Shown in pieces: positions 1-64,000 of a stretch of 64,000 bases of DNA. The notes under the pieces are model-generated. The model searched no databases. It was not told where the DNA came from and saw nothing but the letters and a program-made list of their open reading frames with translations. The DNA is taken from the NCBI GenBank assembly GCA_014879735.1, contig JACSRN010000084.1, forward strand, positions 1 through 64,000, written 5' to 3'. Origin of the DNA: Paracoccaceae bacterium. Its GTDB lineage: Bacteria; Pseudomonadota; Alphaproteobacteria; Rhodobacterales; Rhodobacteraceae. A program made the position numbers and the translations under genes. Each line of letters opens with the position of its first letter. The first letter of the stretch is position 1.

Positions 1-527
1 CGGTAGCGCTCGGCATGTTCGTTCAGCCGCGCCGAGAATTCGGCATGCCGCGGGCCGGCGGGGCGGATGGCGATCGCATGAAACTGGCGGTGGGCACGGT
101 CGAAGGCCGAGAAGTCGCCGGGCGCCTCATGCGCCTCCATCGTGGCCAGGCAATCCGCCATCTCGGCAATATCGGCGTCGGCCAGATCCGGCACGGTGGC
201 GCGCACGGTCGAGGTGTCGAGCTTGATCCGCAAGGCATATAATTCGTCGAGATCGGCCATCGAGGTGGGCGAGATCACGACCTGCCTGCCGCGCGCTGAG
301 GTCAGAAGCCCCTCCTTCTCGATCATCCGCAGCGCCTCGCGCACCGGCGTGCGGCTCAGGCCCAGCTGGTCGGCGATCCTGACCTGAGACAGTCGGCCGC
401 CCGGCGGCAGTACGCCGTCAAGAATGGCCGAGCGAATGCGCTCATAGGCATCGGCCATGCGGATGCCCGGTGCGGATTCCGGCTGACCCGGGGTCGGGTC
501 GCTGGCGAGAGAGAGCAGGTCCGGCAT
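1..527 (-). CDS. GntR-family regulator, FCD subfamily (3' end outside window)
   Basis: The visible 175 residues show an N-terminal winged helix-turn-helix with the GntR signature LSRTPVREAL at residues 57-66, then the start of an all-helical FCD effector domain from about residue 90. The gene runs off the left edge, so the C-terminal third is missing. ATG at 527 is preferred over an out-of-frame ATG at 532. Family members sense sugar acids or other carboxylates and usually repress adjacent catabolic genes. The promoter side carries a palindrome (590-605) that recurs in front of the ABC operon at 2830, so this protein is the likely regulator of both. A frameshifted paralogue sits at 10.5-11.2 kb. 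Confidence 0.9.
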   Translation of the reverse strand, partial: MPDLLSLASDPTPGQPESAPGIRMADAYERIRSAILDGVLPPGGRLSQVRIADQLGLSRTPVREALRMIEKEGLLTSARGRQVVISPTSMADLDELYALRIKLDTSTVRATVPDLADADIAEMADCLATMEAHEAPGDFSAFDRAHRQFHAIAIRPAGPRHAEFSARLNEHAERY

Positions 528-589
528 CGCATGGCCTTTCGTCGGTAAGCGTGTAGGGAGTTTATCTGCGCCGGTCTGGCCCGTCAACA

Positions 590-605
590 AAACTGTATGC
601 AGATT
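590..605. promoter_or_regulatory. Putative GntR operator AAACTG-N4-CAGATT
   Basis: AAACTGTATGCAGATT lies 63 bp upstream of the GntR start and is a near-palindrome. The same site, as a perfect AAACTG-N4-CAGTTT palindrome in opposite core orientation, lies at 2794-2809. Two copies at the two promoters flanking this regulator suggest autoregulation plus operon control. No binding evidence exists beyond sequence. Confidence 0.6.
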
Positions 606-731
606 TTGACAACCTGGATGGCGGGGCTTTCCTGTGGTCGGACTGAAAATTTCCTATTCGCATCGTTCATCCTGATCATATGGCTGGTAATTCTGCAAGA
701 ATCGTGATTCTCAGGCCCGTCAGCCTGTTCT

Positions 732-761
732 CCGGCAGGGAGAGCCCTCCCTCACTGCCGG
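732..761. repeat. Inverted repeat in the 282-bp gap between the GntR and sulfurtransferase genes
   Basis: CCGGCAG at 732-738 pairs with CTGCCGG at 755-761 around an imperfect GGGAG/CTCCC inner stem. It lies just beyond the 3' end of the sulfurtransferase gene. It could stop or stabilise that leftward transcript, but no U-run follows it on the minus strand, so it is not a textbook intrinsic terminator. Confidence 0.4.
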
Positions 762-809
762 AAAACTGTATTACAAAAACGAGTGCGGCCCTCTTTGGGC
801 AGCGCGCCC

Positions 810-1664
810 CTAAAGCGGTTTAATCCGCTTCGGCGTGTCGTCCTGCTGACCCCATTCATGCCAGGAACCATCATAGAGCCGCCATTGCAGATGGCCGATT
901 TCCTCCAGCATGAAACCGAGAATTGAGGCGGTGACGCCAGAGCCACAGGTGGTGATCACCTCGCCGGAAAGATCAACGCCCTTCTCGGCGAAGATCTCGG
1001 TGGCGCGTTCGGCGCTGACAAAACGATATGAGGGGGCGGGCTCATAGAACAGCGCCCAGGGCGTGTTGATCGCGCCCGGCATATAGCCGGAGGCAACACC
1101 CGGATAGCCCGATCCCTCATGTCCGTCGAAACGCGCGGCGGTGCGGGCGTCGATGATTGATGCCCCCTGACTGACCAGGTTGCGCATCTCGGCCAGCGCG
1201 ACAACGCGGCGCCCGGCCAGCCTGGCGGAGAAGTCCCGCAAGGCTGGCGGCACGAAATCGCCGGTCGCGACGGGGCGGCCCTCGGCCAGCCAGCGCCGCC
1301 AGCCGCCATTCAGGATCTTCACCCGGTCATGGCCAAAGGTGCGGAACATCCACCAGAGCCGTGCAGAGACATAGCCGGCATCATAGAGGATCACTTCGGT
1401 CTCGGGGCCGATGCCAAGAGCACCAATCTCGCGCGCGAAGATCGACGCTTCGGGCAGCATATTCACATAGGGCGAGTCCGGGTCCGAAATCGCATTCAGA
1501 TCCACGAAGCGCGCGCCGGGGATGTGGCCCGCCCGGAAATCCTCATGCCCGTCACGGCCGGCATCCGGCACATACCAGGAACAGTCCAGCACCACCCGGT
1601 CAGCACCCGGTTCGGCCGCCAGCAGCGTGGCGAGGTCATCGGTTTCGATCAGCCATTTGCTCAT
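810..1664 (-). CDS. sseA: 3-mercaptopyruvate sulfurtransferase (tandem rhodanese)
   Basis: The 284-residue protein has two rhodanese domains. The C-terminal active-site loop reads TTCGSGVTAS, with Cys240 as the persulfide-carrying nucleophile. CG(S/T)GVT is the signature that separates mercaptopyruvate sulfurtransferases from thiosulfate rhodaneses. It transfers sulfur from 3-mercaptopyruvate to cyanide or thiol acceptors in the cytoplasm. Length matches E. coli SseA. It starts 11 bp after the SDR gene at 1676 and is probably co-transcribed with it. Nothing in its chemistry ties it to the neighbouring sugar genes, so the link may be positional only. Confidence 0.9.
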   Translation of the reverse strand: MSKWLIETDDLATLLAAEPGADRVVLDCSWYVPDAGRDGHEDFRAGHIPGARFVDLNAISDPDSPYVNMLPEASIFAREIGALGIGPETEVILYDAGYVSARLWWMFRTFGHDRVKILNGGWRRWLAEGRPVATGDFVPPALRDFSARLAGRRVVALAEMRNLVSQGASIIDARTAARFDGHEGSGYPGVASGYMPGAINTPWALFYEPAPSYRFVSAERATEIFAEKGVDLSGEVITTCGSGVTASILGFMLEEIGHLQWRLYDGSWHEWGQQDDTPKRIKPL

Positions 1665-1675
1665 GGGATGCTCCT

Positions 1676-2491
1676 TCAGCGCGCGATGCCCGGACGGCGC
1701 GGTGCCTCGACCCAGGAGGCGCCGGTCAGCACGCCGCCATCAATCACCACATTCTGTCCGGTCACATAGCGGGTCGCCGGCGCAACAAGATAGAGCGCAG
1801 TCGTCACCAGGTCTTCAGGCACGGCCAGCCGCCCCTGCGGGATGAAATTCGCAAACCATTCGGCGCGGTAATCGTCATCCCAGAGCGGCTTTGTGAATTC
1901 GGTCTGCACAAAGCCCGGCTCGATCGCATTCACCTGGATATTGTCGTCGGCCCATTCATGCGCCTGGGAGCGCGTCAGCGAGGTCACTGCCGCCTTGGTC
2001 GCCGCATAGACCGAGATCGTATCGAAGGAGATATTGGCGGAGAGTGAGCTGAAATGCAGGATCTTGCCACCACCCTGCGCCTTCATCACCGGATGCACGG
2101 CCTGTGACAGGAAATAGACCGAACGCAGATTGACCGAAGTGATCAGGTCGAAATCTTCTGGGGTCACCTCGGTGATCGGCTTGCGCCGGTTGGCGCCCTG
2201 CAGGTTGATCAGGATATCGATGCGGCCGGTGAGCTCTTTTGCCCGCGCAACCAGATCTGCGGCAGCTTCTGCCGTGCTCAGATCCGCCTGGAGGCCGGCA
2301 AATTTCAGGCCTTTCGCGGCAAAGTCCTGCGAGAGTTTGTCGAGCCTTTCCTGCGCCAGGTCATGCACGATGACGGTCGCGCCTGCGCGTGCCAGGCCCT
2401 CGGACACGGCCGACCCGATGGCCCCGGCGCCACCGGCGACCAGGGCGGTCTTTCCGGAGAGCGAAAAGAGATCGGCAAGATAGCTGGACAT
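1676..2491 (-). CDS. SDR oxidoreductase, gluconate 5-dehydrogenase / KduD-like
   Basis: This 271-residue classical short-chain dehydrogenase has a cofactor loop GGAGAIG at 20-26, NLQGAN at 96-101 where NNAG is usual, Ser148/149, and YAATK with Tyr162 and Lys166. It ends with the TGQNVVIDGG motif typical of sugar-acid SDRs. Members of this branch oxidise or reduce a keto group of aldonates (gluconate 5-dehydrogenase, 2-deoxygluconate 3-dehydrogenase). It is first in a leftward pair with the sulfurtransferase and is transcribed away from the apiose-type operon. It may supply an oxidoreductase step there. The substrate cannot be read from sequence. Confidence 0.8.
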   Translation of the reverse strand: MSSYLADLFSLSGKTALVAGGAGAIGSAVSEGLARAGATVIVHDLAQERLDKLSQDFAAKGLKFAGLQADLSTAEAAADLVARAKELTGRIDILINLQGANRRKPITEVTPEDFDLITSVNLRSVYFLSQAVHPVMKAQGGGKILHFSSLSANISFDTISVYAATKAAVTSLTRSQAHEWADDNIQVNAIEPGFVQTEFTKPLWDDDYRAEWFANFIPQGRLAVPEDLVTTALYLVAPATRYVTGQNVVIDGGVLTGASWVEAPRRPGIAR

Positions 2492-2829
2492 GTCACTTTT
2501 CCTTATGGTCTGCCGGGCTGCGGCTTTGCTGCCGGTCCGCGTGATCTTCGGCTACTTCTCAGTTCCGGACTACAGTAAATGCAAATACTTTTTCCATGCT
2601 GCATCGCAGAAACTGTGGGGATTTCTTGCTGCGCAGCAGCGTATCGCCGGAAATTCTCCATAAACTATGATAGATCACACTGAAAATTAAGGGAAAAAAC
2701 TATACTCTAGGGCGGTGCAGGCGCAGCAACGATTTTCCTTTGCAAAGCGAAAAGAAACCATATTGTACGCTTTACTATGGCGCCCGCAGGGGCAAACTGC
2801 ATACAGTTTAATCGACAGGAATCACCATC
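2492..2829. promoter_or_regulatory. Divergent promoter region between the SDR gene and the ABC operon
   Basis: This 338-bp AT-rich gap contains no credible gene. It must hold promoters for the leftward SDR/sulfurtransferase pair and the rightward transporter operon. TTGCAA near 2740 and AT-rich stretches at 2761-2776 could form the rightward promoter, but spacing is poor. The palindrome at 2794-2809 sits just downstream, which suits repression. An ACAGGA ribosome site precedes the ATG at 2830. Confidence 0.5.
2794..2809. promoter_or_regulatory. Putative GntR operator AAACTG-N4-CAGTTT
   Basis: AAACTGCATACAGTTT is a perfect 6+6 palindrome with a 4-bp spacer, 20 bp upstream of the substrate-binding protein start. 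It matches the site at 590-605 next to the GntR gene. Its position between promoter and start codon fits a repressor site. Confidence 0.65.
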
Positions 2830-3804
2830 ATGCTGAAACGCACGTTCCTTCTCGCGGCTTCCGGCCTGGCTCTGGCCGGTGCGCTCGGACTGCCCGCAGC
2901 GGCTGAGCCCAAGGGCAAGGATGCCGAAGTCACCATCCTCGTCTCGCCGCTGACCTTCGCCTTCCCGCATTTCGTATTCCTCACCGATGAGCTGAAGGAT
3001 GAGGCGAACAAACTGGGCGGCGTGACCGTGGTGGTCGCGGATGGCCAGCTCTCGGCGCCCAAGCAGATCGCCGATATCGAGGCAGCCATTGTCCAGGGTG
3101 TCGATGGTATCATTCTCGCGCCCGTCGAGGCTGACGCGCTGGCGCCGGTGGTGCAGCAGGCGATTGACGCCGGCATCGCCGTCGTGACTGTCGACCGTCC
3201 GGTCAATGGCGTGCCCGATGTGCTTGCCAATGTCGCGGCGGACAATTTCAAGGGCGCAGAAGCCCAGGGCGAAGCGGTTGTCAAAGCCTTCCCCGATGGC
3301 GCGACCATTGTGAACCTGCAGGGCATCCCCGGCGACAAGACGGCCAATGACCGCAATGGCGGCGCGCATAAGGTGCTCGACGCGGCCGGTGAGAAATACG
3401 TTTTCGTCGCCGAGCAGGCGGGCAATTTCTCGCGCGATAAGGGTCTGGAAGTCACCGAGAACATCCTGACCGGCCTTGCAGAGGTTCCGCAGGTCATCAT
3501 CGCAGCCAATGACGATATGGCTCTCGGCGCCGCTCAGGCTGTTGATGCGCGCGGGCTTAAGGGCAAGGTCGCGATCTATGGCTATGACGGGTCGGAAGAC
3601 GCGCTGAAGGCTGTGAAATCGGGTGATCTGGCGGCAACCATCGATCAGTTCCCGGGGCTTCAGGGGCGCACAGCGGTCTCGACGCTTGTCGCATTCATTC
3701 GTGAAGGCACCCGGCCCGAGAGCGCAGAGGTTCTGGTCGCGCCTGTCGCGATCACGGCAGACAATCTCGACCAGGCCGAGCGCGTCGGGCAGATCGGCGA
3801 ATGA
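2830..3804 (+). CDS. Sugar ABC transporter substrate-binding protein (ribose type)
   Basis: The 324-residue protein has a Sec signal peptide (MLKR start, hydrophobic core, likely cleavage after Ala25 in PAAAE) and a mature Peripla_BP_4 fold. Typical strand motifs are seen: GVDGIILAPVEADALAPVVQQAIDAGI, VVTVDRPV and NLQGIPGDKTANDRNGGAHKVLD. It binds a monosaccharide-like ligand in the periplasm and passes it to the permease at 5511 and ATPase at 3801. It is the first gene of a six-gene operon. The lactonase and dehydrogenase downstream suggest apiose, apionate or a related branched sugar as ligand. Confidence 0.9.
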   Translation: MLKRTFLLAASGLALAGALGLPAAAEPKGKDAEVTILVSPLTFAFPHFVFLTDELKDEANKLGGVTVVVADGQLSAPKQIADIEAAIVQGVDGIILAPVEADALAPVVQQAIDAGIAVVTVDRPVNGVPDVLANVAADNFKGAEAQGEAVVKAFPDGATIVNLQGIPGDKTANDRNGGAHKVLDAAGEKYVFVAEQAGNFSRDKGLEVTENILTGLAEVPQVIIAANDDMALGAAQAVDARGLKGKVAIYGYDGSEDALKAVKSGDLAATIDQFPGLQGRTAVSTLVAFIREGTRPESAEVLVAPVAITADNLDQAERVGQIGE

Positions 3805-5426
3805 GCCATCCGTCCTCCCCACTCGGGAAGGATCAGCAAAAGCCGGGGCGCGCAAGCAGCCCCGGCGTATTGCCCTTTGCCCCCGGTTCTGATGCTGCCC
3901 CCGGTTCTGCGCCCGGCGTGACAGCCCCGCTTCTTGAAGCGCGGGGCTTCGTGAAGCGATTCTTCGGTGTTACCGTTCTGGACGGCGTCTCGCTGAGCCT
4001 GGCGCCGGGCGAGGTGCGTGCGCTTCTGGGCGAGAACGGGGCGGGCAAGTCCACCATTATCAACCTGCTTTCGGGCGTGCATCAGCCCGATGGCGGTGTC
4101 CTTTTGCTCGATGGTGCGCCGGTGCGCTTTACCCGCCCGCTGGAAGCCGATCATGCCGGCATCAGCGTGATCCGCCAGGAGCTGTCGCTTTTCCCCGACC
4201 TCTCGGTGGCCGAGGCGATTTTTGCCGGCCATTTGCCGCTGACCCGGCTGGGCCTCGTTGACTGGAGGCAGATGCGCGAGGCGGCCCGAAAGGCGCTCGC
4301 CCGGCTCGGCCTTGAAATCGATGTGCGCGCGCCGGTGGCGAGCCTGTCCATCGCCCATCAGCAGATGGTCGAGATCGCGCGGGCACTGACCCGCAAATCG
4401 CGCGTGGTCATTATGGATGAGCCAACCGCCTCGCTGTCCCCCAATGAGGTGGCGCATCTGGGTGAGATCATCGCGCAGCTCTCTGCCGAGGGGGTGGCGG
4501 TGCTTTATGTCAGTCACCGTCTCGACGAGATCCGCGCCTTCTGCCAGACCTATACCGTCCTGCGGGATGGCAAGGCGGTCTCTGCGGGCCTTGTATCTGA
4601 AACGGATATCCCCTCGCTGATTCGCGATATGGCCGGGCGCGAGGTCGAGATCGGTGCCGCCGGTGCCGCCCGTCAGGCCGGCGCTCCGGTTCTGGACCTG
4701 CAACACCTCGCCTCTGTTCCCGGTGGCCGTGGCGGCCAGCGGGTCCGCGATGTCAGTCTTGTGGTCCGAGCCGGCGAGATCCTCGGCCTTGCGGGCATCG
4801 TCGGTGCCGGCCGTACCGAGACGGCGCGAATGATCTTTGGGCTAGATCCCGTCGGATCGGGGGAGATCCTGCTGAACGGCCGGTCCTTCCGGGCCGGGTC
4901 TCCCGCCGCTGCGATGGCGGCGGGGATCGGGTATGTGCCCGAGGACCGCAAGGGGCTTTCAATCCTGCCCGACCGTTCGGTCGCCGAGAACTTTGCGCTG
5001 ACCGGCGCGGTGCCGGCCGGCCCGCTGGGCTGGAATGACAGGCCCGGTGAGGCAAAGGCGCTTGCCGGCTTCGTGCAGAGGCTCGGCATCCGTGCCGCCA
5101 GTCTGCGCGCCCCGATCACCACGCTTTCGGGCGGCAACCAGCAAAAGGTCATCCTTGCGCGCTGGATCGCGCTGAAGCCAAAGCTCTTGATCATCGACGA
5201 GCCGACGCGCGGCATTGATGTCGGGGCCAAGGAAGACGTCCATTCCCTGATCCGCGAAATCGCGGCCGGGGGGGTGGCGGTCCTGCTGATTTCGTCGGAT
5301 CTGCCCGAGGTTCTGGCGCTGTCTGACCGGATCGTCACCCTGCGTGAGGGAGAGACCACCTCTGAACAGCCCGCCGCCCATGCGACATCCGAGGGGCTTA
5401 TGGCGCGGATGACTCGCCATGGCTGA
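3801..5426 (+). CDS. Sugar ABC transporter ATP-binding protein (RbsA/MglA type, two ABC domains)
   Basis: This 541-residue tandem ATPase has a first nucleotide-binding domain with Walker [10 protein letters not shown], Walker B VIMDEPTASL and H-loop YVSHR. The second half has the degenerate P-loop GIVGAGRTE and the GGNQQKVILARW signature with [15 protein letters not shown]. Its ATG overlaps the previous stop (ATGA), so the two are translationally coupled. An unusual N-terminal extension of about 45 residues, rich in Pro, Gly, Ala and Ser (PGSDAAPGSAPG), precedes the normal start of the first domain. It energises uptake through the permease at 5511. Confidence 0.92.
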   Translation: MSHPSSPLGKDQQKPGRASSPGVLPFAPGSDAAPGSAPGVTAPLLEARGFVKRFFGVTVLDGVSLSLAPGEVRALLGENGAGKSTIINLLSGVHQPDGGVLLLDGAPVRFTRPLEADHAGISVIRQELSLFPDLSVAEAIFAGHLPLTRLGLVDWRQMREAARKALARLGLEIDVRAPVASLSIAHQQMVEIARALTRKSRVVIMDEPTASLSPNEVAHLGEIIAQLSAEGVAVLYVSHRLDEIRAFCQTYTVLRDGKAVSAGLVSETDIPSLIRDMAGREVEIGAAGAARQAGAPVLDLQHLASVPGGRGGQRVRDVSLVVRAGEILGLAGIVGAGRTETARMIFGLDPVGSGEILLNGRSFRAGSPAAAMAAGIGYVPEDRKGLSILPDRSVAENFALTGAVPAGPLGWNDRPGEAKALAGFVQRLGIRAASLRAPITTLSGGNQQKVILARWIALKPKLLIIDEPTRGIDVGAKEDVHSLIREIAAGGVAVLLISSDLPEVLALSDRIVTLREGETTSEQPAAHATSEGLMARMTRHG

Positions 5427-5471
5427 CCTGTGGATTTTCCGCCGCTGATGCGACGGCGGCCGAACCCGACG

Positions 5472-5497
5472 CGCGACTGACTTCCGCGACTGACTTC
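5472..5497. repeat. 13-bp perfect tandem duplication in the ATPase-permease gap
   Basis: CGCGACTGACTTC occurs twice back to back in the 84-bp spacer between the ATPase stop and the permease start. It ends about 13 bp before the permease ATG, next to its AAGGA ribosome site. It is probably a slippage duplication. It slightly lengthens an otherwise tight operon spacer. Confidence 0.8.
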
Positions 5498-5510
5498 AAG
5501 GAACCCGACC

Positions 5511-6518
5511 ATGACCAAAGCCCAGGCCGACGAGCTGTCCCGCGCCCGGATGTATGCCCTTCTGGGCAAGCTTGCACCGCTGATCTTCCTGCTGGCCCTC
5601 GTGATCATATTCGCGAGCCTGCAGCCTCGTTTCCTGCTGCCGCTGAACCTGTTCAATATTCTGCGCCAGGTCTCGATTTACGGGATCATTGCAATAGGGA
5701 TGACCTTCGTCATCCTGATCCGCGGCATTGACCTGTCAGTGGGGGCGGTAGTGGCGATGTCCGGCCTTTGTGCGGCTGTCGTGGCCAAGGGCGGGATCGA
5801 GGGGCGGTTCATGTTGTCCGCAGATGGCAGTGGCTATCACTGGGCGCTGGCGGCTTTGGCCGCAATTCTTGCCGGAACGGTCGCAGGGCTGTTGCAGGGA
5901 ATGGCGGTGGCCTGGCTATCGGTGCCGGCCTTCGTGGTGACACTGGGCGGCATGACCGTCTTTCGCGGCATTGCGCTGACCATCGGCAATGGCGGGCCGA
6001 TCTCGGGATTTGACGAGGCATTTGGCTGGTGGGGGCGGGGCATGATCGGCCCGGTGCCGGTGCCGGTGCTGATTTTTGCCGCCGTCGCGCTGATCGCCTG
6101 GGTGGTGCTGACCCAGACCCGCTTTGGCCGCGCGGTCTATGCGGTCGGATCAAACCCCGATGCGGCGCGACTTTCCGGGATCAATGTCAGCGGCGTCACC
6201 CTCTCGGTCTACGCCCTGATCGGCTTTTGCTCGGGGCTTGGGGGCTTCGTGCTGGCCTCGCGCCTCAACTCCGCCGAAGCCGTCGCCGGCACCGGCTATG
6301 AGCTGACCGCGATCGCGGCGGTGGTGATCGGCGGCACGAGCCTTTACGGTGGCACCGGCGGCGTTGCAGGTACGGTGATTGGCGCACTGCTGACCGGGGT
6401 ACTTCTGAACGGCCTCGTGATCCTGAATGTGTCCCCCTACACGCAGCAGATCCTGGTCGGGCTGATCATCGTCGCGGCCGTGGCCTTTGACCATTTCATC
6501 AAGAGGCAAAGCAGATGA
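5511..6518 (+). CDS. Sugar ABC transporter permease (RbsC family)
   Basis: The 335-residue membrane protein has about ten hydrophobic segments. It carries the family motifs GMTFVILIRGIDLSVGAVVAMSG near the N-terminus, VPAFVVTLGGMTVFRGIAL in the middle, and [31 protein letters not shown] near the C-terminus. It forms the inner-membrane channel, probably as a dimer, with the ATPase at 3801 and binding protein at 2830. An AAGGA ribosome site precedes the ATG. The stop overlaps the next start by 4 bp. Confidence 0.92.
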   Translation: MTKAQADELSRARMYALLGKLAPLIFLLALVIIFASLQPRFLLPLNLFNILRQVSIYGIIAIGMTFVILIRGIDLSVGAVVAMSGLCAAVVAKGGIEGRFMLSADGSGYHWALAALAAILAGTVAGLLQGMAVAWLSVPAFVVTLGGMTVFRGIALTIGNGGPISGFDEAFGWWGRGMIGPVPVPVLIFAAVALIAWVVLTQTRFGRAVYAVGSNPDAARLSGINVSGVTLSVYALIGFCSGLGGFVLASRLNSAEAVAGTGYELTAIAAVVIGGTSLYGGTGGVAGTVIGALLTGVLLNGLVILNVSPYTQQILVGLIIVAAVAFDHFIKRQSR

Positions 6519-8419
6519 GCCGCGCAATCACGCTGACCGGAACCGAAGTCACCGAAGCCCCTGTCCGCCTGTTGCGCGCGGGCCCGCTGGAGGCCTCATT
6601 CGATAATGGCGCCCTGCGATGGATCCGCTGGAACGGGATCGAGGTTTTGCGCGCGGTCATGTTTCTGGTGCGCACACCGGGCTGGGGCACGCCCGCGCCC
6701 ATGATCACCGCGCTTGAGATCGGGGAAACGGCGGACCGTTTCACGGTCAGCTATGACGCGCATTATGGCACCCCCGGCACCGGTGTTAAGGTCGGGGTCC
6801 GCCTGACCGGTGAGGTTTCGGGGCGGTTGCGCGCCGAAGCCCTGATCCGCGCCGAGGCGCCTTTCGAGACCAATCGCACCGGCTTCGTGATCCTGCATCC
6901 GCTCGATGGGTTCGCGGGCACCGAAGTGACAGTCGGGCATGCCTTGTCCCCTGGCCGCGATCTGGTGATCCCGGCACAGATCTCGCCCGGACAGCCGGTG
7001 ATGGATATGCAGGTGATCACCCACCGCCCGGTGCCCGGCCTTGCGGTCGAGACCCGGTTCGAGGGGGATATTTTCGAGATGGAGGATCACCGGAACTGGT
7101 CAGACGCCTCTTTCAAGACCTATAGCCGCCCGATCGGCCTGCCTTATCCCTATCTGCTCGACCCTGCAGCGCCTGTTACCCAGACGGTGACGGTCACCAT
7201 GACCGATACGGGTGCGACGGCTCCGGCGGCATCCGTTGTCGAGGTGCCGGAGGCTGCGGGGCAGCGCCTGCCCGATTATGCGCTGCCGCTTGACCATCCG
7301 GACGATGCGGCGGCTGCGCTTGACCATTCCGGGGCGCTGCGCGCGCTGGCGCCTGCCTGGCTTTTGCTGCGCCATGATACGACACGCGGCGCGGCGACGG
7401 CGGATCTGGCGCCGCTTGCGGCCTTGCTGGATCTGACCGGCGCGCGGCTTGAGGTGCAGGCGATCCTTGAAAGCGCGACGGCCGGTGAGGCCGATGCAGA
7501 GCTTGCTGCGCTTGCCGCAAGGTTCAGCTCAGCGGGGATCACCCCCGCCCGAATCGGGGCTTTTGCGAGGATCGACGAGCAGAGCTTCCAGCCGGGCGAG
7601 GCGCGCCCGCCGCACCCCGCCGAAGCAGATATCGCGGCGGCACTGGCGACGCATTTCCCGCAAAGCGAGAAGATCGGCGGCACGCCGGCCTTCTTCACCG
7701 AGTTCAACCGCAAACGTCCCCAACCGGCACTTTGGGGGGGGCTGAGCTTTGCCACGACGCCGGTGGTCCATGCCGCGGATGACGCCTCGGTGATGGAGAC
7801 GCTGCAATCTTTGCCGCATATCCTTGCCTCGGCGCGGGCACTTTCGGACGGGACGCCGCTTCTGATCGGGCCGACCGGTATCGGCGCGAGGATCAACCCC
7901 TACGGCCCCGGCCCATCGGACAACGCCCCCGGGTCACGCGAGGGTATGGCCGCGCGCGACCCGCGCCAGCGCGGGCTTTATGCGGCGGCCTGGACGGTGG
8001 GTTATCTGGCGCGGATCGCAGCTTTCGCGCCGGTGCGTTTTGCCTTTGGCGCAGCCACCGGGCCTTTCGGCCTGATCTCGACCCGCCAGGATCATGCGCG
8101 GCCCTACTGGGACGAGCAGCCGGAAGGCGCGCTCTATCCGCTTTACCATGTCGCGAAATGGCTCGCGGCGGCGGCAGGGGGCAGGCTTCTCTCCGCCACG
8201 ACCGAGGGCGGTCTGGCCTCGGTGATCTGGGAGAAGGAGGGTCAGCGCGAGGCGCTGATCGCCAATCTGACGCCCGCGCCGCTGGCGCTGCCAGATTCCG
8301 GGCTGCGCGCGCCACGCGCCGCGCTGCTGGACGCGGGTAATCCCGCAGACCCCGTTGTCGTTCCGCTGCCCGCGCAGCTGGACGCTTATGCGACGCTGCA
8401 TTTGACGCAACAGGAATGA
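6515..8419 (+). CDS. apnL: D-apionate lactonase-like protein
   Basis: The 634-residue soluble protein lacks a signal peptide. It has an N-terminal beta-rich part with VLRAVMFLVRTPGWGT at about residues 45-60 and FEMEDHRNWSDASFKTY at about 187-203. A second, alpha/beta part contains the residues TEFNRKRP and GPTGIGARINPYGP. From memory these blocks are characteristic of the ApnL family, which opens D-apionolactone to D-apionate in bacterial apiose catabolism. Start overlaps the permease stop and end overlaps the next start, so expression is tightly coupled. The following Gfo/Idh dehydrogenase would supply its lactone. A family-level call is firm; the exact substrate is inferred. Confidence 0.75.
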   Translation: MSRAITLTGTEVTEAPVRLLRAGPLEASFDNGALRWIRWNGIEVLRAVMFLVRTPGWGTPAPMITALEIGETADRFTVSYDAHYGTPGTGVKVGVRLTGEVSGRLRAEALIRAEAPFETNRTGFVILHPLDGFAGTEVTVGHALSPGRDLVIPAQISPGQPVMDMQVITHRPVPGLAVETRFEGDIFEMEDHRNWSDASFKTYSRPIGLPYPYLLDPAAPVTQTVTVTMTDTGATAPAASVVEVPEAAGQRLPDYALPLDHPDDAAAALDHSGALRALAPAWLLLRHDTTRGAATADLAPLAALLDLTGARLEVQAILESATAGEADAELAALAARFSSAGITPARIGAFARIDEQSFQPGEARPPHPAEADIAAALATHFPQSEKIGGTPAFFTEFNRKRPQPALWGGLSFATTPVVHAADDASVMETLQSLPHILASARALSDGTPLLIGPTGIGARINPYGPGPSDNAPGSREGMAARDPRQRGLYAAAWTVGYLARIAAFAPVRFAFGAATGPFGLISTRQDHARPYWDEQPEGALYPLYHVAKWLAAAAGGRLLSATTEGGLASVIWEKEGQREALIANLTPAPLALPDSGLRAPRAALLDAGNPADPVVVPLPAQLDAYATLHLTQQE

Positions 8420-9465
8420 ATGCTGTGAGCCAGAACCTCAAAGGCCTTTTCATCGGCGCGGGCTTTTTCTCGCGCAACCATCTTCACGCCTGGGCCGAGG
8501 TCGAGGGTGCCGGGATCGCGGCGATCTGTGACCGCGATCCGGTACGGGCCGAGGCTGCGGCGAGAGAATTCGGTATTGCGGAATGGGTGACAGATGCCGC
8601 TGTCCTGCAATCGGGGCGCTTCGATTTCGTGGATATCTGCACCACGATGGAGACACATGAAGCCCTGGTTGGCCTCGCCGTCCAGGCGGGTGTGCCGGTC
8701 ATTGTACAAAAGCCTTTCGCCCCCGATATCGAGACCTGCTTGCGCATCGAGGCCAATGCCCGCAAGGCCGGCGTGCCGGTCATGCTGCATGAGAATTTCC
8801 GGTTTCAGAAGATCTTCCGCCGGTTGCGTGAGATCCTGTCCTCGGGAGAGATCGGCGATATCACCTTCGGCCGCCTCAACTGGCGCAATGATATCGACGT
8901 TTATACCAACCAGCCCTATCTGGTTGAAACAAGACGTTTTATGATCATGGATGTCGGTATCCATATGCTTGATCTCGCGCGCTTTCTGCTGGGTGACGCC
9001 TGTGAGGTCAGCTGTTTCAACCAGTCGGTGAAAGAGGGGATTGCGGGCGAGGATGCCGCAACCATGCTGCTGCGCCATGACAATAAGGCGGTCTCGGTGG
9101 TGGATGTGAGCTATGCCAGCCATAAAAGCCCGAACCCTTTCCCGCAAACCCTGGGCGAGATCGAGGGCCGTCTTGGGACGGTCGAGATCCTCGAAGGCCA
9201 GGTGCTGCGTATCCATACCGCCGCCGGGCGGCGCGATGAGGTGATTGCGGAGGATGGCCGGGCCTGGACCGCGGCGCCCTGGACGCAGATCCAGGATTCG
9301 GTGCCCCGCACCCAGCAGCATTTTATCAACTGTCTGCGGGACGGGCGTGATTTTGAGACTTCGGCGCAGGACAGTCTGAAGACCTATGCTCTTGCCGAAG
9401 CCGCCTATCGTTCGGCGGCCTCGGGCCGGACTGTCGGCATCGCCGATCTGCTGAAGGAAGCCTGA
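8416..9465 (+). CDS. apsD: Gfo/Idh/MocA oxidoreductase, probable D-apiose dehydrogenase
   Basis: The 349-residue protein has an N-terminal Rossmann motif GLFIGAGFFSRNHLHAW, the CDRDP strand end and the EKP-type segment VIVQKPFAPD, where the catalytic Lys sits. The C-terminal substrate domain has HENFRFQKIFRRLRE and the conserved IMDVGIHMLDLARFLLG. Overall it resembles D-apiose dehydrogenases, which oxidise D-apiose with NAD to the lactone hydrolysed by ApnL. It overlaps apnL by 4 bp. The pairing of this family with an ApnL homologue is the main reason for the specific call. Another branched aldose remains possible. Confidence 0.65.
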   Translation: MNAVSQNLKGLFIGAGFFSRNHLHAWAEVEGAGIAAICDRDPVRAEAAAREFGIAEWVTDAAVLQSGRFDFVDICTTMETHEALVGLAVQAGVPVIVQKPFAPDIETCLRIEANARKAGVPVMLHENFRFQKIFRRLREILSSGEIGDITFGRLNWRNDIDVYTNQPYLVETRRFMIMDVGIHMLDLARFLLGDACEVSCFNQSVKEGIAGEDAATMLLRHDNKAVSVVDVSYASHKSPNPFPQTLGEIEGRLGTVEILEGQVLRIHTAAGRRDEVIAEDGRAWTAAPWTQIQDSVPRTQQHFINCLRDGRDFETSAQDSLKTYALAEAAYRSAASGRTVGIADLLKEA

Positions 9466-9466
9466 A

Positions 9467-10492
9467 ATGACCCCTGAAATGCGTCGCGAAGTCGGGCGTA
9501 CCGGTTTCGAAATCCCGGTTCTCGGCCTTGGTACCTGCCCGCTGGGCGGCGTCTATGCTGCCATCGGTGAGTCTGAGGCCCGCGCCACCTATGAGGCGGC
9601 CTGGAATGGCGGCATACGGTTCTTCGATACCGCGCCATGGTACGGGCTTGGCCAGGCCGAGCATCGCACCGGCCGTGCGCTTTATGACCTTCCGCGTGGC
9701 GATTATGTGCTGACCACCAAGGTCGGCCGCGTCTTGCGCGCGCCGCGCGACCGGGCCGGATTTGTGCCACCGGCCTGGCAGGCACCTCTGGCTTTTGAGC
9801 CGCATCATATCTTCACCTATGACGCGGTGATGCGCTCTTATGAAGACAGCCTGCAGCGCCTTGGCATCAACCAGGTCGATGCTGTCTATATCCACGATCT
9901 CGACAGCGGATACTTCAGGACGCCCGAGGCTCTGGAGGCCAAACTGCGCGAACTGGATCAGGGCGGCGGCTACCGCGCGCTGGATGAGCTGAAACGCGCG
10001 GGTGAGATCCGCGCTATAGGCGCCGGAATCAATGAACGCGGCATGATCCGCCGTTTCCTTGCCGACACCGATCTGGACCTGTTCCTCGTAGCCTCGCGCT
10101 ATACGCTGCTCGAACATGAGATCTATCGGGATGAGATCGTCGAGGCCGGCCGCCGCGGCGCCTCGGTCGTGGTTGGGGGCGCGTTCAGTTCCGGCATCCT
10201 TGCCACCGGCCTCGTCGAAGGGGCGAAATATGAATATGGCGCGGTGCCGCCTGCCATCGCCGGCAAGGTGCAGCGGCTGAGCGCGATTGCCGCCGCGCAT
10301 GGGATCTCGCTGGCGGCAGCGGCACTGCAGTTCCCGCTGGCGGCGCCCGAGGTCTGCTCGGTGGTCTTCGGGGCGGTGACACCGGCCGAGGTGGCGCAGA
10401 ATATTGCGCATTTCGGAACGGAGATCCCGCAGGGCTTCTGGTCGGATCTGCGCGGCGAGGGGCTCGTCGCTCGGGATGTGCCGCTGCCCTGA
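9467..10492 (+). CDS. Aldo-keto reductase, aldose (L-fucose/D-threo-aldose) 1-dehydrogenase-like
   Basis: The 341-residue TIM-barrel AKR shows the catalytic tetrad context: Asp in FFDTAPWYG, Tyr in the same stretch, Lys in TTKVGR and His in VYIHDLD. The sequence is closest in style to pyridoxal 4-dehydrogenase / D-threo-aldose 1-dehydrogenases, which oxidise the anomeric carbon of aldoses to lactones. It starts 1 bp after the previous stop with a GAAGGAAG ribosome site and is the last operon gene. It may widen the aldose range or act on a related sugar. It ends against a decayed convergent GntR gene. Confidence 0.8.
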   Translation: MTPEMRREVGRTGFEIPVLGLGTCPLGGVYAAIGESEARATYEAAWNGGIRFFDTAPWYGLGQAEHRTGRALYDLPRGDYVLTTKVGRVLRAPRDRAGFVPPAWQAPLAFEPHHIFTYDAVMRSYEDSLQRLGINQVDAVYIHDLDSGYFRTPEALEAKLRELDQGGGYRALDELKRAGEIRAIGAGINERGMIRRFLADTDLDLFLVASRYTLLEHEIYRDEIVEAGRRGASVVVGGAFSSGILATGLVEGAKYEYGAVPPAIAGKVQRLSAIAAAHGISLAAAALQFPLAAPEVCSVVFGAVTPAEVAQNIAHFGTEIPQGFWSDLRGEGLVARDVPLP

Positions 10493-11217
10493 CGCGCAGC
10501 GATCAGCGCCGCGCGCGGGCGGACCGGCTCGAAAGACGGATCCATCCGCGCAATCAGCATCAGCGCAGAGCGCGCGCAATGAAGGGCAAGAAGCCGCGCC
10601 GCCGCCTCACCGTCGCGCGCTTCGCAGGCGGCGAGGTAACTGCGGTGGTCGGGCGCGGATTGCAGCCGCAGCCCGCGGCCTGCAGGCCAGATCCGGCGAT
10701 ATTGCTCGGCATGAAGCTGAAGCCGCGCCGAGAAATCGGCATGGCGCGCCCCGGCGTGGCGGGTCGGGGTCAGATGGAAAAGCCGGTGCGCTTCCTCATA
10801 AGCGGCATCGGTTCCGCCCGGCCCGGCCGCCTCCATCCGGCTCAGGGAGGTCCGCATCGTGTCGAGATCTTCGGGGCGCAGATGCCCGGCGCTGGCGCGC
10901 AGCGTCTGGCTGTCGAGCTTGATCCACAACGCAGAGAGTTCATCCAGATCCGCCGCCGAAGCCGGGGCGATCATCACCTGGCGGCCCGGGGCAGAGCTGA
11001 CCAGCCCTTCGCGCCCGATCAGCCGCAAAGCTCGCGCACGGGGTTGCGGCTCAGGCCGCGTTCGGCGGCGATCCTGACCTGTGACAGTCGGGCGCCCGGC
11101 GCCAGGTCACCGTCGAGAATGGCGTCGCGTATACGGTCGCAGGCGGTCGCCATTCGCGTGCGGGGCCTGCCGGTCCCCGGGCAGGACAGCCCCTCTGCTT
11201 CATCCCATGCCTCGTCC
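10493..11217 (-). pseudogene. Frameshifted GntR/FCD regulator remnant
   Basis: Reading leftward, MATACDRIRDAILDGDLAPGARLSQVRIAAERGLSRNPVRE is a normal GntR winged helix. A one-base deletion near 11030 then breaks the frame, compared with the intact gene at 1-527. The other frame continues with LRLIGREGLVSSAPGRQ and a complete FCD domain (ADLDELSALWIKLDSQTLRAS ... RLFHLTPTRHAG). The C-terminus runs without its own stop into the convergent aldo-keto reductase gene. By eye it is about half identical to the regulator at the left edge, so it is a decayed paralogue. Both boundaries are approximate. Confidence 0.8.
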
Positions 11218-11440
11218 CAACGGATCGCCGTGCAACCCGAGCTCCGCGAGGCTCCAGAGATGAAAGCCCATGCAGGCGTGGGTGATCGGGTGAAGGTCGG
11301 CAGCTTGTGCCATCATGTCCAGCTAAACCGTCGGCGCGATCCGCGAAAGGTTCGGCCTCATCGCCAAGGTTCTCGGGATCGCGGCGGTCCAGGAATGCGG
11401 ATAGGTCCACCTCCTGCCCCCGCCCGCCTGTCAGACGGCG
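11200..11440 (-). other. Unassigned debris between the GntR remnant and pfkB
   Basis: Only short frames occur here, for example a 38-codon one at 11200-11316 starting MMAQAADLHP. None can be matched to a family by eye. The stretch seems to be a recombination scar: pfkB loses its normal C-terminus when read into it, and the GntR remnant begins in it. Confidence 0.4.
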
Positions 11441-12287
11441 GACCGCCCATCCGCGCCAGATCATGCCCGACAAGCATCGCTTGGCTCGTATCAGCGCCTT
11501 CCGCCCAAGCGGCGAGGAAGCCGCCATTGAAGCTGTCGCCAGTTGCCGTGGTGTCGACCACCCGGTTCGCCCGAGGAAAGGTCTGCGGCGCAACGCCCGG
11601 TTCCATCGCAAGCGCGCCACATTTCAGCGCCCCCGCCACCACACCAAGCCCGCGCAGCCGCTCCAATACTTGGGCCGCGTTAGCATCACCGAAGAGGGCC
11701 ATCTCGTCATCGACCGACGGCAGCGCGATGTCTGTAAGCGCCCAGGCCTCGGCGATGGCTTGCCGTGCCGTCCCTGCATCGCACCGGAGCTGCGGGCGAT
11801 CGTTGGAATCGAAGGCCACCCGCCGCCCTGCCACCCTCAGCTCCGCCAGCGATGTCATGAGCGCTGCACGGGCTGCAGGCGTCAGGATCGCAAGCGTGAT
11901 GCCGGAAAGGTAAAGAATGTCCGCATTGGTCGGCGCCGCGAAATCCTCTGCCCGCTGGAACAGACTTCGCGCCGCCGACATACTGCGCCAACAGGCAAAG
12001 GACCGTTCGTCCGCCGCATCCGTCTGCACCGAATAGATGCCGATATTATGGGCGGGATCGCTCCGGATGGCCGACAGATCCAGCCGTTCCGCGTTAGCGA
12101 GATTCATAAAGGCCCCGGAGAACGGATCGGTGCCGATGCGGGTCTGATAGCCGACGCTGCCGCGCTTCAGGCGGCGGCGACAATAGACAGCGGTGTTGAA
12201 GGTGTCGCCGGCAAAGCCCACTGCAAAGCCGGCGCCTTCACGGCGGATCTCGGCCATTGCTTCGCCGATGCACAGGATGCGGGTCAT
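11358..12287 (-). CDS. PfkB-family kinase, 2-keto-3-deoxygluconate kinase-like, altered C-terminus
   Basis: The 309-residue ribokinase-fold protein has the N-terminal glycine region GFAGDTFNTAVYCRRRL and the C-terminal catalytic motif VVDTTATGDSFNGGFLAAW, with Asp as base. DTT-x-x-GDSFN is typical of KDG kinases, which make KDPG for Entner-Doudoroff cleavage. Similarity ends after GHDLA at about residue 278; the last 30 or so residues (GGPPSDRRAGAGG...) are Arg/Gly/Pro rich and unlike the family. The true 3' end was probably lost in a rearrangement. Catalytic residues remain, so activity is uncertain. ATG overlaps the amidohydrolase stop. Confidence 0.75.
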   Translation of the reverse strand: MTRILCIGEAMAEIRREGAGFAVGFAGDTFNTAVYCRRRLKRGSVGYQTRIGTDPFSGAFMNLANAERLDLSAIRSDPAHNIGIYSVQTDAADERSFACWRSMSAARSLFQRAEDFAAPTNADILYLSGITLAILTPAARAALMTSLAELRVAGRRVAFDSNDRPQLRCDAGTARQAIAEAWALTDIALPSVDDEMALFGDANAAQVLERLRGLGVVAGALKCGALAMEPGVAPQTFPRANRVVDTTATGDSFNGGFLAAWAEGADTSQAMLVGHDLARMGGPPSDRRAGAGGGPIRIPGPPRSREPWR

Positions 12288-13120
12288 GGCTGCCCCAATC
12301 CGTAAAAGGCTCGTGCGGTGCCATCGAACAGTTGCGCCGTCTCGGCGGGGGAAAGTCCCACTGCCAGTGCGTGGGCTTGCGTCAGCCAGCCGCCATAGTC
12401 ACCGGCCAGATTCACCACTGGCCAGTCGCTGCCCCACATCACCCGGCCCGGGCCAAAGCAATCCAGCACATGGGCGGCATGGGCCGCCAGGTCGGACGAC
12501 GCCCAGCTGGGGCCGATTTCGGTGATCATGCCCGAAAGTTTGCACCAGACATTCGGCAGGGCCGCAAGAGCGGCAATGCCCGTGCGCCAGTTGGCATCGG
12601 GGGCCTGTCCCCCGCCCATGCGGGGCTTTGCCATATGGTCGATCACGATCGGCAGATCGGGGTGGCGGCGCGCCAGCGTGGCAAGGGTGGACAAATGGCG
12701 CGGCTGGATCAGCGCATCGAAGCGCAGGCCTGTGGCGGCCATATGGCGCAGCGCCAGATCGGCGGCGGATTGCAGGATCCAGTCGGTTTCGGCGATTGAC
12801 TGCAACATCGGCCGCAGACCCTTCAGCGCCGGATCGGCGCGCAGCCGGTCGATCACCGCCACTGCATCGGCTGCGGTCAGGTCAACCCAGCCAACCACCC
12901 CGGCCACGAAGGATGTATCCCGTGCTAAACCCAGAAGATATTCCGTTTCGGTGACGGTCGGGGTGGCCTGCACCAGCACCGTCTGCCGCACTCCGGCGGC
13001 TGCCAGAAGCGGTGCCAGGTCAGCAGGCCCAAAGTCACGAAAGATCGCGGAGACGCTGGCATTCGGCCAGTCGTAGTCGCCCCTGTCCAGGCGCCAGAAG
13101 TGTTGATGTGCGTCGATCAC
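12284..13120 (-). CDS. Amidohydrolase-2 family lactonase (L-fuconolactonase-like)
   Basis: The 278-residue TIM-barrel hydrolase begins VIDAHQHFWR, the HxH metal motif of the COG3618 family. It continues with VIDHMAKPR and ends with the WGSDWPV motif carrying the catalytic Asp. Characterised relatives open L-fucono-, L-rhamnono- or L-galactono-lactones. GTG at 13120 is the start, preceded by GGAGAAG. It is the first gene of a leftward pair with pfkB, divergent from the polyol dehydrogenase at 13189. With the fucose-dehydrogenase-like SDR at 19891 it would form an aldose-to-aldonate pair. Confidence 0.82.
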   Translation of the reverse strand: MIDAHQHFWRLDRGDYDWPNASVSAIFRDFGPADLAPLLAAAGVRQTVLVQATPTVTETEYLLGLARDTSFVAGVVGWVDLTAADAVAVIDRLRADPALKGLRPMLQSIAETDWILQSAADLALRHMAATGLRFDALIQPRHLSTLATLARRHPDLPIVIDHMAKPRMGGGQAPDANWRTGIAALAALPNVWCKLSGMITEIGPSWASSDLAAHAAHVLDCFGPGRVMWGSDWPVVNLAGDYGGWLTQAHALAVGLSPAETAQLFDGTARAFYGLGQP

Positions 13121-13152
13121 CTGCCGCTTCTCCCCGGCTTGACGAAATGTCC

Positions 13153-13172
13153 ATAATGATAAAAAACATTAT
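13153..13172. promoter_or_regulatory. Inverted repeat ATAATG-N8-CATTAT in a divergent promoter
   Basis: A perfect 6+6 inverted repeat lies between the divergent lactonase and polyol dehydrogenase genes, 17 bp upstream of the ATG at 13189. Its AAAAACATT part recurs at 15206-15214 upstream of the GntR regulator and zinc dehydrogenase. It is a candidate operator of that GntR protein. Confidence 0.45.
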
Positions 13173-13188
13173 TGAAACGGAGAATGCC

Positions 13189-14292
13189 ATGTCAACCTCG
13201 ACAATCACGCCGATCCTGCAATTCGGCACCAGCCGCTTCCTGCAGGCCCATGCCGACCTGTTCCTGTCCGAAGCACTGGCCCAAAGTCGGGCGCTTGGGC
13301 CGGTGACCGTTGTGCAGTCCTCTGGTGATACCGGGCGGCTAGGGCGGCTGGCGGCGCTGGCAGCGCCCGAAGGGTTCTTGGTGCAGGTGCAGGGGCTGGA
13401 GCGCGGGCAGCTGGCCTTGGCCGGGGCGCGCGTCACCTCGGTTCGTCGGGCGTTGAGCACTGCGGCAGACTGGACAGAAATTTGCCGGATCGCGGTGGAT
13501 GAGGCCGAAATCATCCTGTCGAACACCAGCGATGCTGGCTGGATCGCGCAACCGGCGGACCAAGGGACGCGCTTCGATCAGGCCATGTCCTACCCGGCCA
13601 AGTTGACCCATTTGCTGGTTGCGCGCTATCGGGCGGGCGGGCGCCCGATACAAGTGATGCCGACCGAGTTGGTCGCCCGCAACGGCGATGCCCTGCGCGC
13701 CCGGGTGCTGACGCTGGCCGAAGCGCTGGAGCCCGGTCTGGCCGACTGGGTGGGCCGCAAGGTGCGCTTCGTCAATTCGCTCGTCGACCGCATCGTCTCG
13801 GCGCCGCTGGAGCCTGCGGGCGCCGTGGCCGAACCCTATGCCTTATGGGCGATCGAAGATTGTGCCGGGCTGGTGCGCCCCTGCATTCATCCCGCAGTGC
13901 AGGTTGTGGCCGATCTTGACCGGATCGAAAAGCTGAAGCTGCATATCCTGAACCTGGGCCATACTTGGCTGGTGGCCGACTGGCTGGCGCGGGGCGGCCC
14001 CGAAACCTATGTGCGGGAACTGTTGGCCGATCCGGCCATTCGCAAGAGGCTTGAGGCACTTTACGCCGAAGAGGTGCTGCCCAGTTTCGCCGCACGCGGC
14101 TTTGCCGAAGCGCCTGCCTATGTCGCCACCACGCTGGACCGTTTCGCCAATCCCTATCTGGATCATCGGCTTGCTGACATTGCGCAAAACCACGCCGAAA
14201 AGATCCGCCGCCGGATCGTCGCCTTCCTGGACTGGTCGGGCAGCAGCGGGCCGCAGCTGCAGGCGCTGGTCCAGCTTATCCCAGATGATTGA
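13189..14292 (+). CDS. Mannitol dehydrogenase-family oxidoreductase, tagaturonate reductase-like
   Basis: This 367-residue member of the polyol-specific long-chain dehydrogenase family shows the K-x4-N-x2-H catalytic pattern as Lys250, Asn255 and His258 (KLHILNLGH). It has the N-terminal ILQFGTSRFLQAHADLF, whose GTSRF motif is common in UxaB/tagaturonate reductases, and VMPTELVARNGDAL in the middle. The reaction would be D-tagaturonate plus NADH to D-altronate. The ATG at 13189 is chosen for its ACGGAGA ribosome site; earlier in-frame starts run into the divergent lactonase gene. Convergent with the GntR gene, overlapping it by 17 bp. Confidence 0.78.
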   Translation: MSTSTITPILQFGTSRFLQAHADLFLSEALAQSRALGPVTVVQSSGDTGRLGRLAALAAPEGFLVQVQGLERGQLALAGARVTSVRRALSTAADWTEICRIAVDEAEIILSNTSDAGWIAQPADQGTRFDQAMSYPAKLTHLLVARYRAGGRPIQVMPTELVARNGDALRARVLTLAEALEPGLADWVGRKVRFVNSLVDRIVSAPLEPAGAVAEPYALWAIEDCAGLVRPCIHPAVQVVADLDRIEKLKLHILNLGHTWLVADWLARGGPETYVRELLADPAIRKRLEALYAEEVLPSFAARGFAEAPAYVATTLDRFANPYLDHRLADIAQNHAEKIRRRIVAFLDWSGSSGPQLQALVQLIPDD

Positions 14293-15178
14293 CCCGCAAA
14301 GAGGCGATCAGCGTTTCCTTCGATGTCGCCAGATGGGCCTGCATCGCGGCCTGCGCTGCATTCGTATCGCGTGACCGCATGGTGGCGATTATCCGGCGAT
14401 GTTCGCCGATGGCAGCCAGGTTGCGGTCGCGTTCAGACTGTTTGTCCCACTGGTAATGGTAATGGAAAATCAATGATATGACCTTCTGGAAGTCGGTTAC
14501 GAAGCGGTTCTTCACCACGGCACTGATCGTCGCATGGAATTTCTCGTCCAACCGCGAGAAGTCGCGGAAATCGCGGTCGATCCGGCTGAGAAGGTGCAGA
14601 TGCGCCCGGTCCAGATCGTCGATGGCAGTCCAGATGGGGTGGGTTTCTGGCAGAGTGGTAACGGTGCGGGCGGCGTTGACCTCGAGTAGGGCACGGAATT
14701 CGGACAGCTCCATCGCATAATCGGCAGTGAAGCCCAACAGCCGCCAGCCGCCACGCGGCCGCCGCTCGACCAGGCCGAATTGGCCAAGGCTGGCCAGGAA
14801 TTCCTGCAACAGATGCGGCGGAACTGAGAATTGCTTGGCCAGTTGCGCAATGTTCAGCGGGGTCTCGGCGGGAACATCGAAGCGCAGCACCCAGTCGAGG
14901 AACCGTCCCTCCAGTTCACGCAGCGAGATATAATCGTCAGGTTCGGGCAGCCGGTCGGCCGCAGTCGGCGCCCGCACCAGTGGCTTGTGGCGCCCGTCAA
15001 GCTGGATTATCCCGCCGTCGGCCAGCCGTTTCAGCACGGCACGCACCACAGTGCGGCTGACCTTCAGCCCCTCGGCCAGCTTGATCTCTGACGGTAGCGG
15101 ATCGCCGGGCAACAGGTCCGACATTTGGGCAAGCGTCTGATTATAGGCGGAGCGAAATCGGGTATCAGTCCGGGCCAC
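14276..15178 (-). CDS. GntR-family regulator (FCD)
   Basis: The 300-residue protein has an N-terminal winged helix (LPSEIKLAEGLKVSRTVVRAVLKRLADGGII) and a central linker carrying a second helical block (NIAQLAKQFSVPPHLLQEFLASLGQFGLVERR). A C-terminal FCD domain follows, with ELSEFRALLEVNAARTV and DEKFHATIS. It is longer than usual for FCD proteins because of that middle block, which itself looks like a winged-helix segment. It is divergent from the zinc dehydrogenase operon and convergent with the polyol dehydrogenase. It probably controls both, through the AAAAACATT-containing sites at 13153 and about 15204. Confidence 0.88.
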   Translation of the reverse strand: MARTDTRFRSAYNQTLAQMSDLLPGDPLPSEIKLAEGLKVSRTVVRAVLKRLADGGIIQLDGRHKPLVRAPTAADRLPEPDDYISLRELEGRFLDWVLRFDVPAETPLNIAQLAKQFSVPPHLLQEFLASLGQFGLVERRPRGGWRLLGFTADYAMELSEFRALLEVNAARTVTTLPETHPIWTAIDDLDRAHLHLLSRIDRDFRDFSRLDEKFHATISAVVKNRFVTDFQKVISLIFHYHYQWDKQSERDRNLAAIGEHRRIIATMRSRDTNAAQAAMQAHLATSKETLIASLRVNHLG

Positions 15179-15283
15179 GGTTCTGTCTTTTGTACTATTA
15201 CAATTAAAAACATTTTACATGGCGCACCTTGGATGTCTACTGTTCTTTATGATAAAAGTCCGAAAACGAGAGGGGGCGCTGGA
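15179..15283. promoter_or_regulatory. Divergent promoter region with TGTA/TACA-flanked AT-rich site
   Basis: The gap between the GntR gene and the zinc dehydrogenase is AT-rich. It contains TGTA at 15191 and TACA at 15216 around an AATTAAAAACATT core, which shares AAAAACATT with the palindrome at 13153-13172. A GAGAGGGGG ribosome site at about 15268 fixes the dehydrogenase start at 15284. Confidence 0.45.
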
Positions 15284-16288
15284 ATGGCCGAGACGATGCT
15301 TTGCGGCACCTGCCTTGCTCCGGGCCGGTTCGAACTGACCGAGGCGCCCAAGCCGCAGGCCGCACCAGAGGGCTGGGTACTGGTCGATATTGCGGCGGCA
15401 GGGCTGTGCGGCACCGATTACCATATCTTCGCGGGCAAGCATCCCTATCTGAACTACCCCCGTGTTCTTGGCCACGAACTTTCAGGGCGGATCGCGGTGG
15501 CGGCTTCGGGCTGGGCCGTCGGGACGGCAGTGGTGATCAACCCCTATGTGTCCTGCGGCAAATGTCGGGCCTGCCTGCGCGGCAAGCCGAATTGCTGCAC
15601 GAAGATCGAGGTGCTGGGCGTGCATCGCGACGGCGGCATCTGCGCCCGGATTGCGGTGCCTGCCACCAACCTCTATGCGGCGGTGGGCCTGTCGCTGGAA
15701 GCAGCCGCGATGGTCGAGTTTCTGGCCATCGGTGCCCATGCGGTGCGGCGGGGCGAGGTTGCCAAGGACGACCGGGTTCTGGTGACCGGCGCAGGGCCGA
15801 TCGGGTTGGGTGCCGCGCTGTTCGCCCGGCTGCGCGGCGCCGAGGTCCATCTGTTGGATACCGCCCCCGCCCGGCTGGATCAGGCCGCCACCCTGGGCTT
15901 TGTTCATCTGCATGCCGCGTTGGGTGCCGAACACGCCGAAGGTTTCGACGTTGTTTTCGACGCCACTGGTCATGCGGGGGCGATGGAGGCGGGTTTCGCC
16001 CATATCGGGCATGGCGGCTCCTATGTGCTGATTTCAGTGGTGCAGGATCGAATCTCCTTCGCTGACCCTGAGTTTCACAAGCGCGAGGCGCGGTTGATCG
16101 GGTCGCGTAACGCGACCGCCGAGGATTTTGAGGTGGTGATGGATGCGCTGCGCTCGGGCGCGGTGCGCGCCGAGGCGCTCTTGTCGGAGCGCATCGCACT
16201 CAGCGACCTGCCCGCGCGGCTACCCGAACTGGCAGCGGACCGCGGACGGTTGATCAAGGCCATCGTCACACTGGAAGCCGCGCCATGA
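15284..16288 (+). CDS. Zinc-dependent alcohol dehydrogenase, L-galactonate/L-idonate 5-dehydrogenase-like
   Basis: The 334-residue medium-chain dehydrogenase has catalytic zinc ligands in [12 protein letters not shown] and RVLGHELSG, and a structural zinc lobe [15 protein letters not shown]. The Rossmann loop is [24 protein letters not shown]. Relatives oxidise C5 of aldonates such as L-galactonate, L-gulonate or L-idonate. With the tagaturonate-reductase-like gene upstream, L-galactonate to D-tagaturonate is the best-fitting reaction. Start at 15284 is chosen for its strong ribosome site; earlier in-frame codons overlap the divergent GntR gene. The stop overlaps the ABC ATPase start. Confidence 0.8.
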
Positions 16289-17805
16289 CCGAAGTCATCA
16301 GGATGCGCGCCATCGAAAAGCGCTTTCCGGGCGTTCATGCCCTGCGCTCGGCCGAGTTCGACCTGATGACGGGCGAAGTTCATGCGCTGATGGGCGAAAA
16401 CGGTGCCGGTAAATCGACGCTGATGAAGATCCTCGCCGGTATCTATATCCCGGACGGCGGCAGCGTCGAGGTCAACGGGGCTGCGGTGCATTTCTCGGGT
16501 CCTCGCGCCGCGCAGGCAATGGGTATCGGCATTATACATCAGGAACTGGCGCTGATGCCTGACCTGACTGTGGCGCAGAACATCTTCATCGGGCGTGAGC
16601 CGCGCAACCGCTGGGGCGTTCTGGATGAAGCGCAACTGAACCGTGACGCGGAGGCGATCTTTGCGGCGATGAAGGTGCCGCTCGACCCGCGGGCCGAGGT
16701 GCGCAAGCTGACCATCGCCAAGCAGCAGATGGTCGAGATTGCCAAGGCCTTGTCCTTCCGGTCGCGCGTCCTGATCATGGACGAGCCGACCGCCGCACTG
16801 AACGAGGCGGAGACGGAGGAACTGTTCGCCATTATCCGGCGGCTGAAGTCCGAAGGCGTCGCCATCGTTTACATCAGCCACAAGATGGACGAGATCCGCC
16901 GTATCTCGGATCGGGTAACGGTGATGCGCGACGGTGCCTATGTCGGCACGGTCGCCGCCGCCGACACCCCCATCGAGACGATCATCGCCATGATGGTCGG
17001 CCGCGAGTTGGACAAGACCGCCGCTGCAATTCCCGACCTGACCGCGGCGCCGGTGGCGCTTTCGGTACGGGGGTTGCGGGCCGGGCGCTTGGTGCGCGAT
17101 GTCGGCTTCGATCTGCGGCGCGGCGAGATTCTGGGCTTTGCCGGGTTGATGGGGGCCGGGCGAACCGAAGTGGCGCGGGCGATCTTCGGGGCCGATCCGC
17201 GTGAAGCGGGCGAGATCGCGGTGCATGGCCAGCCCCGTTCGATCCGCAGCCCGCGCGATGCGGTGGCTGCAGGCATCGGCTATCTGTCCGAGGACCGCAA
17301 GCATTTCGGGCTGGCGCTGGGGCTGGACGTGCGCGGCAACATCGCGCTGACCGTGCTGGACCGGTTTTCCGACCGCTTCCTGCGTGTGGACGATGCGGCG
17401 CTGGCCAAGGCCGCCGCCAGCTATATTTCCAGCCTTGCGATCCGCACGCCATCGGACCGCCAGGAGGTTCGGCTGCTTTCAGGCGGCAACCAGCAGAAGG
17501 TTGTCATTGCCAAGTGGCTGCTGCGCGACTGCGACATCCTGATCTTCGACGAACCGACCCGCGGCATCGATGTGGGTACCAAGGCCGAAATCTACAGACT
17601 GCTGAACGATCTGGCGGCAGCGGGCAAGGCGATCATCGTGATTTCCTCGGAGCTGCCGGAAGTGCTGCGCCTGTCGCACCGCATCGCAGTCATGTGCGAA
17701 GGGCGGCTGACGGGCATCCTGCCGGGCGGACCCGCCTGCAGCCAGCAAGAAATCATGCGCTTGGCCACCCAGCGCGAAACGACCCAGGAAGGAGCATCCG
17801 CATGA
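16285..17805 (+). CDS. Sugar ABC transporter ATP-binding protein (RbsA type)
   Basis: The 506-residue tandem ABC protein has first-domain Walker [17 protein letters not shown], Walker [11 protein letters not shown] and YISHKMDEI. The second domain has [28 protein letters not shown] and [15 protein letters not shown]. Its ATG overlaps the zinc dehydrogenase stop and its stop overlaps the permease start, so it is translated as part of one operon. It powers import of the sugar or sugar acid bound by the protein at 18865. Confidence 0.92.
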
Positions 17806-18800
17806 CAGCATCCGCCGCCACTCCGGCCAAACGCGGGCGCTTCGGTTCGGGCGCTCAGCAGAAGATCCTGGCCTTTGCCAGCCTGATCGTGCTGCTGGTC
17901 TTCTTCTCAGTGGCCTCGCCGAACTTTCTGCAGACCGCAAATGTACTGGCCATTCTGCAAGCCACCAGCGTAAACGGCGTTCTGGCCATCGCGGCCACGC
18001 TGGTAATCATCACCGGCGGCATCGACCTGTCGGTCGGCACGCTGATGACCTTCACCGCAGTGATCGCCGGGGTGGTGCTGACCTATTGGGGACTGCCCAT
18101 GCCGCTGGGCATCGTCGCGGCCATCGCCGCAGGGGCGGGATGTGGCTTCATTTCGGGTTCGCTCGTCGCGCGGATGAAGATTCCGCCCTTCATCGCCACG
18201 CTGGGGATGATGCTGATCCTGAAAGGCCTGTCGCTGGTGATCTCGGGCACCAAGCCGATCTATTTCAACGACACGCCAAACTTTCCGCTTCTGTCCACCG
18301 GCTCGCTGGTCGGCGCGCTCTTTCCCGGTCTGCCGGTGCCGAACGGGGTGGTGATCCTGTTCCTCCTAGCGCTGGCCATTTCCTGGGTGCTGAACCGCAC
18401 GATCCTGGGGCGCTATTGCTTCGCGCTTGGCGCCAACGAAGAGGCGGTCCGGCTGTCGGGGGTGAATGCCGATGGCTGGAAGGTCACGATCTATGCGCTG
18501 TGCGGCGGCATCTGCGGCATCGCCGGGCTCCTGATCGCCTCACGGCTGAACTCGGCACAACCGGCGCTGGGGCTGGGCTATGAGCTTGACGCGATCGCAG
18601 CTGTGGTCATCGGCGGCACATCGCTGGCCGGCGGGCGCGGCTCGATCTTGGGCACGATCATCGGGGCGCTGATCATGTCGGTGTTGCTGAACGGGCTGCG
18701 CATCCTGTCGGTAGCGCAGGAATGGCAGACGGTCGTGACCGGCATCATCATCATCGCCGCCGTCTACGCAGACATGCTTCGCCGGCGCCGCGCCGGTTGA
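17802..18800 (+). CDS. Sugar ABC transporter permease (RbsC family)
   Basis: The 332-residue membrane protein carries [44 protein letters not shown] and [32 protein letters not shown]. The GTSLAGGRG motif is standard for ribose-type permeases. ATG at 17802 overlaps the ATPase stop and is preceded by AAGGAGC, so it is preferred over in-frame codons inside the ATPase gene. It works with the ATPase at 16285 and binding protein at 18865. Confidence 0.92.
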
Positions 18801-18864
18801 GCCGAAGAGAACGAGCAACGTTCCTAGGAAGACTCTCAAGCATCCCAACATGGAGGAGAAAACG

Positions 18865-19812
18865 ATGCTGAACAGAAGAACCCTCATGGCCGCACTGGCC
18901 GCAGGTAGCCTGCTTGCCAGCGGGGGCATCTCCCTGGCACAGGACAAGATTTACATCCCGCTGGTGTCCAAGGGCTTCCAGCACCAGTTCTGGCAGGCTG
19001 TGAAGGCCGGTGCCGACAAGGCAGCAGCCGAGTTCGGGGTGGAAGTCACCTTCGAAGGCCCGGACACCGAGGCTCAGGTCGACAAGCAGATGGACATGCT
19101 CGCCGCCGCGCTGGCAAAAAAACCCGCCGCCATTGGCTTTGCCGCGCTCGACAGCCAGGCGGCGATCCCGCTTCTGAAGCAGGCGCAGGAAGCGGGCATT
19201 CCGGTGATCGCGTTTGACTCGGGTGTCGACAGCGACATCCCTGCCACCACCGTCACCACCGACAACCTGGCCGCGGCAGCACTGGCTGCTGACAAGATGG
19301 CGGAACTGATCGGCGGCGGGGGCAAGGTGGCGCTCGTGGTCCACGATCAGACCTCGCGCACCGGCATCGACCGGCGCGACGGCTTTGTGAACCGTGTGAA
19401 GGAAGCCTATCCGGATATCGAGATCGTTGACATCCAGTATGGCGCGGGCGACCAACTGCAATCCACCGAGATTACCAAGGCAATCCTGACCGCCAATCCC
19501 GACATCAAGGGGATATTCGGCGCCAACGAAGGCTCGGCCATCGGGGTACTGAACGCGATCAAGGAAACCGGCACCACGGGCGTTGTGGTGATCGGCTACG
19601 ACTCGGGCAAGGTGCAGAAGGACGCGATCCGTGCCGGCGAAATGGCGGGCGCCATCACCCAAAGCCCGGTCGGAATGGGTTATGAGACCGTCAAGGCTGC
19701 GGTCGCCGCGACCAAGGGTGAGAAACTGCCCACCACCATCGACTCGGGTTTTGCCTGGTATGACAAGACCAACATCGACGCGCCAGAAATTGCGGCGGTC
19801 CTTTACGACTGA
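18865..19812 (+). CDS. Sugar ABC transporter substrate-binding protein (ribose type)
   Basis: The 315-residue periplasmic protein has a signal peptide (MLNRRTLMAALAAGSLLASGGISLAQ, cleavage near residue 26). The mature domain shows IPLVSKGFQHQFWQAVKAGADKAA, IPVIAFDSGVDSDIPATTVTTDN and VVVIGYDSGKVQKDAIRAGEMAGAITQSP. The ATG at 18865 follows a GAGGAG ribosome site, so it is preferred over the ATG at 18850. The neighbouring lactonase, dehydrogenases and kinase suggest an L-galactose or L-galactonate-like ligand. A stem-loop follows its stop and may set a higher transcript level for this gene. Confidence 0.9.
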   Translation: MLNRRTLMAALAAGSLLASGGISLAQDKIYIPLVSKGFQHQFWQAVKAGADKAAAEFGVEVTFEGPDTEAQVDKQMDMLAAALAKKPAAIGFAALDSQAAIPLLKQAQEAGIPVIAFDSGVDSDIPATTVTTDNLAAAALAADKMAELIGGGGKVALVVHDQTSRTGIDRRDGFVNRVKEAYPDIEIVDIQYGAGDQLQSTEITKAILTANPDIKGIFGANEGSAIGVLNAIKETGTTGVVVIGYDSGKVQKDAIRAGEMAGAITQSPVGMGYETVKAAVAATKGEKLPTTIDSGFAWYDKTNIDAPEIAAVLYD

Positions 19813-21248
<1,436 letters not shown>

Positions 21249-21268
21249 GTAAGCGTCTGGCCTGACCG

Positions 21269-22846
21269 CTATCGGTTCCAGCACCACGGCAGGAGGTCGT
21301 CGACCTTGTTGATCTTGTAGTCGGGGATGCGGGCGAGGGTATCGGCGAGCCAGGCGTTAGGATCGACGGCGTTGAGTTTGGCTGTTTCGATCAGGGTGTA
21401 GGCGATGGCTGCGGCCTTGCCGCCTGCTTGGGAACCGACGAACAGGTAGTTCTTTCTTCCCAGGGCGATGGCGCGCATGCCGCACTCGGCGGCGTTGTTG
21501 TCGAGTTCGAGGATGCCGTGATCGAGATAGGGCCGCAGGCGATCCATGCGGGTCAGTGCGTATCGGATTGCCGAGGCCAGTGGGGATTTGCCAGAGATCG
21601 TGGTGAGTTGCATGGCCAGCCATCGCTCCAGATCGTCGAAGACTGGGGCGGCATGGGCGCGTCGCTGTTCGGCGCGGCGATCTGGAGGCGACCCTCGGGC
21701 CTGTTTTTCGACAGCATATAGCAGGGCGATCCGGCCGATGGCTTCTTCGGCGATCGGGGAGCCCTGCGACCGGTGAATGTCGACGAACTTGCGCCGGACA
21801 TGGGCCATGCAGGCGACTTCTCGGATGGCGCCGGAGCGATAGAGGTCCTCGAACCCGGCATAGCCATCGGCATGCATCCAGCCGCGGTAGCGGGCGAGAT
21901 GGTCCTTGGGGTGCTGGCCTTTGCGGTCACCGGAGAACCTATACCAGGCAGCGGGCGGGGCATCGCCGCCCCAAGGGCGTTCGTCGCGGGCGTATGTCCA
22001 GAGCCTCGCGGTCTGGGTCTTGCCGGTGCCGGGGGCCAGCATGCTGATGGGCGTGTCATCGGCAAAAATCGCCTCAGCCGACAGGACATGTCGTCCGATT
22101 GCATCTGCCAAGGGCTCCAGCAAGGTAGTGGATCTGCCAACCCAATCTGCGAGCGTCGAACGGTCCAGATCGAGCCCTTCGCGGTCGAAGATCTGGCTTT
22201 GCCTATAAAGTGGCAGATGATCGGCATACTTGCTGACCAGCACGTGGGCCAGCAGACCCGGTCCCGGACGGCCACGTTCGATGGGCCGCGACGGTAGCGG
22301 CGACTGAACAAACTTCTCGCAGCAGGCACAGGTCAGACGCGGGCGGACGATGCGGTTCACGATGAAGCGGCCAGGGACGTATTCCAGTTCTTCCGTCACA
22401 TCCTCGCCGATCCGGCGCAGGCGCCCGCCGCAATCGGCACAGGCATCTGCGCCCGACGTCAGTTCGACCTCCATCCGGGGAATGTGGTCCGGGATCGGGC
22501 GGCGCTTTGGCTTGTCCTTCTCCTCGATGTCCGGCAGCTTCATCCGCGCGGTCATCGCGGCGGCGGCAATCTCGCTTGTTTCCAACGCCAGTTGCAGTTG
22601 CTCGGCGGTCTCGGACGAAGCGCCAAACCGATGCGCCCGATGCCCGGCCAACTGGTGCCTGCCCTGCGCTTGCGCTTCGGGCGTTCCTCACTTCAATCCG
22701 TCCACCGGACGGATTGATCCTGCCATGCAGGACCGCTCTTCACTCTCGATCAGGATCGCCTGCGCCTTGACCTCGGCCAAGAGCCGCGCGGTGAAGCTGC
22801 GCAGCTCCTCGGGATCTTCCGGAAAGGTCAGGGTCTTATCCAACAT
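21269..22846 (-). pseudogene. tnpC: IS66 transposase TnpC, interrupted by a short hairpin insertion
   Basis: The original start at 22846 gives MLDKTLTFPEDPEELRSF, then reads ILIES and enters foreign sequence ending in a TGA. The normal transposase resumes at about 22651 with LAGHRAHRFGASSE and runs to the end. It includes the zinc-finger-like CADCGG/CACC, a DDE core (YADHLPLYRQSQIF, FADDTPISML, WMHADGYAGF) and the C-terminal NNAAECGMRAIALGRKNYLF. The in-frame distance exceeds the family norm by about 26 codons, so about 78 bp were inserted. A TTG at 22651 could restart translation but would omit the N-terminus. Confidence 0.82.
22661..22742. repeat. About 78-bp insertion with two adjacent perfect hairpins (REP-like) in tnpC
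   Basis: CAATCCGTCC / GGACGGATTG (22694-22716, 3-nt loop) is followed directly by TCCTGC / GCAGGA (22718-22732, 3-nt loop). Paired short-loop hairpins resemble REP/BIME or MITE-like palindromic elements. Exact ends are uncertain by a few bases because the boundary is inferred from the usual TnpC N-terminus. Confidence 0.65.
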
Positions 22847-22904
22847 GTGAGAAGTTTATCTCACTGTATTCGTTGTGGGAATCATTGATTACAGGATCGG
22901 CAGA

Positions 22905-23252
22905 TTATCCTGCGGCCCAGGGCCGCCACGTCCGCTGTGGCACCCGCCAGTCGAGACCTTCGAGCAGCATCGACAACTGGGCAGGAGTCAATGCCACCTT
23001 GCCCGCCTTCGCCGAGGGCCAGACAAACCGCCCCTTCTCCAGCCGCTTCATGAACATGCACGCCCCCTGACCATCCCACCAGATCACCTTGACCAGATCG
23101 CCACGACGGCCCCGGAAGACAAAGAGATGCCCACCGAACGGGTCCTGCTGCAGCACTGCCTCGGCCTGCGCCGCCAGCGCCGCAAACCCTTTGCGCATGT
23201 CCGTCACCCCGGCCGCCAGCCAGACCCGCGTGTTGGCCGGAACCGGGATCAA
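22905..23252 (-). CDS. tnpB: IS66 accessory protein TnpB
   Basis: The 115-residue protein is a standard IS66 Orf2/Tnp[20 protein letters not shown], then [43 protein letters not shown]. Its start overlaps the tnpA stop by 4 bp. It is needed with TnpA for IS66 transposition; its biochemical role is poorly known. It appears intact. Confidence 0.92.
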
Positions 23253-23605
23253 ACCGACAACCCCCGGATCAGACGCGCCAAGGCCTCAGGATCATACCCA
23301 CCACTGATCCGCATCCGATGCCCACCCGCCAGTTCGATCTCGATGCAACTGTCGGGGACAGGCGCTGTAGCAGGCGCCCTTGCCTCCGCGACGATCTCCA
23401 CCGGCAGAAAGCACAAACCAGCTTCCTCTGCTCCCGTTCCGGGCTTCGGCCTATACTTGGGATCGCGCAGCCATTTGAAGATCAGGTTGGCGTTCACCGT
23501 ATAACGAAGCGCCACCTGAGCCACGGAAACGCCAGGCGCAGTCGTCTGCAGACAGATCGACCGCTTCTCCTCATCCGTCCAAAGCCGTCTCGTCCGCCGC
23601 GCCAC
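23249..23605 (-). CDS. tnpA: IS66 accessory protein TnpA (helix-turn-helix)
   Basis: The 118-residue protein begins [49 protein letters not shown], a Tnp8-type helix-turn-helix. It ends [23 protein letters not shown]. It is the first gene of the element, and its upstream region contains the right terminal repeat ending at 23689. It appears intact. Confidence 0.9.
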
Positions 23606-23812
23606 GCCAGCACCTTAGTGTCCACTATCGTTGGTGGACACTAACCGGCACCATCACGCTCCGGCAGAGCGGTCAGACCGGACAGTTACACATCAGTCTT
23701 CATGGAGTCACCCGCTGTGTCAGAACGCTGCCGGGCACTGATGCATCGAAAGCGCCCGCAGGCCGGTCGCCTATCCTCAAGACAGCAGCTTCGTCATCCG
23801 ACGATTGCGGTG

Positions 23813-24859
23813 TCATGGATGCCTGCGCAACAGGCGGAAGACGCCCGGCGCGGACATGTGGATCAGGGTCAGGCGCAGGATCTGATGAAAGACCACAAGC
23901 GCGACCTCGGCCTTGATCGCGAGTGCGACCAGCGACATTTCGGTCGTGCCGCCGGGAGCAAGGGCCAGAAAGATGGTCGGGTAGCCCGTTCCAGACCAAC
24001 CCGCGCCGAACCATGCCACCAGCGCCGCAATCGCCACCATGGCGGGGACAAGCATCAGGCTGTGCAACGCCGAGGCGACCAGCAACCTGTGGTCGACACC
24101 CAGAAATTGCCCTCCCAAAGTGGTGCCAAGCACGACCTGCGCCATCGAGACCAGAAGATAGGGCGGTGCGCCTTCCGTCAGACCGATCGCATGCGCGAGC
24201 GCGCTGAGCAGCATGGGGCCGATGAGCGGCGGGTTCGGCAGGTGAAGCTTCTTTGCCAGTGGCCAGCCGACCAGGCCGCAGACCGCCAGGATCGCGATGT
24301 CGGGCAGCGTCAGCGTGGCTTGCCCGTTCCGCAGCGATAGGCCGCTGGTCGAGCCGAAATGCAGGAACTGGTCCAGCAACACCGGCACGGTCAAGACCAC
24401 CAGGAAAACCCGTGTCGCCTGCACCAGCGCAATGCGTCGCTCGTCGCCGCCCATCAGGCCGCCCTGTGCCGTCATCTCATAGACGCCCGCGGGCATTCCC
24501 GCAAAGAACGCGGTAACGGGATCCAGTTTTGCGACATGCCGCAGATACAGGCAGCCGATGAGCGCCGTCAGCACCGTCGTCAGCAACGCCATCAGCGTGA
24601 TGGGCAACCATTCATACAGCCGACCCGGCATGTCGGGGCTGAATGAGCTGCCCAGCATCACCCCGATGACCGCGGCCATCGGGGGCCGGATGCGCTTGGC
24701 CGAGACCACCGGCAGGCCCGCCAGCGCCACGACCAGTACGGCGGTCATGGCCCCCAGCATCCAGGGCAGCGGCAGCGACATGGCATAGAACGCCACCCCG
24801 CCGCCCGTGCCGACCGCAAGGCTGAGGGCCAGCCGTGCCAGATAGTCAGACCGGCGCAT
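23813..24859 (-). CDS. AbrB-family membrane protein (TIGR03082 duplication family)
   Basis: The 348-residue protein has about ten hydrophobic helices arranged as two similar halves. Each half has a Leu-Pro-Trp-Met-type motif (SLPLPWMLGAMTAVLV; LHLPNPPLIGPMLLSALAHAI) and a GG motif (GMPAGVYEMTAQGG; APGGTTEMSLVALAIKAEVALVVFHQILRL). ATG at 24859 is chosen over TTG at 24865. The family was named from an E. coli mutant and is often annotated as ammonia monooxygenase regulator, a name without support. Its neighbours here and at 50782 are carboxylate transport genes. It may be a carboxylate or metabolite carrier; that is inference. Confidence 0.8.
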   Translation of the reverse strand: MRRSDYLARLALSLAVGTGGGVAFYAMSLPLPWMLGAMTAVLVVALAGLPVVSAKRIRPPMAAVIGVMLGSSFSPDMPGRLYEWLPITLMALLTTVLTALIGCLYLRHVAKLDPVTAFFAGMPAGVYEMTAQGGLMGGDERRIALVQATRVFLVVLTVPVLLDQFLHFGSTSGLSLRNGQATLTLPDIAILAVCGLVGWPLAKKLHLPNPPLIGPMLLSALAHAIGLTEGAPPYLLVSMAQVVLGTTLGGQFLGVDHRLLVASALHSLMLVPAMVAIAALVAWFGAGWSGTGYPTIFLALAPGGTTEMSLVALAIKAEVALVVFHQILRLTLIHMSAPGVFRLLRRHP

Positions 24860-25012
24860 GGCCAATCCCTTTCGCAGGTCCGGAGCGGATCACGCTTTCC
24901 CCTTGGCAAAGTCTTCCTGCCGCTTGCGGCGGCAGGGCGGCAGCGGAAACAAGGCCAGCTTAGAGACCGCATGCGCGCGCAGACAGGCTGAAATGGCAGG
25001 TTCCGGGACAGC
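24860..25012. other. 153-bp gap, no gene seen
   Basis: The spacer between the hydroxyacid dehydrogenase and AbrB genes shows no coding potential. A CTTCCTGCCGCTTGCGGCGGCAGG stretch at about 24914-24937 forms a GC-rich hairpin that could terminate or process the leftward transcript. AbrB may therefore have its own promoter. Confidence 0.4.
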
Positions 25013-25951
25013 TCATCCTTTGGCGGCGAAGGCCAGGATGTTGGCGATAGCCTGGCGGTAGAAACTCTCCAGTTTGGTGCTGACGCAATAGCCGAGATGC
25101 GGCGTCAGGACCGTGTTGGGGGCGGTCAGGATCGGATCGTCCGTTCGGAGCGGCTCTTCCTCGAACACGTCGAGCGCCGCCCAAATCGTACCTTCCCGCA
25201 GCGCCGCGACAAGTGCGGCCTGGTCAATCAACCCGCCGCGCGAGGTGTTGACCAGGATGCATCCGCGCCGCATCCGCGCCAGATCTTCTGCACCGATCAG
25301 ATTCCGGGTCGATGGCCCCAGAACCATATGCAAGCTGATGACATCGGACATGGCCAGAAGCTCGGCCTTGCCTGCGCATTGTGCGCCCGCCTCCGCCGCC
25401 CTCTCGGGGGTGAGGTTCGGGCTCCACGCCACCACGCGCATCCCCAGGGCCCGGCAATAGGCGGCCATCTGCTGACCCAGCCGGCCAAGACCGATGATCC
25501 CGATGGTCTGGCCGTTCAGAGACCGGCCCAAGGAAACCCCGCGCTGGAATCCGCCTGCCTGCACCGCGTGATGTGCCTGCGGGATGTGCCGCGCGGCTGC
25601 AAGCATCAGCCCTAGCGCCAGTTCAGCCGCCGAGGCGTCGCTGCCGTCTTCGGGCTGGGTGAAGCTGTAGGCGATGCCGCGCCGGTCCAGCGCCGCAAGA
25701 TCGACGGACCCGTTCCGCCGCCCGGTCAGGCTGATCATCCGCAGCTGGGGTAGACGGTCGATCAGCGCGGCGGGAAAGGCCATCCTCTCGCGCAGCGGCA
25801 GAAGGATCTCGAAATCGGCCAGGACATCGGCCGCCCGTTCTGGTGGGATCGGGTCGGAGAAGAACACGGGTTCGGCCAGCCCTTCCAGCCGCGACCAATC
25901 CGCAAGGCCGCGCGCCACGCCCTGCCAATCGTCAAGAACGGCAATTCTCAT
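25013..25951 (-). CDS. D-2-hydroxyacid dehydrogenase family protein
   Basis: The 312-residue NAD-dependent dehydrogenase starts MRIAVLDDWQG, which is typical of the D-isomer family. It has the Rossmann loop IGIIGLGRLGQQMAAYCRALGM, the substrate-binding Arg in LVNTSRGGLIDQAAL, and the catalytic Glu and His regions FEEEPLRTDDPILTAPNTVLTPHLGYC. It interconverts a 2-keto acid and D-2-hydroxy acid. It lies 9 bp downstream of the ABC permease gene, so it belongs to that leftward operon. The exact acid is unknown. Confidence 0.85.
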   Translation of the reverse strand: MRIAVLDDWQGVARGLADWSRLEGLAEPVFFSDPIPPERAADVLADFEILLPLRERMAFPAALIDRLPQLRMISLTGRRNGSVDLAALDRRGIAYSFTQPEDGSDASAAELALGLMLAAARHIPQAHHAVQAGGFQRGVSLGRSLNGQTIGIIGLGRLGQQMAAYCRALGMRVVAWSPNLTPERAAEAGAQCAGKAELLAMSDVISLHMVLGPSTRNLIGAEDLARMRRGCILVNTSRGGLIDQAALVAALREGTIWAALDVFEEEPLRTDDPILTAPNTVLTPHLGYCVSTKLESFYRQAIANILAFAAKG

Positions 25952-25960
25952 CGCAGCACC

Positions 25961-27682
25961 TTACCGCAGGGTCGCTGGAACGCGCAGGACACGTCGGGCA
26001 ATGAACATGAAGATCATGATGATCGTGATCTGGATGCAGCACAGCGCCGCGACCGAGCCCATCTCTCCATGCAGCCAGAAGCTGAGCAGGGTCGAGCCGA
26101 TGACTTCGTTCCCCGGCGAGATCAGGAAAACCGCGATCGAATACTCTTTCACGAAGGCCACGAACAGCAGGGTGAAACAGGCAAGCATCGCAGGCCTCAG
26201 CAGCGGCGCAAGGATGTTGCCGACCACCGAAAGCCAGTCAGCCCCGATCGTGCGTCCGGCGCGATCAAGCTCGGGGCTGATCTGCATCAGGGCGGGTTGG
26301 ATGGCCCCGAAGCCGGCAGGCAGGTAGCGCATCACATAGGCCAAGATCAGGACGCCAAGTCCCGCGCGCAGATATTCCGAACCGGGAAGGACCGCCATTG
26401 CATAGAAGAAACCGATCCCCGCAACGATGCCGGGTATGCTTTTCGGGAAGAGGGCAAGATATTGGAGCTGTCCTCGGAACCGCATGGTCGAGCGTTGGGA
26501 GATTAGCGCGGTGAAGAGACAGAGCAGGGTGCCGATGCCCCCCGCCGTCGCCGCCACGATGATCGTGTTGACGATGGCGCGCTGATAGATCGGGGTCGTC
26601 AGGATTTCGGTGAAATGCTCGAAGGTGAAAACGTCGACGATCGACACGGCCGGATTCAGAAACCGCACCAGCGCCCGCAACAGCAGCATCGCCAGCGGCA
26701 GGATCACCATCAGCAGGGCGTAAAGTCCGATGATCGTGAAAGCGGGCCAACGCCAGGCCCCCAGCGACAGGATGCGGGGCCGCACCGCCTTGCCCCCCAC
26801 GGTCACGAAACGGGTCGCGCCGGACAGGAAGCGGTTCTGCATGAAGATCAATCCGAGGATCAGCAGCAGCATGAGGACCGCCGCCGTTCCGACCAGCCCG
26901 TGGTCCGGCTGTGACGCGGAGACGCCGTTCGTGTAGATGAAGGTCGTCAGCGTGCTGATCCCCACCGGCTCGCCAAGGATGATCGGCACCGACAGCATCT
27001 CGATGGCCCCCATGAAGTTCAGTAGGCCGCTGTAGACGATCGCAGGGGTAAGGAGCGGCAGCGTGACGGTGCGCAGGATGCGCATCGGTTTCGCGCCGCT
27101 GACCCGCGCGGCCTCTTCCAGCGAGGGGTCGATCGACGTTGCCGTGGCCATGCAGTATAGCATCGCAAGGGGGGCATGGGTGATCCCCGCGACCAAGGCC
27201 ATGCCTCCGATGCTGTACAGGTTCCATGGGATATGGCCGAAGATCGTGCGCATCCACATGGAGAGGAACCCGGCCGGGCCATACATCATGAACCAGCCGA
27301 ACGAGAGAACGAGGCTGGAGACGAAGAAGGGCCAGAGCAGAACCTGGCCGAACATCCGCCGAAGCGGCAGATCGGTGCGGGTGACGAGAATCGCGCCCGC
27401 CGCCCCGACCACCTGCGAGATGATCGTGGCAAGGACGGCGATGACGATCGTGTTCTGCAATGCCGACAGAAACTCGGGGCTGGTGAAGAGCCGGATGTAA
27501 TTGGCAGACGTCAGCTCATGACCGATGTCATAGATCGGGCGGTCAATGAAAGACTGATAGATGATGGGCAGAAGCGGAGCCGCGACGATCAGAAAGACCA
27601 CCGCCGAAACTCCGTATGTAACTAAGGTATTGCGATCGATGCGCCGCTGCGGGGCGGCCGCCGTGCTTGTCGTGATGGTCAT
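25961..27682 (-). CDS. ABC transporter permease, fused two-domain (iron/AEP/polyamine type)
   Basis: The 573-residue protein has about twelve membrane helices and two BPD_transp_1 domains. The EAA loops are EEAARVSGAKPMRILRTVTLPLL in the first half and ELDRAGRTIGADWLSVVGNILAPLL in the second. A single polypeptide with both domains is the FbpB-like architecture. ATG at 27682 with GGAG upstream is preferred over GTG at 27694. It pairs with the binding protein at 27709 and ATPase at 28856. Because neighbours are hydroxy-acid enzymes rather than iron genes, an organic anion is a likelier cargo than iron. Confidence 0.87.
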   Translation of the reverse strand: MTITTSTAAAPQRRIDRNTLVTYGVSAVVFLIVAAPLLPIIYQSFIDRPIYDIGHELTSANYIRLFTSPEFLSALQNTIVIAVLATIISQVVGAAGAILVTRTDLPLRRMFGQVLLWPFFVSSLVLSFGWFMMYGPAGFLSMWMRTIFGHIPWNLYSIGGMALVAGITHAPLAMLYCMATATSIDPSLEEAARVSGAKPMRILRTVTLPLLTPAIVYSGLLNFMGAIEMLSVPIILGEPVGISTLTTFIYTNGVSASQPDHGLVGTAAVLMLLLILGLIFMQNRFLSGATRFVTVGGKAVRPRILSLGAWRWPAFTIIGLYALLMVILPLAMLLLRALVRFLNPAVSIVDVFTFEHFTEILTTPIYQRAIVNTIIVAATAGGIGTLLCLFTALISQRSTMRFRGQLQYLALFPKSIPGIVAGIGFFYAMAVLPGSEYLRAGLGVLILAYVMRYLPAGFGAIQPALMQISPELDRAGRTIGADWLSVVGNILAPLLRPAMLACFTLLFVAFVKEYSIAVFLISPGNEVIGSTLLSFWLHGEMGSVAALCCIQITIIMIFMFIARRVLRVPATLR

Positions 27683-27708
27683 CGCGCGCTCCACTTCTGC
27701 CCGTGCCG

Positions 27709-28821
27709 TTACTCGCTGATGCCGTATACCTGTTTCCAGCGCGCGACGAATTCTTGCTGGTCGGTCAGCAGGGCCGGGTCGTAATCGATCAGGATCGGCT
27801 CCACGTCCCCCAGCGCCTCCGAGATCGAGGCGAAGGTCGGCGCGCCGCCAATGTCTTCGGGCGTGACATCCGGGCGCAGCGGGGTGCGCCCGCCCTTGGC
27901 AAGATTCACCTGCCCCTCATGCGACAACAGGGTGTCGAGCATCAGCTTGGCCGCGTTGGGGTTGCCTGCCACATCCGGAATGCCCATGCCCCGCAGCGTC
28001 ATGGGATTGCCATCGCTGACGAAGCTCCATCCCAGGATTTCGGCGCGTTGCGGGTCCTTCACCATGTTCCAGGTCGTCGCGGCACCGATGAAGTAGCCCA
28101 GCACATATTCGCCGGTCGTCAGCTTTTCCAGCATCTGGCCATTCGCCCGCTCGGGCCGGGTCAGCGGACCGAAGACGGCTGCCCATTCCCAAAACGCATC
28201 GCCGTGACGCGCGGCAACGGCATGGGCCAGCGTATAGCCATACGAGCCGGTATGCGCGCTGTAGGTGGTGAGAGAGCCGGGCGGAAACGCACCGGGATGT
28301 TCCGTGATCTTCGCGGCCAGATCGCCCAGGCCGCTTGGCACCTGCTCGGGCGTCAGCATCTGCTTGTTCCAGACGATCAACGTCGGATCGACGCCGACCG
28401 TGTAGAAGCCCGGCTCGGGAATGCTCCAGTCGGGCATGTGCGGCGCCTCGGGCGAGGCATAGTCCTGCAGCACATCGCGCTTCAGGATGTTCTGCCAGGC
28501 ATCCGGCGCGACTGTCACCAGCAGATCGGCCGAAGAGGCACCCGTGCCGGTTTCCGCGAGGAACCGCTCCAACACCTCGCTCGACGCGAGATCCAGCGTT
28601 TCGACCTGAATCCAGGGATAACGTGCATTGAAGCCATCGATCACGGGCGCCCATTGCTCGGCCGCCATGTTCGAATAGATCACCAGCCGGTTTTCCGACC
28701 GCGAACCTTCGACGATCTCGCCATAGGTCTCTGGATAGTAGTCGGGCAGCGGTGTTTCCTGCGCGCCCGCAGCGCCCGCCAGCAATACGGCGGCGGCTCC
28801 CGTCAACAAATATCGGTTCAT
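27709..28821 (-). CDS. ABC transporter substrate-binding protein (iron/AEP-type class)
   Basis: The 370-residue protein has a signal peptide (MNRYLLTGAAAVLLAGAAGAQ) and a type II periplasmic fold: NRLVIYSNMAAEQWAPVIDGFNARYPWIQVETLDL, then SSADLLVTVAPDAW and VPSGLGDLAAKI. ATG at 28821 follows AGGGAGAAAAACTGG and is preferred over upstream in-frame codons that run into the ATPase gene. Proteins of this class bind Fe3+, phosphonates, thiamine or small acids; no tyrosine pair typical of iron binders is evident. The surrounding dehydrogenases suggest an acid ligand. Confidence 0.86.
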   Translation of the reverse strand: MNRYLLTGAAAVLLAGAAGAQETPLPDYYPETYGEIVEGSRSENRLVIYSNMAAEQWAPVIDGFNARYPWIQVETLDLASSEVLERFLAETGTGASSADLLVTVAPDAWQNILKRDVLQDYASPEAPHMPDWSIPEPGFYTVGVDPTLIVWNKQMLTPEQVPSGLGDLAAKITEHPGAFPPGSLTTYSAHTGSYGYTLAHAVAARHGDAFWEWAAVFGPLTRPERANGQMLEKLTTGEYVLGYFIGAATTWNMVKDPQRAEILGWSFVSDGNPMTLRGMGIPDVAGNPNAAKLMLDTLLSHEGQVNLAKGGRTPLRPDVTPEDIGGAPTFASISEALGDVEPILIDYDPALLTDQQEFVARWKQVYGISE

Positions 28822-28855
28822 TCCAGTTTTTCTCCCTCTCTGGATCGTATTGTGA

Positions 28856-29941
28856 CTATCCCGTTGACGCCTCCGTTGCCGGAAAGGCGATGCAGTGATC
28901 GACGGGAAGGTGCAGGTCTGCCTCCTCCGGCAGTTCGCACGGCGTCTCGACCTTGATGGAATTTCCGGCCGCGCCGAATTCGTAGAGCACACGGGCGCCA
29001 AGGTAGGTGCGCTCGATCAGTCGCGCCCGAAGGACGTTCTGGCCTGCGGCATCCGTGGTGGCCACCTCGATGCGTTCTGGGCGGCAGGCGACAAGCGCGA
29101 CCCCGCCCGCCACCAGATCGCTGCGCGCGACCGCGCGCAGGCTCTGGCCATCCGAAAGCGTGATGGTGGCGATCCCGTCCGCAATCTCTGAAACCTGCCC
29201 GCGGATCAGGTTCGTCGTTCCGATGAAATCGGCCACGAAGGTCGAGGCCGGTTCTTCATAGATCTCGCGCGGGCTGCCGATCTGGACGATCCGGCCCTTG
29301 TTCATCACCGCGATGCGGTCGCTGAGGGCAAGCGCCTCGATCTGGTCGTGGGTCACGAAGATCGTCGTGACGCCAAGCTGGGTCTGCAACTGCCGTAGCC
29401 AGCTGCGCGCCTTGTCGCGCAGTTTGGCGTCAAGGTTGGACAACGGTTCGTCCAGAAGCAGGATGCGGGGGTTGTAGGCGAGCGTCCGTGCAAGTGCCAC
29501 GCGCTGCTGCTGGCCGCCGGAAAGCTGGCTGGGATAGCGGTCGATGAACTGCTCCATCTCCACCAGCGCAAGTGCCTCACGGATGCGTTTCTCCCGCTCG
29601 GCACGGGGAATGCGGCGGATTCTGAGCGCATAGCCCACATTGTCGCGCACCGTCATATGCGGCCACAGCGCGTAGGTCTGGAAGACCAGCCCCAGATTGC
29701 GTCGCTCGGCATCGACGAAAACCCCGGTCAAGCCGTCGAAGAACACCTCTCCCCCGATCGACAGATGACCCTCGTCGGGGCGGTCCAGCCCGGCGAGAAT
29801 GCCGAGCGTCGTGGATTTCCCGCAGCCCGAAGGCCCCAGAAGGGTCAGGAATTCGCCGTCCTTCACGTGGAAAGACACGTCTTCGATGGCGATGTATTCG
29901 CCATACCGTCGCGACAGGTTCCGCGCGATCACCTCAGCCAT
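28856..29941 (-). CDS. ABC transporter ATP-binding protein (PotA/FbpC type)
   Basis: The 361-residue ATPase has Walker A GPSGCGKST, Q-loop LVFQTYALWPHMTV, signature LSGGQQQRVALARTL, Walker B ILLLDEPLSNLDA and H-loop FVTHDQ. A C-terminal TOBE regulatory domain follows from about residue 240. ATG at 29941 is chosen; a TTG six bases earlier is possible. It overlaps the end of the flavoprotein gene by 8 bp, so the two are coupled. It powers the transporter at 25961 and 27709. Confidence 0.9.
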   Translation of the reverse strand: MAEVIARNLSRRYGEYIAIEDVSFHVKDGEFLTLLGPSGCGKSTTLGILAGLDRPDEGHLSIGGEVFFDGLTGVFVDAERRNLGLVFQTYALWPHMTVRDNVGYALRIRRIPRAEREKRIREALALVEMEQFIDRYPSQLSGGQQQRVALARTLAYNPRILLLDEPLSNLDAKLRDKARSWLRQLQTQLGVTTIFVTHDQIEALALSDRIAVMNKGRIVQIGSPREIYEEPASTFVADFIGTTNLIRGQVSEIADGIATITLSDGQSLRAVARSDLVAGGVALVACRPERIEVATTDAAGQNVLRARLIERTYLGARVLYEFGAAGNSIKVETPCELPEEADLHLPVDHCIAFPATEASTG

Positions 29942-31094
29942 ATGCAAGTCCCCTGCTATCGGACGCGCCCGCCAGGGAACGTCCGGCTTCGCCTGTCTCC
30001 GGCAGATCGGCGACCTCGTCGGCGATCGCCAAAGAGGACGTCAGTCCGGGGCTCTCGATTCCGAACAGGTTGATCAGCCCCGGAACGCCGTGATCGGCTT
30101 CCGACTGGATCATGAAGTCGCGCCAGCCCTCGCCCTGGCCGGCCAGCTTGGGGCGGATGCCGGAATAGCCCGGCTGCAACGCGCGCTCCGGCAGGCCCGG
30201 CCAATAGCGTCGGATCGCGACATAGAAGCCCTGCGCCCTTTGCGGATCGACGCGGTAATCGACGGCATCCACCCATTCGACATCCGGCCCGAAGCGCGCC
30301 CGGCCCGCCATGTCGATGGTGAGGTGAACGCCGAGGCCACCGTCCACCGGGACAGGATAGATCAGCCGGCTGAACGGATTGCGGCCCGACAGCATGAAAT
30401 AGGACCCCTTGGCCAGCCGCATTGCGGGAATGCCATCCGCCGGCATACCCGCGATGGCTGTGGCCGCCAGGGGCGCCCAGAGGCCCGCCGCATTGATCAG
30501 GCTGCGGCAGCGCAGCTCCATTCTCTCCGGACCGCCGACCCGGACGGTGAACCCGCCGCTTTCCGCCTCGGCACCTTCGAAGGGGCTGCGCAGGGCGAGC
30601 GTCGCGTTCGCGGCCTCCGCATCCGCAAGCAAAGCCGTCATGTAGGCATGTGTATCGATGATCCCGCTCGCCGACGACAGCAGCGCGGCCGTGCAACGGA
30701 GCGCCGGCTCCATCCGCCGCGCCTCCGCCCCGTCGATCAGCCGCAGACCCGTGACACTGTTCGCCTCGCCCCGCCGGGCGAGGGTTTCGAGATAGACCTC
30801 CTCTGCCGATGCGGTGGCGACGATCAGCTTGCCGCAGGGCCGCGCGTCGATCCCCCGGGACCGGCAATAGTCCACAAGCAGGTGCCGCCCCTTGACGCAG
30901 AAGCGCGCCATCCGCGAAGCCGTTGGATAGTAAAGGCCCGCGTGGATCACCTCGCTGTTTCGGCTGGAGGTTTCAGAGCCGATCATATCGGACCGTTCGA
31001 GGATCAGCACCTCGCGCCCCCGCTGCGCGATGGCGCGCGCGATGGCGAGGCCGATGACCCCTGCGCCGATCACAATGGTTTCGATCCGATCCAT
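29934..31094 (-). CDS. FAD-dependent oxidoreductase, L-2-hydroxyglutarate dehydrogenase-like
   Basis: The 386-residue DAO-family flavoprotein has FAD-binding IETIVIGAGVIGLAIARAIAQRGREVLILER at the N-terminus, then SSRNSEVIHAGLYYPTASRMARFCVKG, the hallmark of the LhgO/L2HGDH group. INAAGLWAPLAA and a C-terminal GIESPGLTSSLAIADEV follow. It would oxidise an L-2-hydroxy acid to the keto acid and pass electrons to quinone. ATG at 31094 (MDRIET) is preferred; upstream in-frame residues are low-complexity. Neighbouring Ldh and D-hydroxyacid dehydrogenases make a set acting on both hydroxy-acid stereoisomers. Confidence 0.85.
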   Translation of the reverse strand: MDRIETIVIGAGVIGLAIARAIAQRGREVLILERSDMIGSETSSRNSEVIHAGLYYPTASRMARFCVKGRHLLVDYCRSRGIDARPCGKLIVATASAEEVYLETLARRGEANSVTGLRLIDGAEARRMEPALRCTAALLSSASGIIDTHAYMTALLADAEAANATLALRSPFEGAEAESGGFTVRVGGPERMELRCRSLINAAGLWAPLAATAIAGMPADGIPAMRLAKGSYFMLSGRNPFSRLIYPVPVDGGLGVHLTIDMAGRARFGPDVEWVDAVDYRVDPQRAQGFYVAIRRYWPGLPERALQPGYSGIRPKLAGQGEGWRDFMIQSEADHGVPGLINLFGIESPGLTSSLAIADEVADLPETGEAGRSLAGASDSRGLAYG

Positions 31095-31101
31095 CGGCCT
31101 C

Positions 31102-31800
31102 TCAGGTTTCGCTATGGGACAGGAAGGGTTGGACGTTCTTCTGGCGCGGTTCGGCGGCATAGGCGGCCTCGGGGTCCTCACCCGCCAGAATCCGGTTGCG
31201 GGTGCGCTCTTCCGCAGCCATCGCCCCTTCACAGATCTCCAGGACCCGCTCGATCCCCGCCTTCGGCACCACGACGACGCCATCCGCATCGCCGACGACC
31301 AGATCCCCGGGCGCGACCCGCACGAAGGCGGATGACTGGCCCCGCATCATGACCGGGACACCGTAGTCCAGCATGACCCACTGCCTTCCGCCGCTCAACG
31401 GCGTGACGAATGCAGCATGGACCGGCATGCCCATCGCATCCATCGCCTCGCCATCCCGGATGCCGCCGTCGGTGACAATCGCCTGGCAGCCCTTCATCTT
31501 CAGCGAAAGCGCGACATTCTCGCCGAAGACGACCGCCGTGTCATAGCCGCCCGCGGCCAGCAACAGCGCGGCGCCGTCGCGGAAATCGCGGTAGATCTGA
31601 AAACGCTTGTCACTTTCGGGCTTGATTGAGCCGAGCACGCGCTCGCCCCTGACGCAGAAAGCGGGCGCGGCAAAGCGGCGGCGCTTTCCCACCTGGTGCA
31701 GATCGCGATGCAGCACCTGATGCGGCGCACCGGCGCTGCGCAACACATCGCTGATGACCGCGCTCGGGATCGCCTCGTATCGCTGGCAGATCTTGTGCAT
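31102..31800 (-). CDS. RraA-family protein (aldolase/decarboxylase-like)
   Basis: This 232-residue RraA-fold protein has YEAIPSAVISDVLRSAG at the N-terminus, the metal and substrate loop AIVTDGGIRDGEAM (Gly-Gly-x-Arg-Asp) and VAPGDLVVGDADGVVVVP. Catalytic members are 4-hydroxy-4-methyl-2-oxoglutarate aldolases and oxaloacetate decarboxylases; E. coli RraA instead inhibits RNase E. The catabolic neighbours and GIRD motif favour an enzyme that cleaves or decarboxylates a keto acid. A GAGGAGGCG ribosome site precedes ATG at 31800. Confidence 0.83.
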   Translation of the reverse strand: MHKICQRYEAIPSAVISDVLRSAGAPHQVLHRDLHQVGKRRRFAAPAFCVRGERVLGSIKPESDKRFQIYRDFRDGAALLLAAGGYDTAVVFGENVALSLKMKGCQAIVTDGGIRDGEAMDAMGMPVHAAFVTPLSGGRQWVMLDYGVPVMMRGQSSAFVRVAPGDLVVGDADGVVVVPKAGIERVLEICEGAMAAEERTRNRILAGEDPEAAYAAEPRQKNVQPFLSHSET

Positions 31801-31810
31801 GGACGCCTCC

Positions 31811-32878
31811 TCAGATCAGCAGGAACGGTGCGCCGCAGCGCGCCGCAACCTCGCGCAGCCTGGCCACCAGGCCGGGGGCAATGGCGATGCCGTCTCTCGA
31901 CCGCTCGGCTTTCGCGATCTCTTCGGGATCTCCGGCGACGAGAACGGGGTGATCGGGATGGATCGGCCGCGTTGCCCGAAGATCGTCGATGAGCGTATCG
32001 ACATCCGCCGCGAACTCGGCTGCAGGGCGGAACAGGTCGCTGCGCATCACCAGGAAGAAGTGGTTGAGATCCTGCGTCCCCGGGATGCGGCGCGCATGCC
32101 CTTCTGAGGTGACGAGGCTGCCCCCCGACAGGCATGTGCTGAGAATGTTGACCATCACCGCCAGCCCGTAACCCTTGTGGCTGCTCAACTCGGGCTTCGC
32201 ACCCAGCGGCGTCAGGAAGGCCCCGATCGTGAAGGCGCGCTCGGCATCCGTCACGAACTCTCCCTGGGCATCGACGGCCCAGCCGTCCGGGATCGGCAGC
32301 CCCTCGGTTGCGCGATTGCGGATCTTGCCGCCGGCTGCCGTCGATGTCGCCATGTCCAGCACGAACGGCGCGTTGCGCTGCGCCGGCGCCGAGAACGACC
32401 AGGGGTCGGTGCTGAGCTTCGGCTCTGCGCCATGGGTCGGCACCACCTGGACACGCGGGCAGCTTGTCGTAGCCATCCCGATCAGGCCGGCCTCTGCGAT
32501 CCTGCGGGTGTAGTATCCTGCCGCGCCGAAATGGGCGGAGTTGCGGACGGCCACCGCGCACATTCCTGTTTCGAGGGCTTTCTCGATTCCGCGGTCGACG
32601 CCGAGCATGCTTGGCACGTAGCCAAGCCCGCCGCCGCCATCGACCAGGACCGACACCGGGGTTTCGGACGCGATGGCCACGGGCGTGTCCTGCAGCGTCA
32701 GGAAGTTGATCCGACGCTCGTCATAGACGGTCAACATCGAGATGCCGTGTGAATCGATCCCTCTCAGATCCGCATCGGACATGAGGGTTGCCGTCGTTTC
32801 GGCATGAATTTCCGTCATCCCCCAGCGCAGAAGGATTTCGCGGATCTGAGTCTTTATGATGCTATGGCTGACCTTCAC
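31811..32878 (-). CDS. Ldh-family (malate/L-lactate/2,3-diketogulonate reductase) dehydrogenase
   Basis: The 355-residue protein belongs to the Ldh_2 family. It has DLRGIDSHGISML, where the His acts as catalytic base, then AVAVRNSAHFGAAGYYTRRIAEAG, STDPWSFSAP and LSSHKGYGLAVMVNILSTCLSGG. It uses NAD(P) to interconvert a 2-keto acid and a hydroxy acid. GTG at 32878 has GGGAGGGG directly upstream; an alternative ATG at 32959 overlaps the LysR promoter. It is the first gene of the leftward operon reaching to 25 kb or beyond, divergent from the LysR regulator. Confidence 0.85.
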   Translation of the reverse strand: MKVSHSIIKTQIREILLRWGMTEIHAETTATLMSDADLRGIDSHGISMLTVYDERRINFLTLQDTPVAIASETPVSVLVDGGGGLGYVPSMLGVDRGIEKALETGMCAVAVRNSAHFGAAGYYTRRIAEAGLIGMATTSCPRVQVVPTHGAEPKLSTDPWSFSAPAQRNAPFVLDMATSTAAGGKIRNRATEGLPIPDGWAVDAQGEFVTDAERAFTIGAFLTPLGAKPELSSHKGYGLAVMVNILSTCLSGGSLVTSEGHARRIPGTQDLNHFFLVMRSDLFRPAAEFAADVDTLIDDLRATRPIHPDHPVLVAGDPEEIAKAERSRDGIAIAPGLVARLREVAARCGAPFLLI

Positions 32879-32961
32879 GGCCCCTCCCAAGGGCGTTTGG
32901 ATGGGTCCAAAAGGCAGGATTGGCCTTGACGGGTCAAACGAAAAGACCCCATCTGACATGA

Positions 32962-33873
32962 ATGCAGATCAACGCAGGACGTGTCGTGAAGCTTCCCTCC
33001 ACCCACCACCTCCGCGCCTTCGAGGCATCCGGCAGACATCTGAGCTTCAAACGCGCGGCAGAGGAGCTTGGAATCACACCCAGCGCGATCAGCCATCAGA
33101 TCAAGGCAATGGAAGACAGGCTTGGAACACCCTTGTTCAAGAGGTCGAACAGGGATGTCGCCTTGACCGAGGTCGGCCAGGAGTACTGGATCGCGGTCCA
33201 CAGCACCTTCGAGAACCTCCGGCACGAAACCAACAGGCTGTTCGGCGCTGGAGACGCCCCGCTACGCATCCTTTGCTCCCGCTCTTTTTTGCGCAACAGG
33301 CTGCTGCAACGGATCCCCGAGTTCTTCGAGCTTCACCCGAACATCCGGCTGGAGTTGCCGACGTTCGACAAGAACACCAGCACGCAGTTCGACGCGAATC
33401 CGGTATCCGCATGGATTCGGTTGGGGAACGGAAAGTGGGCCGGGCGACGTTCGGTTCAGGTCATGTCGATCGAGACCTTTCCGATGTGCAGCCCGGGATA
33501 TCTCGCGCGGCGGCCTAAAGTTGTGGAGCCCTCAGATCTGCGCCACCATCAGCTCATCTACACCACCGCCCGGAGGCGGGAGTGGGAAGACTGGTTCGAA
33601 AGCGTGGGCCTGCCGAAGACGCTGCCGCATGATGTGCTTCAGTTGGAAGGCGAGACGCTCGACTATGAAGCTGCAATTGCAGGGCTGGGCATTGCAATGG
33701 GGCGCCGCGGTTTCTGCGAGGCAGAGTTCACCGATGGCCGACTTGTGCCTGTGCTGGACATCGTTCTGCGCAGACCGGAATCCTACTTTTTATCCTACCC
33801 CGTCGCGTTCGAGGCCGATCCAAGGCTGATCGCCTTCAAGAACTGGCTGTCGAGCTGGGCGATCACGGATTAA
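32962..33873 (+). CDS. LysR-family regulator (GcvA-like)
   Basis: The 303-residue regulator has an N-terminal helix-turn-helix (LPSTHHLRAFEASGRHLSFKRAAEELGITPSAISHQIKAMEDRLGTPLFKRSNRDVALTEVG pattern, residues 11-70) and a LysR substrate domain ending FLSYPVAFEADPRLIAFKNWLSSW. The HLSF-x-RAAEELGITPSAISHQI pattern is typical of GcvA-type proteins. It is divergent from the Ldh-led operon with an 83-bp shared region, the classic LysR arrangement, so it probably activates that operon. Its last 4 bp overlap the convergent SMP-30 gene. Confidence 0.9.
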   Translation: MQINAGRVVKLPSTHHLRAFEASGRHLSFKRAAEELGITPSAISHQIKAMEDRLGTPLFKRSNRDVALTEVGQEYWIAVHSTFENLRHETNRLFGAGDAPLRILCSRSFLRNRLLQRIPEFFELHPNIRLELPTFDKNTSTQFDANPVSAWIRLGNGKWAGRRSVQVMSIETFPMCSPGYLARRPKVVEPSDLRHHQLIYTTARRREWEDWFESVGLPKTLPHDVLQLEGETLDYEAAIAGLGIAMGRRGFCEAEFTDGRLVPVLDIVLRRPESYFLSYPVAFEADPRLIAFKNWLSSWAITD

Positions 33874-34772
33874 TAGGTGAGCGCCCGCCCGGGATGGGGC
33901 ATCCGCGCCCGCCAGATGCCGAAGCTGGTGCCGTCGGTGTAGTAAAGCCAGTCGTTGTCCGGCCCGCCATAGGCGATGTTCGTCACATGCGCCCCGCTGG
34001 GGCCCAGCACGCGGTGCGTGGGGATGCCCTTGCGATTGAACAGCCAGACACAGCCGAGCGAGGGATGCGCCACGGCGATGTTGCCCGCGACATCCGCCGC
34101 CATCCCGTCCGGTCCGCCGCCCGGCATCCGCGCGAAGATCCCCGCTTTGGTGACGCCGCCGGCCTTGGTCAGCGGCAGCATCCAGATCGAACTGGAGCGG
34201 GTCGCGGCAACATAGAGGATCGTTTCGCTCTCGTTGAAGACTAGGCCGTTCGGACTGGGCACGTTCGTCACCAGCGCGCGAAGATCGCCGTCCGGACCTA
34301 GGCGATAAACCCGGCCTGAAGGATCGTGCATCCCCGTCCCGCCCTGATCGGTGAAATACAGCGCCCCGTCGCGGCCGAAGACCAGATCGTTCACACCCTT
34401 GAAATGCTCTTTCTCGGGCCCGCGGCACAGGCTGCTCAACTGCCCTGCCACCAGATCAAAGCGCAACAGCCCAAGATGGTGATCGCAGATGACCAGAGAG
34501 CCTGCCGAATCGAATTTCAGCCCGTTCGGCTCACCCCCATATTCCAGCACAAGCTCGACGGTTCCGTCCGTCCGCGCCACGAAAATCCGGCCATGCGGCA
34601 CATCGGTGAAGTACAGGTTTCCCTCGCTATCGAAGCAGGGCCCCTCCAGTGTCGTCCCGCCCTTGCTTGTGCGTGTGGGGCTGCGCGGACCCGGGGCGTC
34701 CTTTCGGAACGCTACGGGAAGCTCGAAAACAAGCTCCGGCACGATGATCGCCGGTGCGTCCAAACCATACAT
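33870..34772 (-). CDS. SMP-30/gluconolactonase-family protein
   Basis: The 300-residue six-bladed beta-propeller has repeats such as LEGPCFDSEGNLYFTDVPHGRIF (metal-binding Glu in blade 1), GVNDLVFGRDGALYFTDQGGTGMHDP, NVPSPNGLVFNESETILYVA and GGPDGMAADVAGNIAVAH. Asn and Asp in the N-G-L and P-D-G positions are those that bind Ca or Zn in lactonases. It would open a sugar lactone to the acid. GGGAGAGAC precedes ATG at 34772. It lies 13 bp after the hydroxyacid dehydrogenase gene and forms a pair with it. Confidence 0.84.
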   Translation of the reverse strand: MYGLDAPAIIVPELVFELPVAFRKDAPGPRSPTRTSKGGTTLEGPCFDSEGNLYFTDVPHGRIFVARTDGTVELVLEYGGEPNGLKFDSAGSLVICDHHLGLLRFDLVAGQLSSLCRGPEKEHFKGVNDLVFGRDGALYFTDQGGTGMHDPSGRVYRLGPDGDLRALVTNVPSPNGLVFNESETILYVAATRSSSIWMLPLTKAGGVTKAGIFARMPGGGPDGMAADVAGNIAVAHPSLGCVWLFNRKGIPTHRVLGPSGAHVTNIAYGGPDNDWLYYTDGTSFGIWRARMPHPGRALTY

Positions 34773-34785
34773 TCCGTCTCTCCCC

Positions 34786-35748
34786 TCAGACCCCGATCAG
34801 ATATTTGGGTGTGCGCCCCGCCAGCACCTCGATCACGCACTCCGCCGCGCGCACCGCCGCCGTGATCCGCGACAGTTCCGTCGCCCCGCCGATATGCGGA
34901 GAGAGGATCACGTTCGACAGGCCGAACAACGGCGAGTCGAGAAGCGGCTCCGTCTCGAACGCGTCCAGGCCCGCACCCCAGATCCGGCCCTTGCGCAGCG
35001 CCTCGATCAAGGCGGCCTCGTCAACCACTTCGCCGCGCGCGGTGTTGACCAGCACCGCCGTCGGCTTCATCAGCGCCAGCCGCGCCGCCGACACCATGCG
35101 ATGTGTCGCCGGGTTCAGCGGAACGTGCAGGCTGACCACATCGCAGGTGACGAACAGATCGTCCAAGTCGGTGCATTTCTCGACGCCCGCCTCTGCCATG
35201 ACCTCGGGCGTCATGGCCGGATCATAGGCGATGACGGCAGCCTCGAACCCCATTCGGCAGATCCGGGCGACACGTTGGCCGATCGCCCCGAAGCCCACAA
35301 GACCAATCTTCCGCCCCATCAGATCCGGAAAGATCCGCTGGCGATGAAGATCATAGCTGCCATTGGCCACCGAGGCATGCACGGCGGCGATCCGGCGCTG
35401 CGCCGACAGGATCAGCGTGACGGCCAGCTGCGCGACGGAATCGGAATTGGCATCGCCGGTGTTCGTCACCACGATGCCACGCCGCTGGCAGGCCGCGACA
35501 TCGATGTTGTTGACGCCTGCGCCATGCTTCGCCACGACCCGAAGCCGGGGTGCCGCTTCGATGGCCGCAATGTCCACCGGCATGGCCCGGACGATCAGCG
35601 CATCTGCCACCGCGAGATCCTCTTCCGGAATACCCCCGCCCGGCTTCGCGGCATCGTAATGGTGCACACGAAGGTCGAAATCACCAAGCTTCCGAAGACC
35701 GTCCGCGTGAATGGGTCCGGTCACAAGCACCACTGGCCGTATAGTCAT
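34786..35748 (-). CDS. D-2-hydroxyacid dehydrogenase (phosphoglycerate/glyoxylate reductase-like)
   Basis: The 320-residue protein is a D-isomer-specific dehydrogenase. It has VAKHGAGVNNIDVAACQRRGI, Rossmann loop IGLVGFGAIGQRVARIC, LVNTARGEVVDEAAL with the substrate Arg, and DAFETEPLLDSPLFGLSNVILSPHIGGAT with catalytic Glu and His. ATG at 35748 with a GGGAGGAT ribosome site is preferred to one 18 bp earlier. It pairs with the SMP-30 lactonase. It is a different lineage from the hydroxyacid dehydrogenase at 25013. Confidence 0.87.
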   Translation of the reverse strand: MTIRPVVLVTGPIHADGLRKLGDFDLRVHHYDAAKPGGGIPEEDLAVADALIVRAMPVDIAAIEAAPRLRVVAKHGAGVNNIDVAACQRRGIVVTNTGDANSDSVAQLAVTLILSAQRRIAAVHASVANGSYDLHRQRIFPDLMGRKIGLVGFGAIGQRVARICRMGFEAAVIAYDPAMTPEVMAEAGVEKCTDLDDLFVTCDVVSLHVPLNPATHRMVSAARLALMKPTAVLVNTARGEVVDEAALIEALRKGRIWGAGLDAFETEPLLDSPLFGLSNVILSPHIGGATELSRITAAVRAAECVIEVLAGRTPKYLIGV

Positions 35749-35834
35749 CTGGATCCTCCCCGGCACGGGATGACGCGTCGGCCCCCTGAACTCAAACGAA
35801 TTTGGGTGTTCTGAGATGAGTCAGGCTCAACCCA

Positions 35835-36269
35835 CTAACCCGGCTCTCCGGCCTTCCCCTCGGGGTCGCCCCTGCTGACCGTCGAGGGGATGCCGGACGG
35901 GTCCTCTGCCACGATATAAACTTCGCCGAAGTCGCCGACCTGCAGCCTTGCGCTGATCTCACGCGATGCTCGCCAGAGGCTTTCCAGAAGATCTTGCCGT
36001 TCACCACGACTTGAAAGCTGCGACGCAGATGCCGTCGACGACGAAGGGAACGGCGATGGTCGACGATCCGGCGAACTGGAAGTTCTTCGAGCGGCCAGCC
36101 CATCCCTGCTTGCGGATAGGGTCGAACGCAGCAAGACGGCCCTGCGCGTTGAACTCCTGCTCGGACCTCCGATAGCTTCTCGACAGGATCTGCAACAACC
36201 ACTGCCGCTGCCGTTCATTCGCAAAGGCGAGAAAGATGCGACCGAAATCACTTTCGAACATCAGGATAT
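35835..36269 (-). pseudogene. IclR-family regulator C-terminal remnant
   Basis: Leftward frames give FGRIFLAFANERQRQWLLQILSRSYRRSEQEFNAQGRLAAFDPIRKQGWAGRSKNFQFAGSSTIAVPFVVDGICVAAF. This matches the IclR effector-domain order, including IR-QGWA and IAVP. A frameshift near 36010 follows, and the other frame ends ERQDLLESLWRASREISARL, as IclR proteins do. The helix-turn-helix part is missing where the IS3-type element begins at about 36270. It may once have regulated the lactonase and dehydrogenase pair. Confidence 0.65.
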
Positions 36270-37220
36270 TGGCCTGCTGCCGGTTTTATGGCCAGCAGGT
36301 TAAGGTAGCGTGGCGCGGGCCTCGATCTCCATGGGGCTGAGGTAGCCCAGTTTCGGATCCCGCCTGCGTGGGGTGTAGAAGCGTTCGATGTAGTCGAAGA
36401 CCTCGGCACGGGCTTTGTCGCGGGTGCGACAGATCTTGCGGGCGGTCCGTTCGGTCTTCAGCGAGGAGAAGAAGCTCGCCATCGCGGACCTCGCCATGGT
36501 CATTCGGAGCAGTGGCGCTCTCATGGCTCGATCCCAAATATTGCCGGCCCGGCTCATCGAGCAAATGATCCCGTTGTCGGCCAGAAGCCGCTCGATCCTG
36601 CCCGCTTGTGTATTGCGATCCCTGATCCGAATGATGAAGCAGCGCGTCGGCCTTGCCGCGCCGCCAGACGGCCATCATCAGCGCATCCATGACCAGCGGC
36701 GCATCCCGATCAGCCGTCATGGACCAGCCGACGACCCGGCGGGAGAACAGGTCCGGCACGACCGCAACGTAGAGCCAGCCTTCTGCGGTCCAGATATCGG
36801 TGAAGTCGGCCAGCCACTTCTGGTTTGGCCGGTCCGCCTGGAAGGCTCGGTCAAGGATGTTATCAGCAATCACCGACCGTTCGTCCTCGTCCTTCGGCTT
36901 TCCACGGCGTTTGGGCCGCGCCCGCAGGGCGTTGATCCGCATCAACCGTTCGATCCGGTGAAGTCCGCAGGCCAGCCCCTCTTCCAAGACATCGCGCCAA
37001 ATGCGGCGCGCGCCGTAGCTCCGGTCGCTGGCCCCGAAGCTTGTCTCGGTCGCCGTGATGCGCTTGGCGTCATGGATCTCGCGGGCGCTGGTCGGACGCT
37101 TGAGCCAGACGTGGAAGCCTGATCGCGACACATCCTGCACTTCGCACAGCCAGCTGACGGGCCAGATGTGGCGATGCCTGGCGATAAAGGAGAACCTCAT
37201 CATTCTACCCGTGGTTTGGG
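36270..37220. mobile_element. Truncated IS3-family element
   Basis: The element keeps one end (TGGCCTGCTGCCGG at 36270, IS3-like TG start) and most of the orfB transposase, but no orfA and no second terminal repeat. The other side butts directly onto the stop of the aldolase gene at 37221. The orfA part was lost, probably in the rearrangement that brought the operon at 37-49 kb next to it. Confidence 0.7.
36300..37203 (-). pseudogene. IS3-family transposase OrfB, frameshifted
   Basis: The frame starts MMRFSFIARHRHIWPVSWLCEVQDVSRSGFHVWLKRP and contains the rve integrase core: NQKWLADFTDIWTAEGWLYVAVVPDLFSRRVVGWSM and LLHHSDQGSQYTS. A one-base shift near 36596 moves the rest to another frame, SMSRAGNIWD ... 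SFFSSLKTERTARKICRTRDKARAEVFDYIERFYTPRRRDPKLGYLSPMEIE. A 39-bp in-frame insertion (near 36500-36540) separates NIWD from SAMASFF. The DDE triad is thus split across frames, so it is inactive. Confidence 0.85.
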
Positions 37221-37940
37221 TCAATCCAGCGGCGGTTTGGGCCTTGTCATGGCTGCCCGGTGCAGGCGCGTTTCGTCGTCCGCCCACGGCGCAGGGCCGC
37301 CCGTGCCGCGCGGGAAGGCGCGTTCAAGGCACAACACGTTCTGGTGCGTCAGATAGCGGAGGTTCTGGCCGCGCAACAAGACGAGCAGTTTTGCGGTTTC
37401 CTCCAACTCTTCGGCAGCGGCCACGGTCGAGGGAAGGTCATGCCCGGCCACAACTGGGCCGTGATTGGCCAGAAGCACCGCCGAACGGCTGCCTTCCAGA
37501 TCCGCGATAAGCTGGCCAAGGTCCGGATCGCCTGGCCGAAGATAGGGCAGCAGAGCCACCTTGCCGACACGCATCACGACGTAGGGCGTCAACGGCGGTA
37601 TGCAGTCGTCGGGATCGGTGTCAGCAAGGCACGACAGGCCGGTGGCATATGTCGAATGCAGATGCACAACTGCCCCGGTTCCAGGCCGCGAGTCATAGAA
37701 CGCCTGGTGCAGGAAGATCTCTTTCGAGGGCTTATCGCCCGACAGATGTCGCCCGGAAAGGTCCAGCTTGCTGATCCGGTCCGGCTCAAGAAACCCGAGA
37801 CTGGAATTGGTCGGCGTGATCAGGATGCCGTCAGCTACTCGGACGCTGATGTTGCCCGCCGTCCCGACAGAGTAGCCACGGTCGAACAGCGACTTGGCCA
37901 GGCGCACCATGTCGTGGCGGGCTTGAGTTTCGTAGATCAC
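37221..37940 (-). CDS. otnC: Class II aldolase/adducin-family protein, 3-oxo-tetronate 4-phosphate decarboxylase-like
   Basis: The 239-residue aldolase-fold protein has TAGNISVRVADGILITPTNSSLGFL, catalytic Glu in KPSKEIFLHQAFYD, metal ligands in VVHLHSTYATGLSCL and a third His in LLANHGPVVAG. This is the FucA/OtnC group. GTG at 37940 overlaps the kinase stop, so the pair is translated together, as OtnK and OtnC are. OtnC decarboxylates 3-oxo-tetronate 4-phosphate to dihydroxyacetone phosphate. It is the last gene of the operon and ends against an IS3 remnant. Confidence 0.72.
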   Translation of the reverse strand: MIYETQARHDMVRLAKSLFDRGYSVGTAGNISVRVADGILITPTNSSLGFLEPDRISKLDLSGRHLSGDKPSKEIFLHQAFYDSRPGTGAVVHLHSTYATGLSCLADTDPDDCIPPLTPYVVMRVGKVALLPYLRPGDPDLGQLIADLEGSRSAVLLANHGPVVAGHDLPSTVAAAEELEETAKLLVLLRGQNLRYLTHQNVLCLERAFPRGTGGPAPWADDETRLHRAAMTRPKPPLD

Positions 37941-39196
37941 CTTCCTGCCAGCCTTTCCAATGCCTTTTCGAAGAAGTCCTCTGTGCCGAAATTGCCGGAT
38001 TTCAGTGCCAGCACCAGACCCCTTTCCACCTCCAGGGCCGGAACGCCGGGGTCGATCTCAGGACCGATCAGTATGGCACCGGGGGTAAGCGCCTCGACAA
38101 CCGCACCAGAGGTTTCACCGCCAGCAACAACCAGCCGGCTGATGCCCTCTTCGACCAAGCGCCGGGCGCTTTGCCCGAAGAGCGCGTCAAGATGTGCGGC
38201 AACCACCTCGCGACCGTAACGGTCCTGAAGGCCGCGAACTTGATCTGGTGACCCGGAGGAATAGACAAGGGGAGCATCTGTCTTGTGCCGCACCACAAAT
38301 TGCACGACGTCCTCCGGGCCGAAGTTGCCATCCATGACGGAATCCACATTGACCGCCAAGGTCGGGTGTAGTGCCTTGTGCCGCTCCACTTGACCCCGTG
38401 TCGCGCCCGAACACGATCCGGCCAGGATCGCCGCTGGACCCGACTGTCCCTGAAAGCCATCAGCGTGATAGCCCCTTGCCAGGTCCGCCGCGATGAAATT
38501 GCCGGGAAGGCCCGACGCGATGCCCGAGCCGCCAGTCAGAAGCGGGGCGGATGCGCTGGCGTGACCGATGGTCACAAGGTCTTCAACCGTCAGGGCGTCC
38601 ACGACGATAAGCGTGGCGTCCGATGCGCCAAGAGCCTCGGAAATCCTTGTCTTGCCTTGCGCCACCTCCTGCCACCGCAGATGCCCGACCTTGCCGGTGC
38701 ATTGCCGTTGTAACCAGCGGCGCAGGTCTGGGTCGGTCATCGGGTTCAAGGGATGGTTCTGCATGCCGCTTTCGTGCAAGGGCCGGTCCTGGACGAACAG
38801 GTGCCCCTGATACACGGTGCGACCCGCCTCGGGGAAGGCGGGGCAAACGACAACGGCCTTGGTCCCAAGCCGCTCGGCCAACGCTTCGGCCACCGGGCCG
38901 ATATTGCCCTGGGGTGTGGAATCGAAGGTTGAGCAGTACTTGAAAACGATCTGGCGGCAGCCCTGAGCCAAAAGCCATTCCAGCGCCGCCAGCGACTGAG
39001 CAACGGCCTGATCGACGGGGACGGACCGGGATTTCAGGGCCACGATGCCCGCCTCAATCCCCTGTGCCGCTTGCAGCGCGGGAATACCCTGAAACAGGGC
39101 AGATCGCAGACCACCCTGACCGCCAACCCCCTTTGTCAGGGTGTTGGCGATGTCGCTGGCCCCGGTGAAATCATCGGCTATGACTCCCAACAACAT
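37937..39196 (-). CDS. otnK: Four-carbon acid sugar kinase family (DUF1537), 3-oxo-tetronate kinase-like
   Basis: The 419-residue protein has the N-terminal substrate-binding motif LLGVIADDFTGASDIANTLTKG and the C-terminal nucleotide-binding motif RLVVAGGETSGAVVEALTPGAILIGPEIDPG of the DUF1537 family. It phosphorylates a keto-tetronate at C4. Related kinases act on 3-oxo-isoapionate, so the precise acid is open. It overlaps otnC and follows the aldehyde dehydrogenase by 4 bp. The pairing with a class II aldolase rather than a RuBisCO-like protein favours OtnK. Confidence 0.75.
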   Translation of the reverse strand: MLLGVIADDFTGASDIANTLTKGVGGQGGLRSALFQGIPALQAAQGIEAGIVALKSRSVPVDQAVAQSLAALEWLLAQGCRQIVFKYCSTFDSTPQGNIGPVAEALAERLGTKAVVVCPAFPEAGRTVYQGHLFVQDRPLHESGMQNHPLNPMTDPDLRRWLQRQCTGKVGHLRWQEVAQGKTRISEALGASDATLIVVDALTVEDLVTIGHASASAPLLTGGSGIASGLPGNFIAADLARGYHADGFQGQSGPAAILAGSCSGATRGQVERHKALHPTLAVNVDSVMDGNFGPEDVVQFVVRHKTDAPLVYSSGSPDQVRGLQDRYGREVVAAHLDALFGQSARRLVEEGISRLVVAGGETSGAVVEALTPGAILIGPEIDPGVPALEVERGLVLALKSGNFGTEDFFEKALERLAGR

Positions 39197-39200
39197 GGCG

Positions 39201-40679
39201 TCAGCGCATGATGAAGGGGTTTGCGACCGAGCGGGCGGTGGAAACCATCACGCTTTTGGTCTGCAGCCAGGACAGGATGGCGTCCTTGCCGTTTTCACGG
39301 CCGATGCCACTATCCTTATAGCCCCCCAATGGCGACAGATAGCTGATGGCGCGGTAGGTGTTGACCCAGACCGTTCCGGCCTGAAGCCCCGCCGAAAAGC
39401 GCATCACCTTGCCGATGTCTTGCGTCCAGAAACCGGCCGCTAGACCATAGCGGCTGTCATTGGCGATGGCCAGGGCCTCGTCTTCGTCGCCAAAGGGGAT
39501 GGTGGCCAGAACCGGGCCGAACACCTCTTCCTGAGCGATGCGCATGGAGTTCTTGACGCCGGTGAAGATGGTGGGTTCCACGAACCAGCCCTTGGCCAGA
39601 TCAGCCCGATCAGGGCGTCCGCCGCCCAGCACGGTTTCGGCGCCTTCCTGCTTGGCGATGTCGATATAGCCAAGCACCTTTTGCAACTGCGGCGGCGTGG
39701 TGATCGGGCCGACCTGGGTATCGGCCTCCATCGGGTTACCTATCCGCGCGGTCTTGGCCAGCTTGACGATCTTGTCGACGAATTCATCGTGGATGCGGCG
39801 GTCGACCAAAAGCCGCGATCCGGCGATGCAAGTCTGGCCCGAGGCTGCAAAGATGCCGGAAATCACGCCGTTCACCGCATTGTCGATCTCGGCATCGGCA
39901 AAGACGATGTGCGGGGATTTGCCGCCCAGTTCCAGCGTTACCTTCTTCAGGTGCCGCCCCGCAAGCTCCCCGATCCGCCGCCCCGTCGACTCGCTGCCTG
40001 TAAAGGCGATCTTGGCCACATCGGGGTGGGTCACCAGTGCATCGCCAATCTCGGACCCAAAGCCGGTGACGACGTTGAACACGCCCGCCGGCAGCCCGGC
40101 CTTTTCCACAAGCTTGGCGAACTCCAAGGTCGATGCCGAGGTGAATTCCGAAGGCTTGACGATGAAGGTATTGCCGGTCGCCAAGGCTGGTGCCAGCTTG
40201 TAGGCAAGCAACAGCAGCGGCGAGTTCCACGGCGTGATGCCGACACAAACTCCCAAGGGTTCATAGCGCGTGTAGTTGAACATCTCTGGCTTGTCGACTG
40301 GGATGACCGAGCCCTCGATCTTGTCAGCCAGTCCGCCGTAATAGTAATACCACTGCGGGATATACCGCAGCTGAAAGGCCATTTCGCTGATCAGCTTGCC
40401 GTTGTCCTGCACCTCGGTTTTGGCCAGCGCCTCGGCGTTTTCGGCAATCAGGTCGCCCAGTTTGCGCAACAACCGACCGCGCTCGGACGGGTGCATCTTT
40501 GGCCAGTCGCCGCTGTGGAACGCCTGTTTCGCGGCAGCTACGGCAAGGTCAACGTCATCCTTTGTCGCACGTGGAATAAGGGCCCAGGTTTCGCCGGTAT
40601 AGGGGTTCTGGGTTTCAAAGGTTCCGCCCGAAGCCGCGTCTACCCAGCCGCCGCCGATGAACATCTTGTAGGTTTGCAT
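39201..40679 (-). CDS. NAD(P)-dependent aldehyde dehydrogenase
   Basis: The 492-residue protein shows catalytic Glu in VTLELGGKSPHIVFADAE and Cys in FAASGQTCIAGSRLLVDRR. NAD-binding GFGSEIGDALVTHPDVAKIAFTGSESTGRRI and the C-terminal VWVNTYRAISYLSPLGGYKDSGIGRENG are also present. It is full length for the family. It would oxidise an aldehyde made in the same operon, for example one produced by the dehydrogenases at 43584 or 44474. The substrate is not readable from sequence. Confidence 0.9.
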   Translation of the reverse strand: MQTYKMFIGGGWVDAASGGTFETQNPYTGETWALIPRATKDDVDLAVAAAKQAFHSGDWPKMHPSERGRLLRKLGDLIAENAEALAKTEVQDNGKLISEMAFQLRYIPQWYYYYGGLADKIEGSVIPVDKPEMFNYTRYEPLGVCVGITPWNSPLLLLAYKLAPALATGNTFIVKPSEFTSASTLEFAKLVEKAGLPAGVFNVVTGFGSEIGDALVTHPDVAKIAFTGSESTGRRIGELAGRHLKKVTLELGGKSPHIVFADAEIDNAVNGVISGIFAASGQTCIAGSRLLVDRRIHDEFVDKIVKLAKTARIGNPMEADTQVGPITTPPQLQKVLGYIDIAKQEGAETVLGGGRPDRADLAKGWFVEPTIFTGVKNSMRIAQEEVFGPVLATIPFGDEDEALAIANDSRYGLAAGFWTQDIGKVMRFSAGLQAGTVWVNTYRAISYLSPLGGYKDSGIGRENGKDAILSWLQTKSVMVSTARSVANPFIMR

Positions 40680-40694
40680 GGTCTCTCCCTCGCC

Positions 40695-41417
40695 TCACGC
40701 GCCCATTCGGGCCGCAAAGTCGATCATGTCGGTTGCGATGATGTCCCAGTTCTGTTCGGGGACGAGATCTGTGGTTTGGCTTGGCCCGTATTCTGTAGGG
40801 CGGGGAATGAATGCAGTCCGCAGGCCAAAGCGGCGGGCGGCGGCCAGATCGTAATTATGGGCGGCACACATCATGACCTGGGACGGTTCCAGATACATCA
40901 TGCGGCAGACGCCGAGATAGGTTTCAGGGTCGGGCTTGTAGTGCTGGAACAATTCGCAGGAAAATGCGTGGTCCCAGGGCAGGCCTGACGCCTTGGCCAT
41001 GTTGACCAGAAGGGCAACATTGGCGTTGGACAGCGGCCCTATCACGAAATTTCGTTTCAGTCGCGTCAGCCCTTCGACCGAGTCCGGCCAGGGACGCAGC
41101 CGGTGCCAAACCCGGTTGATGTGCATTACCTGGGCCTCGGTCAGGTCGGGGGCATTCAGGTCCTGCAAAACAGCCAGCAGCGCCTCGTGGTGCAGTTCGT
41201 CAAGATTGGTCCAAGGGAGTTCGCCGGACCGTACGCGGGCCTTTTGCGGGTTGTAACGGTCGCGCCAGAGGTCGATCAGCCTTGCCCAATCAAGGTTGAT
41301 GTCATGGGCCGCGCCCCAGATTCCCAAATCGCTGATGACGCTCCCGCGCCAATCCACGACAGTTCCGAAGGTGTCGAAGACGATCGCTTTGACGCCCAGT
41401 GCAGTTCCGGCGGTCAT
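40695..41417 (-). CDS. HAD-superfamily hydrolase, 2-haloacid dehalogenase type II-like
   Basis: The 240-residue protein has nucleophile motif KAIVFDTFGTVVDW with Asp15, GPLSNANVALLVNMAKASGLPWDHAFSCELFQHYKPDPETYLGV (motif II and Lys of motif III) and MCAAHNYDLAAARRFGLRTAFIPRP. This is the class II dehalogenase layout. In a sugar-acid operon it more plausibly removes phosphate or a similar group. ATG at 41417 overlaps the upstream stop and is preferred to an earlier in-frame codon. Confidence 0.82.
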   Translation of the reverse strand: MTAGTALGVKAIVFDTFGTVVDWRGSVISDLGIWGAAHDINLDWARLIDLWRDRYNPQKARVRSGELPWTNLDELHHEALLAVLQDLNAPDLTEAQVMHINRVWHRLRPWPDSVEGLTRLKRNFVIGPLSNANVALLVNMAKASGLPWDHAFSCELFQHYKPDPETYLGVCRMMYLEPSQVMMCAAHNYDLAAARRFGLRTAFIPRPTEYGPSQTTDLVPEQNWDIIATDMIDFAARMGA

Positions 41418-41743
41418 GCGACTATCGCGCCCAAGGGTGTGCCTGCGAACGGCTGCCAGTCGCCGGTCCCGACCTTTTTGTCCGCAACCCAATCCTTCGT
41501 CTGCTCGACGAAATCCAGATAGTGCCGCGAGGCCAGGTGATCGTCGAAGGCGGCGCGGCTTTCGTAGACTTCGTAAAGGGCAAGTCCGTCCCCGTCGGGG
41601 CGGACCTCGAACAGATGGCAGCCGGGTTCCTTCTCAACGGACGCTTTTGCGTTTTCGGCCATGGCGCGCGCGAAGGGTTCGGCATGTTGCGGCTTGGCCC
41701 TGAACCAGACCGCCACCAAGTAAAGACCGGGATGCGCCATCAT
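41414..41743 (-). CDS. Antibiotic biosynthesis monooxygenase (ABM)-domain protein
   Basis: The 109-residue protein is a ferredoxin-fold ABM-type domain: LYLVAVWFRAKPQHAEPFARAMAENAKASVEKEPGCHLFEVRPD, LALYEVYESRAAFDDHLASRHYLDFVEQTKDWVA. Small proteins of this type include quinol monooxygenases (YgiN), LsrG-like isomerases and many of unknown role. ATG at 41743 overlaps the previous stop and its stop overlaps the HAD start. It may act as an isomerase on a phosphorylated intermediate, as LsrG does; that is inference. Confidence 0.78.
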   Translation of the reverse strand: MMAHPGLYLVAVWFRAKPQHAEPFARAMAENAKASVEKEPGCHLFEVRPDGDGLALYEVYESRAAFDDHLASRHYLDFVEQTKDWVADKKVGTGDWQPFAGTPLGAIVA

Positions 41744-42858
41744 GCCACCTCCGCCACGACCAGCGGCAGAGCATCCAGGACAGCGCGGGTCATTTCGGCC
41801 GACCCTGCCTTGCCGCCGTATTCCATCGGCACGGCGATGCGCTGTGACAGGACATGTTCGATCGCGCGCTCGATCAGCCGGGCACCGGTTTCGAGCTGGG
41901 GGATCTGGTGGCGGTCGGCCAGCCAGTCCAGCATCATGGCGCCGGACAGGAACATGGCGCAAGGGTTGGCCTTGCCCTGGCCAGCAATATCTGGCGCCGT
42001 ACCGTGGGCGGGCTGGAACAGCCCGTGCTGGTCACCGACATCGGCGGACGGCGCCATGCCCATTCCGCCGATCAGCCCGGCGGCAAGGTCCGACAGGATG
42101 TCGCCGAACATATTCTCCGTCACGAGGACATCTAGCGTCCAGGGCTTCTTGACCATCGTGAGAGCGAGCGCGTCGACATAGGCATGGTCAGGGGCAAGGT
42201 CAGGATGGCGCGCGGCTACCTCATCAAAAACCTTGCGGAAGAAGGCCATCGAGGAAAAGACATTGGCCTTATCTACGCAGGTCACGCGCCCTTCGTGTCC
42301 GCGGGCCTTCCGCGTGGCCGCCAGCCGGAAAGCAAATTCGGTAATCCTTGCGGTGCCTTTGCGGGTCACCTGCATCTCGTCATAGACTTCGTCGTCGCCC
42401 ACCAACCTCCCGCGGCCACGGGCATAGAACAGACCCTCTGTCTGTTCGCGGACAAGGACGAAGTCGATCTTTTCGGCTCTTTTATCGGCTAGAATCTTTG
42501 GCAGTCCGGAAAACCAGCGGATCGGGCGTACCCCGGCGTAAAGTTCCAGCGCCATGCGCAGGTCAAGCTGGGGAATGATTTCGGTGCCGTCGGGATAGCG
42601 TATGTCCGGCCAGCCCATTGCGCCGAAAAGGATGGCATCGGCCTTGCGGCAGGCCCCTAGCACCGGTCCGGGCAAGGCATCACCGCTTTCAGCGTAGTAC
42701 TGAGCGCCTGCATTATATTTCGTGAAGTGCAGGCGCGGGCCGCCTACCAAGTGCTGAATCGCATTTAGCACCTCAAGATTAGCCGCCATGACCTCGCGAC
42801 CGATGCCGTCTCCTGGAAGAACCGCAATGTCGAGTTCGGAATGGGTGCTTTTTGACAC
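41740..42858 (-). CDS. Isocitrate/isopropylmalate dehydrogenase-family enzyme, tartrate/D-malate dehydrogenase-like
   Basis: The 372-residue protein has ELDIAVLPGDGIGREVM, the substrate Arg cluster LDLRMALELYAGVRPIRWF, RVTCVDKANVFSSMAFFRKVF with the catalytic Lys, and VTENMFGDILSDLAAGLIGGMGMAPSADVGDQHGLFQPAHGTAPDIAGQGKANP. Members oxidatively decarboxylate 2-hydroxy acids bearing a 3-carboxylate or hydroxyl. In an operon with tetronate-type kinase and decarboxylase, a hydroxylated C4 or C5 acid is the likely substrate. It starts 21 bp after the GntR gene. Confidence 0.83.
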   Translation of the reverse strand: MSKSTHSELDIAVLPGDGIGREVMAANLEVLNAIQHLVGGPRLHFTKYNAGAQYYAESGDALPGPVLGACRKADAILFGAMGWPDIRYPDGTEIIPQLDLRMALELYAGVRPIRWFSGLPKILADKRAEKIDFVLVREQTEGLFYARGRGRLVGDDEVYDEMQVTRKGTARITEFAFRLAATRKARGHEGRVTCVDKANVFSSMAFFRKVFDEVAARHPDLAPDHAYVDALALTMVKKPWTLDVLVTENMFGDILSDLAAGLIGGMGMAPSADVGDQHGLFQPAHGTAPDIAGQGKANPCAMFLSGAMMLDWLADRHQIPQLETGARLIERAIEHVLSQRIAVPMEYGGKAGSAEMTRAVLDALPLVVAEVA

Positions 42859-42879
42859 GGGTGTCCTCGTTGGATGTAG

Positions 42880-43587
42880 CTAGAGCTGGTTCAGCCCCAG
42901 ACGTTGCAATAGTTCGACCAGTTCGCGGCCGGCACGTTCGCGATGTTCGCGGTGGATGAGATATGCTTCATTGCCTTTGCCCCGCCGCAGGGCGGCCACC
43001 AATGCCGCATGGTCCTGGGTGGACTTTTCGGGCTTTGGGCGCAGCTTCAGCGTGACCATCCGGGCCCGATGGGCTCGGTCCCAGAAGTTCAGCACAACGG
43101 ACTTCAGCTTGTCGTTTCCGCCAAGGTCCAGAAGCTGGGAATGAAAGCTTTCGTCGGCCTTAGCCCAGGCGTCGAGATCATCGCGCGACAGCGCCGCTTC
43201 CATATCCGCCGAGGCGCGCTCCAGCCCCGCAAGGTCGGCCTCCGTCACGCCACGTTGTGCGGCAAGTTCAACGGCTGTGGCTTCCAGCGAGGTCAGGATC
43301 TCGTAAATTTCCTTCATATCCATGGGAGAGATTGGCAAGACCCTCATCCCGTGGCGCGGCACGACCGAGACAAGGCCCTCTTGTTGAAGCCGCATAAGCG
43401 CCTCTCTCACCGGGGTACGGCTCATGCCCAGCAGGCTGGCTACCTCCTGTTCGGTCGCTTGAAATCCAGGAGGCCAGCGATTTTCCAGAATGTTGCGGCG
43501 CAAGGTCTGATAGGCTATGGTCGCCATTGGCTGATCGCCACGTCCACCGTCTCCAGCTTCGTTGCGGTCCACTCCGTCTGCCATCAT
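42880..43587 (-). CDS. GntR-family regulator (FCD) inside the operon
   Basis: The 235-residue regulator has a winged helix with EQEVASLLGMSRTPVREALMRLQQEGLVSVVPRHGMRVLPIS and an FCD domain with EILTSLEATAVELAA and ADESFHSQLLDLGGN. It sits within the leftward operon, its ATG overlapping the SDR stop, so it is autoregulated if it controls the operon. A TCGTATACAT sequence at 49081, of the GTATAC-centred kind often bound by FCD proteins, lies upstream of the first gene at 49051. Confidence 0.9.
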   Translation of the reverse strand: MMADGVDRNEAGDGGRGDQPMATIAYQTLRRNILENRWPPGFQATEQEVASLLGMSRTPVREALMRLQQEGLVSVVPRHGMRVLPISPMDMKEIYEILTSLEATAVELAAQRGVTEADLAGLERASADMEAALSRDDLDAWAKADESFHSQLLDLGGNDKLKSVVLNFWDRAHRARMVTLKLRPKPEKSTQDHAALVAALRRGKGNEAYLIHREHRERAGRELVELLQRLGLNQL

Positions 43588-44477
43588 TTTCTGCCCTCCC
43601 GGTTTTGTGCCGGATCACAATAGCTTTGCTTCTGATTGTATGCGCTAGCGGACTCAGTGAAATGCGCTGCGAAATCGGGGTGCCAACGGGACAGGGCCGG
43701 TCGGCCTTCGATCATGTCACCGGCGGCCCAGGCAATACGTTTCGCATCGAGTTCGGGTGTGACCTCGTTGTCGGGGCAGAGAATGTAGAACCTTCCCGAC
43801 TCCACCGCGTCGATCATTGCTGCGGCGACTTGGTCGGCTGTCCAGGGGGCCGGCGGCTTGGCGGTTTCATCGGACATGCCAGGAAAGTTCATCGGCGTGA
43901 AAGTGTAGCCCGGCACCAGCAGATGCGCGGTGATCCTGTCCCCGCAGATCTGGCGCAATTCGTGGGCTGTCTGTTCGGTCAAGACCTTTACCCCGGCCTT
44001 GGCAACCGAATACGCCGCATTGCCTGGAGGGGTGGTAATCCCCTCCTTCGAGCCGAGATTGACGACCAGGCCCGGAAGACCGGCTTCGATCATGTCGGGC
44101 AAGAAGGCAGCTTGGCCTTGCAGGACGCCGAAAAGGTTGATCCCCATGTTGCGGCGCCAGGCGTCGACGCCACCCCAGGGCCCCCCCCGCGTGGTCACGC
44201 CGGCGTTGTTCACCAGCACATGCACGGGGCCGAGGTCGCGACGGATGCGTTGCGCCGCATCCATCATCGCCCCTTCATCTGCGACATCGACCACAACGGG
44301 AAGCAGAGATACTCCCGGAAGAGTGGCGACCGCGTCTGACATTTGTCTCGCGTTCGCGTCGATCATCGCCACGGTCAGACCCCGCGCTGCAAGGGCGCGC
44401 ACGATCGCCAGACCAATGCCCTGTGCAGCACCGGTGACGACTGCGACATGGCCGGAGGCAAGCGCTGGGTGGCTCAC
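43584..44477 (-). CDS. SDR-family oxidoreductase
   Basis: The 297-residue SDR has GHVAVVTGAAQGIGLAIVRAL, NNAGVTTRGG and the catalytic stretch VVNLGSKEGITTPPGNAAYSVAKAGVKVL (Ser, Tyr, Lys). A C-terminal extension of about 40 residues beyond the usual fold end includes ILCPDNEVTPELDAKRIAWAAGDMIEGRP. GTG at 44477 overlaps the epimerase stop; upstream in-frame codons lie inside that gene. It probably oxidises a sugar acid hydroxyl. The specific substrate is unknown. Confidence 0.83.
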   Translation of the reverse strand: MSHPALASGHVAVVTGAAQGIGLAIVRALAARGLTVAMIDANARQMSDAVATLPGVSLLPVVVDVADEGAMMDAAQRIRRDLGPVHVLVNNAGVTTRGGPWGGVDAWRRNMGINLFGVLQGQAAFLPDMIEAGLPGLVVNLGSKEGITTPPGNAAYSVAKAGVKVLTEQTAHELRQICGDRITAHLLVPGYTFTPMNFPGMSDETAKPPAPWTADQVAAAMIDAVESGRFYILCPDNEVTPELDAKRIAWAAGDMIEGRPALSRWHPDFAAHFTESASAYNQKQSYCDPAQNREGRK

Positions 44478-45340
44478 TTTGCAACCTCTTCGCGCCAGGA
44501 GTGGCGCGGCTCGTAGCCGAGGACACGGCGGGCCTTTTCGATGGAAAGGAGCGTCTCGTTCGGGCCGACCTCGCGCTTGAAAGGCACGCCGGGATACCAT
44601 TCGGCGACGAGTTCGGAATTTGGGCGCCTCATCACGCCGTCGGCGTTGGCGATGACGAAGACATCCGCGCCCGTCGTCTTGTGTTCCAGCGACAGCCGGA
44701 TCGCCTCGGCTCCGTCTCGGGCATCGATGTAGGACCAGAGGTTGAAGCGACGGCTGCCCGGATCCTTCTCGAAATCGGCGAATCCTGCGTATTCTTGGAC
44801 ATCCATCACGTTCGAAAAGCGCAGGCAGACGATCTTCAACTCCGGGTCCCAGCGACAGAACTGTTTCGCCATGTGTTCACCCAGATACTTGGATAGCGCA
44901 TACCCAGTCTCGGGGCGGCCTTCGTAGTCTTCGTCCACCGGGAAATAGGGCGGCGGCACGTTATAGGGTATGCCCAGCAGGGTCTCACTCGACGCCCAGA
45001 CGACGTTCTTGATTCCTAGCCTGCGGCAGGTCTCGAAGACGTTGTAGGTGGTGGTGGTGTTCGAGCGGAATACATCCGCCGACAGGCCGCCCCACGGCAC
45101 CGGAATCGCTGCAAGGTGCACGACGCCATGCACGATGCGTTCATGGCCGATATCCATGCCGGCGAAAGCTTCGGTCGTGGCGCGGATGTCCTCGAAATCG
45201 ACCTTGACAAACGGCGCATGCGGATTGGTTTGGCAAGGCACGCGGTCCATGTTGATGACGTCGTAGCCCGCAGTTGTCAGCGCCGAGACCGTGGCCCGAC
45301 CCAGCTTACCGCTGCCGCCAGTGACAATGATCCGTTTCAT
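44474..45340 (-). CDS. NAD-dependent epimerase/dehydratase-family (extended SDR), aldose/uronate dehydrogenase-like
   Basis: The 288-residue extended SDR has Rossmann loop KRIIVTGGSGKLGRATVSAL, HLAAIPVPWG, WASSETLLG and the active-site YALSK in ETGYALSKYLGEHMAKQF. Closest in style are uronate dehydrogenases and the OtnD/DenD-type enzymes that sit in ABC sugar operons. It may oxidise or epimerise the imported compound as the first step. It lies 15 bp after the permease gene. Confidence 0.8.
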   Translation of the reverse strand: MKRIIVTGGSGKLGRATVSALTTAGYDVINMDRVPCQTNPHAPFVKVDFEDIRATTEAFAGMDIGHERIVHGVVHLAAIPVPWGGLSADVFRSNTTTTYNVFETCRRLGIKNVVWASSETLLGIPYNVPPPYFPVDEDYEGRPETGYALSKYLGEHMAKQFCRWDPELKIVCLRFSNVMDVQEYAGFADFEKDPGSRRFNLWSYIDARDGAEAIRLSLEHKTTGADVFVIANADGVMRRPNSELVAEWYPGVPFKREVGPNETLLSIEKARRVLGYEPRHSWREEVAK

Positions 45341-45355
45341 TTATTGGTTCCTTCC

Positions 45356-46327
45356 TTAGCGACGGGCCAGCGCGCCGGAACCCACGGCCACGGCCAGAAT
45401 GATTAGCGCTCCGCGGGCAATGAGTTGTTGGCTGTAATCCAGGCCCATGAGAATAAGCCCGTTGTTGATGACACCGATCAGAAGCGCGCCGACCAGCGAG
45501 CCGATGACCGTTCCGCGCCCGCCGAATAAGCTGGTGCCGCCCAAGACGACAGCTGCGATGACTGATAGTTCGTCGCCCTCTCCCAGTTGGAATCGACCCG
45601 ATTGCAGCCGTCCGGCATAGAGCATTCCCGCAAAGGCCGCAGCGGTCGAGGACAGCACCATCACTTTGAACTTAATGTTGCGGGTGCGGATGCCACTGAA
45701 GCGGGCCGAGGTCTCGTTGCCGCCAGTGGCAAGCACCTTGCGACCAAAGGGCGTGGTGCGGAACACCAGGTGCCCGATTGCGCCAAGGAGCAGCACCCAC
45801 AGGATCAGGATCGGCACGGGACCGAGGCTGCCAGAGCCGAAGAAGTAGATGTAGGTCTCGTTCAGCACTGGCACTGGAGAGGTGCCGCTGACCCACATGC
45901 CGGTGCCCCGCGCAATGCCCAGCATGCCGAGGGTGACAAGGAAGGACGGGATCCCGGCATAAGCAGCCAAAACGCCGTTGATCGAGCCGACCACGATCCC
46001 GGTCGCCAGTCCCGCCGCCACGGCGGGCGCCAGCCCGTAGTGGGAGAGGGCGAGGCCGGTAGTGACCGACGACAATCCCGCCACGGCACCAATGGACAGG
46101 TCGATTTCGCCAGCCGACAGCACGAAGGTCATCGCGATGGCCATAATGGCGACGATGGACACCTGGCGGAACACGTTGATCAGGTTTTGGGGGCTCAGGA
46201 AGCCACGGTCCTGCAAGGTCAGCGCGAACACCGCAAAGATCGCGATGAAGGCAATGTAGACGAAATAGCTTTTCCAGTCGAAAGGCGGCTTTGACGTCTG
46301 GGGCGCGGGGTTAGTTGAGACGATCAT
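45356..46327 (-). CDS. Sugar ABC transporter permease (RbsC family)
   Basis: The 323-residue membrane protein has IMAIAMTFVLSAGEIDLSIGAVAGLSS, where GEIDLS replaces the usual GGIDLS. IPSFLVTLGMLGIARGTGM and LSVIAAVVLGGTSLFGGRGTVIGSLVGALLIGVINNGLILMGL also match ribose-type permeases. Its start overlaps the ATPase gene by 17 bp. It works with the ATPase at 46311 and binding protein at 47924. Confidence 0.92.
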   Translation of the reverse strand: MIVSTNPAPQTSKPPFDWKSYFVYIAFIAIFAVFALTLQDRGFLSPQNLINVFRQVSIVAIMAIAMTFVLSAGEIDLSIGAVAGLSSVTTGLALSHYGLAPAVAAGLATGIVVGSINGVLAAYAGIPSFLVTLGMLGIARGTGMWVSGTSPVPVLNETYIYFFGSGSLGPVPILILWVLLLGAIGHLVFRTTPFGRKVLATGGNETSARFSGIRTRNIKFKVMVLSSTAAAFAGMLYAGRLQSGRFQLGEGDELSVIAAVVLGGTSLFGGRGTVIGSLVGALLIGVINNGLILMGLDYSQQLIARGALIILAVAVGSGALARR

Positions 46328-47867
46328 TTGTGTTTGCTTTCTGTATTGCCACCTGAAGCACCTGTTCAGATTGCAGTAACTGGCCCGAGGTTGCCGCGCC
46401 GTCGTTGCGGTGAAGCTCGTCGCGAGTCATTTCGCGGACGATCCGCCCGTTCGACATAATCAGGATGCGGTCCGCCAGGGCCAGCAGCTCGGCTGGTTCG
46501 GACGAGATCACCACAACCGCCTTGCCGGTTTCGGCAAAGGACCGGACCAGATCGACGATCTCACCCTTTGATCCGATGTCGATGCCCGCTGTAGGTTCAT
46601 CCAGCAGGATCACCTCCGGGTTTGTTGCCAACCATTTCGCAATGACGATCTTTTGCTGGTTGCCGCCCGACAGGCTCCGCGCCGCGGCGTGGGGCGATCC
46701 GGTCTTTATGCGCAGCCGGGCAATCAAGTCGGCTGCGAGTTTACGCTCGCGACCAGTTGCCACAAAGCCGCCTGTTGTCAGAGCGTCAATCTGCGGAAGG
46801 CTGAGATTCTGGATGACACTGTGATCCACCACAAGTCCTTCGCGCTGCCGGCTTTCCGGGATCAGCACGATGCCAGCGGCAATGGCATCGCTGGGGGAAT
46901 TGATCTGAAGGGGCTTGCCATACAGGAAAATCTCACCGGCGCTGCGCCTGTCTACGCCAAAAAGGGAGCGGACCAGTTCGCTGCGACCGGCCCCCATCAA
47001 CCCGGCAATGCCGAGCACCTCGCCGGGGAATAGACGGAAGCTGCAATCGACGGGTCTTGCTCCGGCCGACACACCGCGCACCTCCAGCAGGGGGAGTACA
47101 TTGCGGTCGATCTGGCGGGTACGATAGGCGAAGTTGGTAACCTTCTTGCCGATCATTGCCTCGACGATGCCTTCCAGAGTGATGTCGGACAACGCTGCAG
47201 CGGCGACATTCCGGCCGTCGCGCAATATGGTCACGTCGTCGGCAATCTCGATGATCTCGTCCATCCGGTGTGAAACATATATTGCGGACAGCCCGCGCTT
47301 CTTGAGGTCGCGCAGGAAGCCGAAGAGGTGCGCCACTTCGGCGGTGGACAGCGCTGCCGTAGGCTCGTCCAGTATGAGGATGCGCGCGTCCTGAGACAGG
47401 GCCTTGGCGATCTCGACCATCTGGCGCTGGCCAGTAGCGAGACTGCCCACCGGGCTGTCGGGGTCGATCTCCATGCCCAGCGAGGCCAGGATGTCGCGCG
47501 CCCGACTGCGTTCCGCTTTCCGGTTGATAGTTCCGGTAAAGCGCAGCAGTTCTCGGTTCAGAAAGATATTCTCAGCCACGGTCAGAGTCGGCACAAGACT
47601 GAGCTCCTGAAATATCATGCCAAGCCCGGCTGCCCGTGACGCTTCTGGAGCGTGCTGGCCAAGAGCCGTTCCATGCACGCGAATTTCGCCACCGTCGGGG
47701 GAGATGACGCCTTGGAGGATCTTCAGCAAGGTGGACTTTCCGGCGCCGTTCTCACCCACCAGAGCGTGAATACTGCCCGGACGCACAGCCAGATCTACGC
47801 CCTTCAGCGCGGAAATCCCGCCAAAGCTTTTGTGGATGCCAGACATTTCGACGGCGAGGGGTGTCAT
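46311..47867 (-). CDS. Sugar ABC transporter ATP-binding protein (RbsA type)
   Basis: The 518-residue tandem ATPase has first-domain [28 protein letters not shown] and YVSHRMDEI. The second half has [30 protein letters not shown] and ILLDEPTAGIDIGSKGE. Full length for the family. A 56-bp spacer with a GC hairpin separates it from the upstream binding-protein gene. Confidence 0.92.
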   Translation of the reverse strand: MTPLAVEMSGIHKSFGGISALKGVDLAVRPGSIHALVGENGAGKSTLLKILQGVISPDGGEIRVHGTALGQHAPEASRAAGLGMIFQELSLVPTLTVAENIFLNRELLRFTGTINRKAERSRARDILASLGMEIDPDSPVGSLATGQRQMVEIAKALSQDARILILDEPTAALSTAEVAHLFGFLRDLKKRGLSAIYVSHRMDEIIEIADDVTILRDGRNVAAAALSDITLEGIVEAMIGKKVTNFAYRTRQIDRNVLPLLEVRGVSAGARPVDCSFRLFPGEVLGIAGLMGAGRSELVRSLFGVDRRSAGEIFLYGKPLQINSPSDAIAAGIVLIPESRQREGLVVDHSVIQNLSLPQIDALTTGGFVATGRERKLAADLIARLRIKTGSPHAAARSLSGGNQQKIVIAKWLATNPEVILLDEPTAGIDIGSKGEIVDLVRSFAETGKAVVVISSEPAELLALADRILIMSNGRIVREMTRDELHRNDGAATSGQLLQSEQVLQVAIQKANTNDRLN

Positions 47868-47892
47868 GAACTAATCCCGCAAGAGGGTGTCG

Positions 47893-47912
47893 GCCCGGGG
47901 GAGCGGCCGGGC
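47893..47912 (-). terminator. Stem-loop between binding-protein and ATPase genes
   Basis: GCCCGG (47893-47898) pairs with CCGGGC (47907-47912) in the short gap after the binding-protein stop. There is no U-run. It likely stabilises the binding-protein message or attenuates downstream transcription, an arrangement common in ABC operons. Confidence 0.45.
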
Positions 47913-47923
47913 TGACCAGGAGG

Positions 47924-49051
47924 TTACTGCATCAGAGACGCAATTTCCGCCGGGACGTCGGACCCGTTGGCGTCGGGCCAGGCTGCCATGAGGTTTTCAC
48001 GGGTAACGGCCAGTGCCGGAAGGACGACATAGGGCGGCGCCTCCTTGCCCAGCACGGCATAGCCCGCGAGGATACCTTCGGCATAGCCCGCGCCATAGGG
48101 CCGTTGCGACCCCGTGCCCTTGACATAGCCGCTCTTGGCCATGTCGATCGAAATGTTGAGGCCAAGGTCGCATGTGGTGACGGCCAGGTCTTCGGGTGTC
48201 CGTCCGCTGGCACGTGCCGCGGCGAGCACGCCTTCGGTCGGCACATCCCAGACGGCCCAGATGCCATTCAGGTCAGGGTTTGCCGTCAGCATGGCCGAGG
48301 CGATGCGCTCGGACTCGCCCGAGAAGTCCGGCCCGCCGACGCCCGATTCCTCGACAACGGCGATGTCCGGATAGGCCGCGATCGCTTCCTTGAAGCCGAT
48401 CGAGCGTTCAAGCGTAGCGAAGAGGTCCGAGGCGTGCGGGATCATCCCGATCTTGCCCTTGCCGTTCAGCGACTTGGCCATGATCAGCGCGGCAGCCTTT
48501 CCCATGCCGCGGTTGTCCGAAGAGACGAGACTGACATATTCCGACCCCGCCTTCATTCCGGCACCAGCCTGATCGAAGAACACGATCTTGATGCCGGCGG
48601 CGGCCGCACGCTTGTAGGCGTCGGCAGTCGCGGTCTGCTCGGCCGGAACCGAAATGATCACATCGGGGGAAAGCGCCATAACGCTTTCAATGTCCGAAAC
48701 CTGCTGCTCAGCCCGGTAGCCTGCATCTGTCACCGCGACGATCTCGATGCCAAGCATGTCAAGCGCAGCCTTCTGGCCGGCCATTTGCGACTTTGCCCAG
48801 TCAGATGCCGTGTAGTGCATGACGATGGCGGCCTTGGCACCCTTGGCCTTGATCTGGGCGATCTCTTCATCCGTCAGGATGAGAGCGCTGGCCAGCACCG
48901 GCGGCTCCCCGTTGGGGCCGGGCGCAGGATTCGCCTCAATGTCGGCGAGTGCGGCCAAAATGTCGAGGTCCTGTGCAAAACCTGGGATGCCGGTCAGCAT
49001 GAGCCCGGTCGCAGCAGTCAGGCACAGCGCCTGCCGTCTTGTAAGAATCAT
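47924..49051 (-). CDS. Sugar ABC transporter substrate-binding protein (ribose/xylitol-like)
   Basis: The 375-residue periplasmic protein has a signal peptide (MILTRRQALCLTAATGLMLTGIPGFAQ). A spacer rich in Pro and Gly precedes the Peripla_BP_4 domain, which shows AIVMHYTASDWAKSQMAGQKAALDMLGIEIVAVTDAGYRAEQQVSDIESVMALSPDVIISVPAEQTATADAYKRAAAAGIKIVF. It is longer than the two other ribose-type binding proteins in this window because of the spacer. A strong GGGGAGGAG ribosome site precedes ATG at 49051. It is the first gene of the twelve-gene leftward operon. Confidence 0.88.
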   Translation of the reverse strand: MILTRRQALCLTAATGLMLTGIPGFAQDLDILAALADIEANPAPGPNGEPPVLASALILTDEEIAQIKAKGAKAAIVMHYTASDWAKSQMAGQKAALDMLGIEIVAVTDAGYRAEQQVSDIESVMALSPDVIISVPAEQTATADAYKRAAAAGIKIVFFDQAGAGMKAGSEYVSLVSSDNRGMGKAAALIMAKSLNGKGKIGMIPHASDLFATLERSIGFKEAIAAYPDIAVVEESGVGGPDFSGESERIASAMLTANPDLNGIWAVWDVPTEGVLAAARASGRTPEDLAVTTCDLGLNISIDMAKSGYVKGTGSQRPYGAGYAEGILAGYAVLGKEAPPYVVLPALAVTRENLMAAWPDANGSDVPAEIASLMQ

Positions 49052-49401
49052 ATCATCTCCTCCCCATCACGCATTCAGTATCGTATACATTACGGAATAT
49101 GTTGAGCTAGTCAACGACTTTCCGTTGGGTTGGCACGATGAAATTACGTAGGGGTGGTCGGACTGACCGTCTTGACAAGGCTCGACTCGCAAAAGCGTTG
49201 GCGGACGGTTTCACGTTTATGAAATGGGCCTGGCTAGACTATGGTTTGGACCTTGAGCGCAGGCCGTTCTTGTCCGCCACCGTCGCCAGCCCCAGGGGAA
49301 GGGCCATAACGACCCGGGCGGCCTCTTCGATCATGGCGTTGGACGGAATCGTCGGTCGACCGTCGCTGGGCACGCCGTCGCCGAGCGGGGACATCACCGC
49401 G
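49052..49401. promoter_or_regulatory. Promoter region of the 37-49 kb operon with a GTATAC-centred site
   Basis: Upstream of the binding-protein gene lies TCGTATACATTACG at 49081-49094, with CGTA/TACG arms, a plausible FCD-type GntR operator for the regulator at 42880. Further right the DNA has no convincing full gene up to the oxidoreductase fragment at 49402. Confidence 0.45.
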
Positions 49402-49602
49402 TCGACGTGGATGATCTGCGACGATGCGGGCGACCATGCTGGGATGCAGGCCGCCGAAGTCATTGTCGCCAGTGGCGCGAAGCTAGAGATCATGTCCCGC
49501 GACCGCTCCGCTGTGCCCGAGGTCATGGCGATGAACCTGGTGCCCTACATGCGCGCGCTGCAGAAGCGGGATGTGAAGTTTACCGTCATCTACCTGCTCT
49601 AG
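49402..49602 (+). pseudogene. Fragment of an FMN/FAD 'dienoyl-CoA reductase-like' oxidoreductase
   Basis: About 65 codons read ICDDAGDHAGMQAAEVIVASGAKLEIMSRDRSAVPEVMAMNLVPYMRALQKRDVKFTVIYLL. This resembles the C-terminal Rossmann part of Old Yellow Enzyme fusions (FadH, trimethylamine dehydrogenase, N-methylproline demethylase type), where D-D-x-G-D-H and P-E-V-x-x-x-N are conserved. No flavin barrel precedes it and the frame soon ends, so it is a relic. Confidence 0.55.
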
Positions 49603-49691
49603 TCGGTGCGGAAGCCTGCTTGCATAGGCAGGCGCATCGACGAGGATCAGAATATCGTGGGGCATCTCGTCCGGCCGTTGCTCTGCGAAGA

Positions 49692-49721
49692 AAATTGCCC
49701 GCCACGAGGGACGTGGCGGGC
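49692..49721 (-). terminator. Rho-independent terminator of the leftward TTT/CoA operon
   Basis: GCCCGCCACG (49697-49706) and CGTGGCGGGC (49712-49721) form a perfect 10-bp stem. On the minus strand it is followed by AATTTTCTT. It lies 23 bp after the TctC stop and ends that operon. Confidence 0.85.
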
Positions 49722-49744
49722 CTTCGTTGGTCAGCAACTTCTGA

Positions 49745-50695
49745 TCAGTTGGTCGCCCAAGGTGAGGCATCCCAGATCGCCTGATAGGATGTCCGCGCAT
49801 CTTCAAGCGAGACCACCCATTCCGGACCGTCCTTATACGCCGCGTTCATATTGAGCGTCTTGAGCTGCTCCTGGAACTCCGGTGTCTCCAGCGCAGCTTT
49901 CACCGCAGCCGAGAAACGTGCCCGGATTTCTTCGGGAACGTTGGCATTCGTGGCAAAGCCACGCTCTGACATCATCACAACATCATAGCCCAACTCCCGA
50001 CCGGTAGGGGTGTCGGGGATGAGGTTGCTCCGCTCTTCGCCCAGCGTCGCCAGCGGACGGAGCGAGGGTTCGCGAGCATAGACGTTGGCGCTGGTCGCGG
50101 CGGTTTGAACGTGCTGCCCGAGAAGTGCGGTCAGCGCGTCGCCTCCGCCCGAGAACGGCACATACTTGACCTCGATGCCTTCGTCCTTTGAGAGCAGCAT
50201 TGCGGCCAGATGATCGTCGGTCCCCACGCCGGAACCAGCGTAAGTGACCGTCCCCGGAGCCGCCTTCGCCGCTGTCACGAAGTCCTCGAAGGTTGCGAAC
50301 GGTGAATCCTTGTGGACGCCGACTACGACTGGCTCATAAGCAAGCCGGGCAACCGGAGCGATGAGCGCCGGGTCGAACGTCACTTCTCGCGAAATCTGGA
50401 TAGCGAGATAGCTCGGCACGCTGATGTTCGAGAACGTATAACCATCAGGTTCGGCCTGCGCGACGGTGGTATAGGCGATCTCGCCCCCCGCGCCGGGCTT
50501 GTTTGAGACGATGATCGTCGCACCCAGCTCCTTCTCGAGGAACGGCTGGATGGCACGGATGAATGTATCCTGCGCACCACCGGCCGAAAAGCCCACGATG
50601 ATTTCGATCGGTTTGTCGTTTGGCCATTCCGCAAGGGCCGGGGCCGCAGCGAGCCCCGAAATCGCAAGCCCGGCGGCAAGCATGAGTCTGTTCAT
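49745..50695 (-). CDS. tctC: Tripartite tricarboxylate transporter substrate-binding protein (TctC/Bug family)
   Basis: The 316-residue protein has a signal peptide (MNRLMLAAGLAISGLAAAPALA) and the Bug fold: WPNDKPIEIIVGFSAGGAQDTFIRAIQPFLEKELGATIIVSNKPGAGGEIAYTTVAQAEPDGYTF, VVGVHKDSPFATFEDFV and SGVGTDDHLAAMLL. It captures a carboxylate in the periplasm for TctA and TctB, which are encoded 10 kb away on the other strand. ATG at 50695 is chosen for the signal peptide; earlier codons are implausible. A GTTGACAAT motif at 50750 marks its own promoter. Confidence 0.9.
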   Translation of the reverse strand: MNRLMLAAGLAISGLAAAPALAEWPNDKPIEIIVGFSAGGAQDTFIRAIQPFLEKELGATIIVSNKPGAGGEIAYTTVAQAEPDGYTFSNISVPSYLAIQISREVTFDPALIAPVARLAYEPVVVGVHKDSPFATFEDFVTAAKAAPGTVTYAGSGVGTDDHLAAMLLSKDEGIEVKYVPFSGGGDALTALLGQHVQTAATSANVYAREPSLRPLATLGEERSNLIPDTPTGRELGYDVVMMSERGFATNANVPEEIRARFSAAVKAALETPEFQEQLKTLNMNAAYKDGPEWVVSLEDARTSYQAIWDASPWATN

Positions 50696-50749
50696 TGTTA
50701 TCCTCCCATACGCTTTTCGGCGTTCGTCAGTCGTACAATGATCAACTAG

Positions 50750-50758
50750 ATTGTCAAC
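50750..50758 (-). promoter_or_regulatory. GTTGACAAT motif upstream of tctC
   Basis: On the minus strand GTTGACAAT begins 63 bp before the tctC ATG, in an AT-rich stretch. The same motif occurs at 54581-54589 and, as GTTGACAAA, at 60588-60596. It may be a shared operator or a -35 element with a common context. Confidence 0.5.
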
Positions 50759-50781
50759 AAAAAGATTATCATAATAGGTAC

Positions 50782-51819
50782 TCATGTTTTGGAAAGCCAG
50801 CGAGACAGAATGGCGAGAACGCCAATCGCGAGAAAGATTCGCGCGACCTGGTGTAATACGACAAACGGCACCTCGACATGCAGCGCCAGCGCGACAAGGC
50901 TCATCTCCGACATACCTGCTGGGGCATAGGCCAGAAGTAACGCTGCGAAGGAAAATCCTGTAAGTCGCTCGAGGCCCATGGCGAAGCAGATCGATATTGT
51001 GGCCAGTAAGAGGCTCGATCCGAAGGCCACGGCGATCGTCCGCAGCAGGTCGCGTCCAGTAATGCCCTGAAAGCGGCACCCAATCGCGCTCCCTATCACG
51101 ATCTGGGCGCAGGATACCGCACCCGAAGGGATCACAAAATCAGTCAGATTGGCCATGTGCATAGCGGCGCTGACCATCATCGGGCCAAGAAGGTTCCGTG
51201 CCGGCATCCTCACCAGCGTGCCGAACCAGACGCCGCCAACGGCGGCAGCGATGAACCACGCGAAATCCTGGGGCGACATAGAATCCCAACCCCGGAACAT
51301 GGCCGCGCGGGCCCCCCCGATCTCCACCGTCGAAAGAAACGAGAGAAGCAAAGGAAATGTAAGGACGATCATGAAGATGCGGGTCGCGTGGACCAGCGCC
51401 ACCCGACGTTCGTCGGCTCCGCGTTCCTCGCTCATCAGGACGATGTCAGTGATGCCGCCGGGCATTGCGGCAAACAGAGCCGTCATTGGGGGAAAGCCCG
51501 CAGCTCGGCGCAGGTATACATAGCAGCAAGAGGCTGAGACGAGCAGGAAGACAAACAGCCCCAGCAGCGAGGCCCACAGATCCGCAAGATCGCCGATCAT
51601 GGCAGTTGTAAAAGTTGTGCCCAGCATCGCTCCGACGACAGATGACATGAAAGGCCGGAGACGTCCTGGGATAGCAGCTGGCAGTCCTGCCATCGAGGCG
51701 ATCATGCAGGCTGTCATCGACCCAAGCATCCACGGGAGCGGCAGATGGAGGATGCGGAAGACCGCACCGCCCAAGGTTCCCACCGCCAGGGCCACGGCAA
51801 GCCTCGCGTACCAGCTCAT
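50782..51819 (-). CDS. AbrB-family membrane protein
   Basis: The 345-residue protein has about ten transmembrane helices in two similar halves. Each half has a matching motif (LHLPLPWMLGSMTACMI and MPARNLLGPMMVSAAMHM; AMPGGITDIVLMSEERGADERRVALVHATRIF and APAGMSEMSLVALALHVEVPFVVLHQVARIF). It is a paralogue of the protein at 23813. ATG at 51819 follows GGAGAAGG. It sits between tctC and hot-dog dehydratase genes, so it is probably linked to handling the imported carboxylate. Its function is unproven. Confidence 0.8.
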   Translation of the reverse strand: MSWYARLAVALAVGTLGGAVFRILHLPLPWMLGSMTACMIASMAGLPAAIPGRLRPFMSSVVGAMLGTTFTTAMIGDLADLWASLLGLFVFLLVSASCCYVYLRRAAGFPPMTALFAAMPGGITDIVLMSEERGADERRVALVHATRIFMIVLTFPLLLSFLSTVEIGGARAAMFRGWDSMSPQDFAWFIAAAVGGVWFGTLVRMPARNLLGPMMVSAAMHMANLTDFVIPSGAVSCAQIVIGSAIGCRFQGITGRDLLRTIAVAFGSSLLLATISICFAMGLERLTGFSFAALLLAYAPAGMSEMSLVALALHVEVPFVVLHQVARIFLAIGVLAILSRWLSKT

Positions 51820-51906
51820 CTCAACGCCTTCTCCGCGCGGCATACCGAGTTTCTTTTCGCGGCCGTGGGGCGACGACTGCTGCCTAGCCCTACGACTGAG
51901 TCGACG

Positions 51907-52188
51907 TCAGGATTTCGCGATAGCCCAGATTTCCCCTGCGCGGGCGACATGCCGGATTTCGGCCACCTCTCGCGCGGCGAACCCGACGGACCTCATCCAG
52001 CCGTCGAACTCCGCCCGGTCTGTGCCGTGGCATTCCACCACGACTCCACCATCCTTGAGTACCGTCACATTGGTGATCGTCGTCCGGTTGCTGACACGCC
52101 AACTCCCGGTATCGCGCAGTGCCGTGTCAAAGATGGCAACGTCTGCCCACTCATCCTGTGATCCGAAAGCAAGCCAGCGGGGCATCAA
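51907..52188 (-). CDS. Hypothetical 93-residue protein
   Basis: The protein (MMPRWLAFGSQDEWADVAIFDTALRDTGSWRVSNRTTITNVTVLKDGGVVVECHGTDRAEFDGWMRSVGFAAREVAEIRHVARAGEIWAIAKS) has no signal peptide or membrane helix. Its ATG overlaps the MaoC stop by 4 bp, which supports it as a real gene. The mix of short strands and one helix looks like a small alpha/beta domain. I do not recognise the family. Position between acyl-CoA hydratase and AbrB genes suggests an accessory role in the same pathway. Confidence 0.6.
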   Translation of the reverse strand: MMPRWLAFGSQDEWADVAIFDTALRDTGSWRVSNRTTITNVTVLKDGGVVVECHGTDRAEFDGWMRSVGFAAREVAEIRHVARAGEIWAIAKS

Positions 52189-52712
52189 TCAGTCTCCTCG
52201 ACCTGCATGTCGGCGGTGGGTTCGAACGGGTAGGGTACAGAGCGGCCGCCGCGGATTGGCAGCACGATCGTCGCGGTGCCGGGGCAGCTTTCCGGCCCAT
52301 AGTGGAGGCGCATCCCTACATCCAGTGAGACGAGACCCAGGCCGTCGACCTCTCGCTTCCCCGTTACCCTGGCCCAGACCGTGACGGTATCGCCCGGCAC
52401 GATCATGGCACGGTGCTGGAAGCCGACCTTCCACGCCCATCCGTCAGGCAGGCACAGATCCTTGAGGTAGCGCGGCAGGATGCTCTGTTTCCACGAGCCT
52501 TGCGCCAGAATGTTCGGCAGGCCCTCGTGATAGATTGCGAAGCTCTGGTCGTAGTGGATGCGGTGCCAGTTCTCGATGGCCGCACTCCAGCGGAAGAGGT
52601 GAGAGGGGGTCAGCGGCCCAATGACCAATGCCGGCAGGTCGTCGCCCACGGCCAGATCATCGAAGTAGAGCTGCGGCTTGTCGCGTAGTTCGGAATCGGA
52701 GGTCACCTGCAT
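52185..52712 (-). CDS. MaoC-like hot-dog dehydratase
   Basis: The 175-residue protein is a single hot-dog domain: LTPSHLFRWSAAIENWHRIHYDQSFAI holds the Asn/His/Asp cluster of R-specific enoyl-CoA hydratases, then NILAQGSWKQSILPRYLKDL and GDTVTVWARVTGKREVDGLGLVSLDV. It probably hydrates an enoyl-CoA or dehydrates a 3-hydroxyacyl-CoA, possibly as a heterodimer with the protein encoded at 52717, only 4 bp upstream. This two-gene split resembles mesaconyl- and 3-methylfumaryl-type hydratases. Confidence 0.8.
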   Translation of the reverse strand: MQVTSDSELRDKPQLYFDDLAVGDDLPALVIGPLTPSHLFRWSAAIENWHRIHYDQSFAIYHEGLPNILAQGSWKQSILPRYLKDLCLPDGWAWKVGFQHRAMIVPGDTVTVWARVTGKREVDGLGLVSLDVGMRLHYGPESCPGTATIVLPIRGGRSVPYPFEPTADMQVEETD

Positions 52713-52716
52713 CTCC

Positions 52717-53274
52717 TCAGCGGCGGATCTGAGAGGCGCGCAGGATGCAAAGCACCGCGCCGTCCTGATCGGTGTATGTGGTCTCGGTGGTGATGATGAT
52801 CATGGGTGCACCATCGTCCGTCACCCGCTCGCGGATGCTGGCGTAGCGCCCCTGCGAGAAGATGCGGTCGCCGATCTTGGGATAGCTGCGAACCTCTATC
52901 TCGTTTCCCGCGTTCAAAACACGCTTCAGTGTGGTGCGAATGGGCGGCAAGCCACCCTTGGACTCGGCCCGCGCCACGCCGCCGATCCCGTCGGAATTGG
53001 GGTTGGCGGCATAGGCTGCGGTGATCGTATCCTCGGATCCCGGAGGAGAGCGGCGGCCCAGATAGGCGACATATATCGGCGGCGTCACCAGACCGCCGAA
53101 ACGGGTGGACTTGGCGAAATCCTCATCCCAGTATCGGGCGTCACGGTCCATGATCGCCTGTGTGAAGGTGCGCAGGCCTTCGCGTTCGATCCCCCAGGGG
53201 AAGGTCACCTCGATCCGTTCCCCGGCAAAACCGACAAGGGCGCGGATGTCATCGGTCAGAATGCTGTCGCTCAT
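52717..53274 (-). CDS. FAS1-like dehydratase-domain protein (MaoC N-terminal type)
   Basis: The 185-residue protein has DRDARYWDEDFAKSTRFGGLVTPPIYVAYLGRR, typical of the N-terminal half of FAS1-type dehydratases, and LKRVLNAGNEIEVRSYPKIGDRIFSQGRYASIRERVTDDGAPMIIITTETTYTDQDG. Such proteins often pair with a second hot-dog subunit. ATG at 53274 overlaps the lyase stop by 4 bp. With the MaoC protein at 52185 it likely forms one hydratase acting on a branched or dicarboxylic enoyl-CoA. Confidence 0.8.
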   Translation of the reverse strand: MSDSILTDDIRALVGFAGERIEVTFPWGIEREGLRTFTQAIMDRDARYWDEDFAKSTRFGGLVTPPIYVAYLGRRSPPGSEDTITAAYAANPNSDGIGGVARAESKGGLPPIRTTLKRVLNAGNEIEVRSYPKIGDRIFSQGRYASIRERVTDDGAPMIIITTETTYTDQDGAVLCILRASQIRR

Positions 53275-54488
53275 GGCCGGACCTCCTCGCGTGCCAGATC
53301 TGCGACTTGGGGGAAGAAGTCCTGCTTCCACGGCCATTCACCCTCGGCGGCCTCAAAGGTTGGCAGGCCTTGGTCAAGACGTTCCAGATAAGGGCTGGTG
53401 ATCTCTTCCGACCATGGCACGATCCCGCCCTCGTAGACGCCCGGTCCGCGCAGGAAGTGGGTGGCCTGTTCCAGGGTCTCGACAAAGGGCGTGTTCGGCG
53501 ACAGGAGTTCGACGCGGCTGGCGGCACGGGGGCCGGCCCGGCTGACATGACCCCAAGCCGGGCGGCCCAGCATGTCCTCCAGCATCCAGACGCATTCGAT
53601 AAGCTTCTTCAGATCGACTCCCGTCTCGATCCCCATGCCCTCCAGCATGTGCATGAAATCCTCAGTCGCGATCATGCCCGTAGCACGCCCGTTACCGCAG
53701 TAAGGGCAGCCTCCCACCCCGCCGAGCGTGCCTTCGACCCGCAGCGTGTCATGCCCGTCCAGCACCTTGATGGCGGCATAAGCCGAAGTCAGCGCCATGC
53801 CGCGGCTGTTGTGGAGATGGGCGCGGAAGTCGGTAACATCAGGCCACCTCTCCTTCACATGGGCGAAGATGCGCTCGACCTTTTCGGGGTGACACCAGCC
53901 CATCGGATCACCGATCGAGACGGAGGTGACGGCGATCCCCGCAGCAGTCCACAGCGCGTGCTGGCGTTCAAGGAAGGCGATCGTGCTCTCCACCGGGAAA
54001 TCACCAAGGAAGTTCGACCCAAAGCTCGCGTTCGTACCGATCCCGGCCTCGGTCGCGCCCTTGGCCTGTGCATCGCGCACGGTCTTCAGCCAGCCGGACA
54101 TCTCGCTCATCTGCGACTTGTTGTAGTTCCGGCGGACGAAGACATCGCACTGATGGACTGACAGGCGAGGGATGGCCTTGCCGCGCCCGATGGTCAGCGG
54201 CGGAGCATACTCCTTGGCGCGCTCCAGCCCCTTCGCATTGGGGATCATTGCCGTGTAGATCACACCCTCGCGCGGGGTGAAGCCTTTCAGCACCTCCTCA
54301 ATGTTCTTCATCTGGGGCGTGTATTTCGGGCTCACGAAAGAGCCGACGACGATATTCTTCAATCCGGTCTCGGAGAGCCTGTCCAGCAAGGCGATCTTCG
54401 ACTGAACGGGGATGCCGACATCCTCGATCTGCATCCCCTCGCGCATGACCTCTTCGGTATAAACGATTGCCGGATAGCGGCCGGTCAT
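53271..54488 (-). CDS. HMG-CoA lyase-like (DRE-TIM) enzyme
   Basis: The 405-residue TIM-barrel protein follows HMG-CoA lyase order: VMREGMQIE at 14-22 with Arg16 and Glu17, AHLHNSRGM with His224 and His226, and GGVGGCPYCGNGRATGMIATED with Cys261. Bona fide lyases have Arg-Asp at the first site; here Asp is Glu. A C-terminal part of about 80 residues beyond the barrel is longer than in human or bacterial HMG-CoA lyases. It would cleave a 3-hydroxy-3-substituted acyl-CoA to acetyl-CoA and a keto acid, or a related retro-aldol. It is the first gene of the leftward operon. Confidence 0.82.
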   Translation of the reverse strand: MTGRYPAIVYTEEVMREGMQIEDVGIPVQSKIALLDRLSETGLKNIVVGSFVSPKYTPQMKNIEEVLKGFTPREGVIYTAMIPNAKGLERAKEYAPPLTIGRGKAIPRLSVHQCDVFVRRNYNKSQMSEMSGWLKTVRDAQAKGATEAGIGTNASFGSNFLGDFPVESTIAFLERQHALWTAAGIAVTSVSIGDPMGWCHPEKVERIFAHVKERWPDVTDFRAHLHNSRGMALTSAYAAIKVLDGHDTLRVEGTLGGVGGCPYCGNGRATGMIATEDFMHMLEGMGIETGVDLKKLIECVWMLEDMLGRPAWGHVSRAGPRAASRVELLSPNTPFVETLEQATHFLRGPGVYEGGIVPWSEEITSPYLERLDQGLPTFEAAEGEWPWKQDFFPQVADLAREEVRP

Positions 54489-54641
54489 CTTTCCACCCTC
54501 TCACTTTCAATAAGCCAAAACGACCTGTCCACCCGTGGACCGGTCCTGATGCTGAGCACACACTCTTCACTGAAAACAATATTGTCAACCATTTTGAAAG
54601 CGATTATGGGATTCATGACGATGTTGCAGAAGAGAGCCCGA
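54489..54641. promoter_or_regulatory. Divergent promoter region with ACAATATTGT palindrome
   Basis: The 153-bp gap feeds the leftward lyase operon and the rightward CoA-transferase operon. AACAATATTGTCAAC at 54575-54589 includes the perfect palindrome ACAATATTGT and the recurring GTTGACAAT motif (minus strand). An AGAAGAGAG ribosome site precedes the ATG at 54642. Confidence 0.55.
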
Positions 54642-55820
54642 ATGTTCCCTCAGCATGACGCAGATTTTGCCTTGGCCACGTTGGGCGATCTGAAGATTCT
54701 CGATCTCAGCGAAGGCCTTGCCGGACCGCTCTGTGCCCGATTCCTTGGCGACTTCGGAGCCAATGTGATCAAGGTTGAGCTGCCCGAGGGCGACGCAGCG
54801 CGGCGGTGGGAACCGTTCGCCAAGGGCGTGGATGCGCAGGAAGCCAGCCTGATCTTCCAGCTTGCCAATGTTAACAAGCGCGGAGTGACAGTCGACTATC
54901 GGACGGCCGATGGCATAGCCGCCCTTCGCGTTCTGATCGCTGATGCGGATATTGTGGTAGAAAGCTGCAAGCCCGGCATGCTGGCAGAACTTGGCCTTGG
55001 CTACGACGTGTTGCGCGCCGACAATCCGCGACTGATCCTGATCTCCATCACGCCTTTCGGCCAGACCGGACCCTATCGCGACTGGCAGGGCGAGGAGATC
55101 GTGACCTACGCGCTCAGCGGCATCATGAGCATCTCTGGCCTCTCGACCGCAGAACCCCTGAAGCATGGCGGGATGCAGTCGCAGTACGAGGGTGCGCTTT
55201 CAGCCGCCGTGGCCGCCAGCGTAGCGATATTCACGCGTGATCTGACAGGCGAAGGGCAGCATATCGACGTGTCGCTGCAAGACGTTGTCGCGTCCACGTT
55301 GGTGATCCAGCAGCCCTTCTACAGTTGGGCGGGCGCTGTGCAGGGCCGGAGACAGCCCGACGGTTCGGCCTACGGCCAAGTTCAACCTTGCAAGGACGGC
55401 TACTTCATCTGGCAAACGGGTGGCGGGGCCGAGTGGCAGGACATCGCGGCATTTTTCGACCGGGAGGAGCTGAAGGAAGCACGGTTCGAAACGCTTGACG
55501 GTCGCCAACGCCACGCCGGCGACCTCGATCGCAACGTGCTGGAGGCGACCCAGGATCGAACGATGCTCGAACTGTTCCGCACAGCCTCCGAGGACTACCG
55601 GATGCTCTTCGGGATCGCACAGGAGCCCAAGGACATCGCCGCCTGCGAGCATCTCAGAGCGCGCGATTTCTTCGAGACGGCCGAAACTTCAGCCGGGCCG
55701 CAAACTATGCCCTTCCGGCTGTTCTCGATGACCGAAGGCGGAGCGGTGTTCCGTTGTGCAGCGCCCCGTCTGGGCGAACACAACGATCTGCTTCTGGCAC
55801 CTGCAGGCTCACAGCAATGA
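54642..55820 (+). CDS. Class III CoA-transferase (CaiB/BaiF family)
   Basis: The 392-residue protein begins FALATLGDLKILDLSEGLAGPLCARFLGDFGANVIKVELPEGDAARRW, standard for the family. VNKRGVTVDYRTADGIAALRVLIADADIVVESCKPGMLAELGLGYDVLRADNPRLILISITPFGQTGPY and GEGQHIDVSLQDVVAS (catalytic Asp region) follow. It moves CoA from a donor such as succinyl-CoA to the imported acid. ATG at 54642 is chosen for its ribosome site; 54615 is an alternative. It is followed by a second CoA-transferase gene overlapping its stop. Confidence 0.88.
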   Translation: MFPQHDADFALATLGDLKILDLSEGLAGPLCARFLGDFGANVIKVELPEGDAARRWEPFAKGVDAQEASLIFQLANVNKRGVTVDYRTADGIAALRVLIADADIVVESCKPGMLAELGLGYDVLRADNPRLILISITPFGQTGPYRDWQGEEIVTYALSGIMSISGLSTAEPLKHGGMQSQYEGALSAAVAASVAIFTRDLTGEGQHIDVSLQDVVASTLVIQQPFYSWAGAVQGRRQPDGSAYGQVQPCKDGYFIWQTGGGAEWQDIAAFFDREELKEARFETLDGRQRHAGDLDRNVLEATQDRTMLELFRTASEDYRMLFGIAQEPKDIAACEHLRARDFFETAETSAGPQTMPFRLFSMTEGGAVFRCAAPRLGEHNDLLLAPAGSQQ

Positions 55821-57223
55821 CGGTTTTCGGGAGAGAAAACTTGAACACCCAGAAGCCGCTGCCCCTCAAGGGCCTGAGAGTGATCGACAGTACCTACATG
55901 TTCGCTGGGCCCTATGCCGGCGCGATCCTTGCTGATCTGGGGGCAGAGGTCATCAAGATCGAAGGCCCGGCCCGGCTTGATTTCACGAGGGGCGGGGCCT
56001 TCTCGGGCCTCATGGCCGAGAACGAAGCGGGCAAGGACCCTTGGAACCGGACCAGCACCTACAACCTGCTGAACCGAGGGAAGAAATCTCTGGTCCTCGA
56101 CCTTTCAAAGCCCGAGGGGCGGGAGGTTCTGGTCGATCTGATGAAGGTCAGCGACATCTTCATCGACAACTTCACGCCGCGGGTCATGCGGGGATGGGGC
56201 CTCGACTTTCCCAACCTCAAGAAGATCAATTCGCGGCTGATCCTCATCACGAATACCGGCTATGGCCACACTGGTCCGTACTCTGCCTATCCCGCGCAGG
56301 CCACGACGCAAGAGGCGACCCATGGCCTTGCGGCCGTCACTGGCTATCCGGGAGGAGAGCCGTCGAAAGCCGGACAGTCCTATGTCGACTTCATCGCGGC
56401 TTGGGCTTGCATGATGGGGGCGATGCTGGCGCTGCGTTATCGCGACCGCTTTGATCGCAGCACCTGGGTCGACGTTGGGATGTACCAACTCGGCTGCTTC
56501 AACATCGGGGAATACCTGATGAACTGGACGGCGAACGGAGAGCCATCACAGCGGATCGGCAACCGTCATCGCCAGTTCGCACCGCAAGGTACCTACCGCT
56601 GCGCCGGGGATGACGCATGGTGCACGGTGTCCGTCCGGGACGACGACGACTGGGCGGCACTCACCGTCGCGATCGGCCGCCCCAACCTCGCCACGGCCTA
56701 TCCTACCGTCGAAGCCCGACGCACGGCGCATGACGAGATCGACCGCGCAATCACCGAATGGACCAAGGCGCGCGGCAAGATCGAGGCGATGGAGACGTTG
56801 CAGGCTGCGGGCATTCCCGCCGGCGCGGTTCTCGACGGACGTGACCTGCATCTCGATCCTCAGATCAGATCGCGCGGCCTGCTGGAGGACATGCCCTTCC
56901 CGCCCGAGCGCGCCATGGGCAGCCGGCGCCCGGTTATCGGCCGTCCGTGGAAATTCAGCGGCATGGCCCCCAAGGTCGATCAGCCCGGTCCTGTCTTCGG
57001 GCAGCACAACACCGAGATCATGCGCGAGACGCTCGGCTATGACGCCGTTCGCATCGCGGAACTGGAGGAGCAGGAGATTGTCACGACACGGCCGCGCTGG
57101 AAACGCACGCCCTCGGAGATGAGCCTAGACGAGAGGGTCCGAGTGGGCCGGTTGGCTTACTGGGACCGCGACTACAAGGCCCGCCTCGGAATCGATGACA
57201 TGAGCGACGGAGACCCACAGTGA
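55817..57223 (+). CDS. Class III CoA-transferase (CaiB/BaiF family), second copy
   Basis: The 468-residue protein has LKGLRVIDSTYMFAGPYAGAILADLGAEVIKIEGPARLDFTRGG, NRGKKSLVLDLSKPEGREVLVDLMKVSDIFIDNFTPRVMRGWGLDFPNLKKINSRLILITNTGYGHTGPYS and SYVDFIAAWACMMGAMLALRYRDRFDRSTWVDVGMYQ. The C-terminal part (WKRTPSEMSLDERVRVGRLAYWDRDYKARLGI) is longer than usual. ATG at 55817 overlaps the previous stop; TTG at 55841 with GGGAGAG upstream is an alternative. The two copies may form a heteromer or act on different acids. Confidence 0.87.
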   Translation: MTVFGRENLNTQKPLPLKGLRVIDSTYMFAGPYAGAILADLGAEVIKIEGPARLDFTRGGAFSGLMAENEAGKDPWNRTSTYNLLNRGKKSLVLDLSKPEGREVLVDLMKVSDIFIDNFTPRVMRGWGLDFPNLKKINSRLILITNTGYGHTGPYSAYPAQATTQEATHGLAAVTGYPGGEPSKAGQSYVDFIAAWACMMGAMLALRYRDRFDRSTWVDVGMYQLGCFNIGEYLMNWTANGEPSQRIGNRHRQFAPQGTYRCAGDDAWCTVSVRDDDDWAALTVAIGRPNLATAYPTVEARRTAHDEIDRAITEWTKARGKIEAMETLQAAGIPAGAVLDGRDLHLDPQIRSRGLLEDMPFPPERAMGSRRPVIGRPWKFSGMAPKVDQPGPVFGQHNTEIMRETLGYDAVRIAELEEQEIVTTRPRWKRTPSEMSLDERVRVGRLAYWDRDYKARLGIDDMSDGDPQ

Positions 57224-58461
57224 ACTTTGGTTATAGCCCCGAACAAGAGGCGCTTCGGTCCGAAGTGCAGACTTTCATCCGCGACAATGTGACGGATGAG
57301 CTGGTTGAGGAGATGGACATCCACTCCGGCACAGATCGTCCGCGTGGACGCGGCCCGTTGGGACAGGCGCTCTACCGGCAGATCGGAGAACGAGGCTGGC
57401 TGGGCATTGCCTATCCCAGTGAGTACGGCGGTCAGGGCGGCAGCCGGATCGACCAGTACATCGTCGAGGAAGAGTTCCTGCGCGCTGGCATTCAGATCTC
57501 GATGATCGGCAGCGGCGCTCCCGCGATCCTCGCCGCGGGAACGGAGGAGCAAAAGCGGTACTACATCCCCCGCCTGATCCGGGGTGAGGTGTCCTTCTGC
57601 CTCGGCTTTACCGAACCCCATGCCGGGGCCGATCTTGCCAACCTGCGGTGCAGCGCGGTGCGGGATGGCGACGAGTTCGTGATCAACGGCCAGAAGATGT
57701 ATACGACCAGCGCGCATGTCTCGACCCATATCTACCTGATGGCGCGGACGGATCGGACGGCATCCAAGCACAAGGGCATCTCGATCTTCATCTTCCCGAT
57801 GGATACGCCCGGCCTGACGGTTCGCCCCCTCTGGACGATCCAGAACAACCCCTCGGCCCCCAAGTTCACCACCTACGGCGCGGCGCGGACCAACGAGGTC
57901 TTCTTCGACGATGTTCGCATTCCCGCCTCGGCCCTGCTGGGAGAGGAGAACGATGGCTGGCGCGTCGGATCGATGGGCCTGAATCTGGACAGGGTGGGCG
58001 CGGGTCGCTACCTCATCTCGGTTCGGCGCGACGAGGACATCATCAACTTCCTCAAATCCGACGAGGCACTTGGCGCGCGCCTCTCCGAAAGCGAGGTGGT
58101 GCGCGACAAGGTGGCCGAACTCTGGACCGAGGCGCAGGTCTGTCGTCTGATGACGATGCGCAGCATGTCGATCGTCGAGCGTGGTGGAGCCTTCAGCTAT
58201 GAAGGATCGGCCGAGAAGGTCTGGGCGCCCGAGCACGGCGTCCGCATCTCGGAATCGATTATGCAGATGCTCGGCCCGCATGGATCGCTTCTTCGCGGCT
58301 CTCCGCACAGTGTTCAGGACGGGCTCTACGCCCATAACGTGATGGGCTCGTTCCAATCGGGCATCAACCACGGAAGCGTTCAGATCATGCGGGATCAAGT
58401 AGCGAGGCGGGGCCTCGGGATGCCGTCTTCGCGCGGCAATAAAGCGGCAGGGGTGAAGTGA
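57220..58461 (+). CDS. Acyl-CoA dehydrogenase
   Basis: The 413-residue flavoprotein has the three ACAD domains: MNFGYSPEQEALRSEVQTFIRDN, GWLGIAYPSEYGGQGGSRIDQYIVEEEFLRAG, FCLGFTEPHAGADLANLRCSAVRDGDEFVINGQKMYTTSAHVSTHIYLMARTD and a C-terminal helical part ending ARRGLGMPSSRGN. The usual Y-E-G-T catalytic-Glu motif is not recognisable (here GSFQSGINHGSVQIMRDQVARRGLG), as in some divergent ACADs. GTG at 57220 overlaps the previous stop. It probably pairs with the ACAD at 58461 as a heteromer. Confidence 0.87.
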   Translation: MNFGYSPEQEALRSEVQTFIRDNVTDELVEEMDIHSGTDRPRGRGPLGQALYRQIGERGWLGIAYPSEYGGQGGSRIDQYIVEEEFLRAGIQISMIGSGAPAILAAGTEEQKRYYIPRLIRGEVSFCLGFTEPHAGADLANLRCSAVRDGDEFVINGQKMYTTSAHVSTHIYLMARTDRTASKHKGISIFIFPMDTPGLTVRPLWTIQNNPSAPKFTTYGAARTNEVFFDDVRIPASALLGEENDGWRVGSMGLNLDRVGAGRYLISVRRDEDIINFLKSDEALGARLSESEVVRDKVAELWTEAQVCRLMTMRSMSIVERGGAFSYEGSAEKVWAPEHGVRISESIMQMLGPHGSLLRGSPHSVQDGLYAHNVMGSFQSGINHGSVQIMRDQVARRGLGMPSSRGNKAAGVK

Positions 58462-59651
58462 TGGACGTTCTGCTCGACGAAGAAGAAGAGATGATAGCCG
58501 AGAGCGCGCGCGGTTATCTCGAGGCGAATTGTGCAACCTCCTTGGTCCGCAAGGTAGAGGCCGATCCGCTGGGCTATGCGCCCGACCTTTGGCGCGGCGC
58601 GGCGGAACTCGGCTGGGCCGGGATGTGCCTCCCTGAAGAGCATGGTGGCAGCGAGATGCCGCTGGTCTATCTGGGTCTGGTCATGCGCGAGATCGGGCGA
58701 ACGGTGGCGCCGCTCCCGCTGTTGCCGAGTGCGGTTGCCAGCATCACGCTGGCCCGTCACGGCGGCGCGGCATTGAAGGACCGCCATCTGCCACAGGTCG
58801 CTTCAGGCGAGGCCATTCTTACCTGGGCCTTCTTCGAGACTGACGCACGGCTGCGGCCCGAGACGGTGAAGATGACGGCGCGAGAGGAGGACGACGGCTT
58901 CATACTGAACGGCCGCAAATTATTCGTGGACCATTACGCCGCCGCCGATCTCTGTCTGGTGGTTGCGCGGACGGAGGCGGGGCTGTCGCTGTTCTTGGTT
59001 GATACCGATGCGCCCGGCATCTCGACCCGTGAGCTCGTGACACTTGCCAAAGACCGGCAGAGCGAAGTGAACTTCGAGAATGTTCGCGTGCCGCGCGAAG
59101 CCCTTGTCGGCCAGGCGGGGGATGCCTGGCCGCAGATCGAGGAGATGCTCGACCTCGCCACGATCCTTCTTTGCGCGCAGATGGTGGGGGCGACACGTAA
59201 GGACGCCGAGATGGCATTCGATTACGCCAAGGTACGCAGCGCTTTCGGCCAGCCCATCGGAGCCTTCCAGTCGGTGCAGCACATGTGTGCCGACATGCAG
59301 ATCTGGGCCGATGCGGCCGAGCTTCTGACTTTCGAGGCCCTGTGGCGGCTGGATCAGGGCTTGCCTGCGGCCATGGAAATCTCTCAGGCCAAGTCGTTTT
59401 GCAACGACCGTCTGGAGGCTGCGGTGCGCAACTCGCAGATCATCCATGGCGGGATCGGCTTTATGATGGAGTTCGATCTTCATCTCTGGTTCCGTCGTGT
59501 TTCTGCCTGGTCGATGCGGATGGGAACCTCGCTGGAACATCGCGCGCGGATCGCGGAATTGCTGCTCGACAGTCCCGGACAGGTGCGGTTGGGGCGCTCG
59601 GTCTCGCCCGCTCCCGCTGTGCCGGTGACACCGGAACTGACAGAAGTCTGA
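58461..59651 (+). CDS. Acyl-CoA dehydrogenase, second subunit-like
   Basis: The 396-residue protein has LGWAGMCLPEEHGGSEMPLVYLGLVMREIGRTVAPLPLLPS, GFILNGRKLFVDHYAAADLCLVVARTEAGLSLFLVDTDAPGISTRE and YAKVRSAFGQPIGAFQSVQHMCADMQIWADAAELLTFEALWRLDQG. It ends SQIIHGGIGFMMEFDLHLWFRRVSAWSMRMGTSLEHRARIAELLLD. The IHGGIGF-E pattern is typical of ACADs that work as alpha/beta pairs. ATG overlaps the last base of the previous stop, so coupling is tight. Confidence 0.87.
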   Translation: MDVLLDEEEEMIAESARGYLEANCATSLVRKVEADPLGYAPDLWRGAAELGWAGMCLPEEHGGSEMPLVYLGLVMREIGRTVAPLPLLPSAVASITLARHGGAALKDRHLPQVASGEAILTWAFFETDARLRPETVKMTAREEDDGFILNGRKLFVDHYAAADLCLVVARTEAGLSLFLVDTDAPGISTRELVTLAKDRQSEVNFENVRVPREALVGQAGDAWPQIEEMLDLATILLCAQMVGATRKDAEMAFDYAKVRSAFGQPIGAFQSVQHMCADMQIWADAAELLTFEALWRLDQGLPAAMEISQAKSFCNDRLEAAVRNSQIIHGGIGFMMEFDLHLWFRRVSAWSMRMGTSLEHRARIAELLLDSPGQVRLGRSVSPAPAVPVTPELTEV

Positions 59652-59663
59652 GAGGAGGCAGAA

Positions 59664-59870
59664 ATGACGAAATGTCCTGTTTGCGGGGCCGAGGTGGATG
59701 TGGCCGCGATCAAAGCTCAGACCGGTACGACCGGCGGCGGCGCACGAGAAATGGACCCGAGGGCGGGCACTCGGCAGTTCCATGATGGGCAGTGGTTCTA
59801 CTTCGACACGATCGAGTGTCGGAACAACTTCACCATGCAACCCGATCGTTATCTGAGCGGCCAAGGTTGA
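59664..59870 (+). CDS. Small YHS-like zinc-binding protein
   Basis: The 68-residue protein has MTKCPVCGAEVDVAAIKAQTG at the start, a Cys-x2-Cys-Gly knuckle, and WFYFDTIECRNNFTMQPDRYL at the end, which matches the YHS pattern of F-x-x-x-C-x-x-x-F-x-x-x-P-x-x-Y. The third Cys completes a plausible metal site. An AGGAGG site precedes the start. Its role between acyl-CoA dehydrogenases and an RraA protein is unknown; metal supply or subunit scaffolding is possible. Confidence 0.75.
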   Translation: MTKCPVCGAEVDVAAIKAQTGTTGGGAREMDPRAGTRQFHDGQWFYFDTIECRNNFTMQPDRYLSGQG

Positions 59871-59880
59871 GGAGCAATAT

Positions 59881-60561
59881 ATGGTCGGCTTTCAGATACT
59901 CACGCGCCGTCGCAAGATGGCATCGGACCTCGTCGAGAAATTCCGTGAGATCCCCGTCGCCAACGTCAGCGATGTAATGAACCGGATCGTCGCTGGTGGC
60001 CCACGCCTGCGGCCCTATCACGGCGGCGGCACGCTATGCGGCATCGCGCTCACGGTACGGACGCGGCCGGGCGACAACCTTATGGCCCATGCAGCCATCA
60101 CCATGGCCGAGCCGGGCGATGTCATCGTGCTGGATGGCGGTGGCGACCTTACCAATTCGTTGATCGGTGAGCGGATGATGCACCATTCGCGCAAGCGCGG
60201 GGTGGAGGGCTGGGTCGTCAACGGCTCGATCCGCGATCTCGGCTGGCTGCGCGAGACGAACTTTCCGGTCTATGCGGCGGGGGTTACCCATCGCGGTCCC
60301 TACAAGTCTGGTCCCGGCGAGATCAACGTACGGGTGGCGATCGAAGGCTTGGTGATCGAGCCGGGCGACCTCATCCTCGGCGATGCCGACGGGCTGGTCT
60401 CGGTGCCCGTCGATGGGGCCGAGGAAATCTTTGCCAAGGCGCAAGAGAAATTCCAGTTCGAGACCGAGACCTTCGCAGCGCTTGGCACGACAGACCAAGC
60501 GGCCGATCGCGAGAAGATGTTCGCGAGCCTGCGCAGCATGGGTTGTTTCATCGAGGGCTGA
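59881..60561 (+). CDS. RraA-family aldolase/decarboxylase-like protein
   Basis: The 226-residue protein has REIPVANVSDVMNRIVAGGPRLRPYHGGGTLCGIALTVRTRPGDNLMAHAAITMAEPGDVIVLDGGGDLTNSLIGERMMHHSRKRGVEGWVVNGSIRDLGWL. N-G-x-I-R-D is the catalytic and metal-binding loop of HMG aldolases and oxaloacetate decarboxylases. It is a paralogue of the one at 31102 and is 11 bp from the YHS gene. It could decarboxylate or cleave the keto acid released by the HMG-CoA-lyase-like enzyme. Confidence 0.82.
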   Translation: MVGFQILTRRRKMASDLVEKFREIPVANVSDVMNRIVAGGPRLRPYHGGGTLCGIALTVRTRPGDNLMAHAAITMAEPGDVIVLDGGGDLTNSLIGERMMHHSRKRGVEGWVVNGSIRDLGWLRETNFPVYAAGVTHRGPYKSGPGEINVRVAIEGLVIEPGDLILGDADGLVSVPVDGAEEIFAKAQEKFQFETETFAALGTTDQAADREKMFASLRSMGCFIEG

Positions 60562-60587
60562 GGCTGATCCACTTTATCACCTTTGAT

Positions 60588-60601
60588 GTTGACAAAATTG
60601 A
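60588..60601 (+). promoter_or_regulatory. GTTGACAAAATTG motif upstream of tctBA
   Basis: GTTGACAAAATTGATGAC lies between the RraA and TctB genes and matches the motif at 54581-54589 and 50750-50758. It places a probable internal promoter or operator in front of tctB, tctA and the CapA gene. Confidence 0.5.
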
Positions 60602-60651
60602 TGACAATTCTGCACCAAGCGTTAAGTTGGGCCGGAAAGGGAGGACTCACC

Positions 60652-60675
60652 ATGATCAACAGGCACTTCGCATGA
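60652..60675 (+). CDS. Seven-codon leader ORF overlapping the tctB start
   Basis: ATG at 60652 has a strong GGGAGG site about 6 bp upstream and encodes MINRHFA before TGA. That TGA overlaps the tctB ATG at 60672 (ATGA). The tctB start lacks its own good ribosome site, so tctB is probably translated by coupling or reinitiation from this leader. Confidence 0.5.
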   Translation: MINRHFA

Positions 60676-61130
60676 CGGCGAGGGCGATTCGTATTAACCA
60701 GCCCGACCTCGTGGCCGGGATCATGTTTCTCGTTGTCGGCTTCATTGCACTATGGGAGCTGCGCGACCTGCATGTAGGGACGTTGCAGGAAATGGGGCCG
60801 GCCTATTTTCCTCGCGCGCTCGCTTTTGTGCTTGTTGCCATCGGCCTCTACGTTGGCGCGCGCAGCTTCCGCGGTCCGATGCAGGACTTGGGGCGCTTCA
60901 ACATTCGCGCGACTGTGCTGATCGTGTCCGCTGTGCTGGTCTTTGCCGTCACGGTCAATCGGATCGGCTATGTCCCCGGTGCCGCTCTTCTCGTCGCCAT
61001 CTCCAGCTTCGCAGATACCGACGCCCGGATGCGGCAAGTGGCAGTTTCCATCGTTTGCCTCGTCGTCTTCACCGCTGCGATCTTCATCGGCGGGCTGGGC
61101 GTCCAGCTACCGCTCATCCGGGGGTTCTGA
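60672..61130 (+). CDS. tctB: Tripartite tricarboxylate transporter small membrane subunit (TctB)
   Basis: The 152-residue protein has four predicted membrane helices: DLVAGIMFLVVGFIALWELRDL, AYFPRALAFVLVAIGLYVGARSF, ATVLIVSAVLVFAVTVNRIGYVPGAALLVAISSF and VAVSIVCLVVFTAAIFIGGLGVQLPLI. G-P-A-Y-F-P-R is the family motif. It partners TctA at 61132 and the binding protein TctC at 49745. ATG at 60672 overlaps a seven-codon leader ORF. Confidence 0.87.
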   Translation: MTARAIRINQPDLVAGIMFLVVGFIALWELRDLHVGTLQEMGPAYFPRALAFVLVAIGLYVGARSFRGPMQDLGRFNIRATVLIVSAVLVFAVTVNRIGYVPGAALLVAISSFADTDARMRQVAVSIVCLVVFTAAIFIGGLGVQLPLIRGF

Positions 61131-61131
61131 G

Positions 61132-62640
61132 ATGGAAGTTCTCGACGGTATATTCACCGGCATCATCAGTGCCGGAACACCAATCAACCTGATGCTCTGC
61201 CTGGCCGGCGCGCTCCTAGGCACGCTGATCGGAGTTCTGCCAGGCATCGGGCCGACTGCAACGCTGGCGATCCTTCTGCCCGTTACCTATTTCCTGCCGC
61301 CGCTCGGTGCACTCATCATGCTTGCCGGGATCTACTACGGCGCGCAGTACGGCGGCTCGACCACAGCGATCCTTGTGAACCTGCCCGGCGAGGCGTCATC
61401 GGTCGTTACCGCAATCGACGGATATCAGCTCGCCCGCAAGGGCAGAGCAGGGGCGGCGCTGGCCATCGCGGCGCTGGCTTCCTTCTTCGCCGGCATGGTC
61501 AGCAACATCTTCATAGCGGCCACGGGGCCTGCTCTCGCATCCTGGGCTTTGGAGTTCGGGCCTGCCGAGTACTTCTCACTCGCGCTGTTTGGACTGATGT
61601 CCGCAACGGTGCTGGCGAGCGGGTCGCCGATCAAGGCGATCGGCATGACGGTTCTGGGTCTCCTCATGGGGCTAATTGGCACGGATGTGAACAGTGGCGG
61701 AATGAGAATGACCTTCGGCTCCGTCTACCTGTTCGACGGCATCCCTTTCATCGTCATGGCCGTGGGGTTCTTCGCGATCTCGGAGATCCTCGCCAACCTT
61801 GAAAGTCCGGAAACACGCGGTTCCGTACAGGGGAAGGTTCGTGGACTTTGGCCCACGAGAGAAGACTTTCGGCGGTGCGTTGGCCCAGTGCTGCGCGCTA
61901 CTGGCCTTGGCACGATCATCGGCATCCTGCCCGGCGGTGGCGCGACCCTTTCTTCCTTTGCGTCCTATGCGCTGGAAAAGCGGATATCGAAGCACTCGGC
62001 CGAGTTCGGTCATGGAGCGGTTGAGGGGGTGGCAGCGCCGGAGGCCGCGAACAATGCAGGTGCGCAAGCAAACCTGGTTCCGCTGATGGTGCTGGGGATC
62101 CCCTCGGGTGCGATCTCGGCGATCATGCTTGGCGCGATGACGATCCATGGCATCGTTCCGGGGCCGCACCTCATTGATCGCAATCCTGATCTCTTCTGGG
62201 GCTTCATCGCAAGCATGTGGATCGGGAACATCATGCTGCTGTTCATCAACCTTCCCATGATCGGCCTGTGGGTGCGGCTGTTGCAGGTGCCTTATCGCCT
62301 GATGTTCCCTGCGATATTACTGTTCTGCTGCATCGGCATCTACAGCATCAACAACAGCGTCTTCGATGTGGCGATCACGGTGGCCATAGGCGTCATCGGC
62401 TGGATCGCTCGCAAAGGAGAGTGCAGCGCGGCACCGCTGATGTTGGGCTTTGTTCTCGCACCGCTGTTGGAAACGAACCTGCGCCGGACGCTGCTTATCT
62501 CAGGTGGCGATGCCACCGCCTTCGTGACCCGCCCGATCAGCCTCACCTTCCTGATCGCGACGGCGGTGATGCTCCTCGTCCTGCTGCTGCCAGCAATCCG
62601 CCGCCGCCGCGAAGAGGCCTTTAGCGAGGAAAGCTCATGA
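61132..62640 (+). CDS. tctA: Tripartite tricarboxylate transporter large membrane subunit (TctA)
   Basis: The 502-residue protein has about twelve membrane helices. The family's duplicated signature is seen in LGTLIGVLPGIGPTATLAILLPVTYFLPPLGALIMLAGIYYGAQYGGSTTAILVNLPGEASSVVTAIDGYQLARKGRAGAALAIAALASF and again in GLGTIIGILPGGGATLSSFASYALEKRI with APEAANNAGAQANLVPLMVLGIPSGAISAIML. It is the ion-coupled channel. ATG at 61132 follows tctB by 1 bp. Stop overlaps the CapA-like start. Confidence 0.92.
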   Translation: MEVLDGIFTGIISAGTPINLMLCLAGALLGTLIGVLPGIGPTATLAILLPVTYFLPPLGALIMLAGIYYGAQYGGSTTAILVNLPGEASSVVTAIDGYQLARKGRAGAALAIAALASFFAGMVSNIFIAATGPALASWALEFGPAEYFSLALFGLMSATVLASGSPIKAIGMTVLGLLMGLIGTDVNSGGMRMTFGSVYLFDGIPFIVMAVGFFAISEILANLESPETRGSVQGKVRGLWPTREDFRRCVGPVLRATGLGTIIGILPGGGATLSSFASYALEKRISKHSAEFGHGAVEGVAAPEAANNAGAQANLVPLMVLGIPSGAISAIMLGAMTIHGIVPGPHLIDRNPDLFWGFIASMWIGNIMLLFINLPMIGLWVRLLQVPYRLMFPAILLFCCIGIYSINNSVFDVAITVAIGVIGWIARKGECSAAPLMLGFVLAPLLETNLRRTLLISGGDATAFVTRPISLTFLIATAVMLLVLLLPAIRRRREEAFSEESS

Positions 62641-64000
62641 CACAGACCATAGCGCAGGCCGCAAGTTGGGACATCGTCCTCGCAGGCGAATGCATGGCGG
62701 CAAGGCCATTCGCGCAAAGCGACGAGCCGGAGTTTCTCGGAGTCGTCGAAATGCTACGCGACGCCGACCTGACGATGGCGCATCTCGAGATGAACCTTGG
62801 TAACCCCGGAGAGATCGAACACCCCTCGCGCAACGACTGGGTGGCGAGCTTCATGATCGCCGAAGGGCGTATTGCCGACGACATGAAATGGGCGGGCGTC
62901 GACATGCTGTCCCTCGCTCACAATCACAGCTTCGACTGGGGGCCTTCGGGCATCCATTCGACGATGAAGCATGTGCAGCGCGCCGGCATCGCTTGTGCCG
63001 GTACGGGCCGTGATCTGGAGGAGGCGCGGAAGCCCGTTTATGTCGAAACGCGGCGGGGCAGGGCGGCGATGATCTCTGTCTCCACCGGTAACAAGAACAA
63101 TGAATGGGCAGGCCTGCCCAAGGCAACCATCGCTGGGCGGCCCGGCGTCAATCCGCTGCGGGTGACGCTGCGCCATCAGGTCGATGCAGAGGCCGCGCGG
63201 CAGCTGCGCCGCATCGCCGACGAGCTGAAGATCAACTACACGAGGTTCGACCGGAAAGACGACGAAATCCGCCTGCAGTTCCCGGCGCAGCACACCAACC
63301 GCGACGTGCCCCTGTTTGTCGAAGGCGACGGCTTTGGCATCATCAGCACATGCAACAACAACGATATGCGGGGCAACCTGCGCGCAGTTGACGAGGCGCG
63401 GTCGATGGCTGACATGGTCATCGTCTCGCACCATTTCTCGGTGTCCGAAGGAACACGGGGCGATGAGCCGCCGAAGTATGCGTGCGACTTCGCCCGTGCC
63501 TGCATCGATGCGGGGGCCGACATCTATGCCGGCCACGGCTGGCACCGGACGCTGGGGATTGAGGTCTACAAGGGTAAACCGATCATCTACGGCCTCGGCA
63601 ATTTCTTTGCGCAGTCCGAGTTTCTCGATCGTGTGCCGTCCGACAGCTATGAGTCCTGGGGTCACGATCCCGACTTGATGCCCATCCACAACCCTGCGGT
63701 CGAACCACTCCACCCCGGCCTGACAGGCTGGATCTGGTGGAGCAGCGTGCTGTTCCGCTTGAAGATGGATGGCCATTCGGTGAAAGAGATCCATCTGCAC
63801 CCCCTCAACCTGGGCCGTAATCCCAAGGTCGAGGGAGAGATCACCCGCCCTGTCGGAACCGGCTCGCATCCCAAAACGGACGGGCGGCCTTTCCTCGCAA
63901 CTGAAGAGGATGGTGTCGTAATTCTGGAACGGATGCAGCGCATGTCCGCCGCACTGGGAACCCGGATCGAGATCGAGAACAACGTCGGCATCATCCGCCT
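62637..64000 (+). CDS. CapA/PgsA-fold metallophosphoesterase, cytosolic, partial (3' end outside window)
   Basis: The 454 visible residues show the PGA_cap fold: DIVLAGECMAARP (Glu18), AHLEMNLG at 48-55, SLAHNHSFDWG with His95, Asn96, His97 and Asp100, then VSHHFSVSEG and GHGWHRTLGIEVYKGKPIIYGLGNFF. These are metal-ligand positions of the calcineurin-like CapA family, usually linked to poly-gamma-glutamate export. Here there is no signal peptide and the neighbours are transport and acyl-CoA genes. Start overlaps the tctA stop. It runs off the right edge. A catabolic hydrolase role is inferred. Confidence 0.8.
   Translation, partial: MTQTIAQAASWDIVLAGECMAARPFAQSDEPEFLGVVEMLRDADLTMAHLEMNLGNPGEIEHPSRNDWVASFMIAEGRIADDMKWAGVDMLSLAHNHSFDWGPSGIHSTMKHVQRAGIACAGTGRDLEEARKPVYVETRRGRAAMISVSTGNKNNEWAGLPKATIAGRPGVNPLRVTLRHQVDAEAARQLRRIADELKINYTRFDRKDDEIRLQFPAQHTNRDVPLFVEGDGFGIISTCNNNDMRGNLRAVDEARSMADMVIVSHHFSVSEGTRGDEPPKYACDFARACIDAGADIYAGHGWHRTLGIEVYKGKPIIYGLGNFFAQSEFLDRVPSDSYESWGHDPDLMPIHNPAVEPLHPGLTGWIWWSSVLFRLKMDGHSVKEIHLHPLNLGRNPKVEGEITRPVGTGSHPKTDGRPFLATEEDGVVILERMQRMSAALGTRIEIENNVGIIR

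Follow-up and report, generated by a model that had tools for sequence, protein, structure and literature searches.

The question raised by this locus is what kind of segment interrupts the transposase gene tnpC of an IS66-family insertion sequence in the window, that is, the whole 64,000-nt stretch of Paracoccaceae bacterium DNA that was analysed. We consider the segment to be a copy of a structured mobile element, small and non-autonomous, that occurs in alphaproteobacteria and is normally found, in one orientation, at gene 3' ends, and we give this reading a probability of roughly 0.7. The features of the locus are collected in Table 1.

Table 1. Features of the interrupted IS66-family insertion sequence and of its insert (positions in the window)
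Feature	Position	Strand	Remark
IS66-family insertion sequence, host of the insert	21249..23689	-	22-nt imperfect terminal inverted repeats
Terminal inverted repeats of the IS66 element, 22 nt, imperfect	21249-21270 / 23668-23689		
tnpA-like ORF	23605-23249	-	Pfam
tnpB	23252-22905	-	Pfam
tnpC, interrupted	21269..22846	-	52-codon 5' ORF 22846-22688, then 3' frame
Inserted element, 84 bp	22660..22743	-	by comparison with uninterrupted relatives; ends uncertain by 1-2 bp
TGA at the family's usual host-stop position	22740..22742	-	here out of the tnpC frame
P1 5' strand, closing helix of three-way junction	22735..22738	-	
P2 hairpin, 6-bp stem, 3-nt loop	22718..22732	-	
P3 hairpin, 10-bp stem, 3-nt loop	22694..22716	-	
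P1 3' strand	22688..22691	-	contains in-frame TGA (22690-22688) truncating tnpC
H1 hairpin, imperfect; family's most conserved sequence	22661..22682	-	

The frame downstream of the insert is that of tnpC, and the remaining protein, with Pfam matches to DDE_Tnp_IS66, zf-IS66 and LZ_Tnp_IS66, continues there. The original prediction had described a segment of about 78 bp that breaks tnpC at codon 35, adds a stop and otherwise keeps the frame. The codon, the stop (the first in-frame one, lying within the insert) and the frame were all recovered in our comparison. As for the length, 78 bp is the net gain, because 84 bp stand where uninterrupted relatives have about 6 bp; the inserted stretch itself is thus 84 bp. 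Compared with these relatives, no target duplication was found at the insert and no direct repeat lies on its flanks. The three closest of 100 tnpC relatives (L047, L048 and L049; 94, 94 and 92% identical) are uninterrupted, as had been expected of a segment that is not native to tnpC in other IS66 members, and of the two genomes whose uninterrupted tnpC is most similar, G022 holds nine family matches and G038 none. At the ends of the insertion sequence as a whole, no 8-bp direct repeat common to the two flanks was found, and therefore rearrangement or deletion beside it is likely. Beyond its left end, positions 20607-21265 carry pieces of SAF and altronate/galactarate dehydratase (GD_AH_second) domains in two frames, cut by that end.

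That the palindrome arose by chance, or that the segment belongs natively to tnpC, is an explanation of negligible probability. It would agree with the lack of a second close copy of the insert in its own genome, but the uninterrupted relatives argue against it, as do a covariance model match of 92.1 bits at 22657-22747 (the window copy being one of the 11 members used for training) and independent blastn matches in other genera, the best with an E-value of 1e-11. Within the window the 23-bp palindrome is found a single time, against 0.01 matches expected by chance at up to three mismatches, and the own genome holds two palindromes with three mismatches (contigs C59 and C161). The insert also folds better than its shuffled versions, both as DNA (z -2.8; 2 of 200 shuffles as good) and as RNA (z -3.4; 0 of 200).

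If the segment belongs to a mobile family, further copies are to be looked for, and related ones were found in many other genomes; in the own genome this expectation held for one diverged relative only, a short member without P2 (G000:C41:25-98, L158; 33 bits). Beyond the window copy, the own genus gave weak matches only, the best of 35.6 bits, in 7 of 13 genomes including the own. Therefore, the tnpC copy may have come with the insertion sequence from another host. The blastn matches in other genera of the window's bacterial family are partial relatives, and several of the last (e.g. L024-L033), which are short and in some cases lie within genes, were excluded as members. Relatives are also carried by Rhizobium and Methylocystis plasmids (18 blastn records), while phages gave no match. 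The covariance model, built from 11 aligned members with P3 and H1 as its only structure, matched 122 of 248 genomes at E<=0.01, these genomes being one per genus of the window's family with the own genome included; by the rough E-values of the model itself, about 2.5 of the 248 would be expected to match, and copy numbers are lower bounds, since no more than 16 candidates per genome were scored. In the class as a whole, 13 of 289 genomes matched at E<=0.001. Rhizobium johnstonii 3841 and R. leguminosarum Norway showed 18 and 12 matches, about ten of them strong in each. The exact H1 core is present in 87 genome contig stretches; among the 80 listed, 76 are alphaproteobacterial by title and the other four are titled only "bacterium" or "Proteobacteria bacterium". 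Their taxa include Rhizobium, Thioclava, Paracoccus, Parvibaculum and Caulobacteraceae. H1 alone also forms tandem arrays in G058 and G036 (L035 1500-1619 and L020 1400-1530; periods of 40 and 43 nt). In Pararhizobium polonicum, two copies of equal score (91.0 bits) lie 441 bp apart (L196 6765-6856 and 7206-7297).

The sense strand of the element, about 90 nt long, consists of a helix P1 that encloses the hairpins P2 and P3 in a three-way junction, followed by H1. The 10-bp and 6-bp stems with 3-nt loops noticed at the outset are both present, and correspond to P3 and P2. We rejected the reading of a two-hairpin element, since the third hairpin and the closing helix are also conserved in the family. 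Pairs of P1, P3 and H1 were counted in two alignments, A2 (98 distinct rows) and A3 (109 distinct rows), from matches in 80 loci and in 100 of the 101 loci L152-L252 (L251 left out). In A2, 93.2% of cells pair, 381 cells carry changes on both sides (shuffles, 89), and the score for covariation is 0.507 (shuffles, 0.120); the corresponding values for A3 are 92.1%, 358 against 100, and 0.401 against 0.100. None of 500 shuffles reached any of these pairing or covariation values, and when the partners were slid by one to three columns the covariation score fell to 0.019-0.092. P1 lies outside the structure of the model, and all four of its pairs show changes on both sides in A2 and in A3. Only 76 and 68% of P1 cells are paired in the two alignments, many of the misses being tandem G.A (47 and 71 cells). 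In an independent parse of 75 distinct elements, with 23 that did not fit the expression dropped, P1 had 2.88 pairs against 1.99 (sd 0.09). P2 was omitted from the pair counts because its length varies; in 118 distinct regions its stems average 5.9 bp against 3.7 (sd 0.09) in shuffles. A shorter variant lacks P2, and 83 of 216 aligned matches have no region of its size. The inner part of H1 is invariant in A3.

Single sequences follow this structure to varying degrees. Among six members folded singly, the three-way junction appeared in three, and the window copy did not form it. In the window copy, P1 amounts to two pairs plus tandem G.A and is absent from the predicted fold. Two orthologous Rhizobium copies (L320 and L330) have wholly different yet complementary P1 and P2 strands, perhaps by replacement from another copy. 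P3 has 31 G.T pairs but 12 A.C pairs, an excess in favour of the sense strand as RNA, while the two kinds are equal in P1 (24 to 22), so that the form under selection may be RNA or single-stranded DNA. These counts bear on another reading, in which the family is a conserved cis-acting RNA of 3' untranslated regions, mainly inherited with its genes, and the tnpC copy is owed to a rare event of illegitimate recombination and not to a moving element. On the one hand, the strong covariation and the G.T excess of P3, as expected for sense RNA, speak for it. On the other hand, the equal counts in P1, the tandem and partial copies, and the copy that sits inside an insertion sequence speak against it. 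We consider this reading unlikely.

The placement of the copies connects the element with gene ends and stop codons. Stops were counted in 178 of 200 distinct matches (length at least 64, 300 nt upstream), weak matches included. A stop codon lies at element positions 3-9 in 148 of the 178 copies, and 88 of these 148 end an open frame of at least 100 codons, compared with 1755 of 15202 other stops in the same loci (11.5%). One fixed element position holds the stop of the upstream frame in 85 of 178 copies, as TGA in 82 of the 85; in 90 of 178 no long frame ends at the fixed stop. The codon that precedes the fixed stop is mostly one for Gly (59 of the 85), followed by Glu (17) and Gln (6), against a background of 103 Gly and 40 Glu in 909; the final residue is thus also set by the element or by its target. 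Orientation was counted in the 159 of 178 matches with 600 nt on both sides: 100 of the 159 start within -60 to +8 nt of the end of a same-strand frame of at least 150 codons (random positions, 7.5%), and convergent frame ends lie near the 3' side of the element in 20 of 159 (against 8.1%), placement counts that are not independent because orthologous genes recur across genera. An intrinsic terminator was considered and rejected, as the last hairpin is followed by no T-run: six or more T stand in the next 12 nt in 2 of 178 copies, with a mean of 2.0.

The genes upstream of the element are varied, with 83 distinct upstream proteins falling into 60 Pfam families. Nevertheless, carB, asd, purU, dnaJ, lepA and guaA recur upstream in several genera, and an aminotransferase and an L,D-transpeptidase recur in Rhizobium. 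This recurrence is as much a sign of old, inherited copies as of mobility. The strict orientation, the fixed stop position and the sharing of housekeeping genes among genera are what a 3' UTR RNA inherited with its genes would lead one to expect, and the unrelated upstream genes are not, nor is patchy presence within one genus.

Such patchiness is seen at two orthologous sites, where filled and empty loci show gain or loss of the element. At the end of a gltB-type gene (glutamate synthase large subunit by NCBIfam), followed by what we take from its N-terminus to be gltD, 3 of 30 orthologous loci of one genus are filled, 26 are without the element and one was left unread; 11 of the 30 loci plus the query were aligned, and then all 30 were read. 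The three filled sites end in TGA, whereas the 15 empty sites with a directly readable stop have TAA or TAG. The element with a short tail occupies about 100 nt, against about 8 nt at empty sites, and no target duplication was seen. The purU site, in another genus, is occupied in 5 of 25 loci, and two or three more may hold remnants of H1 (L291, L306, perhaps L307). The other 18 loci, L307 included, have GGC (17) or GGT (1) as the last codon, and four of the five filled sites have GGG. Fifteen of these 18 unfilled loci already end in TGA, so the stop is not necessarily brought by the element. Two Rhizobium plasmid sites also differ in the presence of the element, with more change around them, and at one of these (site A) the neighbouring DNA differs as well. 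These differing sites, the gene-end copies in many alphaproteobacteria and the closest IS66 relatives without the insert support the mobile palindromic family that had been proposed.

In the reading that we prefer, the structured mobile element would move as a unit, by some enzyme, and would normally settle at gene 3' ends, always in one direction. Its 5' end, (G)TGAG, would often supply or overlap the host stop codon, and the 3' untranslated RNA, or an intercistronic spacer, would thereby begin with the structure. We propose that insertion is tolerated because the element starts at or after the stop. The three-hairpin structure probably gives the mRNA a stable 3' end, and it may protect or tune the mRNA. 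The tnpC copy looks like a stray in coding sequence: it would have entered the tnpC coding region in the family's usual orientation, truncating the gene, with the effective stop lying in the P1 3' strand. We raise a further idea tentatively, as one that has a chance but is more probably wrong: a selfish, transposase-less, RNA-structured element may spread by inserting at gene ends together with a stop codon of its own, each insertion leaving an element-encoded last codon, TGA and a structured 3' UTR. Such an element would possibly be copied via RNA or by replication-fork mispriming, and not by a transposase. If the preferred reading is right, an apparently undescribed structured element lies at core gene ends in half of the sampled genera of a major family, and it often holds the stop codons of carB, asd, dnaJ, purU, lepA, guaA and a gltB gene. 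The small mobile repeats would gain a class linked to stop codons, the covariance model of the element could be used for annotation, and a direct test of hairpin effects on mRNA 3' ends would be opened.

Several known repeats resemble the element. RIME1 and RIME2 (Rhizobium-specific intergenic mosaic elements), reportedly described by Osteras et al. in 1995, are said to be large palindromes of about 100 bp between Rhizobiaceae genes, with elements of 108 and 109 bp. RIMEs are expected on pSymB of S. meliloti, where no full-length match to our family was found and one match of 28 positions scored 23 bits. The size, the large palindromes and the intergenic position of RIMEs are like those of our family. 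The present family differs in its three hairpins with a closing helix, its occurrence in several orders and its link to stop codons; it is set apart by description, not by sequence. The repeat literature drawn on comprises PMC2267715, PMC1273637, PMC2573895, PMC3733652, PMC12306157, PMC2873474 and PMC2817692. In PMC3733652 and PMC2267715, Rickettsia palindromic elements (RPEs) are alphaproteobacterial palindromic elements of about 100 bp within coding sequences, as is the copy in tnpC. Unlike our family, which normally stands after genes, RPEs are kept in frame in many proteins; in tnpC the length change keeps the frame, and the internal TGA ends the protein. Bru-RS1 and Bru-RS2 of Brucella, of about 105 bp, are likewise alphaproteobacterial palindromic repeats in PMC2267715, a likeness by description and not by sequence.

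The original prediction had likened the segment to a REP/BIME or MITE-like unit, and neither name is supported. A REP/BIME element mobilised by a RAYT (an IS200/IS605-type Y1 transposase) shares with our family, as do REPINs, short palindromic hairpins, intergenic position, many copies, and tandem or composite copies; in addition, the absence of a target duplication is what Y1 chemistry leads one to expect, according to PMC2817692. Against this stand the search for the Y1 transposase PF01797, which found none in 15 element-rich genomes nor in the own genome, yet found it in 2 of 18 genomes with few or no elements found (named control genomes, 5 of 14 positive), and the absence of a terminal GTAG/CGTC tag from the window element and the 11-member alignment. 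The three-way unit of about 90 nt is also too long, and its orientation at gene 3' ends too strict. Accordingly, we consider mobilisation by a RAYT very improbable. The 5' end of the family is GTGA(G/A), and this head is not wholly unlike REP, because some Pseudomonas REPs begin GTGG or contain GTGAG in a table of PMC2817692. A classical MITE derived from a DDE insertion sequence is equally hard to credit: the element is small, non-autonomous and inserted without a gene of its own, but the family alignment has no terminal inverted repeats, and at tnpC and gltB no target duplication was seen and target bases were replaced.

Membership of the tnpC segment in the family rests on the match to the P3 and H1 model in the same orientation, as a training member, together with the blastn relatives in other genera. 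Twelve loci with members or partial members gave no Rfam family match for the element at E-values up to 1; one Rfam match at chance level (mir-665, 26 bits against a cut-off of 52) lies away from it. No description of the family was found in the literature searched, where subscription journals or figures could hide one, and four H1-core stretches entered as text gave no match in literature text, figures being outside that search. Two further repeated stretches adjoin copies of the element. One, in genus g47, is a distinct repeat of about 65 bp and high copy number (L102, about 1369-1434; G058:C7); with a query spanning it, G058, G619 and G628 yielded 33, 32 and 27 matches, the majority of the listed ones at that stretch. 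Three Rhizobium copies (L317, L327 and L328) have in common about 70 nt downstream of the element, 85-89% alike; this stretch may be another repeat, or it may extend the element.
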